Assembly (NCBI RefSeq): GCF_003991905.1
Contig: NZ_RSCL01000008.1
Location: forward strand, 62,001-126,000
DNA from: Dulcicalothrix desertica PCC 7102
GTDB lineage: Bacteria; Cyanobacteriota; Cyanobacteriia; Cyanobacteriales; Nostocaceae
Length of the DNA stretch: 64,000 nt
Direction of reading: 5' to 3'
The notes under the pieces were generated by a model. The model was not told the DNA's origin. It searched no databases and saw nothing but the letters and a program-made list of their open reading frames with translations. Below are positions 1 to 64,000 of the stretch, piece by piece (position 1 is the first letter of the stretch; each line of letters starts with the position of its first letter). The position numbers were made by a program, and so were the translations under genes.

Positions 1-1004
1 ACTAAAAAGTTTAGTAATTGACTACAGGTACGAACTAATAAAAATTCGTTCATTTTTTGGTCGTTAGTATCTCTTAAAGTATTTTGTAATTGTTTATACA
101 AACGGTTATTAAATTGTAGCTTGCCATATTCTCTATCAATGCCAGAAGTAAGATATTCATATAAGTCATCTTTAAAGGCGCCATAACAAGAAGCTTGAGT
201 ATAATTTAAAAATCTTCGTGCCAATTGTTCATAAGTGTAATCACCCTCAACTCTACCCATAAATTGTGTGAGAGCAGCGTTTAAATTTGCTTCACTTAAT
301 AAAGTCGGATTATTAACGGGCAAAATTAGTTTACTTGTATTATTATTTTTATCGATTTGTGAAGCTTGATGGCAACGAACTTTCCAAGTAACATAACGCG
401 ATAAATCAAGCTCAAAGTCTTTTTGAACTTCAGCTTTAATTTTCTTAACAGTCCACTTATGTTCAATTGTTGAGTCTTCTGTTAGTAAACAATGCTCATA
501 TAAATATGGGTAGCGTCGCATTAACGTAGCTAGGGGTTGATGAACATTGCGCTGTGTTTGATTGTGTGAAATTACTTGTGTTAATCGGCGCAAAGCAACA
601 TATTGCTCACTTTGGATAAAATTTTTCACTAATATGTGTAGGCGCCGAATTGCCTTTTCGCGAATACTAATAATTTTATGACGAGAAGGTGAAGATTGAA
701 ATAAGGTAATTAAATCGGGGATAAAACTATGTATTTGTGGCTGCATGTGCCAGCGATTAATCAAAATATGGCAGCAACGATTAAGAAAAAAATTAAACTC
801 ATGTTCAGCGGTTTCAGACGTAGTAATTTTATCTAAAGCCAATAATATCTCTGATTCTGGATAATCAAAACCATTTATAAAAAGTGCTTTAAAACGTACA
901 AGCATCTGATTTGGTGATTCAACTTGCACAAAATGTAGCAAATGTTGATATATCTTTTGTTTTTCAGGAAGGCTTGTATAGTAGAGATTTATTAAATTGC
1001 TCAC
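1..1004 (-). CDS. Conserved-looking protein of unknown function, C-terminus cut by window edge
   Basis: An open frame of about 334 codons runs off the left edge of the window, so the C-terminus is missing. The start is a GTG at 1004 (protein begins MSNLINLYYTSL); an in-frame TGA lies 9 bases upstream, so the frame cannot extend further. The predicted protein is soluble, rich in Leu, Asn, Gln, His and Arg, with no signal peptide or membrane segment. It looks mainly helical, with short basic stretches such as EKAIRRLHILVKNF and LATLMRRYPYLYEH. I do not recognise a domain. The uninterrupted length and normal codon use make it a real gene. Its function is unknown. Confidence 0.75.
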   Translation of the reverse strand, partial: MSNLINLYYTSLPEKQKIYQHLLHFVQVESPNQMLVRFKALFINGFDYPESEILLALDKITTSETAEHEFNFFLNRCCHILINRWHMQPQIHSFIPDLITLFQSSPSRHKIISIREKAIRRLHILVKNFIQSEQYVALRRLTQVISHNQTQRNVHQPLATLMRRYPYLYEHCLLTEDSTIEHKWTVKKIKAEVQKDFELDLSRYVTWKVRCHQASQIDKNNNTSKLILPVNNPTLLSEANLNAALTQFMGRVEGDYTYEQLARRFLNYTQASCYGAFKDDLYEYLTSGIDREYGKLQFNNRLYKQLQNTLRDTNDQKMNEFLLVRTCSQLLNFL

Positions 1005-1462
1005 TTGCTTTCACCGCTAATATATAGTGCTGAATGTAAAGACGTGACATGTCGCCTCTTGTGCCGAGTGTCATTTAATAGTAGATTAAAGTCAAATTTA
1101 ATATTTATATTTTTATCTTTATTTTTATCTCTTATGCAATGTCAATTACCGCTAATTGAAGAAATAATATTCATAAAATTTAAATATATTTACTGATGTA
1201 CTTAACTTAAGAAAATTTACTGTTTATCGATAATATTACCTGATTATAATTAAAGAATTTTACTTAAGCATCTTACTGTTTTTATATGAGTGACTAAATT
1301 TAGTGCGTGATAATTTCCAAAGTAATCTATGAATATACTGAGATTAATCAAGCTTGAATAAAGCTTTGCTATAAAACGATGAATTATCTGTAAAAGTAAT
1401 TGTAGAGACGCAATTTACCTTGCATCTCTACTCAGAACTCAGCACTCAGAACTTTTTACTCA
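1005..1462. other. Intergenic region with a hairpin and heptamer repeats
   Basis: No convincing gene is seen; a 63-codon plus-strand frame is AT-rich, has no ribosome binding site and resembles nothing. At 1402-1413 and 1420-1431 lies an imperfect inverted repeat (GTAGAGACGCAA with its near complement). It is related to the perfect palindromes at 38955 and 55513. Next to it, 1430-1453 carries three heptamer units (ACTCAGA/ACTCAGC), directly downstream of the transglutaminase gene that ends at 1463. Confidence 0.6.
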
Positions 1463-3205
1463 TTACTTTTGAGGTGGCAACTCATCAAGAATAGTAAAGC
1501 GAATGTGATTAATAGCTAGCTCACCGATTGAAATATCTTCTTTTGTCAGGCGTACACCTTTACTAAACAAGCTTTCAAATGAAATACCCTTACCGATTTC
1601 GATATGGTACCAGCATAGACCCATAAAAAATCGGGTTGGATGAGCGCTATAATATCCTAAGTCATCAGGGTTAGACTCCATTGGCAACCAACCGAAGCCA
1701 GGGATATAAAATTCTAACCAGACGTGATTGAAGTCAGGTTGTAAAGGAACATTTTGATGTTCGGCAAATGCAGGACATTTATAGCGTCCAACTGTACGGC
1801 AAGCTATGCCATTCAAACGACATAGTGCGAGTAAAACTCCTACGTACTCACCACACGAACCTACACCACGTTCAAGTACAACATCAGGAGAGTCGATATA
1901 AGGTTTTATACCGTATGAAAGCTGGTCATACACATAATTACGGATGTTATACATTTTCCGTAAAATATTAGTTTCTGTACCAACAGCGTCTTGTGCTGCG
2001 CGAATAACTATACCCGTATCCATTGCCAAGTCATCGTTGTCTACGAGATAGCGCGTTTTGAATTCTTCGGGCAGTTCAGGGATATTTTCGACATCGCGCG
2101 GAGTAATGCGGTATTTAATGCCACGCACTTCCACAATTGCCTTCCAACCAAGAACATGGCGTTCACCTGGGGTAAGGGCGTCAAATTTAAAAACCGCAAC
2201 TCGCTGTCCTTCAACGGTTTGTTCGCTAAAAGGTAGCCCAATTGGTTCAACACTGACGACTTTTTGACGGTCGGTATCGCTGGGTAAAGCAATATGCCAT
2301 TCTAAAGTGGGCAAATAAATTTCTTCGAGAGGCGCCACTTCCTCAACATAAGACATTTCTATGCGATATCCGTTCGATAAAGCAACACGCTTTTCTGGGT
2401 CGTAATGATATTGTAACTTATGAACAAACGTCCGGTCACGATATGCAACCTCATAGTTTGGGTCGGCGTTAGGATTATCGCGCACGTAAGGCTCATCTGA
2501 TGCATAAGCAACATAGATATTACTTAAGCCATTTTCGTCTGTGTGGATAGCTATGCCTGTAGGAGAATCAAACGGTGTAAGAACATTAAACTGAATTTCT
2601 CCTGTTGCGCGGTCGAGAGCATAAACGGTTTGTTCGGTACGGTCGCAAACCCAAAGCGTATCTTCACATACTGCTAAATTTTCTACTCCGACTCCGGGCG
2701 CGTAAAAGTGTGTAATTTGCTTGCGTGTGTTACGGTCAAAAATGAGAATTCCACCCAGTTTTTGACAGCTGACGTAAATGGTTGACCCCCATACAGCTAT
2801 GCCATCAGCAGGATAAGGTAACGTGATGAAATGCTCTAAACCCAAGGAGTTGAGCTTGCATAAATAAACACTGTTATCTCGCACCACCCATAGCGTATCT
2901 TCGCAGAGAGCAATGCCTGTTACCCCGGTAAATTCACGCACCTGATGTGGATTCAATACCTTAGTGTTATCTGTATAAGGGTTGATTTCTAGTAAAAATC
3001 CCTTTCTTTGGTCAATCGCAATAAGTGTATCCTTGATGAAGGCGATGCCATAAATCGAGGCTGCACAAAGTGGTCTAATTGTTCGTTGCCCAAACATCTT
3101 ACCCGTAGTTAGATTATTCAAATTATCCAGTGCGTAACTCATACTAAACTTATTTGTCCAACGCTTTGATTTGCCTGAAACTCCAAGAAGCTCTATCTCA
3201 TTCAT
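1463..3205 (-). CDS. Beta-propeller / transglutaminase-like protein
   Basis: Start chosen at the ATG at 3205 (MNEIELLGVSG); a TTG two codons upstream is the alternative. Residues about 40-270 contain five or more repeats of the type GIAxxxDTLWVxD, typical of NHL/SMP-30-like beta-propellers. Residues about 300-380 look like a beta-sandwich linker. The C-terminal 150 residues are a transglutaminase-like core: the nucleophile Cys in GVGSCGEYVGVLLALCR, the His in DFNHVWLEFYIPGFGW, and an acidic residue in PMESNPDD, so the triad appears complete. No signal peptide is visible, so it probably acts in the cytoplasm, as a cysteine protease, peptide N-glycanase-like enzyme or transamidase. Substrate unknown. 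Downstream are a hairpin and heptamer repeats. Confidence 0.82.
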   Translation of the reverse strand: MNEIELLGVSGKSKRWTNKFSMSYALDNLNNLTTGKMFGQRTIRPLCAASIYGIAFIKDTLIAIDQRKGFLLEINPYTDNTKVLNPHQVREFTGVTGIALCEDTLWVVRDNSVYLCKLNSLGLEHFITLPYPADGIAVWGSTIYVSCQKLGGILIFDRNTRKQITHFYAPGVGVENLAVCEDTLWVCDRTEQTVYALDRATGEIQFNVLTPFDSPTGIAIHTDENGLSNIYVAYASDEPYVRDNPNADPNYEVAYRDRTFVHKLQYHYDPEKRVALSNGYRIEMSYVEEVAPLEEIYLPTLEWHIALPSDTDRQKVVSVEPIGLPFSEQTVEGQRVAVFKFDALTPGERHVLGWKAIVEVRGIKYRITPRDVENIPELPEEFKTRYLVDNDDLAMDTGIVIRAAQDAVGTETNILRKMYNIRNYVYDQLSYGIKPYIDSPDVVLERGVGSCGEYVGVLLALCRLNGIACRTVGRYKCPAFAEHQNVPLQPDFNHVWLEFYIPGFGWLPMESNPDDLGYYSAHPTRFFMGLCWYHIEIGKGISFESLFSKGVRLTKEDISIGELAINHIRFTILDELPPQK

Positions 3206-3459
3206 GCACAATTTCAGACAATATTTACTCTTATGATGGTAAATTATGTGTTACAAATTACTCTATCGAAAGTCAATATTACTTAGGAATGAGGAAAACT
3301 TGCCTATGAAATGTTAATAACATCTATATAGTATTACTTGTGTAGTACTTATATAGATGTATATCTATAACAATAAAGCGTGTAAGCTTAGTCAATGGTT
3401 TCCTAACCATATCTAAATTATGATTGAAATTTGTAACTAAATCCTTAGTACTTAATACG

Positions 3460-6339
3460 ATGTCTGCTCATTCTCTGCCTGATAATGCCGTGTGGCATAG
3501 TTTAGAACCGAAATTAGCAATACAACAACTGTCAACTAGCGCAGACAAGGGCTTAACGCCAGAAGAAGTTCAACAGCGTTTACAAAAATATGGATCGAAC
3601 GAGTTAGAAGAGTCTGGTGGTCGCAGTTCCTGGGAAATTTTGATAGACCAGTTCAAAAACATCATGCTGTTGATGTTGATTGGGGTGGCTTTTGTTTCCG
3701 GGGTTTTAGATTTTCTGTCTTGGCGTGCGGGAGAACTCAAACCGGGCGAATTACCCTTTAAAGATACAATTGCCATTTTAGCAATCGTTATTTTGAACGG
3801 GATTCTCGGTTATGTACAAGAAAGCCGCGCCGAACAAGCACTTGCAGCCTTAAAAAAATTATCTTCTCCAAATGTTCGTGTTATCCGCAACGGCAAACAA
3901 GTAGAGATTGCAGGTAAGGATTTAGTCCCTGGTGATTTAATGTTAGTCGAAGCAGGCGTGCAGTTAGCAGCAGACGGGCGAGTAATTGAACAATCAAACC
4001 TGCAAATTCGAGAGTCAGCACTGACGGGAGAAGCTGAAGCTGTTAACAAGCGGTCAGATTTAACGTTGCCAGAAGAAACAGCTTTGGGCGATAGGATTAA
4101 TTTAGTCTTCCAAGGAACCGAAGTAGTAAATGGACGTGGCAAAATTGTCGTTACCAACACGGGTATGAAAACCGAGTTGGGAAAAATTGCCCAAATGTTG
4201 CAGTCCGTTGAAAGCGAACCGACACCATTACAACAGCGAATGGCTCAATTGGGTAATGTACTTGTTACTGGCTCTTTGGTTCTAGTTGCTCTAGTAATTG
4301 CGGCTGGGATGTTTCAAGCTATAAGTTCTGGTGTGACTGGAAACAAACTGCTAAACACGTTTAGAGAGCTTGTAGAAGTTTCGTTATCAATGGCTGTAGC
4401 TGTTGTACCAGAAGGTCTACCCGCTGTTATTACTGTTACCTTAGCGTTGGGAACTCAGCGCATGGTTAGGCAAAAAGCTTTAATTCGTAAGTTGCCAGCG
4501 GTAGAAACTCTTGGTTCAGTGACAACGATTTGTTCTGATAAAACTGGTACCCTCACCCAAAATAAAATGGTGGTGCAGCAAGTCTTCACTAACAATCAGT
4601 TATTTGGGGTGACAGGAAATGGTTATGCTCCACAAGGTGAGTTTAGTTTAAATGGAAAAACTGTTACGCCTGAACAAAATCCAGAAATTTCTGCTTTGTT
4701 AGTCGCTTGTGCTGTTTGTAATGACTCAGACTTACAAAACGATAAAGGTGACTGGAAAATTTTAGGAGACCCTACAGAAGGCGCCTTAGTAACGTTAGCG
4801 GGAAAAGGCGGCATCGAAAAAGACCAGTGGGAAAGCAAACTGCCTCGTGTCGGCGAATTTCCGTTTTCATCCGAACGCAAGCGGATGAGTGTTATTACTA
4901 AAGTGGAACCAGTTGATACAGGTTTATTAGCGAACAGTATTGACCCAGTGTTAAAAGACCGGGTACGTCAAGAACAATATTTGATGTTTACCAAAGGTTC
5001 ACCCGAACTGATATTAGCTCGCTGTAATGAAATAGATAATGGTAAACACTCTATCCTTTTAACAGATGATATACGTAAAGTAATTCTCGCTCAAAACGAC
5101 AACATGGCGAGTAATGGTTTGCGTGTACTAGGTTTCGCTTACAAGCCATTAACTGAAATACCACCCGAAAATTCTGATGAAACTTCTGAACAGGGATTAG
5201 TATGGCTTGGTTTAGTGGGAATGCTGGATGCACCACGTCCAGAAGTTCGCGCTGCTGTACAAGAATCTCGCGAAGCTGGTATTCGTCCTGTGATGATTAC
5301 AGGTGACCACCAATTAACAGCACGCGCAATAGCTAAAGATTTAGGTATTGCTGATGGTAGTAACGACAGAGTTTTAATTGGGCAGGAACTCCAAAAAATG
5401 AGCGACCAGGAACTTGAGCAGCAAGTAGACCTGGTAAGCATTTACGCACGAGTGGCGCCTGAGCATAAATTACGAATAGTACAAGCGTTACAGCGGCGTG
5501 GTCGTTTTGTAGCAATGACAGGAGACGGGGTTAACGATGCTCCTGCACTCAAACAAGCTGACATCGGTATTGCAATGGGTATTACTGGTACTGATGTTAG
5601 TAAAGAAGCCAGCGACATGGTTTTACTCGATGACAACTTTGCTACCATTGTTGCTGCCACAAAAGAAGGTCGTGTAGTTTACACTAATATCCGTAGATTT
5701 ATCAAATATATTCTAGGTAGTAATATCGGAGAAGTCATTACAGTAGCAGCGGCGCCGCTACTTGGTTTAGGAGGTGTACCATTAGACCCACTACAAATTT
5801 TATGGATGAATTTGGTTACAGACGGTCTGCCCGCTTTAGCATTAGCTGTTGAACCCCCTGAACCAGATGTAATGAAGCGTCCACCATTTAGCCCACGTGA
5901 AAGCATATTCGCACGCGGTTTGGGAGCTTACATGATTCGCATTGGAATAGTCTTCGCGATTATTACTATTACAATGATGGTATGGGCATATGGATATACT
6001 CACGCTCCGGGTTACCAAGGCAACCCAGATACTTGGAAAACAATGGTATTTACAACATTGTGTCTAGCTCAAATGGGTCATGCTATTGCAATTCGTTCCA
6101 ACAACCGCTTAACTATTGAAGTCAACCCACTATCAAACCCTTATGTATTAGCAGCAGTAGTAGTAACCTCTATCTTGCAGCTAATGTTGGTTTACGTTCC
6201 ACCACTACGCGACTTCTTTGGTACTCATGTCCTAAACATGACTGAGTTGTTAGTATGTATAGGATTTAGTGCGCTGATGTTCGTTTGGATTGAATCTGAG
6301 AAAATTTTCTTCCGTCTCATTGGCAAGAAAAACGTCTAA
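3460..6339 (+). CDS. pacL: P-type cation ATPase, probable Ca2+ type (PacL/SERCA-like)
   Basis: 959 residues from the ATG at 3460 ([17 protein letters not shown]); a TTG 12 codons upstream also keeps the frame but has less support. An N-terminal cation-ATPase domain is followed by transmembrane pairs, the actuator motif LTGEAEAV (TGEA instead of the common TGES), and the P2A-type membrane motif [19 protein letters not shown]. The phosphorylation motif [12 protein letters not shown] follows (Asp about 360), then the nucleotide domain with KGSPE and the hinge motif [22 protein letters not shown]-terminal membrane helices complete the protein. The PEGLPA motif and overall order match Ca2+-transporting P2A/P2B pumps such as cyanobacterial PacL, which export Ca2+ across the plasma membrane at the cost of ATP. 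The exact ion cannot be fixed from sequence alone. Confidence 0.88.
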
Positions 6340-6348
6340 AAAAGTTAT

Positions 6349-6425
6349 GAGTACTGAGTGCTGAGTACTGAGTTTTAACTCATAGCTCAGAACTCAGAAC
6401 TTCTAACTCCTAACTCCTAACTTTG
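6349..6425. repeat. Heptanucleotide repeat block (STRR type), two inverted arms
   Basis: Units of seven bases: GAGTACT, GAGTGCT, GAGTACT, GAGTTTT, then the complementary orientation AACTCAT, AGCTCAG, AACTCAG, AACTCCT and similar. The two arms can pair as a degenerate hairpin between pacL and recF. Short tandemly repeated repetitive (STRR) heptamers are known from heterocystous cyanobacteria. The block ends five bases before the recF start, so recF has no visible Shine-Dalgarno sequence. Confidence 0.8.
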
Positions 6426-6429
6426 TTTT

Positions 6430-7608
6430 ATGTTTCTGCAATCTATCCAACTTCGAGCATTTCGTAATTATCGGGAGCAGTATATTGATTTCACAGCTCC
6501 GAAAACTATTTTGTTAGGTAATAATGCTCAGGGTAAGTCAAATTTGTTGGAAGCTGTGGAGTTATTGGCGACTTTGCGAAGCCATCGCATGGCACGCGAT
6601 AAAGAATTAGTTTGTGATGGAGAGGAAATTGCTCAAATTAAAGCTTGTTTGAAGCGGCAAACAGGTGTTAGTGACCTAGCTTTAACTTTACGTCGTAACG
6701 GGCGCCGTACTGTCAACTTGAATGGAGAAAATATACGGCGCCAAACCGATTTTCTTGGTGTTCTTAACGCCGTTGAATTTTCGAGTTTAGATTTAGAATT
6801 AGTTCGTGGTGGACCTGAAGGTCGGCGCCACTGGCTTGATACATTATTAGTACAATTAGAGCCAGTTTATGCCTATATATTACAGCAATACAACCAAGTT
6901 CTACGTCAACGTAACGCTTTTCTAAAAAACATTGCCGCAACTTCCCGTACCGACACAACCAACAACTCCCCACTCAGTACTCAGCACTCAGCACTCAGCA
7001 CTCATAACTCAGAACAATTGGGTATCTGGGATGCACAACTTGTTACAACAGGAACTAGAGTAATTAGAAGACGCGAGAGAGCTATACAACGTTTGGCGCC
7101 TATTGCTGCTAAATGGCACGCTAGCATTAGTGGTAGTACTGAAATACTGCAAATTAAATATGCTCCAAATGTACAAACTGTTGAAAATCAATCAGAACAA
7201 GTTCAGCAAGCCTTTTTAGATAAAATTCAACAACGTGTAATACCAGAACTACGTCAAGGAACTACCCTTGTCGGGCCTCATCGTGACGAAGTAGAATTAA
7301 CAATCAATCAAACACCTGCTCGTCAGTACGGTTCGCAAGGTCAACAGCGAACGCTGGTTCTAGCCCTTAAGTTGGCAGAGTTACAATTAATTGAAGAAGT
7401 TGTTGGGGAACCTCCTTTACTGCTACTCGATGACGTTTTGGCAGAACTTGATCCGTCAAGACAGAATCAATTGCTTGATGCAATTCAAGACCGTTTTCAA
7501 ACTTTGATTACTACTACCCATTTAGGGTCTTTTGATTCACAGTGGTTGAATTCATCACAAATACTTTCGGTTGATAGTGGGAAAATTTATACCCAATCTT
7601 CAATATAA
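6430..7608 (+). CDS. recF: DNA replication and repair protein RecF
   Basis: 392 residues beginning MFLQSIQLRAFRNYREQ, the classic RecF N-terminus. Walker A is LLGNNAQGKSNLLEAVE (about 32-48); the signature region is QGQQRTLVLALKLAEL; Walker B is PPLLLLDDVLAELDPSRQ, followed by the H-loop ITTTHLGSF. RecF is an SMC-like ATPase that with RecO and RecR loads RecA at gapped DNA. The protein is slightly longer than usual because residues about 180-196 (SPLSTQHSALSTHNSEQ) are encoded by heptamer repeats inserted in frame at 6972-7014. The insertion sits in a surface region between the Walker motifs, so the protein is probably still functional. Confidence 0.95.
   Translation: MFLQSIQLRAFRNYREQYIDFTAPKTILLGNNAQGKSNLLEAVELLATLRSHRMARDKELVCDGEEIAQIKACLKRQTGVSDLALTLRRNGRRTVNLNGENIRRQTDFLGVLNAVEFSSLDLELVRGGPEGRRHWLDTLLVQLEPVYAYILQQYNQVLRQRNAFLKNIAATSRTDTTNNSPLSTQHSALSTHNSEQLGIWDAQLVTTGTRVIRRRERAIQRLAPIAAKWHASISGSTEILQIKYAPNVQTVENQSEQVQQAFLDKIQQRVIPELRQGTTLVGPHRDEVELTINQTPARQYGSQGQQRTLVLALKLAELQLIEEVVGEPPLLLLDDVLAELDPSRQNQLLDAIQDRFQTLITTTHLGSFDSQWLNSSQILSVDSGKIYTQSSI
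6972..7014 (+). repeat. Heptamer repeats inserted inside recF
   Basis: Consecutive units ACTCAGT, ACTCAGC, ACTCAGC, ACTCAGC, ACTCATA, ACTCAGA lie within the recF reading frame and encode the low-complexity peptide STQHSAL. It is the same unit as in the intergenic block at 6349-6425 and in the oxidoreductase gene at 58494. Confidence 0.85.
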
Positions 7609-7721
7609 ATGCTGTTTGATTTAATATAAATAAATAAATGGTTATATTTGTATTATTTTCATACATATAAATAATAATTATTTCTATAGAAACAAATGCT
7701 ACTCATACGGAACAGTTCAAG

Positions 7722-8135
7722 ATGCAAAACAGTAATAAAGCGTTAAGTCGCAATGAAATAGAATCGCTAGGAGCTTCTCTACACAAAATTGAGCAGAAAC
7801 TCCTGAAAAAACCTAATCAAGAGGGCATACAGCGAATTTGGTATCAAGGAGAAGAACCTTACTTTGATATTTTCTTTGAACTTAAAGATGCGGAGATAGT
7901 ATGGTTTCAATTTACATTACGCGCCAAATCTCTTTCTTGGGATAATAAAAAACGTGAGTTACAAACAGGTGTAACAAACGAATTAAAAATGGATGATGTT
8001 AGCTTTTATGCTGCAACAAAAACCATTGAAGCAGACGATAAAGCAGACAATAATTTTGTAGAATTAGTCAAAGCTATACTTCAAACTCGAAGTGGAGAAG
8101 AAATATTCACAAAAGCACTTTTATTATTCGATTGA
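7722..8135 (+). CDS. Small protein of unknown function
   Basis: 137 residues from an ATG preceded by GGAA at a workable distance. The protein is soluble, charged and of mixed alpha/beta character, with an N-terminal helical stretch (ALSRNEIESLGASLHKIEQK) and a central beta-rich part (QRIWYQGEEPYFDIFFELK, IVWFQFTLRAKSLSW). There is no signal peptide, no membrane segment and no catalytic motif I recognise. It starts 114 bases after recF on the same strand and ends 46 bases before the PEP-synthase-like gene, so it may be co-transcribed with either. It looks like a conserved cyanobacterial hypothetical protein; function unknown. Confidence 0.75.
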   Translation: MQNSNKALSRNEIESLGASLHKIEQKLLKKPNQEGIQRIWYQGEEPYFDIFFELKDAEIVWFQFTLRAKSLSWDNKKRELQTGVTNELKMDDVSFYAATKTIEADDKADNNFVELVKAILQTRSGEEIFTKALLLFD

Positions 8136-8180
8136 ATTGTCAGCCTGCAAACGCTAATCAACAATAAAAAGACTACTTGA

Positions 8181-10472
8181 GTGGAAAGACTTTATTGGCT
8201 TAATCAAATAGAACAGCAAGACCTTGTCCGCGTTGGTGATAAGGCGTTTAACTTGGGTCGCTTGCTGCAACTTCGTTACCCAGTGGCGCCTGGTTTTGTT
8301 ATAGCTGCGGATGTAACACGCGAGTTTCTTTTAAATCTCGATACAGAAGCTCTTATCACCGACTTACCCTATTCTGAACTACACCTAGATATTACCAACT
8401 GGCGCCAGTTACAGCAGGTCGCTAGTAGTTTGCGTCAGGAAATAATGATTGCGAATGTACCATCCACATGGGTTAAGCTAATATTTGATGCAGCAAGTCA
8501 ATGGCAAGCAAATTGTTTGATATTTAGTCCAACCGTTGGAACAAATGATACTAGTTCAGAAATAGAAGATTTCTCTGAACTTTTAGAATCACAAGTTTGT
8601 TGGTGTAATATCACAGAAATTGCTTTGGCACTAAAACGCTCATGGAGTCAATTATTTCGCGCTCGTAGCTTATTATATTGTAAAAAAAAAGGAATTAATC
8701 TGCGGCAAGTTAATTTTGGTATATTGGTACAACCATTATGGGATGCAACAAAGAGTGGGTTATTAGTTGCAAATTCCTCTGGTTTGGAAGTACAAGCTAA
8801 TTGGGGATTAGGAAATGCAATTGATAGTGGAGAAGTAAATGGAGATTATTACAAAATTAAGCCAGATGGTGTAATTATTGAAAAATCATTAGGTGATAAA
8901 ATATTAGCATATAAAGTCAAAGATTGCTCTCAGGGATTTTTAGCTCAGACTAATACTATACTTGAACCTGAATCGAGTTGTTTATTTAGTTGCTTATTAG
9001 ACCTACAAGAACAACAAAAATTTGCACTTTCTCAAACTGAGTTACAAGAGTTATTAAAACTTGCAAACCAACTAACAAAGGAATTCGCTACAAGCTTCAG
9101 TTACAAGTGGACTATAACAAAAAATAACGAAACACTATATTTAACGCAGGTCACACCAGGTGAATATACAGCTTATACTAACTCACCACAACAAGTTATT
9201 AAAGGACTAGGCGCCTCATCCGGTCAAGTCACAGGAACAGCATATTTAATCACAAACTTCCAAGAAAAACCGCAAAAATTAGCATCAGATACTATTTTAG
9301 TTGCGAGTTCAATCAGTATAGATTGGTTACCTTTAATGCGTAACTGTAAAGGAGTAATAACAGAATTTGGTGGTTTGACATCTCATGCTGCAATTTTAGC
9401 CCGTGAGCTTGAAATACCATCTGTAGTCAACGTAAATAAAGCTACAGAACTAATAAAAAATGGTGATAAATTAACTATTAATGGTGATAATGGTGAGATA
9501 AATAAAGTCAAATTTAGCACAATATCATCTGACCAGGATTTAACAGAAATAACCAAATCGAAACAAAAGCAAGACTTTTCTACACAGATTCCCACCTCAA
9601 CTCAATTAATGGTTAACTTAAGCCAAGCTCATTTAATAGAGCAAATTCAAAGCTTACCCATTGACGGAGTTGGGTTGCTGCGTTCCGAATTGATGGCTGT
9701 ATATTTTTTAAATGAACAAAACTTGAGTATTTTACAAAATCAAGAACGACGAATAGAATTTCACACACGTTGGTTCGAGCAAATTATAAGCTTTGCTTCA
9801 TCATTTACACCTCGACCCATTTTTTATCGGTCACTTGATTTACGCTTCAACGTATTAGAAGCAACGTCAACATCACAATCTTTAGGAGAACGTGGAACCT
9901 TCAGCTATGTGCAAAATCCAGAAATATTTGAATTTGAACTAGCTATTTTAGCACAAGTTCAACAAGCAGGATTTAATAACCTGCGTTTAATTCTACCGTT
10001 TGTTCGCAGCGTCGAAGAATTTATATTTTGTCGTCAAAAAGTTGAATCATCTGGACTGACACACATACCCCAATTCCAACTGTGGATAATGGCAGAAGTC
10101 CCCAGCGTATTATTCATGCTGCCAGAGTATATAAAAGCTGGAGTGCAAGGAATTGCAATTGGTACAAATGATTTAACACAACTCTTGCTAGGAGTCGATA
10201 GAGAATTTCAGCAATTAAGAAACTTAAACGAGTGTCATCCTGCCGTAATGCGCGCGATAAAACAATTAATTGACACAGCACGTTCGTACAATATACCTTG
10301 TTCTATATGTGGTCAGGCGCCTGTATTATACCCAGAAATAATCGACCAATTAGTACAATGGGGTATAACATCAATTTCCGTCGAACCCGAAGCAATACAA
10401 AGAACTCACCATGCAATAGCACGTGCGGAACAGCGAATTATTTTAGAAGCGGCAAGAAAAACCCTCTCGTGA
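8181..10472 (+). CDS. PEP synthase / pyruvate phosphate dikinase-like enzyme
   Basis: 763 residues from a GTG start (VERLYWLNQIEQQDLVRVG). The N-terminal half is an ATP-grasp-like domain (DKAFNLGRLLQLRYPVAPGF). The swivelling phospho-His domain carries GGLTSHAAILARELEIPSVV around residue 400. The C-terminal PEP/pyruvate TIM barrel shows GVGLLRSEL, IMAEVPS, GIAIGTNDLTQLLLGVDRE and the catalytic Cys region CSICGQAPVLYPE. Enzymes of this family transfer phosphate from ATP through the His to pyruvate, making PEP. The protein is shorter than typical PEP synthase (near 800) because the ATP-grasp half is compact and divergent, so another acceptor is possible. It is convergent with the DUF1361 gene. 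Confidence 0.82.
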   Translation: MERLYWLNQIEQQDLVRVGDKAFNLGRLLQLRYPVAPGFVIAADVTREFLLNLDTEALITDLPYSELHLDITNWRQLQQVASSLRQEIMIANVPSTWVKLIFDAASQWQANCLIFSPTVGTNDTSSEIEDFSELLESQVCWCNITEIALALKRSWSQLFRARSLLYCKKKGINLRQVNFGILVQPLWDATKSGLLVANSSGLEVQANWGLGNAIDSGEVNGDYYKIKPDGVIIEKSLGDKILAYKVKDCSQGFLAQTNTILEPESSCLFSCLLDLQEQQKFALSQTELQELLKLANQLTKEFATSFSYKWTITKNNETLYLTQVTPGEYTAYTNSPQQVIKGLGASSGQVTGTAYLITNFQEKPQKLASDTILVASSISIDWLPLMRNCKGVITEFGGLTSHAAILARELEIPSVVNVNKATELIKNGDKLTINGDNGEINKVKFSTISSDQDLTEITKSKQKQDFSTQIPTSTQLMVNLSQAHLIEQIQSLPIDGVGLLRSELMAVYFLNEQNLSILQNQERRIEFHTRWFEQIISFASSFTPRPIFYRSLDLRFNVLEATSTSQSLGERGTFSYVQNPEIFEFELAILAQVQQAGFNNLRLILPFVRSVEEFIFCRQKVESSGLTHIPQFQLWIMAEVPSVLFMLPEYIKAGVQGIAIGTNDLTQLLLGVDREFQQLRNLNECHPAVMRAIKQLIDTARSYNIPCSICGQAPVLYPEIIDQLVQWGITSISVEPEAIQRTHHAIARAEQRIILEAARKTLS

Positions 10473-10710
10473 ATATAAAACTGCAAAAATTGCTCAGAAT
10501 TCTCGGTACTCTAAGCTTGAATGATTAGCAGCAGATAGATTTAAGGCAAAATTGCTTATCCTTGCCCAGTTGGAAGCAAACAGATTCACAGCAGATGGTT
10601 GACTGATACAAAATTACTTAGAAGTATGCAAACTTGTTTGAATCGTTTACCAATACAACTCTTAGCGGCAGAAGTGTAATTGCAACTGTAATTAATTCCA
10701 AGTGGATTGG

Positions 10711-10830
10711 CAACGGATTGTAAACGGATGTAACGGATGGTGAATTTTAAGCAATGCTTTTAAATTTGTTTGTAACCGATTTTTCATCCGTTACATCCGT
10801 TGCATCCGTTGCATCCGTTACATCCGTTGC
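10711..10830. repeat. 9-base tandem repeats with a 17-base inverted copy
   Basis: Between convergent genes lie five perfect-length units of nine bases at 10785-10829 (CATCCGTTA or CATCCGTTG). Upstream at 10723-10739 the same sequence occurs in inverted orientation (AACGGATGTAACGGATG); its exact complement is 10785-10801. RNA from either strand can form a 17-bp stem with a 45-base loop. The stem may end both converging transcripts. Confidence 0.8.
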
Positions 10831-10831
10831 C

Positions 10832-11668
10832 TTAATTATTTACCGAGTGAATATTCATTCTACGGTTTGATTGCCTGACAAAACCCAAAGTTACCCGCTT
10901 CATTAACCAGTACAACCCAGTTAAAATCGCGAAGGTAATAGCAATAATCACCAAAGGTTGTTTCCCTAGCAACTCTTCAACTCCGCGCGTTAACAAATAA
11001 TCAGGTTGAGTAACCAAATCCCAACTATTAAAGCGTAAAAATCTTCCCCAATATATACCAACCGCAGATAGAGCATGGGTTGTTATTTCGATTCCTAAAA
11101 TCCATTGACTCTTACCAACGCGGTGTAAGTGAGAACCTAAATTTATCAAAGAAACTACGTAAGCTTCAAATCCTGCAAAAATTACAAATATGTAAAGAGG
11201 AATTAAAACTAAAGTAATCATCCACACTGATTGAATCGTGCGAATATCATCTATAAGGTGGATGACATCAGTCAATAAATAAGGAGCATTTGGTAAAAAA
11301 GCATAGAATACAACAAAACCTAACCACCAAAACGTAGAACTTCCGTACTTACTCTTGTATATCCAAATGCCAAGTGGTAGTAACCCAAAAGCCAAAAGTA
11401 AAGCTAACTTAAGCGTGGAAAAATTTGTGATGTGATTTATGATAGCGATTGAAAATCTTTTTATATAGTCTCTATTAGGAGATACACAGGCAAATAACGC
11501 AAGAAATCCAAGTGCCCAAGTGCCTATATGGTCACGTTTGTTGCGAAATAACCAAATACTAAGAACTAAGGGTATAAATGCCAGAAAAAGATTCCAAACC
11601 ATCCATGTGCTATTGATTTGTAAAACCTGCGTGACTCTAGCAGTTAATTCTATTAGCTCTGTTTTCAT
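10832..11668 (-). CDS. DUF1361 multi-pass membrane protein
   Basis: 278 residues from the ATG at 11668 (MKTELIELTARVTQ), chosen because AGGA stands seven bases upstream; the frame stays open another 39 codons but those look like leader sequence. At least six hydrophobic segments are visible, for example MVWNLFLAFIPLVLSIWLF, WALGFLALFACV, LALLLAFGLLPLGIWIY and LVIIAITFAILTGLYWLM. The conserved motif FLPNAPYLLTDVIHLIDDIR is the hallmark of the DUF1361 family of predicted membrane proteins, whose biochemical role is not known. It stands alone, divergent from nothing and convergent with the PEP-synthase-like gene. Confidence 0.85.
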   Translation of the reverse strand: MKTELIELTARVTQVLQINSTWMVWNLFLAFIPLVLSIWLFRNKRDHIGTWALGFLALFACVSPNRDYIKRFSIAIINHITNFSTLKLALLLAFGLLPLGIWIYKSKYGSSTFWWLGFVVFYAFLPNAPYLLTDVIHLIDDIRTIQSVWMITLVLIPLYIFVIFAGFEAYVVSLINLGSHLHRVGKSQWILGIEITTHALSAVGIYWGRFLRFNSWDLVTQPDYLLTRGVEELLGKQPLVIIAITFAILTGLYWLMKRVTLGFVRQSNRRMNIHSVNN

Positions 11669-11870
11669 ACCTATTCCTGAAAAATAAATAAAGTAGTACA
11701 TACATCCTGGGTAGAAGACCCTAGGAAAAATTTTCACGTGTTTTGTTAAAGTATAGCGACATCGATAGTGGTGGCAGTGTGGCAAAAGTGTGAATTTTTA
11801 ATGTATGAGTGCTGACTTTACACCAATTATCGCTATTTTAACTATCTACACGTGAAATTACAGAAATTCC

Positions 11871-11885
11871 AGAAACCAGGTTTCT
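11871..11885. repeat. Small palindrome AGAAACC-A-GGTTTCT
   Basis: A 15-base palindrome eight bases beyond the stop of the following minus-strand gene. Related copies lie at 37655-37720, 44043-44057, 44093-44107 and 47231-47245. It is probably a dispersed hairpin element and could assist transcription termination. Confidence 0.6.
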
Positions 11886-11893
11886 TTATATTA

Positions 11894-13141
11894 CTAGCGC
11901 ACTAATACACGACTACGAGGGCCTATTGGTCTGGACTGATTTTGTGGACGGCAGTTGACTGTATCTTTCAAACAACCTGTTTGTTCTGATGTAATTTGCC
12001 GAATTGCGCTATCGGAATTTATTGCGACTTTTCCGCTGCTAAATTCGATACCTGTCTGTTCTGAAGGCGATGTGGGAGTTGAAATAGTAGGCGCCGTTGG
12101 TGAACTAGAAATAAATGAATCACTATCAATAGGCTCCGTGACTGGAGTTTCAATAGGCGCCGTGATTGGAGGTGTTACTGGAGTTTCAATAGGCGCCATG
12201 ATTGGAGGTGTTACTGGAGTTGCAATAGGCGGTGTTACTGGAGTTGCAATGGGCGGTGTTACTGGAGTTGCAATGGGTGGTGTTACTGGAGTTGCAACGG
12301 GTGGCGCCACTGGAGTTACAACGGGTGGCGCCACTGGAGTCCCACCAGGATTAATTGGTTGCATTCCCGCTGGTACTGTAATTGTTAACCGCACCAAGGG
12401 GGTGTTCTTCATCGTATAGGAATTAAGCGCTGGTCTAGGTCTAGTACCAGATTTAGGGTTATAGTCTGTTTTAAAATCAAAAACTGTAGGACTATCCCCA
12501 CCATTTCTATCGCTGTAACGAGGCCCTTGTCCGTTGATTTCAAAGACTCCTTGATACTGCTGTCCCGTTCTGGGGTCAGTTACAACACCTTCGTAAAAAG
12601 CTCTTTGTAAAGCTAATTCGTCTTGAACTGCTGCTTGAAAATTAATTTGAAATTCTGGGTTTGGTCTACCTTGATATCTATAAGTTTTGAGTTGACCTCC
12701 TGAAAGCGCTGGTGAAGTAATTGACCCGTTTGATGATATAAATTGAAGTCCTAAAAAGTCTACAAAAGCTTTCTTAAAAGAACCATCTGGATTTGTTTCA
12801 ATTTGTACAAATTGAGAAGAATAAACTGGTACTAAATTTGGATTACTTCTGGTGCCAATATTACGGAAGTAAGTACCGTTTTTATCTGTGTCAATACGAG
12901 TCACGCGACCGTTAGTAGTTGGTCCAAATGGAAATCGTAATGTCCCAGATATTGTTCCTGTGCTTTGAATTGTCAGCTGAGCTGCTGCATGTGAAGCTCC
13001 TAATCCTAACAATAGAAACGCTAACCCACCACAACTTAGGGCAGAAAATCCTAATTTATACAAGTTTTGATTTTGTAACTTATCGCTTGTATTTGACTGT
13101 GAGCCTAAATTATTGTTTGAATTACTGTTTGAAAGGTGCAT
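11894..13141 (-). CDS. Exported proline-rich repeat protein of unknown function
   Basis: 415 residues. An Asn/Ser-rich cytoplasmic lead is followed by a hydrophobic stretch (GFSALSCGGLAFLLLGLGA) and a likely signal-peptidase site ASHAAA|QLT near residue 54. The exported part (about 55-265) is beta-rich and mentions no known motif, with segments such as TISGTLRFPFGP and GVFEINGQGPRYSDRNGG. Residues about 268-345 consist of near-perfect repeats of PVTPPIATPV, encoded by a repetitive tract at 12120-12350. A short Cys-containing tail ends the protein (TGCLKDTVNCRPQ). The Pro/Thr region is probably an extended spacer across the cell wall or sheath. A surface or periplasmic structural role is inferred; no enzyme motif is seen. 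Confidence 0.75.
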   Translation of the reverse strand: MHLSNSNSNNNLGSQSNTSDKLQNQNLYKLGFSALSCGGLAFLLLGLGASHAAAQLTIQSTGTISGTLRFPFGPTTNGRVTRIDTDKNGTYFRNIGTRSNPNLVPVYSSQFVQIETNPDGSFKKAFVDFLGLQFISSNGSITSPALSGGQLKTYRYQGRPNPEFQINFQAAVQDELALQRAFYEGVVTDPRTGQQYQGVFEINGQGPRYSDRNGGDSPTVFDFKTDYNPKSGTRPRPALNSYTMKNTPLVRLTITVPAGMQPINPGGTPVAPPVVTPVAPPVATPVTPPIATPVTPPIATPVTPPIATPVTPPIMAPIETPVTPPITAPIETPVTEPIDSDSFISSSPTAPTISTPTSPSEQTGIEFSSGKVAINSDSAIRQITSEQTGCLKDTVNCRPQNQSRPIGPRSRVLVR

Positions 13142-13198
13142 TTTTATCTCCTAAACCGCACACGTAGTACGTTTAGTTACATTTACATAGATGTAAAA

Positions 13199-15154
13199 CT
13201 AAAACCGGAATGTTGCACGCAAGGCGCCGACAATCAAAGCATTATTATCGGCGTTATGGTTAGGATTAAAAATTACAAATAAACCTGGAGTTAAAGCAAT
13301 ATTGTCATTAATTTGGGCACGATAGAACATTTCTAGATGTAATGAAGTATCATCACGTCCTCCTTGGGCACCACCTGTCTCGAAGTCTGGGATAGCAAAG
13401 TTTGGTAAGTTATAACCGTCTGGCATAGTACTTGATGTGATTTTAGGTGGTTGTCCAAATAAAATTCCCCCCAAGTTTCCAGGTGACAATAAATTGGGAA
13501 GCGCTGCAAATACTGCCCAGTTGGTGCTTTCAACGTTACCTTCTACGTTGAATGGCTTAGAAGTAGTCCAACCACCCCATCCACCTAATTGAAGATTTTC
13601 ATTAACACGCCATGCCACAGTGGCGCCAACAGCATGAGTATCGAAGCTTGTTTCTGGTACCAAAGGTGAAGCTAATTGTGTGTCACCAATACCAGTACTT
13701 ATATTGCCGTCAGGTGAGTGGTTAAACAGGTAATGAATTCCTATATCTACATTGTTACTGGGTGCGAGCGTTAACTGGGCGCCTGCGGTGTAGTTACCAC
13801 CAAACAAACCACCAATATTTATATCACCGGAAAAGCTGGGTATTTGGGAACTATAAACACCTTGTAAACTTACTCGGTCACTAATTTGCCAATCGAATCC
13901 TATACCACCAGTACCGCTACCAATTGCCACAATTGGATTACGTTGAGCAAACAAAGAAATGGCGCCGTCACCTGCACCTTCTAATGGATTAATACCACGA
14001 AAAGTATTAACGGCATTAACTCCTGCTGTTCCAACTATGACTCCTAAATTATCGGAAACAGGAAACCGATATGATAATTCGCTGAGATATAAATCATTTG
14101 CAGTATCCGACTCAAAAGCCAACCTGCCCATATTTGTAGACACCGACTCTGTAGAAGGTTTCAGGTTTCCGGCAGATAATCCAGTCAAAAGTAAATCGCG
14201 TCCGGTAAACGAAGTCGCAAGAGTAATTTGGCTACTCGCTGTTAAAGTTGTGTTTGTTTTGGCTTTACGAGGTTGTTCCTCACCCCGGTATAAAAATATA
14301 TCAGTTTCGTTAGTTCCTTGAGCGCTAATAATTGCCTGCCCATAAAGTTTTGTACTTGTAGAAAATTGATTTGCCTCAACTTGAGCAGTACGAACTTCAA
14401 GATTATCTACACGCGCAGTAACTTCTTTCAGTTCAGCTTCAAACTCTGTTTGCAAGCGTTGCAGTGTCACCAAATCTTCTTTCGATGCTAGATTTTCTTT
14501 ACTTGCAGCAATTAACTCGCTCACTTTGTCTATACAAGCATTTAATCCTGCTGCAAATTCATAACGAGTCAACGCGCGATTACCCTTAAATGTTGCATCT
14601 GGATATCCAGCAATACATCCATACCGTTCTACTAAAGACTGTAAAGCTGTAAACGCCCAATAGTCAGGTAATACATCATTTAACTGCGATACAGATGTAA
14701 CTTGTGACATCCCATCTTCTTGAGATTCTGTTGCCTCAAGTGTCTCAGGGGAAATAGATTCAGGTAGGTTTAAAGGAGTTGGGGAATTTTTTAAAGTGGG
14801 GGTAGTTACATTAGGAGGAATTAAACGAACTGGAGAAAGATTTTTTACTTGTTTATTTTTATCTTCCTCGTTTACTTTTTCCGTTCTGCTTTTTTTCTTA
14901 AGTTTATTAAGTATATTTTTTTGCTGTGTTCTTAGTTCCACAGGTGTTTGTCCGGAGCTATTTTCGGTTTGTGCAAACTCTGGTGGAGCTACTTTATTTG
15001 ATGAAGAAACGAATTGCGGTTCTTTTTGCTTTTCTAATTTTTCGCCAGATAAAGCAGTTTTGTCTTGCTGAGTTTCTGGCTCTATAGGTGATACAGGCAA
15101 TGATGGTTGCCCTGTTGTTAATACGCCCGCCATCAGCAGACTAATATCGCTCAT
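13199..15154 (-). CDS. Iron-uptake-type porin with SLH domain (SomA/OprB-like)
   Basis: 651 residues from the ATG at 15154, chosen because AGGA precedes it by six bases. A Lys/Glu/Pro-rich stretch (about 15-150) leads to an SLH domain (DVLPDYWAFTALQSLVERYG, GYPDATFKGNRALTRYEFAA). A coiled coil (about 225-265) follows, then a beta-barrel ending in ALIVGALRATFRF with the terminal Phe typical of outer-membrane proteins. This order is that of cyanobacterial major porins, which anchor to peptidoglycan-linked polymer through the SLH part and pass small solutes or inorganic iron. Oddities: the N-terminus lacks a clear basic signal peptide (MSDISLLMAGVLTTG is only weakly hydrophobic), and the charged linker before the SLH domain is unusually long. 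Confidence 0.88.
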   Translation of the reverse strand: MSDISLLMAGVLTTGQPSLPVSPIEPETQQDKTALSGEKLEKQKEPQFVSSSNKVAPPEFAQTENSSGQTPVELRTQQKNILNKLKKKSRTEKVNEEDKNKQVKNLSPVRLIPPNVTTPTLKNSPTPLNLPESISPETLEATESQEDGMSQVTSVSQLNDVLPDYWAFTALQSLVERYGCIAGYPDATFKGNRALTRYEFAAGLNACIDKVSELIAASKENLASKEDLVTLQRLQTEFEAELKEVTARVDNLEVRTAQVEANQFSTSTKLYGQAIISAQGTNETDIFLYRGEEQPRKAKTNTTLTASSQITLATSFTGRDLLLTGLSAGNLKPSTESVSTNMGRLAFESDTANDLYLSELSYRFPVSDNLGVIVGTAGVNAVNTFRGINPLEGAGDGAISLFAQRNPIVAIGSGTGGIGFDWQISDRVSLQGVYSSQIPSFSGDINIGGLFGGNYTAGAQLTLAPSNNVDIGIHYLFNHSPDGNISTGIGDTQLASPLVPETSFDTHAVGATVAWRVNENLQLGGWGGWTTSKPFNVEGNVESTNWAVFAALPNLLSPGNLGGILFGQPPKITSSTMPDGYNLPNFAIPDFETGGAQGGRDDTSLHLEMFYRAQINDNIALTPGLFVIFNPNHNADNNALIVGALRATFRF

Positions 15155-15288
15155 TGTATTCCTGTTTACTACTACCAACAATCAACTTAACAGGCAAAGT
15201 AGATTATTCACAGGATTTTTTACGTAATCATACGTTATTTAAATTACTAATATAATTAATTATTGGTATATTTACTTATTTTTTATCT

Positions 15289-15350
15289 GGTGCGTGAAAG
15301 CTATTATGTTTTGCTTTTTCATTTATATTTGTTTAGGGCTTTCACGCACC
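15289..15350 (-). terminator. Hairpin downstream of the methyltransferase gene
   Basis: Perfect 13-base inverted repeat GGTGCGTGAAAGC (15289-15301) and GCTTTCACGCACC (15338-15350) with a 36-base loop, starting five bases after the stop codon of the methyltransferase. There is no strong T run, so it may be a dispersed mobile hairpin (GTAGGGTGCGT-type repeats are common in cyanobacteria) that now stabilises or ends the transcript. Confidence 0.5.
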
Positions 15351-15354
15351 CTAC

Positions 15355-16278
15355 CTACGCACGTACTGCTCGGAACATGCCGAAGCGACATAGACCAACA
15401 CCAAATGCTAAACGCATTAACAACAGGGTGGGTACTTCTCGCAGTGATTTGATAAAACCAGGTAAACCAAAACTTATTAAACCTTTAGGACGAATAATTC
15501 CTTGCCAAATGGAGTCAAGCCAAGCTGGTAGCGTTTCTTGTGTCCAGTCAGAAGTGGTAACTGCCCCTTGTGTTAATGCTGTTGCTTGCAAAAGTTCTGC
15601 AAATCCTTCAATACTGGCAAATTTTGGATGTGCCCATTGGTCGAGTAGTTGCCGCATTACCCAACGTTCCCATAATACCAAGGGTTGCTTTCGGCTATCT
15701 CGCTGGTTCCAATCTGCTACTACAAGCACACCTCCTGGCTTAAGTACCCGCAATAGTTCTTTTGCAAAAACTGCTTTATCTGGCATATGAGGTCCTGCCT
15801 CTATACACCAAACAACATCAAAACTGGCATCTGGAAAAGACAAATTCATCGCATCATCTACTTGGAACTTAGCCGGAATTTCTGGCGCCGTTAATTCCTG
15901 TGCCCGCTTTACTTGTTCTGGGCTAATAGTAATGCCTGTAACATTAAAACCATAATCTCGCGCTAAAATTCGGCTACTACCTCCAATTCCACAACCCACA
16001 TCTAAAACGGAGGCGCCGCGTGGTAATTTTTCTAACCCACCCCAACGCACCATCTCATGCACAAAATCTACCTTAGCGGCACGAAAATCTTTGGGTTTTG
16101 GAGGGGTACCATAGTGACCTAAATGAATATGCTCGCCCCAGTAAAATTCTAAAATCCCATCTTGAGTCCATTCGTCGTAGGCATTTGCTACAGAATCACT
16201 CGATTGGTAGCGACGCGCACTAAAGAGATAGATTATTCCTAGCCCTAGCACCACCGTTAACAGCCAAATGATATTCAT
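15355..16278 (-). CDS. MPBQ/MSBQ methyltransferase (tocopherol and plastoquinone pathway)
   Basis: 307 residues. An N-terminal membrane anchor (NIIWLLTVVLGLGIIYLF) is followed by SSDSVANAYDEWTQDGILEF and HIHLGHYGTPP, the SAM-binding motif VLDVGCGIGGSSRILA, and AGPHMPDKAVFAKELLRVLK. The C-terminus is LLMRLAFGVGLCRFGMFRAVR. From memory this matches Synechocystis Sll0418 closely over its whole length, including the C-terminal signature. Sll0418 methylates 2-methyl-6-phytyl- and 2-methyl-6-solanesyl-benzoquinol at a membrane surface, a step of vitamin E and plastoquinone synthesis. The gene lies alone on the minus strand, upstream of the porin gene, with a hairpin between them. Confidence 0.9.
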   Translation of the reverse strand: MNIIWLLTVVLGLGIIYLFSARRYQSSDSVANAYDEWTQDGILEFYWGEHIHLGHYGTPPKPKDFRAAKVDFVHEMVRWGGLEKLPRGASVLDVGCGIGGSSRILARDYGFNVTGITISPEQVKRAQELTAPEIPAKFQVDDAMNLSFPDASFDVVWCIEAGPHMPDKAVFAKELLRVLKPGGVLVVADWNQRDSRKQPLVLWERWVMRQLLDQWAHPKFASIEGFAELLQATALTQGAVTTSDWTQETLPAWLDSIWQGIIRPKGLISFGLPGFIKSLREVPTLLLMRLAFGVGLCRFGMFRAVRA

Positions 16279-16379
16279 AATAATTTTGTAAATAATCTTA
16301 ACAATACTTTATTATCTTAGCTGAAAGTGAGAGTTTCTGTTCTAAAACTTAGGAATTATGCGTCTGGTGGTTGCGGCGC

Positions 16380-17621
16380 CTAAAAAGCCATTTCTTCCCG
16401 ATAGCTCAACTGTGAGGATAAATCCGCGATAAAAGCAGCAATTGCATTTATTCCAGTATGTAACATTCCACTTGCGGCTCTATAACCTCGCCGACTCCAG
16501 CCAGCCCAGCCCAATTGTTCTCCAATCTCACCAAACTCCGTAAGAATGTTTTCAGACACTTGTACTGATGATTGCTGGAGTATTACTAGTTCCTCGTGTT
16601 GCTTCTCGTTTTGAGTTTGAAGTTCTAATAATTCTTGCTCCTTAGATTTCACAAGGTTTTGCAGCCTTTCTACTTCTGATGACAATGGCGTAATTGTTTT
16701 CTCTAAATCTGAATTTATTACTTTTGCTGCTTGGGTTGTAAAAGTATTATTCCAGTTGTTTGCACTGGCGCCCTCTAAAGCTTTTTCTAATTCCGTCACT
16801 CGTTGTTCTAATTGTTCGTTTTTAATTTGTAAAGCACGCACAGACTGTAGCTCCTGTTGAGTCGCTGCTAGTTGCTCAAGCAATGCTTGTTTTGCTTGTG
16901 CCATTGATGAAGCGTATTGTTCAGCTGCTATGAGTTCGCGTTTCACTTCTTGTCGTGCTGCGTCTCGAAGTTCTATATATTGCCCTTGCTTCTCTTCTGC
17001 TTGTTCTCTATCTCGTTGTGCCAAAGCTTCGGCTATTTTCTCTTCCACTTGGGCAGCAGTAAACAATTCTGGTGCCTGTTCCGGAGTTCTTGAGGTCTTG
17101 AGTGGGGGAGTAGAGGGGGAAGAAAAATTTCCTCCCTTTCTTGAACCTCCTCCACTTTTCACCTGTTGCGCTGTTTTTTTGCCTGTACCTACTAATTCTT
17201 TTACCAAGTCGTTGCTGACTTTGGTTAATTGACGAAGTGCTGAAACACTCCACTTTTGGACATTTTGACGAACAATCTGTTGTATTTTTACAGGAAGCTT
17301 GTTAAACCATGCCCATATTTCCATCGCTGATGTGGCTATGTAGCGAGAACTCCCGAAATCGTCGCTTTTGAGCCATTCTTCAAACACTTTTTTTCCATCA
17401 GGGCATTTGGAAAGACACTCTAAGTAAAAATTTTCTAGGCTATAACCAACTTGAAGCAGACCGTCGAAGCTTTGACGAACAAAGCCAAAGAAGTTACCTA
17501 GAGTGGCTTTTGCTGTGCTTTCCAGGCTGGGTTCATTAAATCGAGTGTAGTCGAAACTATATTCTAAGTTTAATGAAATGTTAAAGATGGGCGCCTTGTC
17601 GTCTTGTGCTATTGAGTGCAT
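16380..17621 (-). CDS. Long coiled-coil protein of unknown function
   Basis: 413 residues from an ATG at 17621. Residues 1-150 form a helical domain with aromatic clusters (NFFGFVRQSFDGLLQVGY, SAMEIWAWFNKLPVKIQQ). A Ser/Gly/Lys-rich linker (about 155-185) follows. Residues about 190-350 are an almost continuous Gln/Glu/Ala coiled coil. The C-terminal 60 residues (GWAGWSRRGYRAASGMLH, AIAAFIADLSSQLSY) may bind a membrane or partner. No enzyme motif is visible. The next gene upstream on this strand is an 88-residue protein behind a probable terminator, so co-transcription is uncertain. A structural or DNA/membrane-associated role is possible; I do not recognise the family. Confidence 0.75.
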   Translation of the reverse strand: MHSIAQDDKAPIFNISLNLEYSFDYTRFNEPSLESTAKATLGNFFGFVRQSFDGLLQVGYSLENFYLECLSKCPDGKKVFEEWLKSDDFGSSRYIATSAMEIWAWFNKLPVKIQQIVRQNVQKWSVSALRQLTKVSNDLVKELVGTGKKTAQQVKSGGGSRKGGNFSSPSTPPLKTSRTPEQAPELFTAAQVEEKIAEALAQRDREQAEEKQGQYIELRDAARQEVKRELIAAEQYASSMAQAKQALLEQLAATQQELQSVRALQIKNEQLEQRVTELEKALEGASANNWNNTFTTQAAKVINSDLEKTITPLSSEVERLQNLVKSKEQELLELQTQNEKQHEELVILQQSSVQVSENILTEFGEIGEQLGWAGWSRRGYRAASGMLHTGINAIAAFIADLSSQLSYREEMAF

Positions 17622-17656
17622 AATTAAGAGATATCCCTTTTACTAATGTGGGAAGC

Positions 17657-17699
17657 AAAACCCTCCGAAACGATTGCGAGTCAGAATGCGGGGGGTTTT
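17657..17699. terminator. Probable bidirectional intrinsic terminator
   Basis: Arms AAAACCCTCCG (17657-17667) and CGGGGGGTTTT (17689-17699) form a 10-11 bp stem with a 21-base loop. A T run follows on the plus strand and a shorter one on the minus strand. It sits between the 88-residue gene and the coiled-coil gene and may end the former. Confidence 0.6.
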
Positions 17700-17747
17700 T
17701 GCTATTTCAATAATTATACCCAAAAAGGCACTTCTAAGTTTGACTTG

Positions 17748-18014
17748 TTACGATTCTTTAGAATTATTGTCTTTTGCTGGAATTATTATCTGCATTTCCC
17801 AAACGATATCTAATAATCGCAGGTAACCTGGTGCCAGCTTGGGTATATCGCTTGGGTCTGTTAACCAATTACTGCAACTACTTTCATTGTATCCAGTTAG
17901 TTCAGCTAGTAGCTTACAGCACTCTTTGCGATAACCGTACCGTCCTACCTTTTTGTTACTTTTCCTTGGAACCCATTTAGCGCAAAACTCTTGTGGTTGT
18001 AATGGTTCAAACAT
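17748..18014 (-). CDS. Small protein of unknown function (88 residues)
   Basis: An ATG frame beginning MFEPLQPQEFCAKWVPRK. The sequence is basic in its first half (KSNKKVGRYGYRKECCK) and contains LLAELTGYNESSCSNWL, a helical stretch that could be part of a helix-turn-helix, then PGYLRLLDIVWEMQIII. It lacks a signal peptide. Codon use is similar to that of the neighbours, and it has its own intergenic regions on both sides, so I think it is real. A small DNA-binding or regulatory protein is possible but unproven. Confidence 0.6.
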   Translation of the reverse strand: MFEPLQPQEFCAKWVPRKSNKKVGRYGYRKECCKLLAELTGYNESSCSNWLTDPSDIPKLAPGYLRLLDIVWEMQIIIPAKDNNSKES

Positions 18015-18063
18015 TTATCGTTAGCTTTTGTATATTAAAGTACCTAAATATGCCTAAATATTG

Positions 18064-18097
18064 CAAAAAAGCTTAACCTATAGGTTAAGCTTTTTTG
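18064..18097. terminator. Perfect 34-bp palindrome with A and T tracts
   Basis: CAAAAAAGCTTAACCTA followed immediately by its exact complement, so the 34 bases read the same on both strands. An A tract, a GC-containing stem and a T tract are the features of a bidirectional intrinsic terminator. It lies 50 bases upstream of the 88-residue gene, with no gene ending nearby on the right. Confidence 0.6.
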
Positions 18098-18820
18098 GTT
18101 AATATAATCTTAGGAGAAAATGATGGTATTAGTCAATATTGCTCGGTGCGCGTTCACGTAAACGTAGTCTTCCCGAAGGGTTAAAATAGTAAGCGTGCTG
18201 ATAATGTTGGTAGTTGGCGCCTGGGGATAATGTCAATAAGCATCAATTAATAAAAATTGAGTAATCAATAAGCATATATGCTAAATTGATAATAAAAATT
18301 TATGTTTACTGGTTTATTGTTGGATAAAATTGATAGTTAAAGCGAGGGAATTATAAAAATAAATATGGAAATTGAGAGTTAAAATTAAGAATAAAATAGC
18401 TTTAAAAACTCAAGGCATCAATAATGTGAATTAATTAAGCTAATATTGCTAATATTCCAAAGGAAAAAGGGTGAGTAGAAATTGCCTATAAGTTGTAAGA
18501 TTGGATATTTCTTTTTTTTTAATTTTTAATTAACAAATGCTTTCATTGTGGGAAAGCGTGCTGAAGTTAGTTTACGCTTCACGTGAAACGACATAATTTT
18601 TTATACAGTTGGCTTATACTTAGTGAAAACCAACCAACGTTTGGTGTTTTGGTCACTTATGTTTTAGGCTACAACATTTCTTTGACAAGTATCTAACTAA
18701 ACAGCAGTAGAAGTAACTTAAAGAAAACTGTAGAGATTGAGTTATTTCTACGATTTATGTAATAATTAGCCATAAATTAAATATATATTTGTAAATAAAT
18801 TTACCAGCCACGTATACAAA
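18098..18820. other. 723-base intergenic region upstream of the sensory block
   Basis: No gene is seen. At 18148-18182 there is a short GC-richer repeat-like stretch (GCGCGTTCACGTAAACGTAG), resembling remnants of dispersed cyanobacterial repeats. At 18622-18657 an imperfect inverted repeat (AGTGAAAACCAACCAA with TTTGGTGTTTTGGTCACT) could form a leader hairpin about 160 bases before the kinase start. The rest is AT-rich and probably holds the promoter of the kinase operon. Confidence 0.5.
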
Positions 18821-21343
18821 ATGCAGAACCAACATGATTTTGGAATTCAAATCCCCAGTAGCTTGGATATAAATGATTCTGATTTGTTAGAACGGTTTAG
18901 CCCAGAAATTGCCCCTGGAATGGTGTTTCAACTGGCTGACGGTACGATTCAAGCCTGTAATCCAGCGGCAGAAACGATTCTGGGCTTTACGCTGACGCAA
19001 ATGCGTGGAGGTACGTCGCTTGACCACCTCTGGCAAACCATTAAGGAGGATGGCTCACCGTTTCCGGGAGAGACTCATCCAACAATGGTAGCGCTCCAAA
19101 CGGGTCAACCCGTTGTAGGAGTCATTATGGGGGTTTATCAAGCTAATGGCAGTTTGATTTGGATAGAAATTAATGCCCAGCCCTTATTTGAAGCCCATAG
19201 TTCGACTCCTTGGGCAGCAGTGGCGACTTTTTGGGATGTGACGGAGCAAAAATCTGTACAGGTTGAACCCACTTTAAAGAGCTTGCTCCCTCAAAGCCAG
19301 CCGCAGAACCGAACGGTGTTAGTAGTAGAAGATTGTCCAGAAGACCGAGAGGTTTACTGTCGGTATTTACAACAGGATACGGATTGTACTTACAGGGTTT
19401 TAGAAGCCAAGACAGGAAATGCTGGGCTAGAAATTTGCCGAACGACTCAGTTAGATGCTGTGTTGTTAGATTACCGCCTTCCAGATTATGAAGGACTAAA
19501 ATTTATAACGGCACTGCAAGCTCAATCAAAGAATCCTCCCCCTGTAATTGTGGTGACGGGGCAAGGCAATGAAGCACTCGCGGTTCAGATTTTGAAAGGT
19601 GGTGGAAAGGATTATTTAATCAAGGGACAGTTTTCAGCGCATGAATTGCAATGCGCTATAGATTTTGCCGTTGAAAATGCCCAATTAACGCTTAAACTTC
19701 AGCGCTCTACTGAACAAGAGCGGTTGTTGTCTCAAATTGCTCAACGCATTACACAGCGTTTGCAAGAATCGCAGGAACAATTACAATTAGGGGTTAAAGT
19801 GGCAGGAGTTGCGCTTGCCAAATTTGATTATGCCTCAAATCTGGTTGAGCTTTCAAAAGAAGCTGCTGATTTATTTGGAATTTCTGCCTCAGAATTAACT
19901 GTCACCCGCGAGCGCATCCACGCTACGTTTCATCCCGACGAGCGTGACGAACTGCTAAAAATTATTGAGCAAGTGCTTGACCCAACAGGCGCCGGTTGGT
20001 TTGCCCGTGAGCATCGTGTTGTTTGGGAAAATGGTGAGGTCAAGTGGCTTAGTGTTCGCAAACAAGTTTTTTTTAATGGTTCTGGTGCTTCGGCGCGACC
20101 AAAGAGTGCAATTTTAGCAGCAATCGACGTAACTGAGCGCAAACAGGCAGAACTAGAACGAGAAAGGCTTTTACAACAGGAGCAAAGGGCACGGGCAGAA
20201 GCGGAACGAGCCAACCGAATTAAGGACGAATTTTTGGCGGTGTTGTCCCATGAATTACGCTCACCACTCAATCCCATTGTGGGCTGGGTAAATCTTTTAC
20301 TACAGCGCAAGTTAGATGAATCTCGAACCAGAGAGGCACTTGTCACGATTGAACGCAACGCTAAATTACAGGTACAATTAATTGATGATTTGCTGGATAT
20401 TTCCCGTATTATGCGGGGTAAGCTCACCCTCAATGCTGTGCCCGTCAGTTTAAAGTTCGTGATTTTTGCAGCGATGGAAACGGTAAGGCTGGCAGCAGAA
20501 ACGAAGAAAATTCAACTCAATCTGGAACCTATTTCCAGTTTGATTTTGGTCTTTGGGGATGCAGGACGGTTGCAACAGGTGGTCTGGAATCTACTCTCCA
20601 ATGCCGTAAAATTTACTCCGTCTGGGGGACAAATAACCATTCGATTGACGCAGGTAGAAGAAACTTATGCCCAAATTCAAGTCATCGATACAGGCAAGGG
20701 CATAAATCCGGAATTTTTGCCTTACGTCTTTGAACATTTTCGCCAAGAAGATTCTGCCACGACACGAAAATTTGGCGGCTTAGGGTTGGGACTGTCGATT
20801 GCTCGTCAAATTGTCGAGATGCATGGTGGTAGCATTGAGGTCGCAAGTTTGGGAGAAAATCAGGGAGCAACTTTTACGGTTAAAATTCCATTACTTCAGG
20901 CTTCAAATCCTCAAATTCAAGCTGACAAAATAACTCCTTCCCAAACCACGTCTGACGCTGCCCCACTCTCGAACGTTTGCGCCCTGATCGTGGATGATGA
21001 ACCTGATACTCGCGACTTTCTGGCGTTTTTATTGCAGGTGAGTGGCGCCAACGTCACCGTAACTGCATCTGCCTTTGAAGCATTGCAAGCTATAGAGCAA
21101 AGCCATTTTGATATTTTGCTCAGTGATATTGGAATGCCTGAAATTGATGGTTACACGCTTATCCAAATGATTCGAGGGCAAACTCACGAACCTTATTGTC
21201 AAATTCCCGCAATTGCTCTCACTGCTTATGCGGGAGAGGGGAATCAGCAGCAAGCAATATCCGCTGGGTTTCAATACCACCTTGCAAAACCGATTGATCA
21301 AAACAAAGTTATCGAATTGATTCTTCAATTAGTACATAAATAA
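18821..21343 (+). CDS. Hybrid histidine kinase PAS-REC-PAS-HisKA-HATPase-REC
   Basis: 840 residues. PAS about 30-145; receiver 165-280 with acceptor Asp217 in AVLLDYRLPD; second PAS 325-440; HisKA with His477 in VLSHELRSPLNPIVGW; ATPase domain 570-695 with LLSNAVKF and GGLGLGLSIARQI; C-terminal receiver 718-838 with Asp769 in LLSDIGMPEIDGY. Both receivers keep the DD/ED and Lys residues. It is cytosolic, without membrane segments. The phytochrome gene begins 28 bases later on the same strand, so the kinase is probably in the same operon and phosphorelay. The central receiver resembles those that start the kinases at 24404 and 53867, which points to shared partners. Base composition is GC-richer than in most of the window. 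Confidence 0.92.
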   Translation: MQNQHDFGIQIPSSLDINDSDLLERFSPEIAPGMVFQLADGTIQACNPAAETILGFTLTQMRGGTSLDHLWQTIKEDGSPFPGETHPTMVALQTGQPVVGVIMGVYQANGSLIWIEINAQPLFEAHSSTPWAAVATFWDVTEQKSVQVEPTLKSLLPQSQPQNRTVLVVEDCPEDREVYCRYLQQDTDCTYRVLEAKTGNAGLEICRTTQLDAVLLDYRLPDYEGLKFITALQAQSKNPPPVIVVTGQGNEALAVQILKGGGKDYLIKGQFSAHELQCAIDFAVENAQLTLKLQRSTEQERLLSQIAQRITQRLQESQEQLQLGVKVAGVALAKFDYASNLVELSKEAADLFGISASELTVTRERIHATFHPDERDELLKIIEQVLDPTGAGWFAREHRVVWENGEVKWLSVRKQVFFNGSGASARPKSAILAAIDVTERKQAELERERLLQQEQRARAEAERANRIKDEFLAVLSHELRSPLNPIVGWVNLLLQRKLDESRTREALVTIERNAKLQVQLIDDLLDISRIMRGKLTLNAVPVSLKFVIFAAMETVRLAAETKKIQLNLEPISSLILVFGDAGRLQQVVWNLLSNAVKFTPSGGQITIRLTQVEETYAQIQVIDTGKGINPEFLPYVFEHFRQEDSATTRKFGGLGLGLSIARQIVEMHGGSIEVASLGENQGATFTVKIPLLQASNPQIQADKITPSQTTSDAAPLSNVCALIVDDEPDTRDFLAFLLQVSGANVTVTASAFEALQAIEQSHFDILLSDIGMPEIDGYTLIQMIRGQTHEPYCQIPAIALTAYAGEGNQQQAISAGFQYHLAKPIDQNKVIELILQLVHK

Positions 21344-21370
21344 AAAACAATTCGTTGCGTTTTATAAAAT

Positions 21371-23629
21371 ATGATGATAAATCAGGCTGTCGATTTAACC
21401 AATTGCGACCGCGAACCAATTCATATTCCAGGGTTGATTCAGCCCCACGGGGTGCTGTTGGTATGCTGCGAACCCAACTTGAACATTATCCAGGTCAGTA
21501 GCAACACATTTGAGTTGTTAGGTCAGCATCCCCAAGAACTGTTGGGTAAACCATTATTAAACTTACTTGCCCCTAAGCAAGTTAATGCCATCTGCCAATG
21601 CTTAAGCGAAGATTTTGAGCATGTGAATCCGTTGAATATTTCCATTAAGTGTCAAAATAAAACACTGCGGTTTGATGGCATTGTTCATCGTTGGAATGGC
21701 ATGATTATTTTGGAATTAGAACCATTACGAGCGAGACAGAAAGCGAATTTTTTCGAGTTTTACCAGCGAGTCAAAGGCACGATTACAAAGATTCAAAAGG
21801 CGCCAACGTTACTTTCAATGTGCGAGGTCGTGGTTAAAGAGGTACGAAAACTCACGGGGTTCGACCGTGTAATGGTGTATCAATTTGATGAGGAAGGAGC
21901 CGGGCGGGTGATTGCAGAAGATCACGCAGACGCGCTGACTCCTTATCTTGGCTTGCACTATCCTCCTACAGACATTCCCAAGCAAGCCAAACAGCTTTAC
22001 ACCCTCAACTGGCTGCGGTTAATTCCCGACTCTACCTATCAATCTGTAGCGTTAGTGCCAGCGCTTAATCCCGATAACAATAGCCCAACGGATTTAAGTT
22101 TATCTGTGCTGCGAAGTGTGTCTCCTTTGCACCTGGAATACCTCAATAATATGGGTGTGGGCGCCTCAATGTCGATTTCACTCATCCGCGACCAAAAATT
22201 ATGGGGACTAATTGCCTGTCATCACTTAAAAAGTCGATATGTACCCTACACGGTGCGAACCATTTGTGAGTTTGTGGGGCAAGTAATGTCAATCGAACTG
22301 GTAACTAAAGAAAATCATGAAGACTTAGACTACAAAATGGCGTTAAAGTCGCTATCGAGTAAGTTTGTAGAATCACTATCTCAGTCAAAAAGCTTCTTGG
22401 ATGGATTAGTTCAACTAGACTCAAGCCTACTTGATCTTGTAGGCGCCACGGGAGCAGTGGTTTGCGCTGGGGAACAAATTATATCCATAGGTAACACGCC
22501 TCCTATCGGTGAACTGCTTGCCCTGCGGGACTGGATTAAAACACAAATTCAACACAACCTGTTTCAAACCAGATCTTTGTCTAAGGTTTATCCAGCAGCA
22601 GAGACATTTAAAGCAGTTGCCAGTGGACTACTCGCATTAGAAATTTCTAAAGTCAACCAAAATTATATCCTTTGGTTTCGTGCTGAAGTAATTCAAACGG
22701 TCAACTGGGGAGGCAACCCCAACAAACCTGTAGAAATCACAAAGGATGGCGAAGTACGGTTGTCTCCAAGAAAATCCTTTGAACTTTGGCAAGAAACGGT
22801 GCAGGGCTGCTCGTCAGCCTGGAAACCCTGTGAAATTGAAATCGTCACCGAACTGCGTAGCCTAATCGTCGGTATAATTTTGAGCCAAGCAGATGAAATG
22901 GCAAAAATCAATTTGGAACTCGAACGCAGCAACACTGAATTAGATGCTTTTGCCTATGTTGCCTCCCACGATCTCAAAGAACCGTTGCGGGGAATTCATA
23001 ATTATAGTAACTTTTTGATGGAAGATTATGCGGATGTGTTGCACTCAAGCGGTATCGCCAAATTGCAAACGTTAGTGCGCCTAACCCAGCGCATGGAGGA
23101 TTTGATTAACTCCCTGCTGCACTATTCCCGCTTGGGACGCACCGAACTCTTGCGCCAATCAACAAACCTAAATGACCTGGTGCGGCAAGTGATTGACACC
23201 TTCAAGATTAGCCAGCCTCAGCAGGTGATTGAGTTTCGCTTGCCTCGACCTTTGCCGACAATTGGCTGTGACCGTACTCAAGTCAGCGAATTATTTACTA
23301 ACCTGATTAGCAACGCCATTAAATATAACGATAAAATCGAGAAATGGGTTGAAATTGGCTTTATCGAATCAGAAAATGAAAATAGTAAAGAGTCGCTTTA
23401 CACTTTCTACGTCCGCGACAACGGCATTGGAATTCCTCATCAGCATTTGGAACGGGTATTTCAAATCTTTAAGCGGCTTCATGCACAAGACGAATATGGA
23501 GGAGGTACAGGCGCCGGTTTGACAATTGTGCAGAAGATTGTCGAGCGACATGGGGGTAAAATTTGGATAAAATCTACACCCGATGAAGGCAGCACGTTTT
23601 ACTTCACATTATCAGCAGAAAAATTATGA
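21371..23629 (+). CDS. Phytochrome histidine kinase, biliverdin-type (CphB/BphP-like)
   Basis: 752 residues: PAS (about 10-120), GAF (140-315), PHY (330-500) with the tongue motif LSPRKSFELW, HisKA with His533 in VASHDLKEPLRGIHNYSN, and ATPase domain with GGGTGAGLTIVQKIVERHGG. In the GAF domain the bilin-attachment Cys of Cph1 is replaced by Leu253 (SVSPLHLEYLNNMGVG) while the following His254 is kept. An N-terminal Cys12 stands in NCDREPIHIPG, the attachment site used by bacteriophytochromes for biliverdin. This combination is known from CphB of Calothrix. PPTDIP and WGLIACHH are intact, so a red/far-red photocycle is expected. The ATGA overlap with the next gene couples it to its response regulator. 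Confidence 0.93.
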   Translation: MMINQAVDLTNCDREPIHIPGLIQPHGVLLVCCEPNLNIIQVSSNTFELLGQHPQELLGKPLLNLLAPKQVNAICQCLSEDFEHVNPLNISIKCQNKTLRFDGIVHRWNGMIILELEPLRARQKANFFEFYQRVKGTITKIQKAPTLLSMCEVVVKEVRKLTGFDRVMVYQFDEEGAGRVIAEDHADALTPYLGLHYPPTDIPKQAKQLYTLNWLRLIPDSTYQSVALVPALNPDNNSPTDLSLSVLRSVSPLHLEYLNNMGVGASMSISLIRDQKLWGLIACHHLKSRYVPYTVRTICEFVGQVMSIELVTKENHEDLDYKMALKSLSSKFVESLSQSKSFLDGLVQLDSSLLDLVGATGAVVCAGEQIISIGNTPPIGELLALRDWIKTQIQHNLFQTRSLSKVYPAAETFKAVASGLLALEISKVNQNYILWFRAEVIQTVNWGGNPNKPVEITKDGEVRLSPRKSFELWQETVQGCSSAWKPCEIEIVTELRSLIVGIILSQADEMAKINLELERSNTELDAFAYVASHDLKEPLRGIHNYSNFLMEDYADVLHSSGIAKLQTLVRLTQRMEDLINSLLHYSRLGRTELLRQSTNLNDLVRQVIDTFKISQPQQVIEFRLPRPLPTIGCDRTQVSELFTNLISNAIKYNDKIEKWVEIGFIESENENSKESLYTFYVRDNGIGIPHQHLERVFQIFKRLHAQDEYGGGTGAGLTIVQKIVERHGGKIWIKSTPDEGSTFYFTLSAEKL

Positions 23630-24099
23630 TCAGATCAAATGTCATGTCTAATGTGCAACTCCCTCCCTTACTGGTCGTTGAAGACAGCAATGAAGACTTT
23701 GAATCGTTCCAACGCTACCTGGACCAGTATAAGTTAGCAATCCCTGTTTATCGCTGTACTAACGGTGATCAAGCGCTGGCGTTTCTTTACCACACCAATC
23801 GCTACAGCGACCCTGAAACTTCGCCGCGTCCTGGACTAATTCTGTTAGACCTCAATTTACTGGGAACAGATGGACGAGAGGTGCTGCACCAAATTAAACA
23901 GGATAAAAATTTAAAAACGCTTCCGGTGGTTGTTTTTACTACATCTAATAATCCCAGAGATATCGAAACCTGCTATCAACAAGGGGTAAATGCTTATGTG
24001 ATTAAACCTATGGACATCAATTTATTAAAGCAAAGTATTCACACATTGTTAAGCTACTGGTTTGAAATTACGGTACTTCCTTATGATTTGCCAGGATAA
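23626..24099 (+). CDS. Rcp-type response regulator of the biliverdin phytochrome
   Basis: 157 residues, a stand-alone receiver. The start ATG overlaps the phytochrome stop (ATGA); an ATG at 23644 is an alternative. Key positions are VVEDSNEDFESFQRYL, the acceptor Asp in LILLDLNLLGTDGRE, VVFTTSNNPRDIETCYQQG and VIKPMD. The long insertion SDPETSPRPG before the acceptor and the C-terminal extension are typical of Rcp1, the dimeric cognate regulator of cyanobacterial phytochromes. It has no output domain, so signal passes on by protein contact or phosphotransfer, perhaps to the neighbouring kinases that carry receivers. Confidence 0.92.
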   Translation: MIRSNVMSNVQLPPLLVVEDSNEDFESFQRYLDQYKLAIPVYRCTNGDQALAFLYHTNRYSDPETSPRPGLILLDLNLLGTDGREVLHQIKQDKNLKTLPVVVFTTSNNPRDIETCYQQGVNAYVIKPMDINLLKQSIHTLLSYWFEITVLPYDLPG

Positions 24100-24403
24100 A
24101 GTTAGCCATGAGTTAAATCATTTGTATCTATATCTAGAGATATATAAAATGAAGCAATTTTTAATTACTTTGATAGATGTATGTTCTTAATCATCATAAT
24201 TTTTTTATAATAAAACTGTCAGGGAGAATCGATTCCGAGAAAATTACTTAACAAACCAGTATCTAAATACCAATTTTTTCTATTCTTGCAAATAATAATA
24301 ATTTTAATTGCATTAAAATATTTGATCTTTTTTGTCTATTAACGTGTTATGATATACCATCAAAAGAAAAAATCTAAAATGTTGTTAATTACTTATTGTA
24401 ATC
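24100..24403. other. 304-base gap inside the phytochrome locus
   Basis: AT-rich and without a gene, tRNA or strong hairpin. It probably contains a promoter for the kinase at 24404, since the spacing is much larger than between the preceding genes. Confidence 0.4.
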
Positions 24404-27400
24404 ATGGCACAGCTAAATCGCACAGTTTTGGTTGTTGATGATTTTTCTCCCGATAGGGAAACTTATCAAAGGTACTTACTAACTGATTCAGATTATGCTT
24501 ACACAGTCTTAGAAGCACAATCTGGGAAAAAAGGTTTAGATTTGTGTCAAAAATATAAAATTGACGCGATTTTGTTAGATTTTTACTTGCCAGATATTGA
24601 TGCCTTAGAGTTTATTCAGGAACTCAAAGGTCAAAAAAAATATTGTTTTCCACCGATAGTGATTATTACAGGTTGTGGAAATGAAGCAATAATAGTAAAA
24701 GCGATAAAAAGTGGTGCGGAAAATTTTTTAGTTAAGGGGAAAACAACAGCAGAGGACATCCGAAGTGCTATCGCCAGTGCAATTGAAAATGCTGAATTAC
24801 AACGGAAATTGAAAGCGAGTGAAGAACGTTTCCGTATCTCAGTAGAGAATATGCTTGACTGTTTTGGTGTTTTCTCTGCCATCCGTGATCAGTCGGGGCA
24901 AATTGTAGACTTTCGCATTGATTATCTTAATGCTGCGGCATTGGAAAGTAATCGCATGACTAGGGCTGATATTGGTGATAGTTTATGCAAACTGCTGCCA
25001 TCTCATTACGAAAGCGGGTTGTTTGCAGAATATTGCCAGGTAGTGCAAACGGGTAAACCCTTGATTAAAGAAGACTTAATTTATACCGACACCTTTGGAG
25101 GTGAGTATTTAACCAGAGTATACGAGTTGCACGCGAATAAGTTAGAAGATGGGATTGTTGTTTCTTGGCGAGATATAACACAGCGCAAGCAGTCAGAAAT
25201 TGCGCTTTTGGAGAGTGAAAGACGATTTCGCGCGATTTTTGATTCTGCATTTCAATTTATTGGCTTGTTGGCGCCTGATGGTATTTTATTAGAAGCGAAC
25301 CAAACAGCGCTCGATTTTGGCGGATTGACACGAGCGGATGTGGTCAACCGTCCGTTTTGGGAAGCAAGGTGGTGGACGATTAGTTCTGAGACACAAATAG
25401 AATTGCAACAAGCAATTTTACGAGCCTCTAGGGGGGAGTTTGTGCGATATGAAGTTGATGTTCTTGGTGCGGATGATAGGGTAATAACTATTGATTTTTC
25501 TCTTAAACCTGTGCGCGATGAAGCAGGAAACATTGTACTTTTAATTCCCCAAGGACGAGATATTACAGATAAGAAAAAAACTGAAGAGCAATTGCAGCAA
25601 AGTCAGCATTTTATCCAAAGCATCGCTGAGACTACACCAGGTTTATTGTACGTCCATGACCTAATTAAGCGGTGCAATGTCTATATAAATCGTCAGACTA
25701 CTGAGTTACTTGGATACACTCCAGAACAAATTCAGGCGATGGGAGCATCAGTATTACCCTCTCTTATCCATCCGGATGATTTACCTCGCGTTGCTGCTCA
25801 TTTGCAGCGATTTAATACTGCTAGCGATACTGATATTTTAGAGTTCGAGTATAGAATGCAACACGCCAATGGTGAGTGGCGTTGGTTATGCTCACGGGAA
25901 ATTCTCTTCAAGAGAACTGAGTTGGGTTTACCGCAGCAAATTGTAGGTATTTGTCAAGATATAACTGAGCGTAAAAACATTGAGCTAGCTTTAGTAAAAG
26001 CTAATGAGCGCTTTGAATTTGCAGCATCAGCAGTTAACTGTATTATTTATGATTGGGATTTACAAAGTAATATTGTAGAAAGAAGTCGCGGACTCACGGA
26101 TTTATTAGGTTATACGATTGAAGAAGCAGAGCCAACTTTCCAATGGTGGTCAAAAATTATCCATCCTGATGATTATCGTCTAATACATCAAAGACGCGAT
26201 GAAATGTGGACAATTATTGCAACACAAAATAGAAATTGTCTAGAGTATCGCGTGCGTCACAAACATGGTCATTACATTTGGGTGCAAGATGTCAATTATG
26301 TAGTGCGAGATAATGCAGGTAATGCAATTCGGATTGTTGGTAGCAGTAGTGATATAACTCAACGTAAATTAGCAGAGGAAAATTTACGTGAAAATCAGCA
26401 ACTTTTGCAAACCATTATTAATGCAATATCAGCGGCAGTTTATGTTAAGGACTTACAAACTCGCCACTTATTAGCAAACCGCGAATTTGAAACAATATTT
26501 AACTTATCGCAATCAGAAATTTTAGGTAAAACAAATTATGAATTATTTCCGAAAGAGATAGCAGATTTATTAACTGCCAATGACCACGAAGTCTTAAAAC
26601 AGAAACAGGCAGTACAAATAGAGGAAATTGTTGTAGTTAATAATCAACTTCGCACTTATCTATCAGTTAAAGCTCCTCTGATACATAATGACGGAACTCC
26701 TTACGCTATATGTGGTGTTTCAACGGATATTACCGAACGTAAACAGATAGAAAAAGAACGGGAGGAACTTTTAGTCCAAGCACAAGCAGCGCGCTCTGAA
26801 GCAGAAGCAGCAAATCGCAGTAAAGACGAATTTATAGCTGTAGTTTCCCATGAATTACGATCACCCCTAAACTCGATTCTTGGTTGGGCAAAACTATTGC
26901 AAACCCGTAAATTCGATGCAGATAGTACCAACCGCGCGCTTTTAACTATTGAACGAAATGCCAAAGCTCAATCTCAACTGATCGAAGATTTACTCGATAT
27001 TTCGCGTATGGTTCGTGGCAACTTACGTTTAAATCTCACTTCAGTAAACCTTGCCACTACCATTACTGCAGCTGTGGATATGGTAAACCCAGCAGCCCAA
27101 GCAAAACAAATCGATATTCAATCTCAGCTTGATGACACAATTGGGCAAGTTTCTGGTGACTTTAACCGCTTACAACAAATTATAGTTAATTTACTTACCA
27201 ATGCAATTAAATTTACACCTGATAACGGACAGGTAAAAATAGAATTATACTCAGAACCCACAAATGGTATAGGCAAGCAGGCGCCTACAGCAGTTATCAA
27301 AGTAACAGACACAGGTATTGGTATTAGTCCTGACTTCTTACCCTACATATTTGAGCGATTTAGTCAAGCAGATAACACCACCCGAAGAACTAAAGATGGT

Positions 27401-27571
27401 TTAGGTTTAGGTTTAGCAATTGTTCGTAACCTTGTGGAATTGCACGGAGGTACTATTACCGCAGACAGTCGAGGGGAAAGTTTGGGAGCGACTTTCACAG
27501 TGCAATTACCGCTAATATCTTCTCCTGTTACCACAAGCAATAAAGGCGCCTCTCGTTATAATGGAATGTGA
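24404..27571 (+). CDS. Histidine kinase REC-PAS(5)-HisKA-HATPase
   Basis: 1055 residues. Receiver 1-125 with Asp59 in AILLDFYLPDID. Five PAS/PAC units follow, ending respectively in SWRDITQRKQ, PQGRDITDKKK, GICQDITERKN, GSSSDITQRKL and GVSTDITERKQ. A coiled linker leads to HisKA (VVSHELRSPLNSILGWAKLL) and an ATPase domain with LLTNAIKFTPD and DGLGLGLAIVRNLVELHGG. There is no C-terminal receiver. The protein is soluble; no haem or flavin signature is obvious in the PAS domains. A receiver at the N-terminus means the kinase is probably controlled by phosphotransfer, plausibly from the phytochrome locus just upstream. The last 16 bases overlap the converging kinase gene. Confidence 0.92.
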   Translation: MAQLNRTVLVVDDFSPDRETYQRYLLTDSDYAYTVLEAQSGKKGLDLCQKYKIDAILLDFYLPDIDALEFIQELKGQKKYCFPPIVIITGCGNEAIIVKAIKSGAENFLVKGKTTAEDIRSAIASAIENAELQRKLKASEERFRISVENMLDCFGVFSAIRDQSGQIVDFRIDYLNAAALESNRMTRADIGDSLCKLLPSHYESGLFAEYCQVVQTGKPLIKEDLIYTDTFGGEYLTRVYELHANKLEDGIVVSWRDITQRKQSEIALLESERRFRAIFDSAFQFIGLLAPDGILLEANQTALDFGGLTRADVVNRPFWEARWWTISSETQIELQQAILRASRGEFVRYEVDVLGADDRVITIDFSLKPVRDEAGNIVLLIPQGRDITDKKKTEEQLQQSQHFIQSIAETTPGLLYVHDLIKRCNVYINRQTTELLGYTPEQIQAMGASVLPSLIHPDDLPRVAAHLQRFNTASDTDILEFEYRMQHANGEWRWLCSREILFKRTELGLPQQIVGICQDITERKNIELALVKANERFEFAASAVNCIIYDWDLQSNIVERSRGLTDLLGYTIEEAEPTFQWWSKIIHPDDYRLIHQRRDEMWTIIATQNRNCLEYRVRHKHGHYIWVQDVNYVVRDNAGNAIRIVGSSSDITQRKLAEENLRENQQLLQTIINAISAAVYVKDLQTRHLLANREFETIFNLSQSEILGKTNYELFPKEIADLLTANDHEVLKQKQAVQIEEIVVVNNQLRTYLSVKAPLIHNDGTPYAICGVSTDITERKQIEKEREELLVQAQAARSEAEAANRSKDEFIAVVSHELRSPLNSILGWAKLLQTRKFDADSTNRALLTIERNAKAQSQLIEDLLDISRMVRGNLRLNLTSVNLATTITAAVDMVNPAAQAKQIDIQSQLDDTIGQVSGDFNRLQQIIVNLLTNAIKFTPDNGQVKIELYSEPTNGIGKQAPTAVIKVTDTGIGISPDFLPYIFERFSQADNTTRRTKDGLGLGLAIVRNLVELHGGTITADSRGESLGATFTVQLPLISSPVTTSNKGASRYNGM

Positions 27572-30159
27572 CTAGATTGAAACATCCGAGCGACAACCTT
27601 TATTAATTCATACGGGTCGATAGGTTTAGCGAGATGGTATTTAAAGCCAGCCGCAACTATTTGCTCACGACTTGTATCATCTGCGTAAGCAGTTAGAGCA
27701 ATACTAGGTATATGACAAGCATTTTCTAACTTAAGTAATGAGCGCAGTAGTTCATAACCATCCATTCCTGGCATACTTATATCGCTCACTAAAATATCTG
27801 GTAGATTTTCGCTAATTGCTCGCAAAGCTTCTGTACCACAATTGACAGATGTAACGCTGGCGCCAGAATTTTCCAACGCAAAAGAAATAAGCTCTAAGTT
27901 ATCCGGCTCATCGTCTACAACTAAAACCTTAATTCCGTCCAAGCTTGGCAAAATGTCGTTTGCTTCTTTTTTATCAAGATTAGTAATTAAAGCAGGCATT
28001 AGTGGCAGCATAACTGTAAATGTGGCGCCTAGCCCAATTCCTGAACTAGTTGCCTGAATAATACCTCCATGCAGTTCTACTAAATATTTGACGATAGTTA
28101 AACCTAGACCCAAGCCTCCAAATTTACGAGTTTTACTAGCATCTGCTTGACGGAAGTATTCGTAAATATGAGGCAGAAAATCTGGAGAAATACCAACACC
28201 TGTATCGGTGATGGAAATTAACGCACAATTGTTGACAGACGATAAACAAATTTCTACACGACCGCATGAAGGTGTAAACTTGATGGCATTGGAGAGCAAA
28301 TGCCAGAAAACTTGTTGTAAGCGTTTTTTGTCTCCGATGACAGTTGCTGATGACAAAATAGTAAACTGAATGTCGATAGATTTAACTTCAGCAGCAAAAT
28401 TTACCGTCTCAATCGCAGCTTCGATAACAAGAGCAACGTCAACTGTTTGAGTTTCTAGTTTGATTTGACCGTGCAAAGTTCGCGAAATATCAAGTAAATC
28501 TTCGACTAAGTTGATTTGTAAGTTGACGTTACGCTCGATAGCATCAAATGCTTGGGTCATTTTCACGGGAGTTAACTTTCCGCTTTGCAATAATTTTACC
28601 CAACCTAAGATAGGGTTGAGTGGAGTTCGCAGTTCGTGGGAGAGAACAGCTAAAAACTCGTCTTTAACACGGTTTGCATGGGTTAATTCTGCAACATTTT
28701 GCTGAAGATTTTGCTCTAATTGTATGCGTTCGCCAATATCCATCAGTGTAACCAAAACGCATTTGCAGTTTTCGGTTGGTGGAGGAAATTTGATTGTTAG
28801 CAAAATATTAAGTTTTTCGCCTTGGAGATTTTGAACAACCACTTCCGAGCTAAAAAATCTTTCTCCTGCGACCAGTGTTAATAGCTCTTGAGTGAAGGTC
28901 TCTCGCGTTTCTGGAAGAAATATCTGATTTAGCGAAGTTAATAGCTGCTGTTTATCTTTAGCTCCAAATGTTTGGAGCGAGATATCATTAACATTTACTA
29001 ACTTCACGGCGCCGATTGCCCAATCTACAAAATCTGGATTATTAGCAAAATATTGCTTAAAGTCTTGAATACCTTGATTTTTTAATTCATCAAGAGCTAG
29101 TTTGACCTCCGAAAAATCTTCTTCCCAAATTGAAACTCCGACAGCATCAAAAATATATTTGTATTTTTGTTCTTGCTTTGCCAGATATGTTGTTGCCTGC
29201 TTGAGGTCGTGAATATTTTTTTGCAAGCACTCTTGGTTGTAGCGCAGTTCTGATTCTACATCCTGGCGCCTTTTATCTACCCTATTTAAATATCTTGCAC
29301 TTTGCCACAGTAATAGCAGCGAAGTAATAAATAGTAAAATGACCAATAACGATATAGCAAAAACTGGATCATAAAGATTTGCTCGCAGTCCCCAAACGAT
29401 TAACCAACCAAAAATTAAAGGTGATAGCATCACACTCATTAGTAAGCGCCGCGCTACGGTTCCACCATTAAGCTTGCTGGTAAAAGTGCCAACTATACCA
29501 CGATTAGTACTAACAAACAATAAACCAATACATAAGACTATAAATGCCAGCGCCGTATGTGGCGCCATCGAAGTAGTATAAATACTTAGTTGATAAAAGA
29601 CTCTAACTCCGTAAGCATAACCAATTAATGCTTGGAGAGCAATTAAAAAAGCAATAGTAGCTAATCCTTGAGCTAAAGCAATTGCATTTAATTTCCAGCT
29701 TTTTATTCGCTTTTCATTTGTATATAATAGTAACAGAGCCGCTCCTAAAAGTATAAAATTTAATGCAGTGTTTAAACCCATTCGTCCCGGATGCGAAGTT
29801 GCTGAGGACAAAGGCGCATCTCGGAAAAATAATTCATCAATACCAATATTAAAGTCCCAAAGATATTGACTGAGAGTTAGCGTACTAATTGCTAAAACAG
29901 CAATAGCGCAAGCTGTAGCTATTTTTTTCTTAGATGGTAAAAACCAGAGCGAAATGGCAGCCAATATAAAACAAACTGCTGTATTTGCTTTCATGGTCGC
30001 AGTTTCTATCGCTCCCGTTTTGATAACAGCAATATTAAAATTCCAACCAATTAAAACAATCCAGCCAACAAGGAAAGCAAAAATGCTACTAAATTTAGGT
30101 ATATCTTTTGCCCATTTATTCTTGGATAAAAAACGGTTTTCTAAATTAGAAGTGTGCAT
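27556..30159 (-). CDS. Membrane hybrid histidine kinase (8 TM, PAS, HisKA, HATPase, REC)
   Basis: 867 residues. About eight transmembrane helices fill residues 24-290 (for example FAFLVGWIVLIGW, FILLGAALLLLY, LIFGWLIVWGL). A conserved segment FFRDAPLSSATSHPGRMGLNT lies between helices. A coiled coil, one PAS domain (about 330-475), HisKA (VLSHELRTPLNPILGWVKLL), an ATPase domain (LLSNAIKFTPS, GGLGLGLTIVKYLVELHGG) and a receiver (VLVVDDEPDNLELIS, acceptor Asp in ILVSDISMPGMDGY) follow. The N-terminal membrane module is of the integral-membrane sensory (MASE-like) kind; its signal is unknown. Its 3' end overlaps the end of the kinase at 24404-27571 by 16 bases in convergent orientation, which could allow antisense interference. 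Confidence 0.9.
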   Translation of the reverse strand: MHTSNLENRFLSKNKWAKDIPKFSSIFAFLVGWIVLIGWNFNIAVIKTGAIETATMKANTAVCFILAAISLWFLPSKKKIATACAIAVLAISTLTLSQYLWDFNIGIDELFFRDAPLSSATSHPGRMGLNTALNFILLGAALLLLYTNEKRIKSWKLNAIALAQGLATIAFLIALQALIGYAYGVRVFYQLSIYTTSMAPHTALAFIVLCIGLLFVSTNRGIVGTFTSKLNGGTVARRLLMSVMLSPLIFGWLIVWGLRANLYDPVFAISLLVILLFITSLLLLWQSARYLNRVDKRRQDVESELRYNQECLQKNIHDLKQATTYLAKQEQKYKYIFDAVGVSIWEEDFSEVKLALDELKNQGIQDFKQYFANNPDFVDWAIGAVKLVNVNDISLQTFGAKDKQQLLTSLNQIFLPETRETFTQELLTLVAGERFFSSEVVVQNLQGEKLNILLTIKFPPPTENCKCVLVTLMDIGERIQLEQNLQQNVAELTHANRVKDEFLAVLSHELRTPLNPILGWVKLLQSGKLTPVKMTQAFDAIERNVNLQINLVEDLLDISRTLHGQIKLETQTVDVALVIEAAIETVNFAAEVKSIDIQFTILSSATVIGDKKRLQQVFWHLLSNAIKFTPSCGRVEICLSSVNNCALISITDTGVGISPDFLPHIYEYFRQADASKTRKFGGLGLGLTIVKYLVELHGGIIQATSSGIGLGATFTVMLPLMPALITNLDKKEANDILPSLDGIKVLVVDDEPDNLELISFALENSGASVTSVNCGTEALRAISENLPDILVSDISMPGMDGYELLRSLLKLENACHIPSIALTAYADDTSREQIVAAGFKYHLAKPIDPYELIKVVARMFQSSHIPL

Positions 30160-30321
30160 ATTTTCTGCTATTTTTGACTTAAGAAAATAATTTTATCAGT
30201 GTTAGTAAACTTAATTACAACAATGATGTGTTTCTAAAATACCACTACAGGAGTATCAAGCATCTCTATCTTTGGATATGATTATCAAAATCAAACTATT
30301 TCACTAGAGAGTTGACAATCT

Positions 30322-31751
30322 CTACTCTCCATGCACTAATATCGGTAATATAACCGTAAATGTTGCTCCCTGGTCTTTACCCGGACTTGCAGCAGTCACA
30401 GTACCGTGGTGCAACTCTACAAGGTTACGGACAATTGCTAAACCTAAGCCTAACCCGTCTTTTGCTCTAGAACTGTTGCTAGCTTGACGAAAGCGCTCAA
30501 ATACGTATGGTAGAAAGTCTGAATTAATACCTTTGCCTGTATCTCTAACTTTGATAATTGCGGAATGAAGGTGTGGATGTGTGGGGGTTTCGGAGCGTGA
30601 TAGTTCTATTCGTACTTGCCCTTGATTGGGAGTAAATTTTACTGCATTGGTTAGTAGATTTAGTACTACTTGCTGCAAGCGGTTAAAATCACCACAAACT
30701 ATAAGAGGTGTGTTTGTTTCATTATTTTTCGCAAATTCGAGATTAATTTGTTTTGTTAAAGCTGTTGGAGATACTATATTAATAGATGTCTCGATAACTT
30801 CTATTAGGTTTACTGGCGCTTTTTCTAGGCGAAGATTTCCTTTAATCATGCGCGAAATATCGAGTAAATCTTCTATTAGTTGCGATTGAGATTTGGCATT
30901 ACGTTCGATAGTTTCCAATGCGCGTTTGGCTGTAGCTTGGTCAAATGGACGAGTTTGTAATAGTTTTGCCCAACCTAAAATTGAGTTTAGAGGCGCCCTT
31001 AATTCGTGAGAGACTATAGCAAGAAACTCATCTTTTGTTTGATTAGCAACAATTGCTTCAGTGCGCGCGGCTTGTGCTTCGGCTAAAAGTCTCTCACGCT
31101 CTTGCTCGGAGCGTTTTCTCTCGCTGATATCTAAGCAAAAAGCGACACCACGGTCTTGATAACCGGGTAAAAATGTACAACCGATCAAAACCGGAATCCG
31201 GCTACCATCTTTGCAGATATATTCTTTTTCAAAGGGTTTGTATTCTCCATTTTTATATAAAAGTTCAATTTTTTGAACGTCTGCTTCGTGATATTCTTTT
31301 GGGGTAATGTTTTTAAAAGAAATTTTTCCTGCTTGTAAATCTTCGCGGGTATAACCTGTCATTTTTATAAATGCATTGTTGGCATTGGTAATTTGACCTT
31401 GAGAATTCCAAACCAAAATACCGATTAAAGCAGAGTCAAATATGCCTCGGAAAAGAGCTTCACTCTCTTGCAGTGCAGATAGAGCAAGCTTTTGCTCGGT
31501 AATATCCATAAATGCAGCAATACAACCTCGTACTTTTTGCTGTGCGTCAAAAAGCGGTTTTGTATTTACTAAAAGGTCGAAGCTTATTCCATCCGCTCGC
31601 ACAATTTGTATTTCGGAGTTGCGTATTTCTATACCTTGTTTAGCAGAAATAGACATTGGTAACTCTTCTGAAGGAATTTCTTTGCCATCGCGTAATTGCT
31701 TGTATGGTACTCTCTCTGCTTGAGGCGCCGTTGCTGACATATTAGTATTAG
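30322..31751 (-). pseudogene. 3' part of a PAS histidine kinase gene split by an insertion sequence
   Basis: This part still has an ATG at 31740 and could give a 472-residue protein, but it begins in the middle of a PAS domain (SATAPQAERVPYKQLRDGKE). A complete PAS/PAC unit follows (FRGIFDSALIGILVWNSQGQ to LDISERKR), then HisKA (IVSHELRAPLNSILGWAKLL) and an ATPase domain (LLTNAVKFTPN, DGLGLGLAIVRNLVELHHG). Removing the insertion element and one copy of the TTAG target repeat joins it in frame to the fragment at 33177-33640, giving NVAP-NTNMSATAPQ. All kinase motifs are intact, so a shortened kinase may still be made from a promoter in the element. The 5' end of the original gene is also missing (see the tRNA junction). 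Confidence 0.85.
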
Positions 31752-33172
31752 CTCATATCTTGCACCTAACGTGTAAACCCGTACAAAACGAATTAGAGTG
31801 GGCAAAAATATAACTATAATATAAATGTTTTTTTGCGTATTTAATATACATATTTTTAACTAGGTTACACCGAATTAATACGGTATTTATTTCTCAAATT
31901 TTGATTTGACAATGGCGCCGTTAATTTGGAAAACTACATACCTGTGTACTATTAAGAGTGAGTAGTAATGAATTTCATTTGCATTGTGGCGCCAAAACAT
32001 GAGAAAAAGGGCGTTGAAGTTTATATGAATAAGCAAGAAAAATGGTTTCAATTCTTAGGCGCGGGACAAAATCTAGTTTACACTTTGCTGTCATTGATGC
32101 CTTCTACTTACCAACAAGAAAATCTCGAAGCTATGTTTGGGATGTTCTTAGAGGCACAAGGCTATCCTTTACCCCAACACAGTAAAAGTAAGTCGCCCAG
32201 CGCTTTGAGTAGATTTCTAAATATCTATAATTGGTCAACTAAAAGTGTAATTCGTACTGCTCGCGACCGTATTATTAAGGAGATTTTATCCGAGCGTTCG
32301 CGCTTGGCGCCAACCATTTTTACAAGTCATTGTTGATCTGACAACTTTGGAGAAAGCCGGAAAATTTAAAGCACTTGAAAACTTAATCAGTGTATACCAC
32401 GGAAAGCGAGGGTTGCATTTGGTTGTGGTGTATTTAGTGGTTGGTCGCTGGCGAGTACCCTGGAATTTTCGCGTTTGGCGGGGATGCATGCGCCACTTCC
32501 CCAGCTAGGCTAGGATTAAAAATGGTTAAATCTTTACCAAAAAAATTAACCAAGCACTTTAAGGAGGTGATAGTTCTAGTAGATACAGGCTTTGGGAGTA
32601 TCCAATTTATACACGGTGTTCGAGAGAAAAAATATCACATAATTGCTGGCATCGCAAGTAAAGCGCAAGTTAGTTGATGGGCGCAGTGTCGCCCAATTAC
32701 ATAAAAGAGGACAGCAGCTTTATCTTCAGGGTTTGAAGTTTCCTGTTTATATATCTTGGTATTATTTTAAACGCCATGATGGCAAGTATGAAAAACGATT
32801 TGTTATTTCTACCAAAGCCTTAAAACCTAGCACCATTTCTTGGTGGGGTAAACGAAGATGGCAGATAGAGGGTTGGTTTAAAACCGCAAAACACCGTTTT
32901 GGGCTGCATCGGTTTGGACAAGGAACCCTCTTGGGTGTTTATCGTTGGCTGATACTGTCCCTTATATCTTATGTTTTGGCGCACTGGGCATACTTATCTT
33001 ATTCAGGCGCCAACGGCTCACTACCTGACTGGGGTGAAGCCGCAGAAATTGCGTTCCAAACTATATTTCCTCCTAAACGTAGTGTTACTTCTTTTACAAC
33101 ATATCGAACGGCTGAGAGACTTGCTACTGAGTCAAGGAATTGACATTCAAATTTCCAGGTGCAAGATATGAG
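31752..33172. mobile_element. Insertion sequence, 1421 bp, with perfect 16-bp terminal repeats and 4-bp target duplication
   Basis: The left end CTCATATCTTGCACCT (31752-31767) is the exact inverted complement of the right end AGGTGCAAGATATGAG (33157-33172). Both ends are flanked by TTAG (31748-31751 and 33173-33176), a target duplication of four bases. A YTAR-type four-base duplication is the rule for the IS701 family, within the IS4-like DDE group. The enclosed transposase is broken by frameshifts, so the copy is no longer autonomous. It interrupts a histidine kinase gene. Confidence 0.92.
31968..33143 (+). pseudogene. DDE transposase with three frameshifts
   Basis: The reading runs through all three frames. 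The first part (MNKQEKWFQFLGAGQN to SERSRLAPTIF) ends at about 32336. A second (VIVDLTTLEKAGKFKALENL to VGRWRVPWNFRVWRG) spans about 32326-32490. A third (LGLKMVKSLPKKLTKH to VREKKYHIIAG) runs to about 32660, and a fourth (KRKLVDGRSVAQLHKRG to the stop) to 33143. The probable catalytic residues are Asp in VIVDLTTLEK, Asp in IVLVDTGFGS and Glu in RRWQIEGWFKTAKHR. The first shift is an extra T in a run near 32318-32322. The shifts all move in the same direction, which could reflect decay or sequencing errors in homopolymers. Confidence 0.85.
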
Positions 33173-33176
33173 TTAG

Positions 33177-33640
33177 GCGCCACATTCATTAAATTCTCAG
33201 CGAAAGCGTTAGTACGAACTACCTCACACGTTGGGTCATGTGATATAGCAATTCCTGCCGGCATAATATCAAATAGAGTTTGCAGTTCATCAACGCGGCT
33301 TTGTAACTCGTTATAAAGTTGTTTAATTTGTTCTTGGGCTTGCTTTTTCTCAGTAATTTCCTCTACCATACCAACAATCCTTACAGCCTGTCCCGTTTGG
33401 TCATAAAAACTTTGTCCCCTATCAGCAAGCCAGTGAATGCTACCATCGGACCAAACTACGCGAAACTCAGCTTCATATTTACCTTGAGCATCTATCGCTA
33501 GTGTTTGTAATTGACGCATCAACTCGCGATCGTCAGGATGAACGCAGTTAATAAGAGTAGTAAAATTCTCTTCGCTCCAATCAGGTGGTAAACCTAAAAT
33601 GACCCGATAAAAAACTGAAAGCCCCTCGACGAGGGGCTTG
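33177..33640 (-). pseudogene. 5' remnant of the split kinase gene, truncated at a tRNA gene
   Basis: Encodes the end of a PAS domain (FYRVILGLPPDWSEENF to MVEEITEKKQ) and the start of the next PAS (VDELQTLFDIMPAGIAISHD to NLMNVAPN), where the insertion sequence lies. The frame stays open upstream to an ATG at 33681, but that ATG is inside the tRNA-Met gene and the first 20 codons come from the tRNA and its terminator. The natural beginning of the PAS fold is therefore lost, and no credible start codon remains. This is a doubly damaged kinase gene: 5' deletion next to the tRNA, then insertion-sequence disruption. Confidence 0.8.
33619..33639 (-). terminator. Intrinsic terminator of tRNA-Met
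   Basis: Stem AAGCCCCT / AGGGGCTT with a five-base loop, 20 bases beyond the tRNA 3' end. On the minus strand it is followed by TTTCAGTTTTTT. The kinase remnant begins in the T-rich tail. Confidence 0.8.
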
Positions 33641-33658
33641 TAATGGTTGAAATATGGA

Positions 33659-33732
33659 TGGCTCAGGTGTGACTCGAACACACGACCAAGGGCTTATGAG
33701 TCCCCTACTCTAACCAACTGAGCTACTGAGCC
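33659..33732 (-). tRNA. tRNA-Met (anticodon CAT)
   Basis: A 74-base cloverleaf on the minus strand: acceptor GGCTCAG pairing with CTGAGCC, D-arm AGCTCAGTTGGTTAGAGT, anticodon loop CTCATAA with anticodon CAT, T-arm with GTTCGAGTC, and discriminator A. CCA is not encoded. The acceptor G1-C72 pair and the loop fit an elongator methionine tRNA rather than an initiator. tRNA-Ile with a modified C34 is the alternative reading of CAT and cannot be excluded by eye. Confidence 0.93.
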
Positions 33733-33885
33733 GTAATTTGTTGGAAAACTTTTGTTTAACAATTTTTGTTCAACGATTTAGTCCAACGATTTATTAATGT
33801 AGCACAAGATTAATGTGTTGACTAGTCTTTTTTCAAATAAATTTTTGGATGAGGCGCCGTCCGATTTAAGAGTGTCTAATATTAA

Positions 33886-33908
33886 GGGCGGGCAAGGATG
33901 CCCACCCC
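33886..33908. repeat. Hairpin repeat with GGGCA/TGCCC arms
   Basis: GGGCGGGCA and TGCCCACCCC form a short stem downstream of the M23 peptidase gene. Arms of this type (GTGGGCA...TGCCCAC) also occur at 41018 and are common dispersed hairpins in cyanobacteria. It may help to end the peptidase transcript. Confidence 0.5.
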
Positions 33909-33960
33909 ACAATAAATACATCCCACAGGATGATTTATTAAGTTGGATACAGTTGGGTGT

Positions 33961-36174
33961 TTAGACTCGTGGAGGCAGCATCGCAATTGGGTTAACTGCG
34001 CCTTTACCTGCTTTGTGAATTTCAAAATGGGTGTGCGGGCCAGTACTAAAACCAGTGCTTCCCATTAGGGCAATAATGTCGCCTTGGTTGACTTGTTGTC
34101 CAACCTGAACCATGAGTTTGCTGTTGTGACCGTAACGAGTCATAGTACCGTCAGCATGACGAACCTCAACTAAGTTACCGTAGCCACCATTATTCCAACC
34201 GGATTTTTCAATCACACCAGCTGCTGCTGCATAAACTGGTGTTCCAGTGGAGTTTGCGACATCAATACCACGGTGCATTCGACCCCAACGCCAGCCGTAA
34301 CCTGATGTTAAAACGCCTTTAGCTGGCCAGATAAAAGCTGTGTTTCCAATTCCTGGCGCCCCTGGTGCGATTGGAGGAGTGTTTTCATCAATTGCTCTGG
34401 GTAGATATCTATCAACCGCAGCCAAAGGAGGTAGTTGTGGACTTACTGTTACTCCTCGCATGTTACCTAGCGATTCGGAGGCATTGACAGTTGTTGGTAC
34501 TGGTGGTACTGACAATCTGTTGTTATTGCGTGTATTGCGGGTAGACCATTCTGATTTAACAGGCTCGGCACTAAAGTTAGGCGCCATAGGTGTTGGAACC
34601 GGAATTGGTATAGCTACAGTATTTGGTCTGACTGCAGGAACTGGGATAGCGATGTTGTTACGTCTTGTAGCCGCAGGAATTGAAGGTACTGTTACAGCGT
34701 TTGGAGTATAGGTAGGAACAGGTACCGAGACATTATTTAAGTTAGCTTGTGTCGGTACTTGACTGCCTGATTGTTGAGCGCGATATTTTTCACGTAAACG
34801 CTCAATTTCTGCTTGCAAACTGCGAAGACCACGGTCTTGTTTTGCTTGCTTGCTTGTTGCGTTACGTTGCCGCATTTCAGCAAACACTTTAGGCGCTGTT
34901 TCACCACCTACACCGCTTGCTGTTGGGTCAATTGGTGTTGAATCTTCTTGAACTGTCGAAGCTTCGGTAGTTGAAAAAGGTGTTGGAACTACTACTGGAG
35001 CTACTGTGTCGTTCGATGCAACTGTACCCAATCGCGCTGGTGTTGGAATCGCTACGTTACTAGCTGTTGGCGCCGTCAGATTTGATGCTGTTACCGAAGG
35101 CGTAGCGGTTGTTGTAGCAACATTCGCTACAGGGATATTTAATTTCTGATTAATTTTTAACTCGTTTGGGTTTTGAATCCCATTCGCTTTAACTATTTCA
35201 TTAACTGAAGTTCCGTTGCTGCTTGCAATTACAGCTAGCGTATCTCCAGATTTTACTTCATAAACTTTAGATGCAGATGGTACCACTGCCCCTACAACAC
35301 TGTTAGGTCTTTCTGCTACACTACCATTGTTAGGAGTTGCACTTGATTCTGAGCTATTTGTTGCTGTGCTCTGTGACTGCTGGCTTGTTCCAACTGTCTC
35401 ATTTTGCTGCGAGATTTCGTCACTCGGACGCAACTTGTTCAGACTATTCCTTAGTCTGTCAGATTTTTGCTGTAATTTATTAATCGCAAACTCTTGCTGT
35501 GCTTTGAGTTGAGCATCCACATCGCCATTATTGTTAGAATTGGTAAATGACGATAATGTTTGTGTGTTTGCTGTTGGCGATTGAGCAACCGTACCATTTG
35601 TAATACCGTAACTTGTTGGTACTGGCGCCTGTGCAAGATTTTTGAAACGCACTCTGGCAATTGCATTTCCTATTCTCTGACCTTTATTGGCTGTCTGAAC
35701 ATCGGAAACAGAATTATGTTCAGTAGTTGCCTTAGTAAAGGAAGAAGCGTTGGGAGCGAACTGCTCACTTGTGCTTGCCGCAATTTGCAATTTAGCACCA
35801 AGCCCAGGCACCTGTGAAATTGCTGTTGGCTCAACTACCGAAACGGGATTTTCTGGCGCGCTCACATTCGAGACGGCGGATGTGCTTCCCATCTGGTTAG
35901 TGGTTGCTAATTTCACCCCAGTGTCACCAGCAGCAGGAATGGCAGAAGCTGTATTTTGGTTGCCTACAGGTTCCGCTGCCAGGGCTTGGTCGCTTTGCCG
36001 AGTCACAAAAAGGCTACCCGCTCCCATTGAGATTGCCAAGCCAATCATGGCTGCGCTTGTCCGCTTGCGGCGGTTTACTTTTTGACTTGGTAAATTCAAA
36101 CTGTCCACCGTGGCATCCTCACTGGAGTTATTTTCTAGATTAGCCTTTACTTTACTTTTTAATACTCGTTTCAA
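33961..36174 (-). CDS. Cell-wall M23 metallopeptidase with LysM domain
   Basis: 737 residues from a TTG start at 36174, chosen because a perfect AGGAGG stands five bases upstream. A basic cytoplasmic lead (about 1-40, ending KVNRRKRTS) is followed by one hydrophobic segment AAMIGLAISMGAGSLFV, serving as anchor or signal (possible cleavage near QALAA). A long Ser/Thr/Asn/Pro-rich region follows, with a LysM domain at about 305-350 (YEVKSGDTLAVIASSNGTSV), a coiled segment (ASKQAKQDRGLRSLQAEIER), and a C-terminal M23 peptidase. Zinc and catalytic residues are present: RMHRGIDVA and GPHTHFEIH. It probably cuts peptide cross-links of peptidoglycan or activates amidases at septa, as NlpD/EnvC proteins do; in filamentous species this affects septal junctions. 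Confidence 0.92.
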   Translation of the reverse strand: MKRVLKSKVKANLENNSSEDATVDSLNLPSQKVNRRKRTSAAMIGLAISMGAGSLFVTRQSDQALAAEPVGNQNTASAIPAAGDTGVKLATTNQMGSTSAVSNVSAPENPVSVVEPTAISQVPGLGAKLQIAASTSEQFAPNASSFTKATTEHNSVSDVQTANKGQRIGNAIARVRFKNLAQAPVPTSYGITNGTVAQSPTANTQTLSSFTNSNNNGDVDAQLKAQQEFAINKLQQKSDRLRNSLNKLRPSDEISQQNETVGTSQQSQSTATNSSESSATPNNGSVAERPNSVVGAVVPSASKVYEVKSGDTLAVIASSNGTSVNEIVKANGIQNPNELKINQKLNIPVANVATTTATPSVTASNLTAPTASNVAIPTPARLGTVASNDTVAPVVVPTPFSTTEASTVQEDSTPIDPTASGVGGETAPKVFAEMRQRNATSKQAKQDRGLRSLQAEIERLREKYRAQQSGSQVPTQANLNNVSVPVPTYTPNAVTVPSIPAATRRNNIAIPVPAVRPNTVAIPIPVPTPMAPNFSAEPVKSEWSTRNTRNNNRLSVPPVPTTVNASESLGNMRGVTVSPQLPPLAAVDRYLPRAIDENTPPIAPGAPGIGNTAFIWPAKGVLTSGYGWRWGRMHRGIDVANSTGTPVYAAAAGVIEKSGWNNGGYGNLVEVRHADGTMTRYGHNSKLMVQVGQQVNQGDIIALMGSTGFSTGPHTHFEIHKAGKGAVNPIAMLPPRV

Positions 36175-36968
36175 AGACGACCTCCTATGATCGCTAGCGC
36201 TTAACTGACCTCGATTTTGTTTTCAGTCGGACAATAGTCAATGATTTAGATCACTACGAACGATTGATCAAGATCACATTCACCAGAGATACTTACGCAA
36301 GATTAACCTGGTTCTCTGATTTAGACAAGTTCATATGATTCAAAAAAACTTAATTTTTTTCTTTACTTGTCTTATTATTCCTCATAGCTCTACAGGTCTC
36401 CCTCTTTACAGTTATCTCGTTATGTGCTGTTCTTCAGGATAAAACAGACGACAAACACATCGGTACGAAAAACACAAAGCAGTCGAAGACGTGCTTAACA
36501 TCTTGAGGAACAAACAATTATATATGTCTTTTCGGTATATACCCAAAAACAGGACTATGCACCCAATTGACTTCCTCTTCACGAGAATTTACGTTAATTA
36601 TTCCCAAAAAAACAACCGTAGTAACAGGACAGGTACTTTTACACAAAAAAGTTTTTGCTTTTTTGTTATTGGCTCAAATGCCTAATATGACTATATCCTG
36701 TCTATTTTGTTCCAATAAAATCACAGATAACAATTTATAAATCTCTATGTTTGAATATGGAATTAACCTCGCAGTTTATATACAAATTTCTTATATAAAC
36801 ACACTGAGCTTTTTAAGTATAATCACTCAGTTAATGCTCGTTTACATGGAAAACCCACTACAACGCTACAGGAATTATACGTAAAAATATTGTCTTTACA
36901 AAAAAAATACGTATTAACCTACTTTACTTAACTTGTTTTTAATATAGTCAACTAGTACACGAAAAAAA
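36175..36968. other. 794-base intergenic region upstream of the M23 peptidase gene
   Basis: No convincing gene; a 64-codon plus-strand frame at 36491 has low-complexity composition and no ribosome binding site. AT-rich runs and short A/T tracts (for example near 36645-36665) could be weak terminators. The long region probably serves as the promoter and leader of the peptidase gene. Confidence 0.5.
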
Positions 36969-37430
36969 TTACGCTAAATACCCCAACTGGCGCCGACATT
37001 CAAATAAACCAACTGCAACGCTCACAGAAAGGTTTAAACTGCGAACTCCACTCTCAGACATCGGTATATAAAGCGTTTCATCACATTTGGAGAGCATTTC
37101 GGGTGGCAACCCATTGGTCTCACTACCAAATAGCAACCAGTCATCTAATTCATACTCAAAGCGAGAATAATTATGGTTTCCGCGCACAGTGAATCCCAGA
37201 CAGCGACCAGAACGCTGCTGATGTGCCAAGAGAAAATCTGCCAATGTCTCGTGATAATGCAATTTCACATATTCCCAATAGTCCAAACCAGCCCGTTTTA
37301 AGTAACGGTCGCTCAATTCAAACCCTAGTGGACCAACTAAATGTAATTCAGTACCTGTTGCAGCGCAGGTTCGGGCTATATTACCTGTGTTTGGAGGTAT
37401 TAACGGATTGATTAAGACAACTTGAGGCAT
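36969..37430 (-). CDS. trmL: tRNA (cytidine/uridine-2'-O-)-methyltransferase TrmL (SPOUT)
   Basis: 153 residues, the normal length for TrmL. The three SPOUT motifs are clear: INPLIPPNTGNIARTCAATG at the N-terminus, WLLFGSETNGLP, and PMSESGVRSLNLSVSVAVG near the C-terminus, which together form the knotted SAM site. TrmL methylates the 2'-O of the wobble base 34 of certain tRNA-Leu species. The gene is monocistronic by position, with intergenic regions on both sides. The start ATG at 37430 is the only good one. Confidence 0.93.
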   Translation of the reverse strand: MPQVVLINPLIPPNTGNIARTCAATGTELHLVGPLGFELSDRYLKRAGLDYWEYVKLHYHETLADFLLAHQQRSGRCLGFTVRGNHNYSRFEYELDDWLLFGSETNGLPPEMLSKCDETLYIPMSESGVRSLNLSVSVAVGLFECRRQLGYLA

Positions 37431-37654
37431 CGAGGCTAGCTAATTCGTATGTATGTATTCAAATACACAGTGTATTGCTCATTGCGAATCTACCTTAAGA
37501 TAGAGGTCAATGATAGTTTTTATTAATATTTGCTAATCTACCACGATTGATTAGAAATTTAAAACAGACGATGAATTGTTTTATAGAAACTTGACAATAA
37601 AATATTTTGAGAAATTGTATTGTCTAATACTGAATTTGAGGCACTTAATACAAA

Positions 37655-37720
37655 GGAACCGGGTTTTTACGCAAAATCGTTGTTTTGATTGCAAGATTTC
37701 AACTAAAAAACCCGGTTTCT
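37655..37720. repeat. Inverted repeat of the AGAAACC...GGTTTCT family
   Basis: GGAACCGGGTTTTT (37655-37668) and AAAAAACCCGGTTTCT (37705-37720) form a long stem immediately after the gshA stop on the minus strand. On either strand a T tract follows a GC stem, so it can act as a terminator. Confidence 0.65.
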
Positions 37721-37726
37721 AAGATT

Positions 37727-38869
37727 TTAGCCAACTGAGGAACAGATTTTGTCTTGTAATTCGATTTCACGGTCACGTGTAGCAGCAATTGCTTGGGTAA
37801 GTACGTTACGAGTCGAAATACCTACGGCGTGAAGTTGGAGCCATTGCTGTGCTTCGTTACCTTCGCGGAGGATTTTTTGCAGTGGTGAAAGAAAACAGCT
37901 AAAACCATGCTGCTTGGCTGTTATAATGGCGCCATCATAAAGTTCACCAATCCAATCACGGGCAGTTACTGTTCTGCCGTCCTGCCAATGTTGAAGTTTC
38001 GCATCTAGACTCAGTGATGCCGCTGCCATTTCGTTGGCTGAAGTAATATCTATTAATTCCTCGTCTGTAAAGCTACTACTAACTAACGGGTCTAAATTCG
38101 GATTTTCGATTAACTGTAGTAAACGTGCTTCGAGTAAGGCTGTTATGGAAAGTAAAGCAATGGGGTCTGTCACTAAATCGCAAATCCTCAACTCTAAGCG
38201 ATTTAAATCATAAGGGCGCCCATTTCCATTTGGACGTACAGAAGCCCATAAGTGGCGAACATTCTGCATTGTACCTGCTGCTAATTGCTCTTCAACCCAC
38301 TGAATATGATGGGCATGGCTGGTAAACAAAGGCACGCGCGCAGGTGTTTGTGGAAATACTCCCCAACGAGTCGAGTGATATCCAGTTGTGGCGCCATCTA
38401 TAAATGGTGATGCTGCACTAAGAGCTAAATATAAAGGTGCTTCAACACGAATTAATCTACAGGCACGCATTAATGTTTCTAAGTCACTAATGCCGACGTT
38501 GATGTGAATGCTGGCAGTAACGACTTTAGTGCCGTATGTTTTTTCAATAAAGTCATGATATGGGTTACTTGGGTCGGAACGGAAAAATTGATTATTACCT
38601 CCTAAAGACAAGGTACTTCCCGGAATGATAGTATAGTCACCCAATTTGCTTAAATATGACCTTAACTGCTGCCGAGGCTGCAATAGACTGCATAATAATT
38701 TTTCATAATTCGCACTTGGTGCCGTTGTATACTCTACGTTACGACTATCTGGTTCACGAACAAACCCATCTGAAGCTAAGGACGCGACAATTTTGTCGGA
38801 GAGACCTACAACATCACCATTCGGCGTTCCAGTATACATTTCAACTTCAAAGCCTTTCAATAGCGCCAC
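37727..38869 (-). CDS. gshA: Glutamate-cysteine ligase, cyanobacterial type
   Basis: 380 residues from a GTG at 38869, preceded by AGGAGA. Features: KGFEVEMYTGT at the N-terminus, EPDSRNVEYTTAPSANYE, GSTLSLGGNNQFFRSDPSNP, ASIHINVGI, and RPYDLNRLELRICDLVTDP with the Glu/Arg residues typical of the GCS2 fold. This is the form described in Nostoc and related cyanobacteria as GshA, which joins glutamate and cysteine to gamma-glutamylcysteine with ATP, the first step of glutathione synthesis in the cytoplasm. Length is normal. No gshB lies nearby, as is usual in cyanobacteria. The gene ends in a hairpin repeat. Confidence 0.87.
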   Translation of the reverse strand: MALLKGFEVEMYTGTPNGDVVGLSDKIVASLASDGFVREPDSRNVEYTTAPSANYEKLLCSLLQPRQQLRSYLSKLGDYTIIPGSTLSLGGNNQFFRSDPSNPYHDFIEKTYGTKVVTASIHINVGISDLETLMRACRLIRVEAPLYLALSAASPFIDGATTGYHSTRWGVFPQTPARVPLFTSHAHHIQWVEEQLAAGTMQNVRHLWASVRPNGNGRPYDLNRLELRICDLVTDPIALLSITALLEARLLQLIENPNLDPLVSSSFTDEELIDITSANEMAAASLSLDAKLQHWQDGRTVTARDWIGELYDGAIITAKQHGFSCFLSPLQKILREGNEAQQWLQLHAVGISTRNVLTQAIAATRDREIELQDKICSSVG

Positions 38870-38954
38870 CTAAATATCTCCTAGTCTCTCCTTTACATAT
38901 AAATTGTATCGAACATTACGATTAGGCGCCTATGCATTTTGGTTGAAATGTCAT

Positions 38955-38982
38955 GTAGAGACGTTACATGTAACGTCTCTAC
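38955..38982. repeat. Perfect 28-base palindrome, copy 1
   Basis: GTAGAGACGTTACA followed by its exact complement. The identical 28 bases recur at 55513-55540, and a degenerate relative is at 1402-1431. The stop codon TAG of the deacetylase-family gene lies inside this copy. It is followed on the plus strand by ATTTTTT, so it can work as a terminator. Confidence 0.85.
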
Positions 38983-39896
38983 ATTTTTTGCATGGTCATA
39001 ACTTCTGTAGCTGCACGCAATACAAGGGAATGACGATAAACAAGGTCATTTAAATTATCTGCGTAACCACCCCCAATAACACAAGCAACTGGATAACCTG
39101 CTGTAACACAGGTAGTTAGAACTTGCATATCGCGTTTAAAAATTCCTCTGTCTGTCAAAGCTAGCTTGCCAAGTTTGTCGGCAATGTGGGGGTCTACACC
39201 AGCATCGTACAAAACGATATCTGGTTTTACGTCTGATAATAAATCTGGCAGGTAACTCGCTAAAACAAGCAAGTAATCATCATCTTCCATCCCTACGGGT
39301 AGAGGAACATCTAAGTCACTTTTTTGTTTGGTACCAGGAAAATTCACGTCGCAGTGCATGGAAAACGTAAAAACGCTATCATCTCCTTGAAAAATAAATG
39401 CGGTTCCATCTCCTTGATGTACATCTAAATCTACAATTAAAACTTTTTTTACCAAACCTTGTTTTTGTAAAACACGTGATGCAATAGCTAAATCGTTAAA
39501 AATACAGAACCCTGAACCATAGCTTGGAAAAGCATGATGCGTCCCACCCGCAGTGTTACAAGCTAACCCAGATTGTAAAGCTAAAGTTGCCGTCTTAATT
39601 GTTCCACCAACTGCTACACAAGTACGATTTGCCAATGCTGGACTCCACGGTAAACCTATTCGTCTCTGTGCTTTCGCATCAAGAGTACCCTGGCAGTAAG
39701 CGTTTACGTATGAGTTTGTATGAACTAACTCGATTAATTCCTGTGGTGGAGGCGCCGGAGCGTGAAATTGGGTAAAATCAGCTACGCCATCTTTTAGTAA
39801 TAATTCGTAGAGTAGCCGAAATTTTTCCATTGGAAAGCGATGACCGTCTGGTAATGGAACGACATAATCTGGATGATAAACGATTGGCAAATTCAT
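38979..39896 (-). CDS. Histone deacetylase-family amidohydrolase
   Basis: 305 residues. Zinc ligands stand in VLIVDLDVHQGDGTAF (Asp and His) and LYDAGVDPH (Asp); the catalytic His pair is in NTAGGTHHAFPSYGSGF and the Tyr in VIGGGYADN. The fold and length match class IV/AcuC-like bacterial members. Such enzymes remove acyl groups from small molecules, polyamines or lysine side chains; the true substrate cannot be told. The C-terminus ends MTMQKM, whose stop codon is provided by the palindromic repeat, so the last residues may have been changed by its insertion. The gene is divergent from the MscS gene with an 85-base gap. Confidence 0.88.
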   Translation of the reverse strand: MNLPIVYHPDYVVPLPDGHRFPMEKFRLLYELLLKDGVADFTQFHAPAPPPQELIELVHTNSYVNAYCQGTLDAKAQRRIGLPWSPALANRTCVAVGGTIKTATLALQSGLACNTAGGTHHAFPSYGSGFCIFNDLAIASRVLQKQGLVKKVLIVDLDVHQGDGTAFIFQGDDSVFTFSMHCDVNFPGTKQKSDLDVPLPVGMEDDDYLLVLASYLPDLLSDVKPDIVLYDAGVDPHIADKLGKLALTDRGIFKRDMQVLTTCVTAGYPVACVIGGGYADNLNDLVYRHSLVLRAATEVMTMQKM

Positions 39897-39981
39897 GAAG
39901 AGTGACTTCGATACTGATATTTTTCGTTACTAACTGGTATTGTAGAAAATGGCTAGAGATATTGAGACATGAAAATTGCTT

Positions 39982-40998
39982 ATGTTGCAAATGCAATTAA
40001 TAATACCGATACTATTCGTGTTTTTGGGCTTGATAGCAGGTCTAATCGGTGAAAATGTTATTTATAAGCGATTGAAAAATTTTGTAGCAAAGCGTCAAAT
40101 ACCAGGTAGCGAAATCATTATTCACTCGCTGCATCGAATGACACTACTTTGGTTTGTGCTTGCTGGTTGCTATGGGGCTATATTAGCTTACCCTTATTTT
40201 ACACCCGATGTTAATGGCGCCCTGCAAAAAATTATAACTATAGCTTTTCTGTATTCAGTAACGGTGGTTTTTGCCCGTTTGAGTTCTGGGTTTGTAACTA
40301 TTTACATTCGTAGGTCACAACTTGTATCAGCTTCACTGTTTGCCAATATTGCGAAAACAGCAGTTTTAATTTTAGGTACTTTAATACTGCTGCAAACTGT
40401 GGGTGTGCAAATTACTCCAATAATTACCACTTTAGGAATAAGCGGTTTAGCTGTTGGTTTAGCACTAAAAGATACGTTAGAAAATTTCTTTTCAGGATTT
40501 TATTTAATTTTCTCCAAACAAATACGAACTGGTGATTATCTCAAACTTGATGGTGGACATGAAGGATATGTTACAGATATTACATGGAGGAACACAACAA
40601 TTCAAGAGTTGACTAATAATGTTATTATTGTACCCAACTCTAAATTAGCATCGGCTATTTTTACTAATTGCCATCTTCCTGTCAAAGAAATTAGTTTAAC
40701 TGTAAATGTCGGTGTCGATTATGAAAGTGATTTAGATTATGTTGAAGATGTAACTATAGATGTTGCTAAAGAAGTAATGCAAGAAGTGGCGCCAGAATTA
40801 ATAAACAGCGAACCGTTTATTCGGTATCAAAAATTTGCTGATTTTAGTATCGATTTTACTGTTTATATTCGAGTCAATGAGTTTTTTGACCAACGTATTG
40901 CTCGACATATTTTTATTAAAAAATTGCACAAAAGATATCAACAAGAAGGCATTAGAATTCCTTATCCTACACACGAATTGTATTTGCAAAAGGATTAA
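39982..40998 (+). CDS. MscS-family mechanosensitive channel
   Basis: 338 residues from the ATG at 39982 (a TTG two codons earlier and an ATG three codons later are alternatives). Hydrophobic segments: QLIIPILFVFLGLIAGLIG, LLWFVLAGCYGAILAYPYF, IITIAFLYSVTVVFA and TAVLILGTLILLQTVGV. The pore helix and beta domain of MscS follow: TLGISGLAVGLALKDTLENFFSGFYLI, then KQIRTGDYLKL and NNVIIVPNSKLASAIFTN. Such channels release solutes when the membrane is stretched, protecting the cell from hypo-osmotic shock. It ends convergently to the hybrid kinase gene with a hairpin between. Confidence 0.92.
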   Translation: MLQMQLIIPILFVFLGLIAGLIGENVIYKRLKNFVAKRQIPGSEIIIHSLHRMTLLWFVLAGCYGAILAYPYFTPDVNGALQKIITIAFLYSVTVVFARLSSGFVTIYIRRSQLVSASLFANIAKTAVLILGTLILLQTVGVQITPIITTLGISGLAVGLALKDTLENFFSGFYLIFSKQIRTGDYLKLDGGHEGYVTDITWRNTTIQELTNNVIIVPNSKLASAIFTNCHLPVKEISLTVNVGVDYESDLDYVEDVTIDVAKEVMQEVAPELINSEPFIRYQKFADFSIDFTVYIRVNEFFDQRIARHIFIKKLHKRYQQEGIRIPYPTHELYLQKD

Positions 40999-41017
40999 AT
41001 CAACTTTTTTGCGTAGT

Positions 41018-41032
41018 GTGGGCATTGCCCAC
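41018..41032. terminator. Short hairpin between convergent genes
   Basis: GTGGGCATTGCCCAC is an almost perfect 15-base palindrome in the 48-base gap between the channel gene and the hybrid kinase gene. It is probably a bidirectional terminator of dispersed-repeat origin, since there is no strong T run. Confidence 0.5.
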
Positions 41033-41046
41033 CATATGATTAAAGT

Positions 41047-43428
41047 TTATGTACTATACTTTTGACGTTCTGTTAACAGGGCAATTTGTACTTGCTGATA
41101 TTCTGATTCAATTTTGCTGATTTTTGCTTCAATTCCTGTTAAGCTTTTTTGTGCCACCATTTCTTCTACTTCTTTACATAATTGTCCTAGATGGTTTGCT
41201 CCTAGTGTTGCGCTTGTAGAAGATAAAGTGTGTGTTAGTCTTTGAAGATTTTTTAAATTAGTTTCTGAATGTGCAAGCTGAATATCTTGGAGTAATTTAG
41301 GAGCGTCATCAAGATATAAATCTATTGTTTCTACAAGAAATTCTTTAGCGTTGATTGCTGAATTGAAATCAGCCATATAAAGTATTTCTTGTAGTGCTTT
41401 TGAGTCTATCGAAGAATTTGTATTTAAGGGGTAATTTGGAACGTAATCTGAAATAAACTCATTTTGATTTTCTAATTTATTTTCTAGCTGTTGGCACTTT
41501 TTTAAAGCTTCAACTAGTTCACCAATGCGAAGAGGTTTGGCGAGATAATTATCAATCCCTACTCCTAGACAGCGCTCGCGTTGCTCCCACATTGTACTAG
41601 CTGTGAGGGCAATAATTACTGGACGTTGTGAAGGCGCCCATTCTTGCTGGATATGTTTTGCTGCTGTTAAACCATCCATTTCTGGCATTTGCATATCCAT
41701 TAACACAACATCATAAACTTGATTTCGCAATGCATCGAGTGCTTCCAAACCGTTATTTGCTAGCGCAGGTTCATAACCCATACGTTGTAACATCAACTTT
41801 ATCATTCTCTGGTTAATGGCATGGTCTTCAACTAACAGTATTTTTAATGGATGTTCTTGAGCAATTAATTCTATTTTGGCATCACTTGATACATCTAAAC
41901 CTGGAAGCGTTAAAGCTTCTGCACCTCGACAAACTACACTGGCAACACTTTCAGGAATTGCATCGACTTGAATTGTAAAGTAAAAAGTACTACCTTTTTG
42001 TTTTTTACTCTCAACCCAAATTGTGCCCCCCATTAACTCACATAACTGTTTACAAATAGCTAGTCCTAAACCTGTACCTCCATATTGTCGTGTAATCGAA
42101 GAATTGACTTGACTAAAAACTTTGAATAAACGCTCTTGCTCCGATGCTTCAATGCCAACCCCCGTATCTTTAACGGCAAATTGTAATGTACAAGTATTTA
42201 ATTTGTTGCTACTGTCGTCAGCACTCGTATTATTAGTCGTTTTTTGTTTTGGTGTAACATAAATTGCAATGCTACCTGTACTAGTAAATTTGATAGCGTT
42301 GCTTATCAAGTTAACTAAAATTTGTCGTACTCGTGTAACATCTCCTACTATCATTTTAGGAGTTTCAGTATTATCAATAAAACTTAATTTTAAAGCTTTC
42401 TCTTTCGCTTTCGGCATAAGGATAGCAATTGCTTCGTGAATACAGCGTCTTACCTCAAAAGGTTGCGCTTCCATTTCTAATTTTCCAGCTTCAATTTTAG
42501 AAAAATCAAGAATATCATTAATAATTTTATGTAACGCAATGCCACTTGTATAAATAGTTTCAACAAAATCACGTTGCTCTATAGTCATTTCGGTATTTAA
42601 TAGCAAAGTTGCCATTCCTGTCACCGATGTAATAGGAGTACGAATTTCATGACTAATCATTGCCATAAATTGCTGTTTAGCAAGTTCTGCTTGTTTACGT
42701 TCGGTCATGTCGCGAACAATGTAAACGTAACCTTGAAAATGCTCAATATCGGTTTGCAGCATCGAACAAGAAACCGCAACGGGAATAGTTTTACCACTTT
42801 TGGTTTGACAACTAGCTTCGACCTCACCAAATGCAGCAGCTTCAATTCCTTTGAAAATACTTGATATATGTCTACCAATTATTTCTGTTTCTTCATATTC
42901 TAAAAGAGTTACTGTTGCCGGATTAATTCTTTTGATATTTCCTGATGGTGTGGTTGTTACCATTGCATCAGACATTGAAGTTAAAATTTGCTCTATGTAT
43001 TGTTTGGAAGCGGTAAGGTTACGTAATAAAAAGTTTGCTTGATTGGCACTTTGCATTAGTGACTGTTCCATCACCATACGCTCGGTTGAATCTACAACCA
43101 AAATCATCAGTTCTTTACATTGAGAATTCTCTTTGTGATTTTTTATAATATATATATCTATATATAAAGGTGAAAGATTATCGAGTGAACGACTAATTCC
43201 TTTGAGTTTAAAATCATTTTGCTCACCTTGTAATATTTCATCTAAAATTTCTTCGGTTCCTGTTAGCTCCGGAAAGCTAATTCTGATATCACTGCCTTTT
43301 TTAACTTGATTAGGATTATCTGAAAAATGCTTGACATTTGAAGATGTTTCGATAATTTTATAATTATCACAAATAGTTATGTATTCAATTGAATTAACTG
43401 AGAAAAGATTGCTTAGTAATGTATTCAT
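41047..43428 (-). CDS. Hybrid histidine kinase PAS-PAS-HisKA-HATPase-REC-Hpt
   Basis: 793 residues from the ATG at 43428 ([16 protein letters not shown]); a TTG at 43476 would add 16 residues, and neither has a clear ribosome binding site. An N-terminal PAS-like domain is followed by a second PAS ([18 protein letters not shown] to VRDMTERKQ), HisKA ([20 protein letters not shown]), an ATPase domain ([31 protein letters not shown]), a receiver ([13 protein letters not shown], Asp in [13 protein letters not shown]) and an Hpt domain with the His in [15 protein letters not shown]. The Hpt Lys usually found after HTL is Ser here. The GTPase gene lies just upstream on the same strand, so this kinase probably shares its operon. 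Confidence 0.9.
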
Positions 43429-43487
43429 GTTGTGTATTATTAAGGTTTTAGGTGAACTATTTATGTTGATTTTCAATGAACTTGAAG

Positions 43488-44012
43488 CTAAACTAATGAG
43501 TGTGATAATAATTGAAATATTTCATCAACATTTGTGCCTGTTTTAGCTGAAGTCACATATGTAGACAAAACGTGGTTATTATTATCAAATTGATACATTT
43601 GTCTAATTTTTTCCAGATATTCAGTCTCGATTAAATCTGATTTGTTTAGCGCTATAACTATAGAAGCTTGAGGATTGACTGCTAAAAATGTTTGGATATG
43701 GTCACTTATACTTGTTAGTGTATCCTGTTGAGTGACATCAGCGACGATAATGGCGCCTTTTGCCCCCTGAAAATATGTAGGAGCAATTGCTTTAAATTTG
43801 TTACTTCCTTCAATGTCCCAAATTAAAAGCTGTAGCTCTTTTTTATTCTCTGGGTTTACATCTATTAAATCCACTATTTTACGTGATATTTTTACTCCAA
43901 CTGTAGATAAATATTTATCGCTAAATTGTCTATCTACAAATCGACGAATTAAGCTAGTCTTCCCAACTCCAAAGTCGCCTACTAAACATATTTTTTTAGA
44001 TATTGTTGACAT
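43488..44012 (-). CDS. Ras/Rab-like small GTPase
   Basis: 174 residues from the ATG at 44012 (MSTISKKICLVGDFG). An upstream start at 44072 is possible, but those codons come from the dispersed repeat. G1 is GDFGVGKTSL (12-21), switch I Thr37 in LSTVGVKIS, G3 is WDIEGSNKF (65-73), G4 NKSD (123-126), G5 TSAKTG. The order and length are those of bacterial Ras-like GTPases. G3 is unusual: the usual D-T-A-G-Q becomes D-I-E-G-S, so the catalytic Gln position is Ser70, predicting slow intrinsic hydrolysis. It lies between an OmpA/roadblock-like gene and a hybrid kinase, probably in one operon; the roadblock module may be its partner. Confidence 0.9.
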   Translation of the reverse strand: MSTISKKICLVGDFGVGKTSLIRRFVDRQFSDKYLSTVGVKISRKIVDLIDVNPENKKELQLLIWDIEGSNKFKAIAPTYFQGAKGAIIVADVTQQDTLTSISDHIQTFLAVNPQASIVIALNKSDLIETEYLEKIRQMYQFDNNNHVLSTYVTSAKTGTNVDEIFQLLSHSLV

Positions 44013-44042
44013 AATAATTTTCTCTAAAATATAAAATAAACC

Positions 44043-44107
44043 AGAAACCGGGTTTCTAAGCAAAGTTATCATTTTATTCCAAGATTTAATAAAGAAACCC
44101 GGTTTCT
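44043..44107. repeat. Two palindromes AGAAACC-N-GGTTTCT in tandem
   Basis: AGAAACCGGGTTTCT (44043-44057) and AGAAACCCGGTTTCT (44093-44107), 35 bases apart. The stop codon of the OmpA-like gene (44106-44108) is partly made by the second copy. They stand between two genes of the presumed operon and could dampen read-through into the GTPase gene. Confidence 0.7.
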
Positions 44108-46313
44108 AATCTGGTTCCAATACTACAGAACGCCTTTGCCATTCAGGCTGATTAATATCAACCCCAGGTGGTAAACTTGTTTTACCCGCAATTTCTAAAC
44201 GCGCACCGTTAATACCTTGATTTATTAAAACTTTTTTTACAGTTTGTGCGCGCTTCAGTCCTAACTTTTGATATTCTGAGTTTCCTTTATGAGAATAACT
44301 ATAACCAGTTATTTTTAAGCGTTTAATTGGGTATTGATTTAAAAAAGATTTAACTTGCTCAATTTTTGAGTCAAAATCTGCCGTCATTAAAGCTTCAGAA
44401 TTTATATTAAAGTAAAATCTAATACCTATTTTTGCAGGTGGTACTTCTATTGCACTGGAAACAAGCTTGACACCTGGAATTTTTTCAAATGCGTTAGTAA
44501 TCATTGTAACATCTAAGCTATTTCTAACACTGCCTTGAATCAAAACTCGACCATTGGTGTATTGAGTGGAAATAGCTGTACTTTTTATTTGATTAAAAAC
44601 TTCGGTAACTCGCTTGACTTCAGCTGCGGCAGTTACGGGGTCTGCTGGTACTTCGACTGCTAATATTTGATTATCTATCGACCACTTGGGAGCAGCATAG
44701 GACGCAATTTGTGCAGCTTTTTGACTTAAAAATTGATTTGGTACTCGTCCGGTTAGCTTGAGTTTACCATGATGTTCCTCGACATTGAGACGGTAGACTG
44801 CGAGTTCTGGCGCCGAAGCTAAAGCTGTAGAAGTTTTTTGTTCGACTGCATCAATAACTCCGGTGTGATATTTCCAAATTCCCAAGGGAATAAAAATGGC
44901 GCCAAGAATCCCTAATGTTAATAAAATAAGGGGTGATGGTTTATTTTTATGATTTACATCTAATTCTAAATCATAATCTCGAAGGTTTTTTAGGTTAACA
45001 TTGATTTCATTCGGTATAGTTCCAGGGTCTCCATCAAAGTTTTCTATTATAGTTCCATGCTCTCGAACAATGTTGATGAGCATTTGTCGCATTTTGCTGA
45101 TAAATTGTTTTGGTGGCTCTCCTTTGACGACAATTGCTAAATAACAGTAGCCTGCAACTTCTAAAATTATTTTAGATGTACCATATTCTATTGCGTCTAA
45201 TTCATTATAGGCACCGGATTGAATAATACAGTCGTTCGCAAAGCTACGAATTGCAGTTAGCATTCCAGCAACCATTTCTGATTCGAGTTGTTGAGCATCT
45301 AAACGTTGAATATCTGAAATAACTAAACCTGATGTTTTGTGAATTAAAAAGATAGCTTGAACAGTAAAGTGTATTGCTTCTCTAAAAATTAATTCAGCTT
45401 CAGAAATTCCTTGGAGTTTAGCACGAATTTTTCTCTGAATACCTTTGACACTAAGACTATCCTCGATTTGCTGGTTAATCGCACGAATAGTTTCTGCCAT
45501 ATATTTAGAAATCGTACTACCAATAATAGGGTAGAGAGCATCTACTACTGAATCTTGCTCGATTTCGATTTGTTTTTTGATTGCCCGTCCCATTGTTGGA
45601 GCAAGAGCTTCGGTCATTTCATCAGGTGCATTATTTATTTGCTGAGAAATCGCTTCAGGTATAATAGGGGCAAAAGCTACACCCATACTAATTTTGCTCT
45701 GCTGAGTGCGATTTTGAATAACCTCATCGATAATTGGAGTAATTACTTTTACAATATCTTCTCTAGACTCACCGATTTTAACTCTTAATATTTCGTGAAT
45801 ACAAGGCACAAGCAACTCAACTAAAGCATTAGGGTCATAGATTTGATGTTCTAACTTGCTCAAACTGTTGTTAATTTTGTCTGTAATCAACTGTAAATCT
45901 GTTAATTCGGGACCAACTAAAATGCTTTGTAATTGCTCGAATGCAGCAAAATTACTCGAAGAATCTACAGTTTCAGCTTGAAAATCGATGACGGCATACT
46001 CTACGTCAGTAAATATTTTAGCGTCACTGCTAGATTCTGTTAAAGATTCTGTAAGTTCAATGAAATTACTTTGCTTAGAGTCTGCTTTGATTGTCTGGTG
46101 TGATATTTCTTCGTATTCAATAGTTGTTATTTCTTCATGATTTAAAGTGCCAGTCTCAGGTGAGGTGATAATATTTAGGTCTGCAAGGAGATTTATAAAT
46201 CCTTCCAGAACTGCTTCCTCGTTTGAATCATTCAATATAGTACTATAATTAGTACTATTATGTTTAGATTTACTGTTGGAATTTCCCACCTGAGTCATGA
46301 CACTAAATACCAT
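44106..46313 (-). CDS. Membrane protein with roadblock-like, BON-like and OmpA-like domains
   Basis: 735 residues. The first 150 are acidic and probably disordered; 150-300 are helical and Ile-rich (VELLVPCIHEIL, FAPIIPEAISQQI). Residues about 312-420 look like a roadblock/LC7 fold: AIFLIHKTSGLVISDIQRLD, then MVAGMLTAIRSFANDCI, KIILEVAGYCYLAIVVKG and MRQMLINIVREHG. One membrane helix at 461-481 (LILLTLGILGAIFIPLGIW) leads to two BON-like repeats (500-625: KLKLTGRVPN, RVLIQGSVRNS) and a C-terminal OmpA-like domain (KRLKITGYSYSHKG, LGLKRAQTVKKVL). It probably spans the inner membrane with the OmpA part outside binding peptidoglycan and the roadblock part inside, beside the GTPase. Confidence 0.82.
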   Translation of the reverse strand: MVFSVMTQVGNSNSKSKHNSTNYSTILNDSNEEAVLEGFINLLADLNIITSPETGTLNHEEITTIEYEEISHQTIKADSKQSNFIELTESLTESSSDAKIFTDVEYAVIDFQAETVDSSSNFAAFEQLQSILVGPELTDLQLITDKINNSLSKLEHQIYDPNALVELLVPCIHEILRVKIGESREDIVKVITPIIDEVIQNRTQQSKISMGVAFAPIIPEAISQQINNAPDEMTEALAPTMGRAIKKQIEIEQDSVVDALYPIIGSTISKYMAETIRAINQQIEDSLSVKGIQRKIRAKLQGISEAELIFREAIHFTVQAIFLIHKTSGLVISDIQRLDAQQLESEMVAGMLTAIRSFANDCIIQSGAYNELDAIEYGTSKIILEVAGYCYLAIVVKGEPPKQFISKMRQMLINIVREHGTIIENFDGDPGTIPNEINVNLKNLRDYDLELDVNHKNKPSPLILLTLGILGAIFIPLGIWKYHTGVIDAVEQKTSTALASAPELAVYRLNVEEHHGKLKLTGRVPNQFLSQKAAQIASYAAPKWSIDNQILAVEVPADPVTAAAEVKRVTEVFNQIKSTAISTQYTNGRVLIQGSVRNSLDVTMITNAFEKIPGVKLVSSAIEVPPAKIGIRFYFNINSEALMTADFDSKIEQVKSFLNQYPIKRLKITGYSYSHKGNSEYQKLGLKRAQTVKKVLINQGINGARLEIAGKTSLPPGVDINQPEWQRRSVVLEPD

Positions 46314-46396
46314 TTGATAACACTGGGCAGATGCGTGATTAATGAATTGGTTCTTAACTGTTGATTAGTAAAATCTGGGCATACAATTGTTCTACT

Positions 46397-47071
46397 TTAA
46401 GAGTGAATTTCTGTAGCACCATGACCGTTGCCGTTACCGTTGCCGTTGCCGTACTTTAGTGCTTTAGATGCACCTGAGTCCATAAATGGCAGTGACTTAT
46501 AGCCGTTACCATCATCTCCTGCTTCGCGTAGCTTTGGAATAAACTCAGTTCCTTTGATTCGCATTCCTAAAGCAAATAAGGTTTCAGCAATGTCTTCTTT
46601 AGAAACTTTATCTTGTGCTAATGCACCAAAGCGTTCCTCTAACTCTTGTAATACTAAGTCGCGTAATCCAGCAATGTCATCTTGCAGTTTACCTTTTGTT
46701 TGAAACAATTCTTCGCGTATCGAATTGGTTTGAGTATCCAACTCTTCGTCCAGAGTTTGAAAACTGCTGGAAAACCTACGATTTAGTCTATCAAACTGCT
46801 GTCGAAAATCGGCTGCCTCTTCTTGGGTCGTCAAGCTTAGTGTTTTGATCTTCTTGTCGATTATTTCGTTTGCCGCTTTTAGCTCGGCTGAAAAATTGGT
46901 TTTGAGTTGCTCGAATTGAGCGCGCATTTCTTGCTGTATTAGAGAAATGTCTTTTTCCAACTTGCTAAAACGATTATCGTAATCGCGAATTTGGGTGCCA
47001 AAAATAATATCTCGAATTTGGTCAATATTGCCAAGCCGTTCACGCACATCGTCTCTAGTCATCTGACTCAT
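46397..47071 (-). CDS. Coiled-coil protein with Gly-Asn tail, function unknown
   Basis: 224 residues, start ATG at 47071 after a GGCGGG stretch. Residues 1-30 are charged (RDDVRERLGNIDQIRDIIFG) and 35-155 form a long coiled coil. A short conserved-looking segment follows (EDIAETLFALGMRIKGTEF), and the tail has five Gly-Asn pairs encoded by a hexanucleotide repeat. It has no signal or membrane segment. It is 83 bases upstream of the OmpA-like gene on the same strand and likely heads that operon. A scaffold role for the membrane complex is a guess. Confidence 0.8.
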   Translation of the reverse strand: MSQMTRDDVRERLGNIDQIRDIIFGTQIRDYDNRFSKLEKDISLIQQEMRAQFEQLKTNFSAELKAANEIIDKKIKTLSLTTQEEAADFRQQFDRLNRRFSSSFQTLDEELDTQTNSIREELFQTKGKLQDDIAGLRDLVLQELEERFGALAQDKVSKEDIAETLFALGMRIKGTEFIPKLREAGDDGNGYKSLPFMDSGASKALKYGNGNGNGNGHGATEIHS

Positions 47072-47230
47072 TTAATAACCCGCCTTTTAATGATAGATTA
47101 GCCACCGCATTTATGGGAACGTAAGTGTTTTTACCCTGCCACGCTATTTACCTACGAAACCTTACTTATGCTGTCAAGTTTATTGTTCCCAGGTTTTTAG
47201 CTTTACTATCAAGCTTAATCAAATTTTTTG

Positions 47231-47245
47231 AGAAACCCGGTTTCT
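47231..47245. repeat. Palindrome AGAAACC-C-GGTTTCT
   Basis: A single 15-base copy of the dispersed palindrome, in the 248-base gap between the divergent coiled-coil gene and the first PATAN regulator. Confidence 0.6.
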
Positions 47246-47319
47246 AGGTTTCTGTCACAACTTTGTCACAACTCTTAAATTAAGCTATGTGGCTATGGCT
47301 GGTAAAAGAGGTTATCTAA

Positions 47320-48570
47320 ATGGTGCTGCTATCTGATTCAATTATTCCTGCTAACTTGCTCGATGAATTTAAAACTTGTACACGGTTACAATTTAATGGC
47401 AAGCTAGAAATTCAATCGTGTAAAGGTAATAAATTCTGTTTTTACTACCGTTTGGGAAGAATCGTTTGGGCAACTGCAACAAAGCATCCATTTCGACGCT
47501 GGAAAAGACAGATGTCACAGTATTGCCCCCAAGTTAACCTTGATACGATACGACTAAACGTTCAAGATACCGCAGTTGAACATTGGGAATATCAAATTTT
47601 AGAAACTCTATGTAAACAGAAAATAATCAACCGTCAGCAAGTAATATCAATTGTTGATTGTACAATTGCCGAAGTTTTATTTGATTTGGCACAGCAGGTA
47701 AACTGCGACACTGTTGTTTGCCAGCGTAACCAAGATGTAATATTAGAGGCACCAATGACTCTTTCGAGTACAGATACGTCACTAAAACTAATGTATCAAT
47801 CGTGGCATTCTTGGGCTGAAGCTGGTTTGGCAAATTTCTCACCCGATTTGGCGCCTATTGTACGTCAACCCGAACAGCTACAGCATTTAGTGAGTCCCGC
47901 AGTATATGCAAATTTTCTTAGAGTAATGGAAGGTAAATACACGCTACGGGACTTAGCGTTCAAAATGAAACAAGATGTGTTGACGGTAAGCCGTTCCTTA
48001 CTACCTTATGTATTACGAGGAATTATAGAATTAGTAGAAGTTGAAGACCATACAATAATTCCACTTTTCCCAGTAAAAGAGCATATAAATTCATCTCAAA
48101 ATACATCGGCAAAATCACAACCAATAAAAATACAAGCAAAAGCTCCTTTAATTGCTTGCATTGATGATAGTCCGCAAATTTGTATGTTGATGGAACAAAT
48201 TATTGTAGCTAACGGTATGAAGTTTGTCGGTATCAAAGACCCTCTTAATATTTTACCAATTTTAATCGAGCATAAGCCTGACTTCATTTTCTTAGACTTA
48301 ATAATGCCTGTCACCAACGGGTATGAAGTCTGCTCACAAATACGCAGAGTATCAGTTCTTGCTAATGTACCCGTTGTTATTTTGACTGGCAGCGATGGAA
48401 TTTTTGATAGAATGCGTGCCAAAGTTGCTGGTTCAACAGATTTTATTACTAAACCTGTTGTAGAAGATAAAATTATACAGACAATACATAGGTACTGGCA
48501 AACTAATGTAAATGCGTCAAATTACAGTTCATCTATGGCGCCATCTTTAAAAATGAGTTATGTTAACTAA
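47320..48570 (+). CDS. PatA-like response regulator (PATAN-REC), copy 1
   Basis: 416 residues. The N-terminal PATAN domain (about 1-240) includes LLDEFKTCTRLQFNGKLEIQ, FYYRLGRIVWATATKHPFRR and the helical insertion; a winged-helix-like part follows (GKYTLRDLAFKMKQDVLTVS). The C-terminal receiver has LIACIDDSPQICMLMEQI, acceptor Asp in DFIFLDLIMPVTNGY and TGSDGIFDRMRAK with KPVV. PatA itself controls heterocyst pattern in Anabaena, and PATAN-type regulators also act in phototaxis and pili control, through protein contacts. It heads a plus-strand series of six genes and is divergent from the coiled-coil/OmpA/GTPase operon. Confidence 0.9.
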   Translation: MVLLSDSIIPANLLDEFKTCTRLQFNGKLEIQSCKGNKFCFYYRLGRIVWATATKHPFRRWKRQMSQYCPQVNLDTIRLNVQDTAVEHWEYQILETLCKQKIINRQQVISIVDCTIAEVLFDLAQQVNCDTVVCQRNQDVILEAPMTLSSTDTSLKLMYQSWHSWAEAGLANFSPDLAPIVRQPEQLQHLVSPAVYANFLRVMEGKYTLRDLAFKMKQDVLTVSRSLLPYVLRGIIELVEVEDHTIIPLFPVKEHINSSQNTSAKSQPIKIQAKAPLIACIDDSPQICMLMEQIIVANGMKFVGIKDPLNILPILIEHKPDFIFLDLIMPVTNGYEVCSQIRRVSVLANVPVVILTGSDGIFDRMRAKVAGSTDFITKPVVEDKIIQTIHRYWQTNVNASNYSSSMAPSLKMSYVN

Positions 48571-48720
48571 TCACGTGATAACACGGGAATGAAAAATTTC
48601 CCGTTTCTAAGAAGCACTCTTAGAAACTAAAACATTGTCAAGAGTGGTAAAGTATGAAATTTAGAAATATAATTGGTGTATCAAAAATGACTAGTTTTAA
48701 TTTAGGGTGCATTTCAACTC

Positions 48721-49881
48721 ATGGTGTCCAACAACCTGCTTGACGAACTGAGAAGTTGTACGCAGCTCAAGTATAGCGGTAGTCTAAATATTCAATCATA
48801 TCAGGGTCAAAGCTGGACTTTTTATTATCGGTTTGGAAGAATTATTTGGGCGACTGGAACTCTACATCCTTTCCGACGTTGGAAAAGGCAAATAGCTCAA
48901 CACTGTCCAGGAGTCGATACAAATAAACTACGTTTAACTGCAAATGATGTAGAGTTAGATTACTGGGATTATAAGCTGCTAACTCTTTTATACGGAAGAG
49001 AGGAAATAGACTCTAAACAAGTTGATACAATTGCAGAAAATATTATAGTAGAAGTCTTATTCGACCTTGCACAACAAACTCATTTGAATGGCGCCACTTG
49101 TAACTGTGCGCGCAACCCAAAACTAATTTTAGATTTACCGATTAATTTTGCCAATACAAATGTACATATTCAAAGAATGGAGAAAGAATGGCGTAATTGG
49201 AATGATTCTGGGCTAAAACGGTTTTCTCCAAATTTGGCGCCATTTTTAAAGCAGCCAGCAGAACTGAAGCAAGTTGTTACACAGAATGTGTACAATAACT
49301 TTGTGAATTTGCTCAATGGTAAATATACACTGCGAGATTTAGCGGTGAAAATGCGGCAGGGAGTTTTGCAAATCGCTTGTTCGCTGTTGCCTTATATAGA
49401 CAATGGCTATGTGCAATTAGTAGAAGTAGCAGATTATGCTTTACCAGGAGTTGAAATTCCAACTAGAACAAGTAACGTCCAACCTCAAATTGCCAATAGT
49501 CCTTTAATTGCCTGCATTGACGACAGTCCACAAGTTTGTCAAATGCTAGAAAGTATTATCACTTCAAACCGGATGAGGTTCGTCAAAATTCCAGATGCTG
49601 TTCAAGCGCTACCATTGCTATTAGAGCATAAACCAGACTTTATTTTTCTAGATTTAGTTATGCCCGTTGTCAATGGGTATGAACTTTGTACACAAATTAG
49701 ACGTATTTCCCATTTTGCCAATACGCCTATCGTTATCTTAACTGGTAGTGATGGTTTAGTAGACAGAATGCGTGCCAAGTTAGTTGGGTCTACTGATTTC
49801 ATGTCTAAACCTGTTGTCGCTGAGAAAGTTTTAACTACAGTCCGTAAATATTTACACTCAGTATTAATGAGTGCTGAGTAA
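48721..49881 (+). CDS. PatA-like response regulator (PATAN-REC), copy 2
   Basis: 386 residues, a tandem paralogue of the gene at 47320: same order of PATAN domain (LLDELRSCTQLKYSGSLNIQ, FYYRFGRIIWATGTLHPFRR), helical part (GKYTLRDLAVKMRQGVLQIA) and receiver (LIACIDDSPQVCQMLESI, acceptor Asp in DFIFLDLVMPVVNGY). The two have clearly diverged, so the duplication is not recent. The last codons (MSAE and the stop) are contributed by a heptamer repeat at 49869-49913, which seems to have altered the C-terminus. Tandem PATAN regulators occur in phototaxis clusters such as pixG/pixH-type loci, which fits the nearby phytochrome. Confidence 0.9.
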   Translation: MVSNNLLDELRSCTQLKYSGSLNIQSYQGQSWTFYYRFGRIIWATGTLHPFRRWKRQIAQHCPGVDTNKLRLTANDVELDYWDYKLLTLLYGREEIDSKQVDTIAENIIVEVLFDLAQQTHLNGATCNCARNPKLILDLPINFANTNVHIQRMEKEWRNWNDSGLKRFSPNLAPFLKQPAELKQVVTQNVYNNFVNLLNGKYTLRDLAVKMRQGVLQIACSLLPYIDNGYVQLVEVADYALPGVEIPTRTSNVQPQIANSPLIACIDDSPQVCQMLESIITSNRMRFVKIPDAVQALPLLLEHKPDFIFLDLVMPVVNGYELCTQIRRISHFANTPIVILTGSDGLVDRMRAKLVGSTDFMSKPVVAEKVLTTVRKYLHSVLMSAE

Positions 49882-49913
49882 TGAGTCTTAAATACCTACT
49901 CAGCACTCAGCAC
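49869..49913. repeat. Heptamer repeat hairpin at the end of the second PATAN gene
   Basis: GAGTGCTGAGTAATGAGT and, after a short loop, ACTCAGCACTCAGCAC are inverted heptamer arms. The stop codon of the gene is inside the first arm. Confidence 0.75.
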
Positions 49914-50068
49914 TTTTGACTGATTTTGTCACAAGTTTGTCACATGTAGTTTCGTATATTAAATACATGGGTGATGTGAACAGAACTTCCAGGTAGCATC
50001 AACCACTACAGCACAATTAAGAGCTGAAAAACCAAACTAGATTATCTATCGTCTCGTTTTATCACCCG

Positions 50069-50092
50069 AAACCCTCAAGGTTTTGGGTTTTT
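50069..50092 (+). terminator. Weak intrinsic terminator
   Basis: AAACCC and GGGTTT arms around a 10-base loop, followed by TTT on the plus strand. It lies in the 297-base gap between the PATAN gene and the FHA gene, which otherwise holds no recognisable feature. Confidence 0.45.
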
Positions 50093-50178
50093 ACTATTCA
50101 ATACACAGTTCGTATGCCTGTGCTACTTATTCAAAAAGCTTTTAGAATATACTAATCACTTGCGAGCAACAATAAAAT

Positions 50179-50976
50179 ATGCAAGAAGATATAGATATTG
50201 TGAGTAATGCAAAGCTGCTGGAGTTAGTTCACCTTCAAAGCAACACCTCGTTCGAGTTGCCTCTTCAAGATGTGATACGTATCGGTAAGCCAAACGACCT
50301 AATTATACCAGAAGTAAATGTATCCGGCTTGCCAGATACAGATATTGTGTCGCGTCAACACGCAGAAATTCACAGAAGTGAAGATAGTTATTACATCGTT
50401 GATAATGGTAGTGTCAACGGTACGTATCTTAATGATGAGCTTTTAGAACCGTTACGGCGTTATTTGCTCAAGCCAGGTGATATAATTTCGCTGGGAAAGG
50501 AAAATAAAGTTGCTTTTATTTTACAGCACAAGCTACAGGCGCCTTCTTCAACTTATTTACCAGCATCTCGGACAGTGTTTCAACCAGAAGCTAAAAAACT
50601 AGTACAACAAAATCAGACAACCCAAATCGATAAAACGAGTAAATTCATTGGGTTAGCGTTGATGGTTGCATCTGTTATAGTTTTCGCAGCTAATACTCAA
50701 GTGGGATTTTTTGTTCGTATTCCTGGCGTGTTATTATGTATTTCTGGTGCTGTCTTCCTACTTCAGCGACGATTTAACCGTAACTTTGGATGGATTTTGA
50801 TTGCATTGGGTATTGGTATAATACTGTTTACAGGTAATTTGTTTGCATCAGTTAATTTATTAGCAATTCTTTGTGCAGCAGCATTATTTGTTGTTGGATA
50901 TTTGCTGATGACCACTGGTAAAGTATTTGGTTATGAAATAGACACATTACTAAAAAGAAAATTTTTTAAGAAATAA
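50179..50976 (+). CDS. FHA-domain membrane protein
   Basis: 265 residues. The FHA domain (about 20-110) shows IRIGKPNDLIIPEVNVSG, VSRQHAEIHRSEDSYYIVDN and SVNGTYLNDELLEP, the residues that bind phosphothreonine. A linker leads to four hydrophobic helices between about 157 and 250 (FIGLALMVASVIVFAA, PGVLLCISGAVFLLQ, WILIALGIGIILFTG, LLAILCAAALFVVGYLLM). The domain probably faces the cytoplasm. The stop is six bases before the phytochrome start, so the two are almost certainly co-translated. It may recruit a phosphorylated partner to the membrane; no Ser/Thr kinase is in the window. Confidence 0.87.
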   Translation: MQEDIDIVSNAKLLELVHLQSNTSFELPLQDVIRIGKPNDLIIPEVNVSGLPDTDIVSRQHAEIHRSEDSYYIVDNGSVNGTYLNDELLEPLRRYLLKPGDIISLGKENKVAFILQHKLQAPSSTYLPASRTVFQPEAKKLVQQNQTTQIDKTSKFIGLALMVASVIVFAANTQVGFFVRIPGVLLCISGAVFLLQRRFNRNFGWILIALGIGIILFTGNLFASVNLLAILCAAALFVVGYLLMTTGKVFGYEIDTLLKRKFFKK

Positions 50977-50982
50977 TTATAA

Positions 50983-53223
50983 ATGACGAGTAAAATATTT
51001 CAAGAACCAAACTATAACCACATTCATATACCTGGCTCAATTCAACCACATGGAGTTTTAATCGCACTTTCGTTGTCGCTCTCAATTTTACAGGTTAGTG
51101 AGAACGTTGAAGAGTACTTAAATGTAAAACCAGAAAACTTACTGAACCAACCATTATCTACTTTATTAGGCGCCGAATATATTCAAGCGCTTCAAGATTT
51201 ACTTACATCAACATCACAGACACCAACTAGCTTTAACTTTTTAAAAGTAATACTGAATACAGCAAACGGCGAAAAATATTTTGATGCGACTATTCATAAA
51301 AGTGAATCAACTATCATTCTGGAATTAGAACCAACATTTACAAAAACCGAAATGAGTTTTTTGAATTTCCGTTCTTTGATAGGTGATGCTGTATCACAAA
51401 TCCAGCAAACATCTAAATTAAGTGATTTTTTAAACTTAGTTGTTTCAAAGTTACGAAATCTTACCCAATTTGAACGGGTAATGACATACAAATTTGATGA
51501 GTCTGGTGCTGGTTCAGTCGTAGCTGAAGCAAAACATCAAGAATTAATATCATATTTAGGACTGCATTATCCTGAAAGCGATATACCCGAAACTGCACGA
51601 AGATTATACAAACGCTGTTCGTTACGCTATATCCCAAATCTTAATGCACAGCAAAGTAATTTGATTCCACGCGATAACCCCCACACCTCACAACCTCTTG
51701 ATTTATCAAATGCAATATTACGCAGCATTGATAATTGTTGTATTGAATATCATCAAAATATGGGTGTAAGCGCGCTTTTTGTAATTCCACTTATTTATGA
51801 CCAAAAGCTTTGGGGATTAATTACATGTCACAATTCAAATCCCAAATATTTGACTTCAGAAGTTAGAACAGCTTGTGCATTTCTCGGACAAATTGTTTCA
51901 CTTGAATTAGGTAACAAAATTGTTACCGAAGAATTCGATTATAAAAATAAGCTAAAGTTATTACAATCACAATTTATTGCGACTATATCGAGTGCTGATA
52001 ATTTTATTGACGCATTAATTCACCCTCAACTTCGTTTGCTTGATGTTGTTAGTGCCAACGGTTGTGCAGTTTGTTTTGATGATGAAATTACTTTAATTGG
52101 CGCCACACCGAGTCTGGAAGAGGTTCAGAAACTGATTGAGTGGTGTCAAAATACAATTGATGAAGATTTATTTTCGACTGACTCGCTTCCCAAAATTTAT
52201 CCAGATGCTGAAGCTTTTAAAGATTTTGCCAGTGGCTTGCTTGTACTACGAATTTCTCGTATTCGTCGCTATTATATCCTTTGGTTTCGACCTGAAGTTA
52301 TACAAACTGTAAACTGGGCAGGCGCCCCAAATGCTTTATATGAATTTACTGCTGATGGTAGTTTAAAACTATCGCCACGTAAATCGTTTGAAGTATGGAA
52401 AGGAATAGTGCGTTTAACTTCGCTGCCTTGGATGCAATGTGAGCTTGATAGTGCCATCGACTTAAGGAATGCGATGGTTGGAATTGTTTTAAACAAGACA
52501 GATGAATTGGCAAAAATAAATTTAGAACTTCAGCGCAGTAACCAAGAACTCGACTCGTTTGCTTATGTAGCTTCTCATGACCTTAAAGAACCATTAAGAG
52601 GTATTCATAATTACTCTAATATTCTCATTGAAGATTATGCTCATTTATTTGATGCAGAAGGATTAGATTATTTAAACACTTTAGTTACATTAACTCAACG
52701 CATGGATACGCTAATTGATGTGTTGCTGCGGTTATCTCAGTTAGGTCAAGCCGAATTAAGAAAACAATTTATTGATTTGAATGATTTGCTTAATAATATT
52801 ATAGAGATGTTTCGTGCCAGTCGTACAAAAGATAATTTTGAGATTCGTATACTCCAACATCTTCCTGTCATAGAATGCGACCCAATTTTAATCAACGAGT
52901 TATTTACTAACTTGATTAGTAATGCCTTTAAATATAACGAGCAGCCACACAAATGGGTTGAGATTGGTTATCTTGAGGGGCAAATTCACAAAAACGATAC
53001 GCTATCTCCTGTGTTCTATGTTCGAGATAATGGTATTGGTATTCAACCCCATCACCAAGAGATTATTTTCCGTTTATTTAAGCGTCTTCATCCTAGAGAA
53101 AAGTATGGGGGTGGTACTGGCGCCGGTTTAGCAATCGCCAAAAAAATCGTGCAGCGCCACGGTGGCAAAATTTGGGTAGAATCTACTTATGGTCACGGTT
53201 CGACATTTTTGTTTATATTATAA
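50983..53223 (+). CDS. Cph1-like phytochrome histidine kinase with Cys-Cys in the bilin site
   Basis: 746 residues: PAS (about 8-115, HIHIPGSIQPHG), GAF (135-310), PHY (325-490, LSPRKSFEVW), HisKA (VASHDLKEPLRGIHNYSN) and ATPase domain (GGGTGAGLAIAKKIVQRHGG). The GAF site reads LRSIDNCCIEYHQNMGV. By spacing to NMGV, Cys252 corresponds to the attachment Cys259 of Cph1, but the next residue, His260 in Cph1, is Cys253 here. The N-terminal Cys of bacteriophytochromes is absent. PESDIP and LWGLITCHN are kept. It should bind phycocyanobilin, with altered chromophore contacts. It is co-directional with the FHA gene (6 bases upstream) and an Rcp gene (45 bases downstream). Composition is AT-richer than the other phytochrome gene. 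Confidence 0.93.
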   Translation: MTSKIFQEPNYNHIHIPGSIQPHGVLIALSLSLSILQVSENVEEYLNVKPENLLNQPLSTLLGAEYIQALQDLLTSTSQTPTSFNFLKVILNTANGEKYFDATIHKSESTIILELEPTFTKTEMSFLNFRSLIGDAVSQIQQTSKLSDFLNLVVSKLRNLTQFERVMTYKFDESGAGSVVAEAKHQELISYLGLHYPESDIPETARRLYKRCSLRYIPNLNAQQSNLIPRDNPHTSQPLDLSNAILRSIDNCCIEYHQNMGVSALFVIPLIYDQKLWGLITCHNSNPKYLTSEVRTACAFLGQIVSLELGNKIVTEEFDYKNKLKLLQSQFIATISSADNFIDALIHPQLRLLDVVSANGCAVCFDDEITLIGATPSLEEVQKLIEWCQNTIDEDLFSTDSLPKIYPDAEAFKDFASGLLVLRISRIRRYYILWFRPEVIQTVNWAGAPNALYEFTADGSLKLSPRKSFEVWKGIVRLTSLPWMQCELDSAIDLRNAMVGIVLNKTDELAKINLELQRSNQELDSFAYVASHDLKEPLRGIHNYSNILIEDYAHLFDAEGLDYLNTLVTLTQRMDTLIDVLLRLSQLGQAELRKQFIDLNDLLNNIIEMFRASRTKDNFEIRILQHLPVIECDPILINELFTNLISNAFKYNEQPHKWVEIGYLEGQIHKNDTLSPVFYVRDNGIGIQPHHQEIIFRLFKRLHPREKYGGGTGAGLAIAKKIVQRHGGKIWVESTYGHGSTFLFIL

Positions 53224-53268
53224 AATGAATAATATTTCTTTAAAAAAGTTTATTTACATTTATAACTC

Positions 53269-53721
53269 ATGATAGATGCAGTTCAAGAACCCTTGCTTGT
53301 CGTAGAAGACAGCAACGAAGACTTTAGAATGTTGCAACGCTTGATGCAGCGTTTTGAAGTCAAAAATCCAATATATCGCTGTAGCGATGGAGATGAGGTA
53401 TTGAACTATCTTTACCACAAGGGTGCTTATGATAACCCAAGAAAGGCGCCAAGACCGTCGGTTATTCTCTTAGACTTGAATTTACCTGGGGTCGATGGAC
53501 GTTATGTTCTTGAACGAATTAAGCAGGATATAACGTTTAGAGAAATTCCCATAGTTGTATTTACCACATCATCTAACCCCGAAGATATTGAATTATGCTA
53601 CCAAAAAGGCGCCAATGGTTATTTAATCAAACCTATGGATTACAAAGAGCTTCACAACATTATGCGCGCGTTTGTCAACTACTGGTTGGAGGCTAATGTG
53701 GCGCCAATGATAAAATACTAA
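53269..53721 (+). CDS. Rcp-type response regulator of the Cph1-like phytochrome
   Basis: 150 residues, receiver only: LLVVEDSNEDFRMLQRLMQR, acceptor Asp in VILLDLNLPGVDGRYVLERI, VFTTSSNPEDIELCYQKG and IKPMDY. The insertion YDNPRKAPRPS before the acceptor strand is the Rcp1 signature. It is paralogous to the regulator at 23626. It should take phosphate from the phytochrome kinase and pass the signal on by dimer contacts, possibly to the PATAN proteins or the next kinase. Confidence 0.92.
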   Translation: MIDAVQEPLLVVEDSNEDFRMLQRLMQRFEVKNPIYRCSDGDEVLNYLYHKGAYDNPRKAPRPSVILLDLNLPGVDGRYVLERIKQDITFREIPIVVFTTSSNPEDIELCYQKGANGYLIKPMDYKELHNIMRAFVNYWLEANVAPMIKY

Positions 53722-53866
53722 AAAGCTAATGAATATTAAGAATTGATAAGTAATCACTATTATATAGATAATATACGTATATTTTCTTTATAATTTATTT
53801 AGATTTGTTTCAAAATAGTGCAATCTATAAAAAATTTTGGGAGATAGATGTCTCCTTGTTACTGGT

Positions 53867-55510
53867 ATGACAGATAATAGGACGCTTCTAATCGTTGACG
53901 ATTGTACGGAAGACCGAAAAGTATATCGCCGATACCTTTTAAAAGACCCCCACTTTAACTATGAGATTGTGGAGGCAGATTCTGCGGAAACTGGTTTGAC
54001 GCTATGGCAGCAGATGCAGTTCGATGTTGTTCTGCTTGATTTCTGTTTGCCAGAAATGAGCGGATTTGAGTTTTTTCAACTTCTTGCCTCTCAAACAGTT
54101 AATAATAGGCCTTGCGTAATTATGCTGACTGGTCATGGGGACGAAGTGTTAGCAGTGCAGGCAATGAAGCTTGGCGTACAAGATTATTTAGTCAAAAACA
54201 ATTTAAAATCGGATGTATTGCAGTTAGCGGTTAGAAATGCAATTAAGCAATCGCACCTGCAAGCACAGTTAAATAAAACTCTTGAACGGCAGCGCTTGAT
54301 AGCAACAACAGCGCTAAGAATTCGTAAATCACTTGACTTAAAACAAATTTTGTCTACGGCAGTTGCAGAGGTACAGCAGTTACTTCGCTGTAGTGTAGCA
54401 GTATATCAGTTCGCCCCAGATTTCTCAGTAGATAATATTACGAATTTGATTGCAGCATCTAGGGAATCTACAATATCCCACGCTGAATTATTTGGCAGTT
54501 GTTACCAAGTTGATACCCAAAATAACCATCATCATTGGCAATGTCGGGGTGCAATTAGCAATATTTATGCTGCAGGGATGAAACATCCATATGATTTAGT
54601 ACAAAAAAACGGTAAAACACAAGCGAATTTAGTAATCCCCATAAATTTAAGTCACGATAGTAAGCTATGGGGTTTGTTAGTTGCTCATCACCATGAAGAA
54701 GAAAGACTTTGGCAACCGGATGAGGTGGAAATTCTCAGCGAAGTTTCGGTGCAGTTAGCAATTGCAATTCAACAAGCTGAATTACTAGCTCAAACTCAGG
54801 CATCACTTATAAAAGAAAAGCAGTTGAATAACTTTAAATCACAGTTTATTACTACAGTTTCTCATGAATATCGAACGCCTTTAGCTTCAGTTTTGGCAGC
54901 TGCTTCGACACTTCATAAACATGGTGACAAGTTAGATATATTAAAGCAACAGCGTTTTTTGGAAATGATTGAGCAGAAAGCTCGACATTTGTCAAAACTC
55001 GTTGATGACATGCTGCTAGTTAACCAAATTGAACTCGATAAAACCAAGTTTAAACCGGCGCCGCTCGACTTGATGCATTTTTTTTCCGATTTGATGGAAC
55101 AGCAGCGTTTAGTGGTAACTGATGCTCACGAGTTAATTTTTAAAGTTACTGGTAATGCTCATTTGTTTTGGGGAGACAAAGGACTATTAAGACAAATATT
55201 TACAAATTTAGTATCAAATGCGATTAAATATTCTCCCGATGGGGGAAATATTGAGTTTCATTTGATAGATAAAGAAACCGAAATAATATTTCATGTTAAA
55301 GATGAAGGTATTGGCATTCCTCCTAGAGAGCTAGATAACTTGTTCCAATCGTTTAGCCGTGCTAGTAACGTCGATACAATTCCAGGTACAGGTATAGGAT
55401 TATTTATTGCTAAAGCTTGTGTTGAATTGCATGAGGGCAGTATTACCCTTGACAGTCATGTCGAACAAGGTACTGTGGTTACTGTTTGTCTGCCGAAACG
55501 TCGAAATTAA
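53867..55510 (+). CDS. Histidine kinase REC-GAF-HisKA-HATPase
   Basis: 547 residues from the ATG at 53867 (MTDNRTLLIVDDCTED); a TTG ten codons upstream is less likely. Receiver about 1-115 with Asp58 in VVLLDFCLPEMSG; GAF about 140-300 (SVAVYQFAPDFSVDN, LIPIN-like core, SKLWGLLVAHHHEEERLW), close to phytochrome-type GAF domains but without a bilin Cys next to the His; HisKA with His333 in TTVSHEYRTPLASVLAA; ATPase domain with LVSNAIKYSPDGG and GTGIGLFIAKACVELHEG. It repeats the gene order of the first phytochrome locus, where a kinase starting with a receiver also follows Rcp. It ends two bases before a 28-base palindrome that may serve as terminator. Confidence 0.9.
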   Translation: MTDNRTLLIVDDCTEDRKVYRRYLLKDPHFNYEIVEADSAETGLTLWQQMQFDVVLLDFCLPEMSGFEFFQLLASQTVNNRPCVIMLTGHGDEVLAVQAMKLGVQDYLVKNNLKSDVLQLAVRNAIKQSHLQAQLNKTLERQRLIATTALRIRKSLDLKQILSTAVAEVQQLLRCSVAVYQFAPDFSVDNITNLIAASRESTISHAELFGSCYQVDTQNNHHHWQCRGAISNIYAAGMKHPYDLVQKNGKTQANLVIPINLSHDSKLWGLLVAHHHEEERLWQPDEVEILSEVSVQLAIAIQQAELLAQTQASLIKEKQLNNFKSQFITTVSHEYRTPLASVLAAASTLHKHGDKLDILKQQRFLEMIEQKARHLSKLVDDMLLVNQIELDKTKFKPAPLDLMHFFSDLMEQQRLVVTDAHELIFKVTGNAHLFWGDKGLLRQIFTNLVSNAIKYSPDGGNIEFHLIDKETEIIFHVKDEGIGIPPRELDNLFQSFSRASNVDTIPGTGIGLFIAKACVELHEGSITLDSHVEQGTVVTVCLPKRRN

Positions 55511-55512
55511 TA

Positions 55513-55540
55513 GTAGAGACGTTACATGTAACGTCTCTAC
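55513..55540. repeat. Perfect 28-base palindrome, copy 2
   Basis: Identical to 38955-38982 over all 28 bases (GTAGAGACGTTACA plus its complement). It starts two bases after the kinase stop codon and lies between convergent genes, so it can terminate transcripts from both sides. Confidence 0.85.
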
Positions 55541-55565
55541 AGCACATTACATTATATTATTTATA

Positions 55566-56330
55566 TTATTTTTGGATTTCTTCTCGCAGTTGCTCTAAAT
55601 CAACATAACTATCAGCGACATCAATTAAACTTTCGCTTGTCATAGAACTTAAACTTACTACTTCTACCTGTACACCTTGGTATGCAACAGCGTTGACTGC
55701 ATAAGCTAAATCACCATCACCACTTAACAAAATTAAGGTGTCGCAATATCTAGCTAATGTCAGCATATCTACTGTGATTTCTACGTCCATGTTGGCTTTT
55801 TTAGAGCCATCAGGAAGATACACTAATTCCTTTGTGAATACACGATACCCGTTCCGGCGCATCCATAATAAAAACCCTTGCTGCTTCTCGTTGCCATTAT
55901 CAACTGGGGTGTAAAAATAAGCACGTAAAAGTTGACGCTGTTTAACTAGACAACGCAGAAGCTTAGTATAGTCAATTTCTAAATTGAGGTGCATTGCCGC
56001 GTAAAACAGGTTTGCCCCATCTATAAATATTGCTACCTTTTCTTCACTTGCCGAACCGCTTGACCTTGACATACGACGCTCGCGTCTTAATACTGCTGGA
56101 AAATTCTCAGCATTATTCAGTCCAATAATTCCAGGCATAATCGAATCTTCCATAGCCGATGCTGCGCGAACTTTTGGGAAACCAACTTCATGCTTTATAT
56201 TACTTGTAATCTCTGCATGACTCTCAATTTTTGATTCAATCTCTGAATAAGGCGCCAAATGCTCATGCGCGGTTGACTCTACTTTTAATGGTAACTTTTT
56301 ATTATTCCGAGGTTGTGGAAGCAACTGCAT
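55566..56330 (-). CDS. LabA-like NYN-domain protein
   Basis: 254 residues. An N-terminal extension of about 95 residues of low conservation is followed by an NYN (PIN-like nuclease) domain. It contains VAIFIDGANLFYAAMHLN, RAYFYTPVDNGNEKQQGFLLW, KKANMDVEITVDMLTLARYC, LILLSGDGDLAYAVNAVAYQ and VEVVSLSSMTSESLIDVADSY. The conserved acidic residues (Asp in IDGAN, Asp in NMDVEI, the Asp pair in SGDGDLA) are present, so a metal-dependent ribonuclease activity is possible. LabA proteins of cyanobacteria act in circadian output in Synechococcus; others in this family are uncharacterised. The gene is alone; a palindrome lies beyond its stop. Confidence 0.88.
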   Translation of the reverse strand: MQLLPQPRNNKKLPLKVESTAHEHLAPYSEIESKIESHAEITSNIKHEVGFPKVRAASAMEDSIMPGIIGLNNAENFPAVLRRERRMSRSSGSASEEKVAIFIDGANLFYAAMHLNLEIDYTKLLRCLVKQRQLLRAYFYTPVDNGNEKQQGFLLWMRRNGYRVFTKELVYLPDGSKKANMDVEITVDMLTLARYCDTLILLSGDGDLAYAVNAVAYQGVQVEVVSLSSMTSESLIDVADSYVDLEQLREEIQK

Positions 56331-57316
56331 AATATTGATTGACGCTCCTAAGCGTATATTTTTTCACTATGAGCAAACGGCAATGGTGTAACTATAGCAG
56401 TTACAAGCAGCCTTCGCTCCAATTGACAAAGCAGGCGCCAAAACTACCTAGTCAATCGAACTTACGCTACAACATACACATTGATTAACATAACGTGATA
56501 ATTTTATATTTTCTTTATTTTTGACTATTTTTTCGCAAAATCACTGTAACTGTCGCAAAAAACACAAAAATTTTAATTCTTTTTTTACATAAAAATCTCT
56601 TCTTTTTCTTTACAACCATAATGAATCAAGTTACATGCTTGATAATATCATGTTACATGCATTTCTACCATATGAATGTCATAAAATAATATTTATTAAT
56701 AATTTTTTAATATAAACCCTTATATAAGGTATATACTACTCTTGCATAGTATAAATAGTTACTTTTGTTTTGTAGTTAGGTAAATTGTTTACGTTTATAT
56801 TGCTTGCAATATTAAAACTTATTCAAGATAGCATTTATTTTGGATATGGACATCTGCTAGATGATGATGTAATCCAAAAATATATATATGCGATTTAGCC
56901 TAGCAGTAGGCTGCTAGACTAAATTGTTGTTGATTAATGACAATCAACTTGAGTTGGCTATATTCCGGTTAGCCCTAAAAATCTAAATATTTTGGTGTGA
57001 ACTAATTTGTAGCGGTATTGATGCAGTTTCGTTAACTCAACTCGTGTTGTAGTGAAGTGCAATATATTTGCGAGTAATACGCACTTTGATATATTGTCGG
57101 TGCCATTCCAACATTATGTGTTCATAAGGTTAACAAATCACACACTGCTCAAAATATTGTATCGAGCTATTGCGTAAGTAACTTATGTGTTAATTATTTT
57201 ATTGTTTTAACGTAGCTAGTATTAACAGTGTTAATTTTAACATGCTACTATATTTTTAGCGTGCATCTAATGCTACAACACGATCTAAACCTTGTAAGTA
57301 TATAAGATGTTGTAAA
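56331..57316. other. 986-base intergenic region with a strong hairpin
   Basis: No gene is seen. At 56894-56923 TTTAGCCTAGCAG, a four-base loop and CTGCTAGACTAAA form a 13-bp stem, with a single C/A mismatch on plus-strand RNA that becomes a G-U pair on the minus strand. It lies about 400 bases beyond the 3' end of the patX-like gene. The remainder is very AT-rich, with scattered TATA-like runs (56680-56760); it may hold the promoter of the LabA-like gene and an undetected small RNA. Confidence 0.5.
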
Positions 57317-57535
57317 TTAGACAGAATGAAAGGTACTGACTAAGTACTCTGTAAAACTTCGGCGCCCACTACCACGATGAGGAAATGGTTGTGGTTGCTT
57401 GGGTCTCGCTTTTGATGAAGCTCTTGAAGCTATTGTGACTGGAGTAACAGACTCAGAGTGCAAGTTGTTTTGGCACTCTAACGATAGAGACCCGAAGAAA
57501 AATGTTGTGACCAAAAGTGAGATGACAGTACGCAT
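57317..57535 (-). CDS. patX: PatX-like exported protein with HRGSGR motif (heterocyst inhibitor family)
   Basis: 72 residues. The N-terminus is a signal peptide (MRTVISLLVTTFFFGSLSLE). A short linker follows (SVTPVTIASRASSKARP), then the Pro/Gln-rich KQPQPFPHRGSGRRSFTEYL, with HRGSGR at residues 53-58 (bases 57362-57379). RGSGR is the pentapeptide of PatS that binds the differentiation master regulator HetR. The PatX family, described in filamentous cyanobacteria, combines a secretion signal with HRGSGR near the C-terminus, exactly as here. The product is expected to be exported or processed and to restrain heterocyst formation in neighbouring cells. The gene stands alone between long gaps, with TCCGGA 57 bases upstream. 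The ribosome binding site is weak. An opposite-strand frame here is a shadow. Confidence 0.82.
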   Translation of the reverse strand: MRTVISLLVTTFFFGSLSLECQNNLHSESVTPVTIASRASSKARPKQPQPFPHRGSGRRSFTEYLVSTFHSV

Positions 57536-57591
57536 AGCAGATGTTTATTTTAGAACTCTCCATCCACTAGTACTTAGTTTTATTTAGTGCA

Positions 57592-57597
57592 TCCGGA
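57592..57597 (-). promoter_or_regulatory. TCCGGA element upstream of the patX-like gene (candidate DIF-type -35)
   Basis: The only TCCGGA I noticed near a gene start in this window. It stands 57 bases before the patX-like start codon, a distance at which it could be the -35 element. TCCGGA is, as I recall, the DIF motif of promoters induced early in heterocyst differentiation, and it has been reported before patX genes. No convincing -10 sequence is visible, so this is a candidate only. Confidence 0.45.
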
Positions 57598-57640
57598 TGA
57601 TTCAAAAAAAGTATTGTTTTTTACTCCGACAAAAAAGTTG

Positions 57641-59443
57641 TTATTTTTCTATATGTTCTACTAGTAACCAGTTACCTGCTGAGTTATAACGACCCTGAAG
57701 CTGAAGTTGCTCACCGTTTACAAGCTTTTCAAGTGTCGAATCAATATGTGGATGTAAAGTTACCAGCTGCCAAGTTTGTCCTTCGTATTCAGATGGGGTT
57801 AAAACGGTAAATGCGTAATCTTGCTGACCATAAAAATGAAAAGTTCCAACACATGAAATATTTATACGTGAGTTTACTGAATTTTTATGTAAGTCTAAAT
57901 ACTGGGATATATTAAGATTGGGACAAATACCAGTGGTTGGATAAGCTGTATGATTGACTGTATAATATTTTTGCCATTTTAACCATTCAGAATGTTCAAG
58001 GGTTAAGTTAAAAAATGGCACAATTAAAGCAGGTAAATGTGAATTTTCGATTAAGGCATCTTGCAATTTTTCTACGTGTAAATGCTGTGGCAATTGATTA
58101 TATTCAATACATAATGCTGCTGCCATACCTACAGCTTGACCAATATTCATAACAACAGGTTGGAGCCGAGTGGCGCCCGAAGCAATATGAGATACTGATA
58201 TATTTTTTTCACAGGCAAAAAAACCATCGATGTATTCACTTACCAAACAACGATAAGGAATAGTGAAGGGTGTCCCTGTCCAACGTCCACCCCAGCGAAT
58301 CGATTTAGGTTGTAAAGCAAACTCTATACCAGGATAATGATGGTCATTAGCGTAGTTACCTATGGCAATTGCATCTTTATGTAACGGTGCTGCATTACCA
58401 CCATTCCCCGGTAATATATCTTGTTCACGCACCGTCGTTATACCAATTAAACGGCGACTCTCGCGATAGTAAGGATGTAATGCGAAACTTGTAAGTGCTG
58501 AGTGCTGAGTGCTGAGTGCTGAGTGCTGAGTGTTGAGTTGGGGAAAAATATTTGGCGCTAATCCGTAACGGCGCCCTAGTTGTGATTGAATAAAATGGGC
58601 AAAATTTTGACTATGCCAAAAACATTCCTGTAAAAATTCTTGTCGTTTTGCTTCTGATTCAATTAATCTGCCTGCTCCTACACCCCAATCATTACCTTGC
58701 TGGGGCCAATTAATCATAAATCGATTTCCTGGCAGGCGCCCATAATTCATAAATTTCTCGGCACCATAATTATCCCAGGCACCAATAAATAACGATTCAT
58801 CATAATTGGGTGCTTGTGGTATTTCTGGAGCAGAATCACCAAAATCTTGCATGACTACTACCCAAGTAGGCGCCTGTACAGGATATTTTTTAGTGAGAGA
58901 ATTATATTCAGTAGGGGCACTTATCTCACCAAACTCTGATTGAAGTTCCCAACCCCAACGATGTGGTATTTCTCCTAAAGCTAATAAATCACCAAGTTCA
59001 GTACCATCGATGGTTATTTTGGCATGAACAGTAAATGAAGCAAATTTCACACCTGTAACGCAGTTACCTTGACGCAGTACCTCTAAAGGTACATATCCAG
59101 AAATCCATTGTAAATTTGGTAATGCATTCACCCAGTCAGCAAATATCTGGGCGCCAATGCGTGGTTCATAACTAAAAAAGCTAACCCAACTATTGTCTAA
59201 TCCTCCAGGTTGCCGAGAGCGCAACTCAATTAAAAACTCACCCCATAAACCCGTTTGAAATGCTGCAAGCTCGTTACCATCAGGCGCCGTAACTCCTGCA
59301 CTAGTTAGCATACCCCCCAGCCAAGCAAATTCACTTACTAATATTACTTTGGCGCCTCGTCTCGCTGCTTGAATAGCTGCTGCAGTTCCCCCTGTTCCAC
59401 CACCAACGACTAATACATCTGTTGTATATATTTGATTACTCAT
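57641..59443 (-). CDS. FAD-dependent oxidoreductase (FAD_oxidored family)
   Basis: 600 residues. The dinucleotide motif VLVVGGGTGGTAAAIQAARRGAKV is at the N-terminus, followed by EFAWLGGMLTSAGVTAPDGNE, TIDGTELGDLLALGEIP, and ITTVREQDILPGNGGNAAPL; the later part has ISVSHIASGATRLQPVVMNIGQAVGMAAALC. This is the pattern of large flavoproteins of the FAD_oxidored family, often hydroxylase or dehydrogenase-like; the substrate is unknown. No signal peptide. Residues about 310-326 (LNTQHSALSTQHSALTS) come from six heptamer repeats inserted in frame. They lie between the conserved parts and probably form a loop. The C-terminal 120 residues contain a separate beta-rich segment. Confidence 0.87.
   Translation of the reverse strand: MSNQIYTTDVLVVGGGTGGTAAAIQAARRGAKVILVSEFAWLGGMLTSAGVTAPDGNELAAFQTGLWGEFLIELRSRQPGGLDNSWVSFFSYEPRIGAQIFADWVNALPNLQWISGYVPLEVLRQGNCVTGVKFASFTVHAKITIDGTELGDLLALGEIPHRWGWELQSEFGEISAPTEYNSLTKKYPVQAPTWVVVMQDFGDSAPEIPQAPNYDESLFIGAWDNYGAEKFMNYGRLPGNRFMINWPQQGNDWGVGAGRLIESEAKRQEFLQECFWHSQNFAHFIQSQLGRRYGLAPNIFPQLNTQHSALSTQHSALTSFALHPYYRESRRLIGITTVREQDILPGNGGNAAPLHKDAIAIGNYANDHHYPGIEFALQPKSIRWGGRWTGTPFTIPYRCLVSEYIDGFFACEKNISVSHIASGATRLQPVVMNIGQAVGMAAALCIEYNQLPQHLHVEKLQDALIENSHLPALIVPFFNLTLEHSEWLKWQKYYTVNHTAYPTTGICPNLNISQYLDLHKNSVNSRINISCVGTFHFYGQQDYAFTVLTPSEYEGQTWQLVTLHPHIDSTLEKLVNGEQLQLQGRYNSAGNWLLVEHIEK
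58494..58535 (-). repeat. Six heptamer repeats inside the FAD oxidoreductase gene
   Basis: AGTGCTG five times and AGTGTTG once, in exact tandem. Read on the minus strand the unit is CAGCACT, the same as in recF, and it encodes the same STQHSAL cycle. Confidence 0.9.
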
Positions 59444-59586
59444 TTTGACTCATACCTAAAATAATTGAGTCTTATTCTGGCACACAGGCAACGTTAAATT
59501 CGTCTTTGTAAATGTCATAACATCGGCATTTTGTAAAAGTGCTGATATAAAGATTACAGACAAGTTCTTATTAGAGGAGATGAACG

Positions 59587-59973
59587 GTGAAAACAGCACT
59601 TATTAAAACACTTATAGCATCGGTTGGTTTTGTGACTTTATTCTCGCCCTTGCGCGCGTCGGCACAACTTATACCTCAACCTTGGGTTTCTGTTGGTAGT
59701 AATGAAGGTGATGTTACTTACTCGGTTGGCGCCCGTGCTTTAGACTTAGGCGCCGAACTCGGTTTTGGACCCGATGGTTCTACTGGTGTGGATGTTTTGA
59801 AGTTCTTATCTTTGCCATTTGTATCACCTTATGTTGGGTTAGGATACTATTCTGAAGATAAAGGTGTTGCATTTTCTGGTGGAGTTCAAGTTCGCGCAAG
59901 TGATAATTTTTTTGTAGGAGGCGGTTACAATTCTGTGCGTGGCTTTAACGGACAGTTAGGAATTAGCTTCTAA
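59587..59973 (+). CDS. Small exported protein, probably a small beta-barrel
   Basis: 128 residues from a GTG at 59587, preceded by GAGGAG about 12 bases upstream. Signal peptide MKTALIKTLIASVGFVTLFS with a cleavage site at ASA|QLI (about residue 26). The mature part is Gly-rich with alternating hydrophobic residues (VTYSVGARALDLGAELGFG, YVGLGYYSEDKGVAFSGG, FFVGGGYNSVRGFNGQLG) and ends in Phe. This suggests a short outer-membrane barrel or periplasmic beta-sandwich. No homologue name comes to mind. A palindromic hairpin lies 46 bases after its stop. Confidence 0.75.
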   Translation: MKTALIKTLIASVGFVTLFSPLRASAQLIPQPWVSVGSNEGDVTYSVGARALDLGAELGFGPDGSTGVDVLKFLSLPFVSPYVGLGYYSEDKGVAFSGGVQVRASDNFFVGGGYNSVRGFNGQLGISF

Positions 59974-60557
59974 TTTGATATAATAATAATCCCCCTAAAA
60001 GTAATTAAAACTATTTTCAGGTTCGCCAATTGGCGAACTTGAATTGTCAGCTTTCGGTGAATAAGTATTTAAAGTTGTAAAAATTACATACAATACGTGA
60101 TTGTAAGGGCATTTAAAATCTTTGAAAGTTATCTTTACAGTAAATTTACATAAAGAAATGGTAGAAATGATGTGAATTGAAATAAGTAACGTAGATATAA
60201 TGTTTTTGGAGTATCTCTAGCATCTTATAAAATTAAGTGGGTATCTATTCAGCAAGCTACTTGTCTTTATAGGCAATAGTGGGTAAAGTTTGTATGGTCA
60301 ATACGACCAATTCAAAAATACTTTAGTTTGTAATGGGTTAAAATATATGTAGTGAGTGGACTGTAGAGATTTTGGTATAAATCTTGTAGGTAGGGAAATA
60401 ATCCCGTATTGGGCGCCCTGCAAATATAAGTGAAGTTCCAATAAAGTTTATATAACTGGTGTTATTCCAGATTTACAGCAGCAATGAGTGAAGAAAAAGT
60501 AAAAGCTAGAACACGAAAAATCACTATTAGTTTAAGAAACTAAAATGGAAACTCCTT
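59974..60557. other. Intergenic region with a palindrome
   Basis: A 22-base, nearly perfect palindrome (centre GTTCGCCAATTGGCGAAC, 60021-60038) follows the small exported gene and may end its transcript; there is no T run. The rest is AT-rich. At 60484-60543 an ATG-led frame of 19 codons (MSEEKVKARTRKITISLRN) ends 14 bases before the WD40 gene and could be a leader peptide, but is too short to be sure. Confidence 0.45.
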
Positions 60558-62912
60558 ATGGAGCAAGGATTAAGAGTATTAATTCAGTTGGTGCTTGAAT
60601 TTGCACCCGTAGTAGCAAATTTGGTACAAAAAAGGAACGAAGCAAGTTCAATGCTTGCGAAACTTCAACCACCGAATGAAGTTAAAGAGTTTCTTGAAGT
60701 TATAAATAATTCGGTTGTAGAGAGTAATACATCGGAATTAGCACAAGTTGAGTATCAACGGGAAAAGACAATTCAGCAGCAACTAGCTGTACATAACCGT
60801 CAAACTCAGTTGTATATAGCAAAGTACGAACGAGAAACTACACTAAAGTTACCTGAAGTCAATCGTATACTAGATAGTTGGCCTCTGCGGTTATATCCAT
60901 CGCAAATTTTGGAGTCTCATAAAGATAATACAGTTAGGACTCCGCTAAAAATATTTGTGGCGCCACCCAAAATTCTATTTGATAAGTTTGATACTCGTGA
61001 AGGAGATATTTCTGAGATTGAACCGATGTTAGCAGAGGGTTTGCGTGATTTTCTGAATTGCTATTACTCGCTGCATAACCCAGTTCGTCCAACTGAATTT
61101 TTAGCAGGTGCCTGGTATAGTAAAAGGTTTCATAGCGAATCGAGCATTAAAGCTTTGTTTGGAATGTTGAAATCGGAGCCGATACTTATATTAGAATCGG
61201 AAACTGACGGAGATTATATTAATTTTCGTATTGGCTATTGGGGTTTAGGTCAAGACAACTATTATTACAAAACTATTTCAAGAATATCTTACAGAGATAT
61301 TGTTTATCAGTCGGCAAAAAACCGCGCCCTACAGTGGAGGCAAATCCGCGATGAATTAATACTTCTGGGGGAAGACATAGACGAAATAAATCAAATGGGA
61401 GGAGATAACGTCTATAATTTAGACCTTTTAGAGCGCGAAAAAAAATGGAAAGACAAGGGAGTTGATACTAGTAAAATTGAACTAAAGTATCGAGTTAATC
61501 GCCAAGATTTTGAAAAGTTGTGTCAGGTATTAACTAATTGTCACTGTTTGGTTGCTAGCTGGATATCTGATGTATATCACTTAATTCATCACGATGTTTC
61601 GCCCCTATTACCCGAATTATTACCTTCTTTAGTAGAAGATGGTATTGATTTTCAATCAGTAGGCGCCATTGCCGAAGGATACAAACAAGTTTATCAGGCA
61701 TTGGAAAATGAACGAGGGCATTGGGTTCCCGAATTAGCATTACAATTGGCGAATAGTTTATCGGGCTTAAATGACCCAACTTGGGCAAGCGAACAAGTAA
61801 GTTATTCACTCGAAGCTTGGTTACAACTCCATCAAATTTCCCCGAAAGAGACTAGTAATCCGCTAACCGCAATGTTAAACGCAGTACGAATTGAAGATGA
61901 AAAATATATTAGTAATCTCAAAATTTATTTTACTGCGATTGGAGATTTGCCCAATCTTAACTTAGTGGAGGAAATGCTTTCGGCAATTAATGACTTAAAA
62001 AAGCTGCGTTCCTCTGAATATGCATACGTCGTCAATACTCTTACTGGACACGCTGAAAAAGTTACATCCGTCGTTGTTAGTCCTGATGGTGAAACAATTG
62101 TGAGTGGATGTGCTGACAAAACGGTGAAAGTGTGGAACCTTCACACCGGCAAAGTCATCCGTACTATTTCAGGACATTCAGGGGAAATATCTTCAGTCGC
62201 TGTAAGTCCAGATGGCGCCTTTTTAGCAGTAGGGATTAGTGATACACCTCGTAGTAATGTTAAAGTTTGGCACCTTCAAACAGGCAAATTAATTCATACA
62301 CTGCTTGGACACAACAAACCCGTTAACGTCGTAAGCATTAGTCCCGACGGTCAAATACTTGCTAGTGGCAGTAATAAAATCAAAATTTGGAACTTGCAAA
62401 AAGGAGATAGAGTTTGCACGCTTTGGCATTCATCCGCAGTTAACGCGACTGCTATTACTTCCGATGGCACAATTTTAGTTAGTGGTACCAGCGACAACAA
62501 AATAAAACTTTGGAATCCTCAAACAGGTGAACCACTGCGTACCTTTATGGGACATTCGGGAGAAGTTAAAGCTTTAGCACTGCATCCAAACGGACAAATC
62601 TTAGTTAGCGGTAGTACAGACTGCACCATTAAAGTATGGGATTTAAACTCTGGTAAGATATTACACAATTTAATCGAACATACTAGCGAAGTAAGAAGTC
62701 TTGCTATTAGCCGCGATGGCAAATTAATTATAAGTGGAAGCAGTGATAAAACTATTAAAATTTGGCACTTACCATCGGGTGAACTACTGCAAACTCTTAC
62801 CGGACATTTGGGCGCCGTTAACTCTATCGCAATTACTCCTGATGACCGCTTTATAGTTAGTGGCTGTTCAGACAAAACCATCAAAATTTGGCAATTAACC
62901 GAAGATTCTTAA
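60558..62912 (+). CDS. WD40-repeat protein with unrecognised N-terminal half
   Basis: 784 residues. The first 490 have no domain I can name. A helical start (QGLRVLIQLVLEFAPVVANLV) is followed by a coiled coil (about 60-95). A mixed domain comes next (PLKIFVAPPKILFDKFDT, AEGLRDFLNCYYSLHNPVRP, WYSKRFHSESSIKALFGML, IGYWGLGQDNYYYKTISRIS), then a helical part (CHCLVASWISDVYHLIHHD). From about 497 seven WD40 repeats follow, most with GH...VWNL/IWHL ends (LTGHAEKVTSV to KIWQL), enough to close one propeller. The propeller should be a protein-docking platform; the N-terminal part may be the effector. In cyanobacteria such fusions often belong to signalling or conflict systems, but that is inference. 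Confidence 0.85.
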   Translation: MEQGLRVLIQLVLEFAPVVANLVQKRNEASSMLAKLQPPNEVKEFLEVINNSVVESNTSELAQVEYQREKTIQQQLAVHNRQTQLYIAKYERETTLKLPEVNRILDSWPLRLYPSQILESHKDNTVRTPLKIFVAPPKILFDKFDTREGDISEIEPMLAEGLRDFLNCYYSLHNPVRPTEFLAGAWYSKRFHSESSIKALFGMLKSEPILILESETDGDYINFRIGYWGLGQDNYYYKTISRISYRDIVYQSAKNRALQWRQIRDELILLGEDIDEINQMGGDNVYNLDLLEREKKWKDKGVDTSKIELKYRVNRQDFEKLCQVLTNCHCLVASWISDVYHLIHHDVSPLLPELLPSLVEDGIDFQSVGAIAEGYKQVYQALENERGHWVPELALQLANSLSGLNDPTWASEQVSYSLEAWLQLHQISPKETSNPLTAMLNAVRIEDEKYISNLKIYFTAIGDLPNLNLVEEMLSAINDLKKLRSSEYAYVVNTLTGHAEKVTSVVVSPDGETIVSGCADKTVKVWNLHTGKVIRTISGHSGEISSVAVSPDGAFLAVGISDTPRSNVKVWHLQTGKLIHTLLGHNKPVNVVSISPDGQILASGSNKIKIWNLQKGDRVCTLWHSSAVNATAITSDGTILVSGTSDNKIKLWNPQTGEPLRTFMGHSGEVKALALHPNGQILVSGSTDCTIKVWDLNSGKILHNLIEHTSEVRSLAISRDGKLIISGSSDKTIKIWHLPSGELLQTLTGHLGAVNSIAITPDDRFIVSGCSDKTIKIWQLTEDS

Positions 62913-63437
62913 TTAACTGTCTGCTCACTACCTGACCGGAATGCACCTTATGTAGGGCCCACCCTACGTAACAATTAAAATTTTATTCTTTTTTTAGAAA
63001 GTATATCTAAATTCCGTAGCCTATATAGCAATATTCATAATCTATCAAAAGGTATAGTAAGAAAGAATTCAAAGTAAAAGATAAGAAAGCAAAAAGCTTG
63101 ACCAAGCTGTATAATTTTTATCAATGAAATCAATTCAACCGACAATTAAATACATTACAAGCGTCGGTAAGTTTAAAATTATCACACTGTATGTGCCAAT
63201 TAGTTGTAGTCAAAATTTTTACCAAGAAAAAGGTAGATGAATCCCTGGTATTGAATGTTAGAGTCTCTTATTAGTTATATAGTCTACCACAACTAATTCA
63301 AATTACTATAACAGTAGAATAATTAGAAATTTTTGATATTGGCTCTTGAGTCTTAACTAAAATAGCCCACCGGAAACTACTTGATTTCGGTGGGCTTTAT
63401 TAATGGATACTAGGATAGGCGCCTGCCTACTAAATAT
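62913..63437. other. 525-base intergenic region
   Basis: At 62951-62966 a small hairpin (GTAGGG-CCCA-CCCTAC) follows the WD40 gene and could be its terminator or a dispersed repeat. The following 400 bases are AT-rich, with no gene or tRNA seen. The right end holds the terminator of htpX. Confidence 0.5.
63364..63396 (-). terminator. Intrinsic terminator of htpX
   Basis: Arms AGCCCACCG and CGGTGGGCT (nine perfect pairs) with a 15-base loop, followed on the minus strand by ATTTTAG. It lies about 40 bases beyond the htpX stop codon. Confidence 0.75.
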
Positions 63438-64000
63438 CTAACGTGCAGAGAGTTGTTGCTCGATTTGAAGTAACGCTTCGATACGTTTTTCGGTTGTGGG
63501 GTGAGTTCTGAACAAATTAGCCAAAGACCCGCCTGAAAATGGGTTGATAATTAATAATGGTTCAAATGCAGGATTTGCTGAGTCCATAGGCATTTGTTTT
63601 GCTGTCGCTTCTAAACGTTGCAACGCGCGGGCAAGGGCGCGAGGATTACCTGTAATACGCGCGGCGCCAGCATCAGCGGCAAACTCACGAGTGCGAGAAA
63701 TAGCCATTTGAATAACGGTGGCACTTAGAGGTGCCAATATCATTGTTAATAACACACCGACAAAATTGCCCCCACGGTTTTCGTCGTCACGGGAACCACC
63801 ACCGAACCAAAACAGGTTTTGCGCTAAAAAAGAAATGGCGCCAGCAACGGTAGCAGCAACAGCTTGTGTTAAAGTGTCGCGGTTAGAAATATGAGTAAGT
63901 TCGTGTGCAATAACAGCTTCGAGTTCATCTTCGGGTAAAATGCTCATAATACCTTCAGTGACAGCAACTGCCGCATGTTCAGGGTCGCGGCCTGTAGCAA
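63438..64000 (-). CDS. htpX: HtpX-like zinc metalloprotease (M48), N-terminus cut by window edge
   Basis: The frame continues through the right edge of the window; the visible 187 residues are the C-terminal part. The zinc site HELTH stands in DELEAVIAHELTHISNRDT, preceded by ATGRDPEHAAVAVTEGI, the conserved HtpX strand. The third zinc ligand Glu is in SRTREFAADAGAARITGNP. Two hydrophobic segments (AVAATVAGAISFLAQNLFW, FVGVLLTMILAPLSATVI) are membrane helices, and RTHPTTEKRIEALLQIE closes the protein. HtpX degrades damaged membrane proteins in the cytoplasmic membrane during stress. A terminator follows the gene. Confidence 0.93.
   Translation of the reverse strand, partial: ATGRDPEHAAVAVTEGIMSILPEDELEAVIAHELTHISNRDTLTQAVAATVAGAISFLAQNLFWFGGGSRDDENRGGNFVGVLLTMILAPLSATVIQMAISRTREFAADAGAARITGNPRALARALQRLEATAKQMPMDSANPAFEPLLIINPFSGGSLANLFRTHPTTEKRIEALLQIEQQLSAR

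Follow-up and report, generated by a model that had tools for sequence, protein, structure and literature searches.

Introduction

PatX of Anabaena/Nostoc PCC 7120 and the proteins collected in NCBIfam family NF047413 are small, with a hydrophobic N-terminus, an RG(S/T)GR motif close to the C-terminus and a DIF1 promoter (PMC7761841, PMC7377430, PMC12756182). The same description holds for the frame reported here, which lies in a 64 kb stretch of DNA from Dulcicalothrix desertica PCC 7102; this whole stretch is called the window in the following. PatX is described as accompanying HetR, and loss of patX alone caused no discernible change in PCC 7120 without fixed nitrogen (PMC7761841). PatS shares RGSGR and the DIF1 promoter with the window protein and acts on HetR (PMC7761841, PMC7377430), but its pentapeptide forms the C-terminus (PMC7761841), whereas 14 residues follow it in the window protein. 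The PatS precursor is probably cut in the cytoplasm (PMC12756182), in contrast to the window protein with its presumed export signal. An internal RGSGR is also found in HetN, where it inhibits HetR; expression of HetN comes later and persists in mature heterocysts (PMC7761841).

Assignments of the window frame to PatS and to HetN were both rejected, the former on account of the 14 residues after RGSGR, the latter because the frame encodes just 72 aa without a Pfam match up to E 0.1. HetN is a larger protein of the dehydrogenase type with an internal RGSGR. PatX was reportedly defined by Elhai and Khudyakov in 2018. A mark of the family is a DIF1 motif TCCGGA within 69 bases upstream. The frame described here is very probably the patX gene of a cyanobacterium of the Calothrix clade and would encode an inhibitor acting on HetR.

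Comparison set

A total of 151 loci was reduced to 136 by dropping 15 repeat fetches of the same place. Two of these, L147 and L151, are second matches in their genomes and yielded no frame under the extraction rule, which left 134 patX copies, including two below the NF047413 cut-off (L149 and L150). The set does not include the second match of G086, either partial match of G129, or three matches that scored below the cut-off. For position-wise counts L146 and L150 were also dropped (132 loci). A further 40 loci outside the family were picked by hand among the matches listed for the order (388 genomes).

The patX frame and its family

A sequence-only reading of this DNA had pointed to a 72-codon frame with an exported N-terminus and HRGSGR at residues 53-58, and had taken it for a patX-like heterocyst inhibitor. 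The frame is borne out by the ORF list of the window (ATG start, 72 aa plus stop), as are the motif and a hydrophobic N-terminus. The coordinates of all features are given in Table 1. Protein comparison places the product at 51.6-52.7 bits against the NCBIfam equivalog NF047413 (heterocyst_PatX), above the curated cut-off of 30. The match spans residues 1-60 and includes the hydrophobic N-terminal stretch, as judged by inspection. The family score of 52.7 bits, the position of the DIF1 motif and the presence of HetR in the genome together support the proposed identity, and by analogy with the studied homologues they would also fit the proposed role in heterocyst inhibition.

Table 1. Features of the patX locus in the window (coordinates of the 64 kb stretch).
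Feature	Position	Strand	Basis
patX coding sequence	57317..57535	-	ORF; NCBIfam NF047413 match; dN/dS
Hydrophobic N-terminus, residues 1-20, presumed Sec signal	57476..57535	-	sequence inspection; signal of the PCC 7120 homologue exports in E. coli
HRGSGR, HetR-binding hexapeptide, residues 53-58	57362..57379	-	motif search; 134 homologues
C-terminal tail of 14 residues, residues 59-72	57320..57361	-	comparison of 134 homologues
Conserved leader, -30 to -1	57536..57565	-	pairwise identity, 132 loci
DIF1 motif TCCGGA, beginning at -63, presumed -35 element	57592..57597	-	position in homologues
NtcA-type site, perfect GTAN8TAC	57611..57624	-	consensus match
FAD-dependent oxidoreductase gene, directly upstream of patX	57641..59443	-	Pfam FAD_oxidored, E 3.1e-96

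The start codon of patX is well fixed, since an in-frame stop lies 12 bases 5' of the ATG in the window and 115 of 132 homologues likewise have their nearest upstream in-frame stop at -12. The family search found a single copy of patX in the window genome. PatX proteins above the cut-off were present in 133 of 140 genomes drawn from its GTDB family and in 168 of 388 genomes drawn from the order (family included); NF047413 gave zero matches among 14 control genomes. The gene is an ordinary, already known member of a curated and experimentally studied family. That it acts as an inhibitor in D. desertica is suggested by the work on Anabaena/Nostoc PCC 7120.

The frame is under purifying selection. 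Among the five close genomes L001-L005, the ten patX pairs show between one and nine synonymous changes and between two and four others, and dN/dS is 0.06-0.21 in nine of them; the tenth (L004-L005, dN/dS 0.66) rests on just one synonymous and two other changes. The 63 bases 5' of the ATG show zero differences in all ten pairs, while synonymous divergence among the five genomes reaches 0.19. Conservation in relatives had been named as a check on the identification, and both frame and HRGSGR are kept in six other genomes of the same genus (L002-L006 and L008). The PatX proteins of Calothrix sp. PCC 7716, PCC 7103, HK-06 and FI2-JRJ7 are 99%, 97%, 94% and 94% identical to the window protein, those of the remaining named Calothrix records, NIES-4105 and C42_A2020_038, 75% and 53%.

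Promoter and leader

TCCGGA is the DIF1 motif; its dependence on HetZ has been reported, and a place at -35 has been proposed for it in the patS and patX promoters (PMC7377430). The sequence-only reading had named it as a DIF element and placed it 57 bases before the start; the motif and its nature agree with that paper and with its conserved place in the family, whereas the distance was off by one, with 56 bases intervening between TCCGGA and ATG. By itself the hexamer occurs at chance frequency (6 found in the 64 kb window, 5.79 expected), and its evidential weight comes from its near-fixed position, -62 or -63 in 126 of 134 copies. Within 300 bases 5' of the gene it was found in 128 copies, at -63 in 103, at -62 in 23, and at -66 and -54 once each. 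The six copies without it all retain TCCGG with an altered last base.

The NtcA consensus is GTAN8TAC, and the match in the window starts 27 bases before TCCGGA. A perfect GTAN8TAC starting 26-30 bases before TCCGG is present in 89 of the 134 homologues; of the other 45, 43 have no such pair and two have it much further off. An NtcA-type site is said by Elhai and Khudyakov to precede DIF1 upstream of patX in heterocyst formers. One copy of the composite GTAN8TAC-N13-TCCGGA is present in the window and 100 shuffles produced none, a result that is not an independent test because the spacing was taken from the observed site. A sigma-70 consensus scan of 56300-57700 was uninformative, with 10 sites where shuffled sequences had 7.1 on average (sd 2.7).

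Mean pairwise identity of the leader between -30 and -1 is 0.73 across 132 loci, compared with 0.76 for the first 12 codons and 0.34 for the interval from -300 to -200. A 23-base core of the leader was found once in the window genome with 3 mismatches allowed. Inverted repeats in the leader are no longer than in shuffled sequences (mean arm 3.95 vs 3.83, one shuffle per sequence), so no hairpin is indicated for the family by this comparison. An upstream open reading frame, seen in the Calothrix clade as a 36-codon frame that starts with ATG at -28 and overlaps patX, was rejected as a gene: only 66 of 132 loci have an ATG, GTG or TTG at -28, the open length varies between 0 and 63 codons apart from 55 loci that share a length of 28, and the three codon phases carry nearly equal information (1.36, 1.42 and 1.28 bits). 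In our judgement the leader is more constrained than promoter and start codon alone would require. It could possibly bind a translation regulator, or be touched near the transcription start by RNA polymerase together with an activator.

Outside the family, the leaders of L190, L194, L204 and L212 carry inverted repeats TCCGT...ACGGA that start near -40. For 35 of the 40 loci outside the family, the mean arm of the leader repeat was 4.91 vs 3.29 in one shuffle each.

Neighbourhood

In 121 of the 134 family loci patX is preceded by an FAD-dependent oxidoreductase gene of the same orientation, with no match in the other 13; the median distance from the end of the oxidoreductase match to patX is 113 bases. 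The claim that a larger frame occupies the opposite strand was wrong: the antisense frame (57399-57587, plus strand) is smaller than patX, with 62 aa from a TTG and 68 codons from stop to stop. It was rejected as a gene, its best Pfam match having an E of 0.033 and falling below the cut-off of that Pfam family. The antisense open length is 68 codons in the five closest, near-identical genomes; elsewhere, read in the same frame, it is 37 (L006), 51 (L007), 39 (L009), 51 (L010) and 89 codons (L008).

Downstream of patX, a stretch of 986 bases (56331-57316) holds just two frames that reach 40 aa, both small and on the plus strand (49 and 41 aa), and a gene with an NYN domain lies beyond it. A search for known RNA families in 55000-60500 gave none up to E 1. 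Also near patX are a response-regulator/GAF/histidine-kinase hybrid identified by Pfam (53837-55510) and a 784-aa protein with weak matches to repeats of the beta-propeller type (60558-62912); no link between patX and either gene was seen.

Motif, tail and HetR

The HRGSGR of patX contains the sole RG[ST]GR in the six-frame translation of the window. HRGSGR is the commonest variant among the 134 homologues (88), followed by YRGSGR (31) and WRGSGR (4); HRGTGR, the form of PCC 7120 PatX, was found in 2, and other variants in nine. The remark that the residues after the motif form a longer tail than in PatS is true, but a tail of exactly 14 residues is the commonest in PatX (79 of 134; the rest range from 2 to 48). 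The tail of the window protein is therefore typical, and the contrast drawn with PatS is one between two families. Across the 134 copies the tail opens with R in 92 and with K in 17, 109 together; the other 25 tails start with I, D, M, G, S, F or, once, a different residue. Conservation within the 79 tails of 14 residues peaks at the two ends, with 3.3 bits at the first place and 3.2 bits at the last, where V stands in 63; E occupies place 5 in 55. Nine loci (L072, L077, L084, L093, L107, L108, L112, L113 and L144) have an extra stretch between RGSGR and the usual tail. In most of them a degenerate second motif (e.g. GGSRR) stands ahead of that tail, which has the look of a duplicated end.

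The genome contains one HetR of 299 aa (NF009718, 615.7 bits, cut-off 489), which aligns end to end with the crystallised HetR chains. The peptide-binding residues R223, E253, E254, D256, D270 and D278 (PMC4649674) are all present in it, as read from the alignment. In the HetR-PatS6 structure, Arg223 lies near the free carboxyl terminus of the hexapeptide (PMC4649674), so that a tail after RGSGR would be expected to hinder binding and to require removal.

For PCC 7120, the signal of PatX has been found to work in E. coli, and in a reporter PatP cuts PatX 27 residues before the motif (PMC12756182). HRGTGR binds HetR at 88 nM, whereas PatX lacking its signal and otherwise uncut gave no two-hybrid interaction with HetR; two peptides flanking the motif were reported as well (PMC12756182). 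In the Results and Discussion of that study the cut is placed on the N side of the motif, and none was seen to be given within the native tail (PMC12756182). The tail of the window protein lies almost wholly outside the family model, as the NF047413 match ends at residue 60. Of the two flanking peptides in the processing study, one is reportedly part of the MBP fusion partner.

The window genome was searched for PatS with the pattern [DE]RGSGR-stop; the single match reads ERGRGS. A looser RGSGR-stop pattern gave 10 matches vs 20 in a backwards control. Two of them were considered as PatS and judged to be chance: L228 ends in RGTGR-stop, but its frame of 22 codons lacks a start codon and the locus has no TCCGGA upstream of it, and L226 is a 35-codon ATG frame with RGSGR followed by W, also without TCCGGA upstream. 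The other eight do not read RG[ST]GR when their codons are read by eye. No PatS-like frame was found in the window genome by these pattern searches.

Proposed function and alternative readings

Judged from its promoter anatomy and from published work, patX would be switched on in differentiating cells by nitrogen starvation through NtcA and by the HetR/HetZ circuit through the DIF1 promoter. The N-terminal signal probably exports the protein, as demonstrated for the Nostoc PCC 7120 homologue. PatX would then be cut to a peptide around HRGSGR, on the N side perhaps by PatP, as in the PCC 7120 reporter; removal of the tail, in contrast, is a step that we infer. The peptide may reach other cells, bind the HetR hood and free HetR from DNA, and cells whose HetR has been released in this way would not become heterocysts. 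For this organism export, processing, movement and inhibition are all predicted by analogy. Four observations weigh against the model: the lack of a discernible effect of patX loss in PCC 7120 without fixed nitrogen (PMC7761841), the transcriptional effects of patX in Leptolyngbya BL0902 that seem largely independent of HetR (PMC11298460), the missing two-hybrid contact between HetR and signal-less PatX (PMC12756182), and the 45 of 134 homologues that lack a perfect NtcA consensus at the usual spacing.

A chance frame with RGSGR near a chance TCCGGA is a negligible prospect. The chance-level frequency of TCCGGA in the window would suit it, yet it is refuted by the family match, the near-fixed motif position, the low dN/dS and the conserved upstream region. 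Decay of patX into a non-functional copy is almost as improbable: the NF047413 score is lower than that of most listed family members, which reach 105.9 bits, whereas the frame and the promoter elements are intact, selection is purifying and the copy is the single one found.

Members of the genus form terminal heterocysts. More weight is due to the idea, still an unlikely one, that the gene is a true PatX orthologue whose main job is not heterocyst spacing but restraint of HetR elsewhere, in hormogonia, necridia or vegetative growth, as proposed for non-heterocystous filaments. It draws on the co-occurrence of patX and hetR in filamentous cyanobacteria without heterocysts (PMC12756182), on effects of Leptolyngbya BL0902 patX on transcription that are described as basically independent of HetR (PMC11298460), and on a role of patX in PCC 7120 that is easier to see with fixed nitrogen (PMC7761841). 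Against this, the window copy retains an NtcA-type site together with DIF1, which fits nitrogen control, and a larger share of the inhibition may fall to PatX in a genome where the pattern searches gave no PatS-like frame. The reading as a heterocyst inhibitor is preferred.

Multi-copy precursors

It is suggested tentatively, and as possible rather than probable, that PatX is a prohormone: the active hexapeptide would be freed on both sides, the tail, which mostly starts with a basic residue after RGSGR and ends in valine, would be a tag removed before HetR binding, and the unit would have been multiplied to 2-6 RGSGR copies in some filamentous relatives. In genomes outside the family, PatX-like precursors contain three RGSGR copies in L175, L176 and L178, four in L177, five in L211 and two in L210. 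A search with the L211 repeat matched 4 of the 388 genomes of the order, with six copies in L216 and L217 and two in L218. K comes directly after every copy in L211, L216, L217 and L218, consistent with cleavage of the precursor on either side beside a basic residue.

Three observations speak against the prohormone reading. In L175-L178 the residue after the copies is F or L; neither R nor K follows the motif in 25 of the 134 family copies; and 17 of the 40 loci outside the family encode a protein that stops right after its last RGSGR-type motif, so that a tail is not universal there. The multi-copy proteins recall multi-copy precursors of peptide hormones. Among the titles and abstracts listed by a literature search none was seen on multi-copy precursors, and none of the papers searched contained both Calothrix and patX.

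Implications

The patX locus raises two questions. The conserved tail of 14 residues, the cut on the N side of the motif and the place of Arg223 at the peptide carboxyl together ask what removes the tail and whether its removal must occur. The conserved leader is the second.
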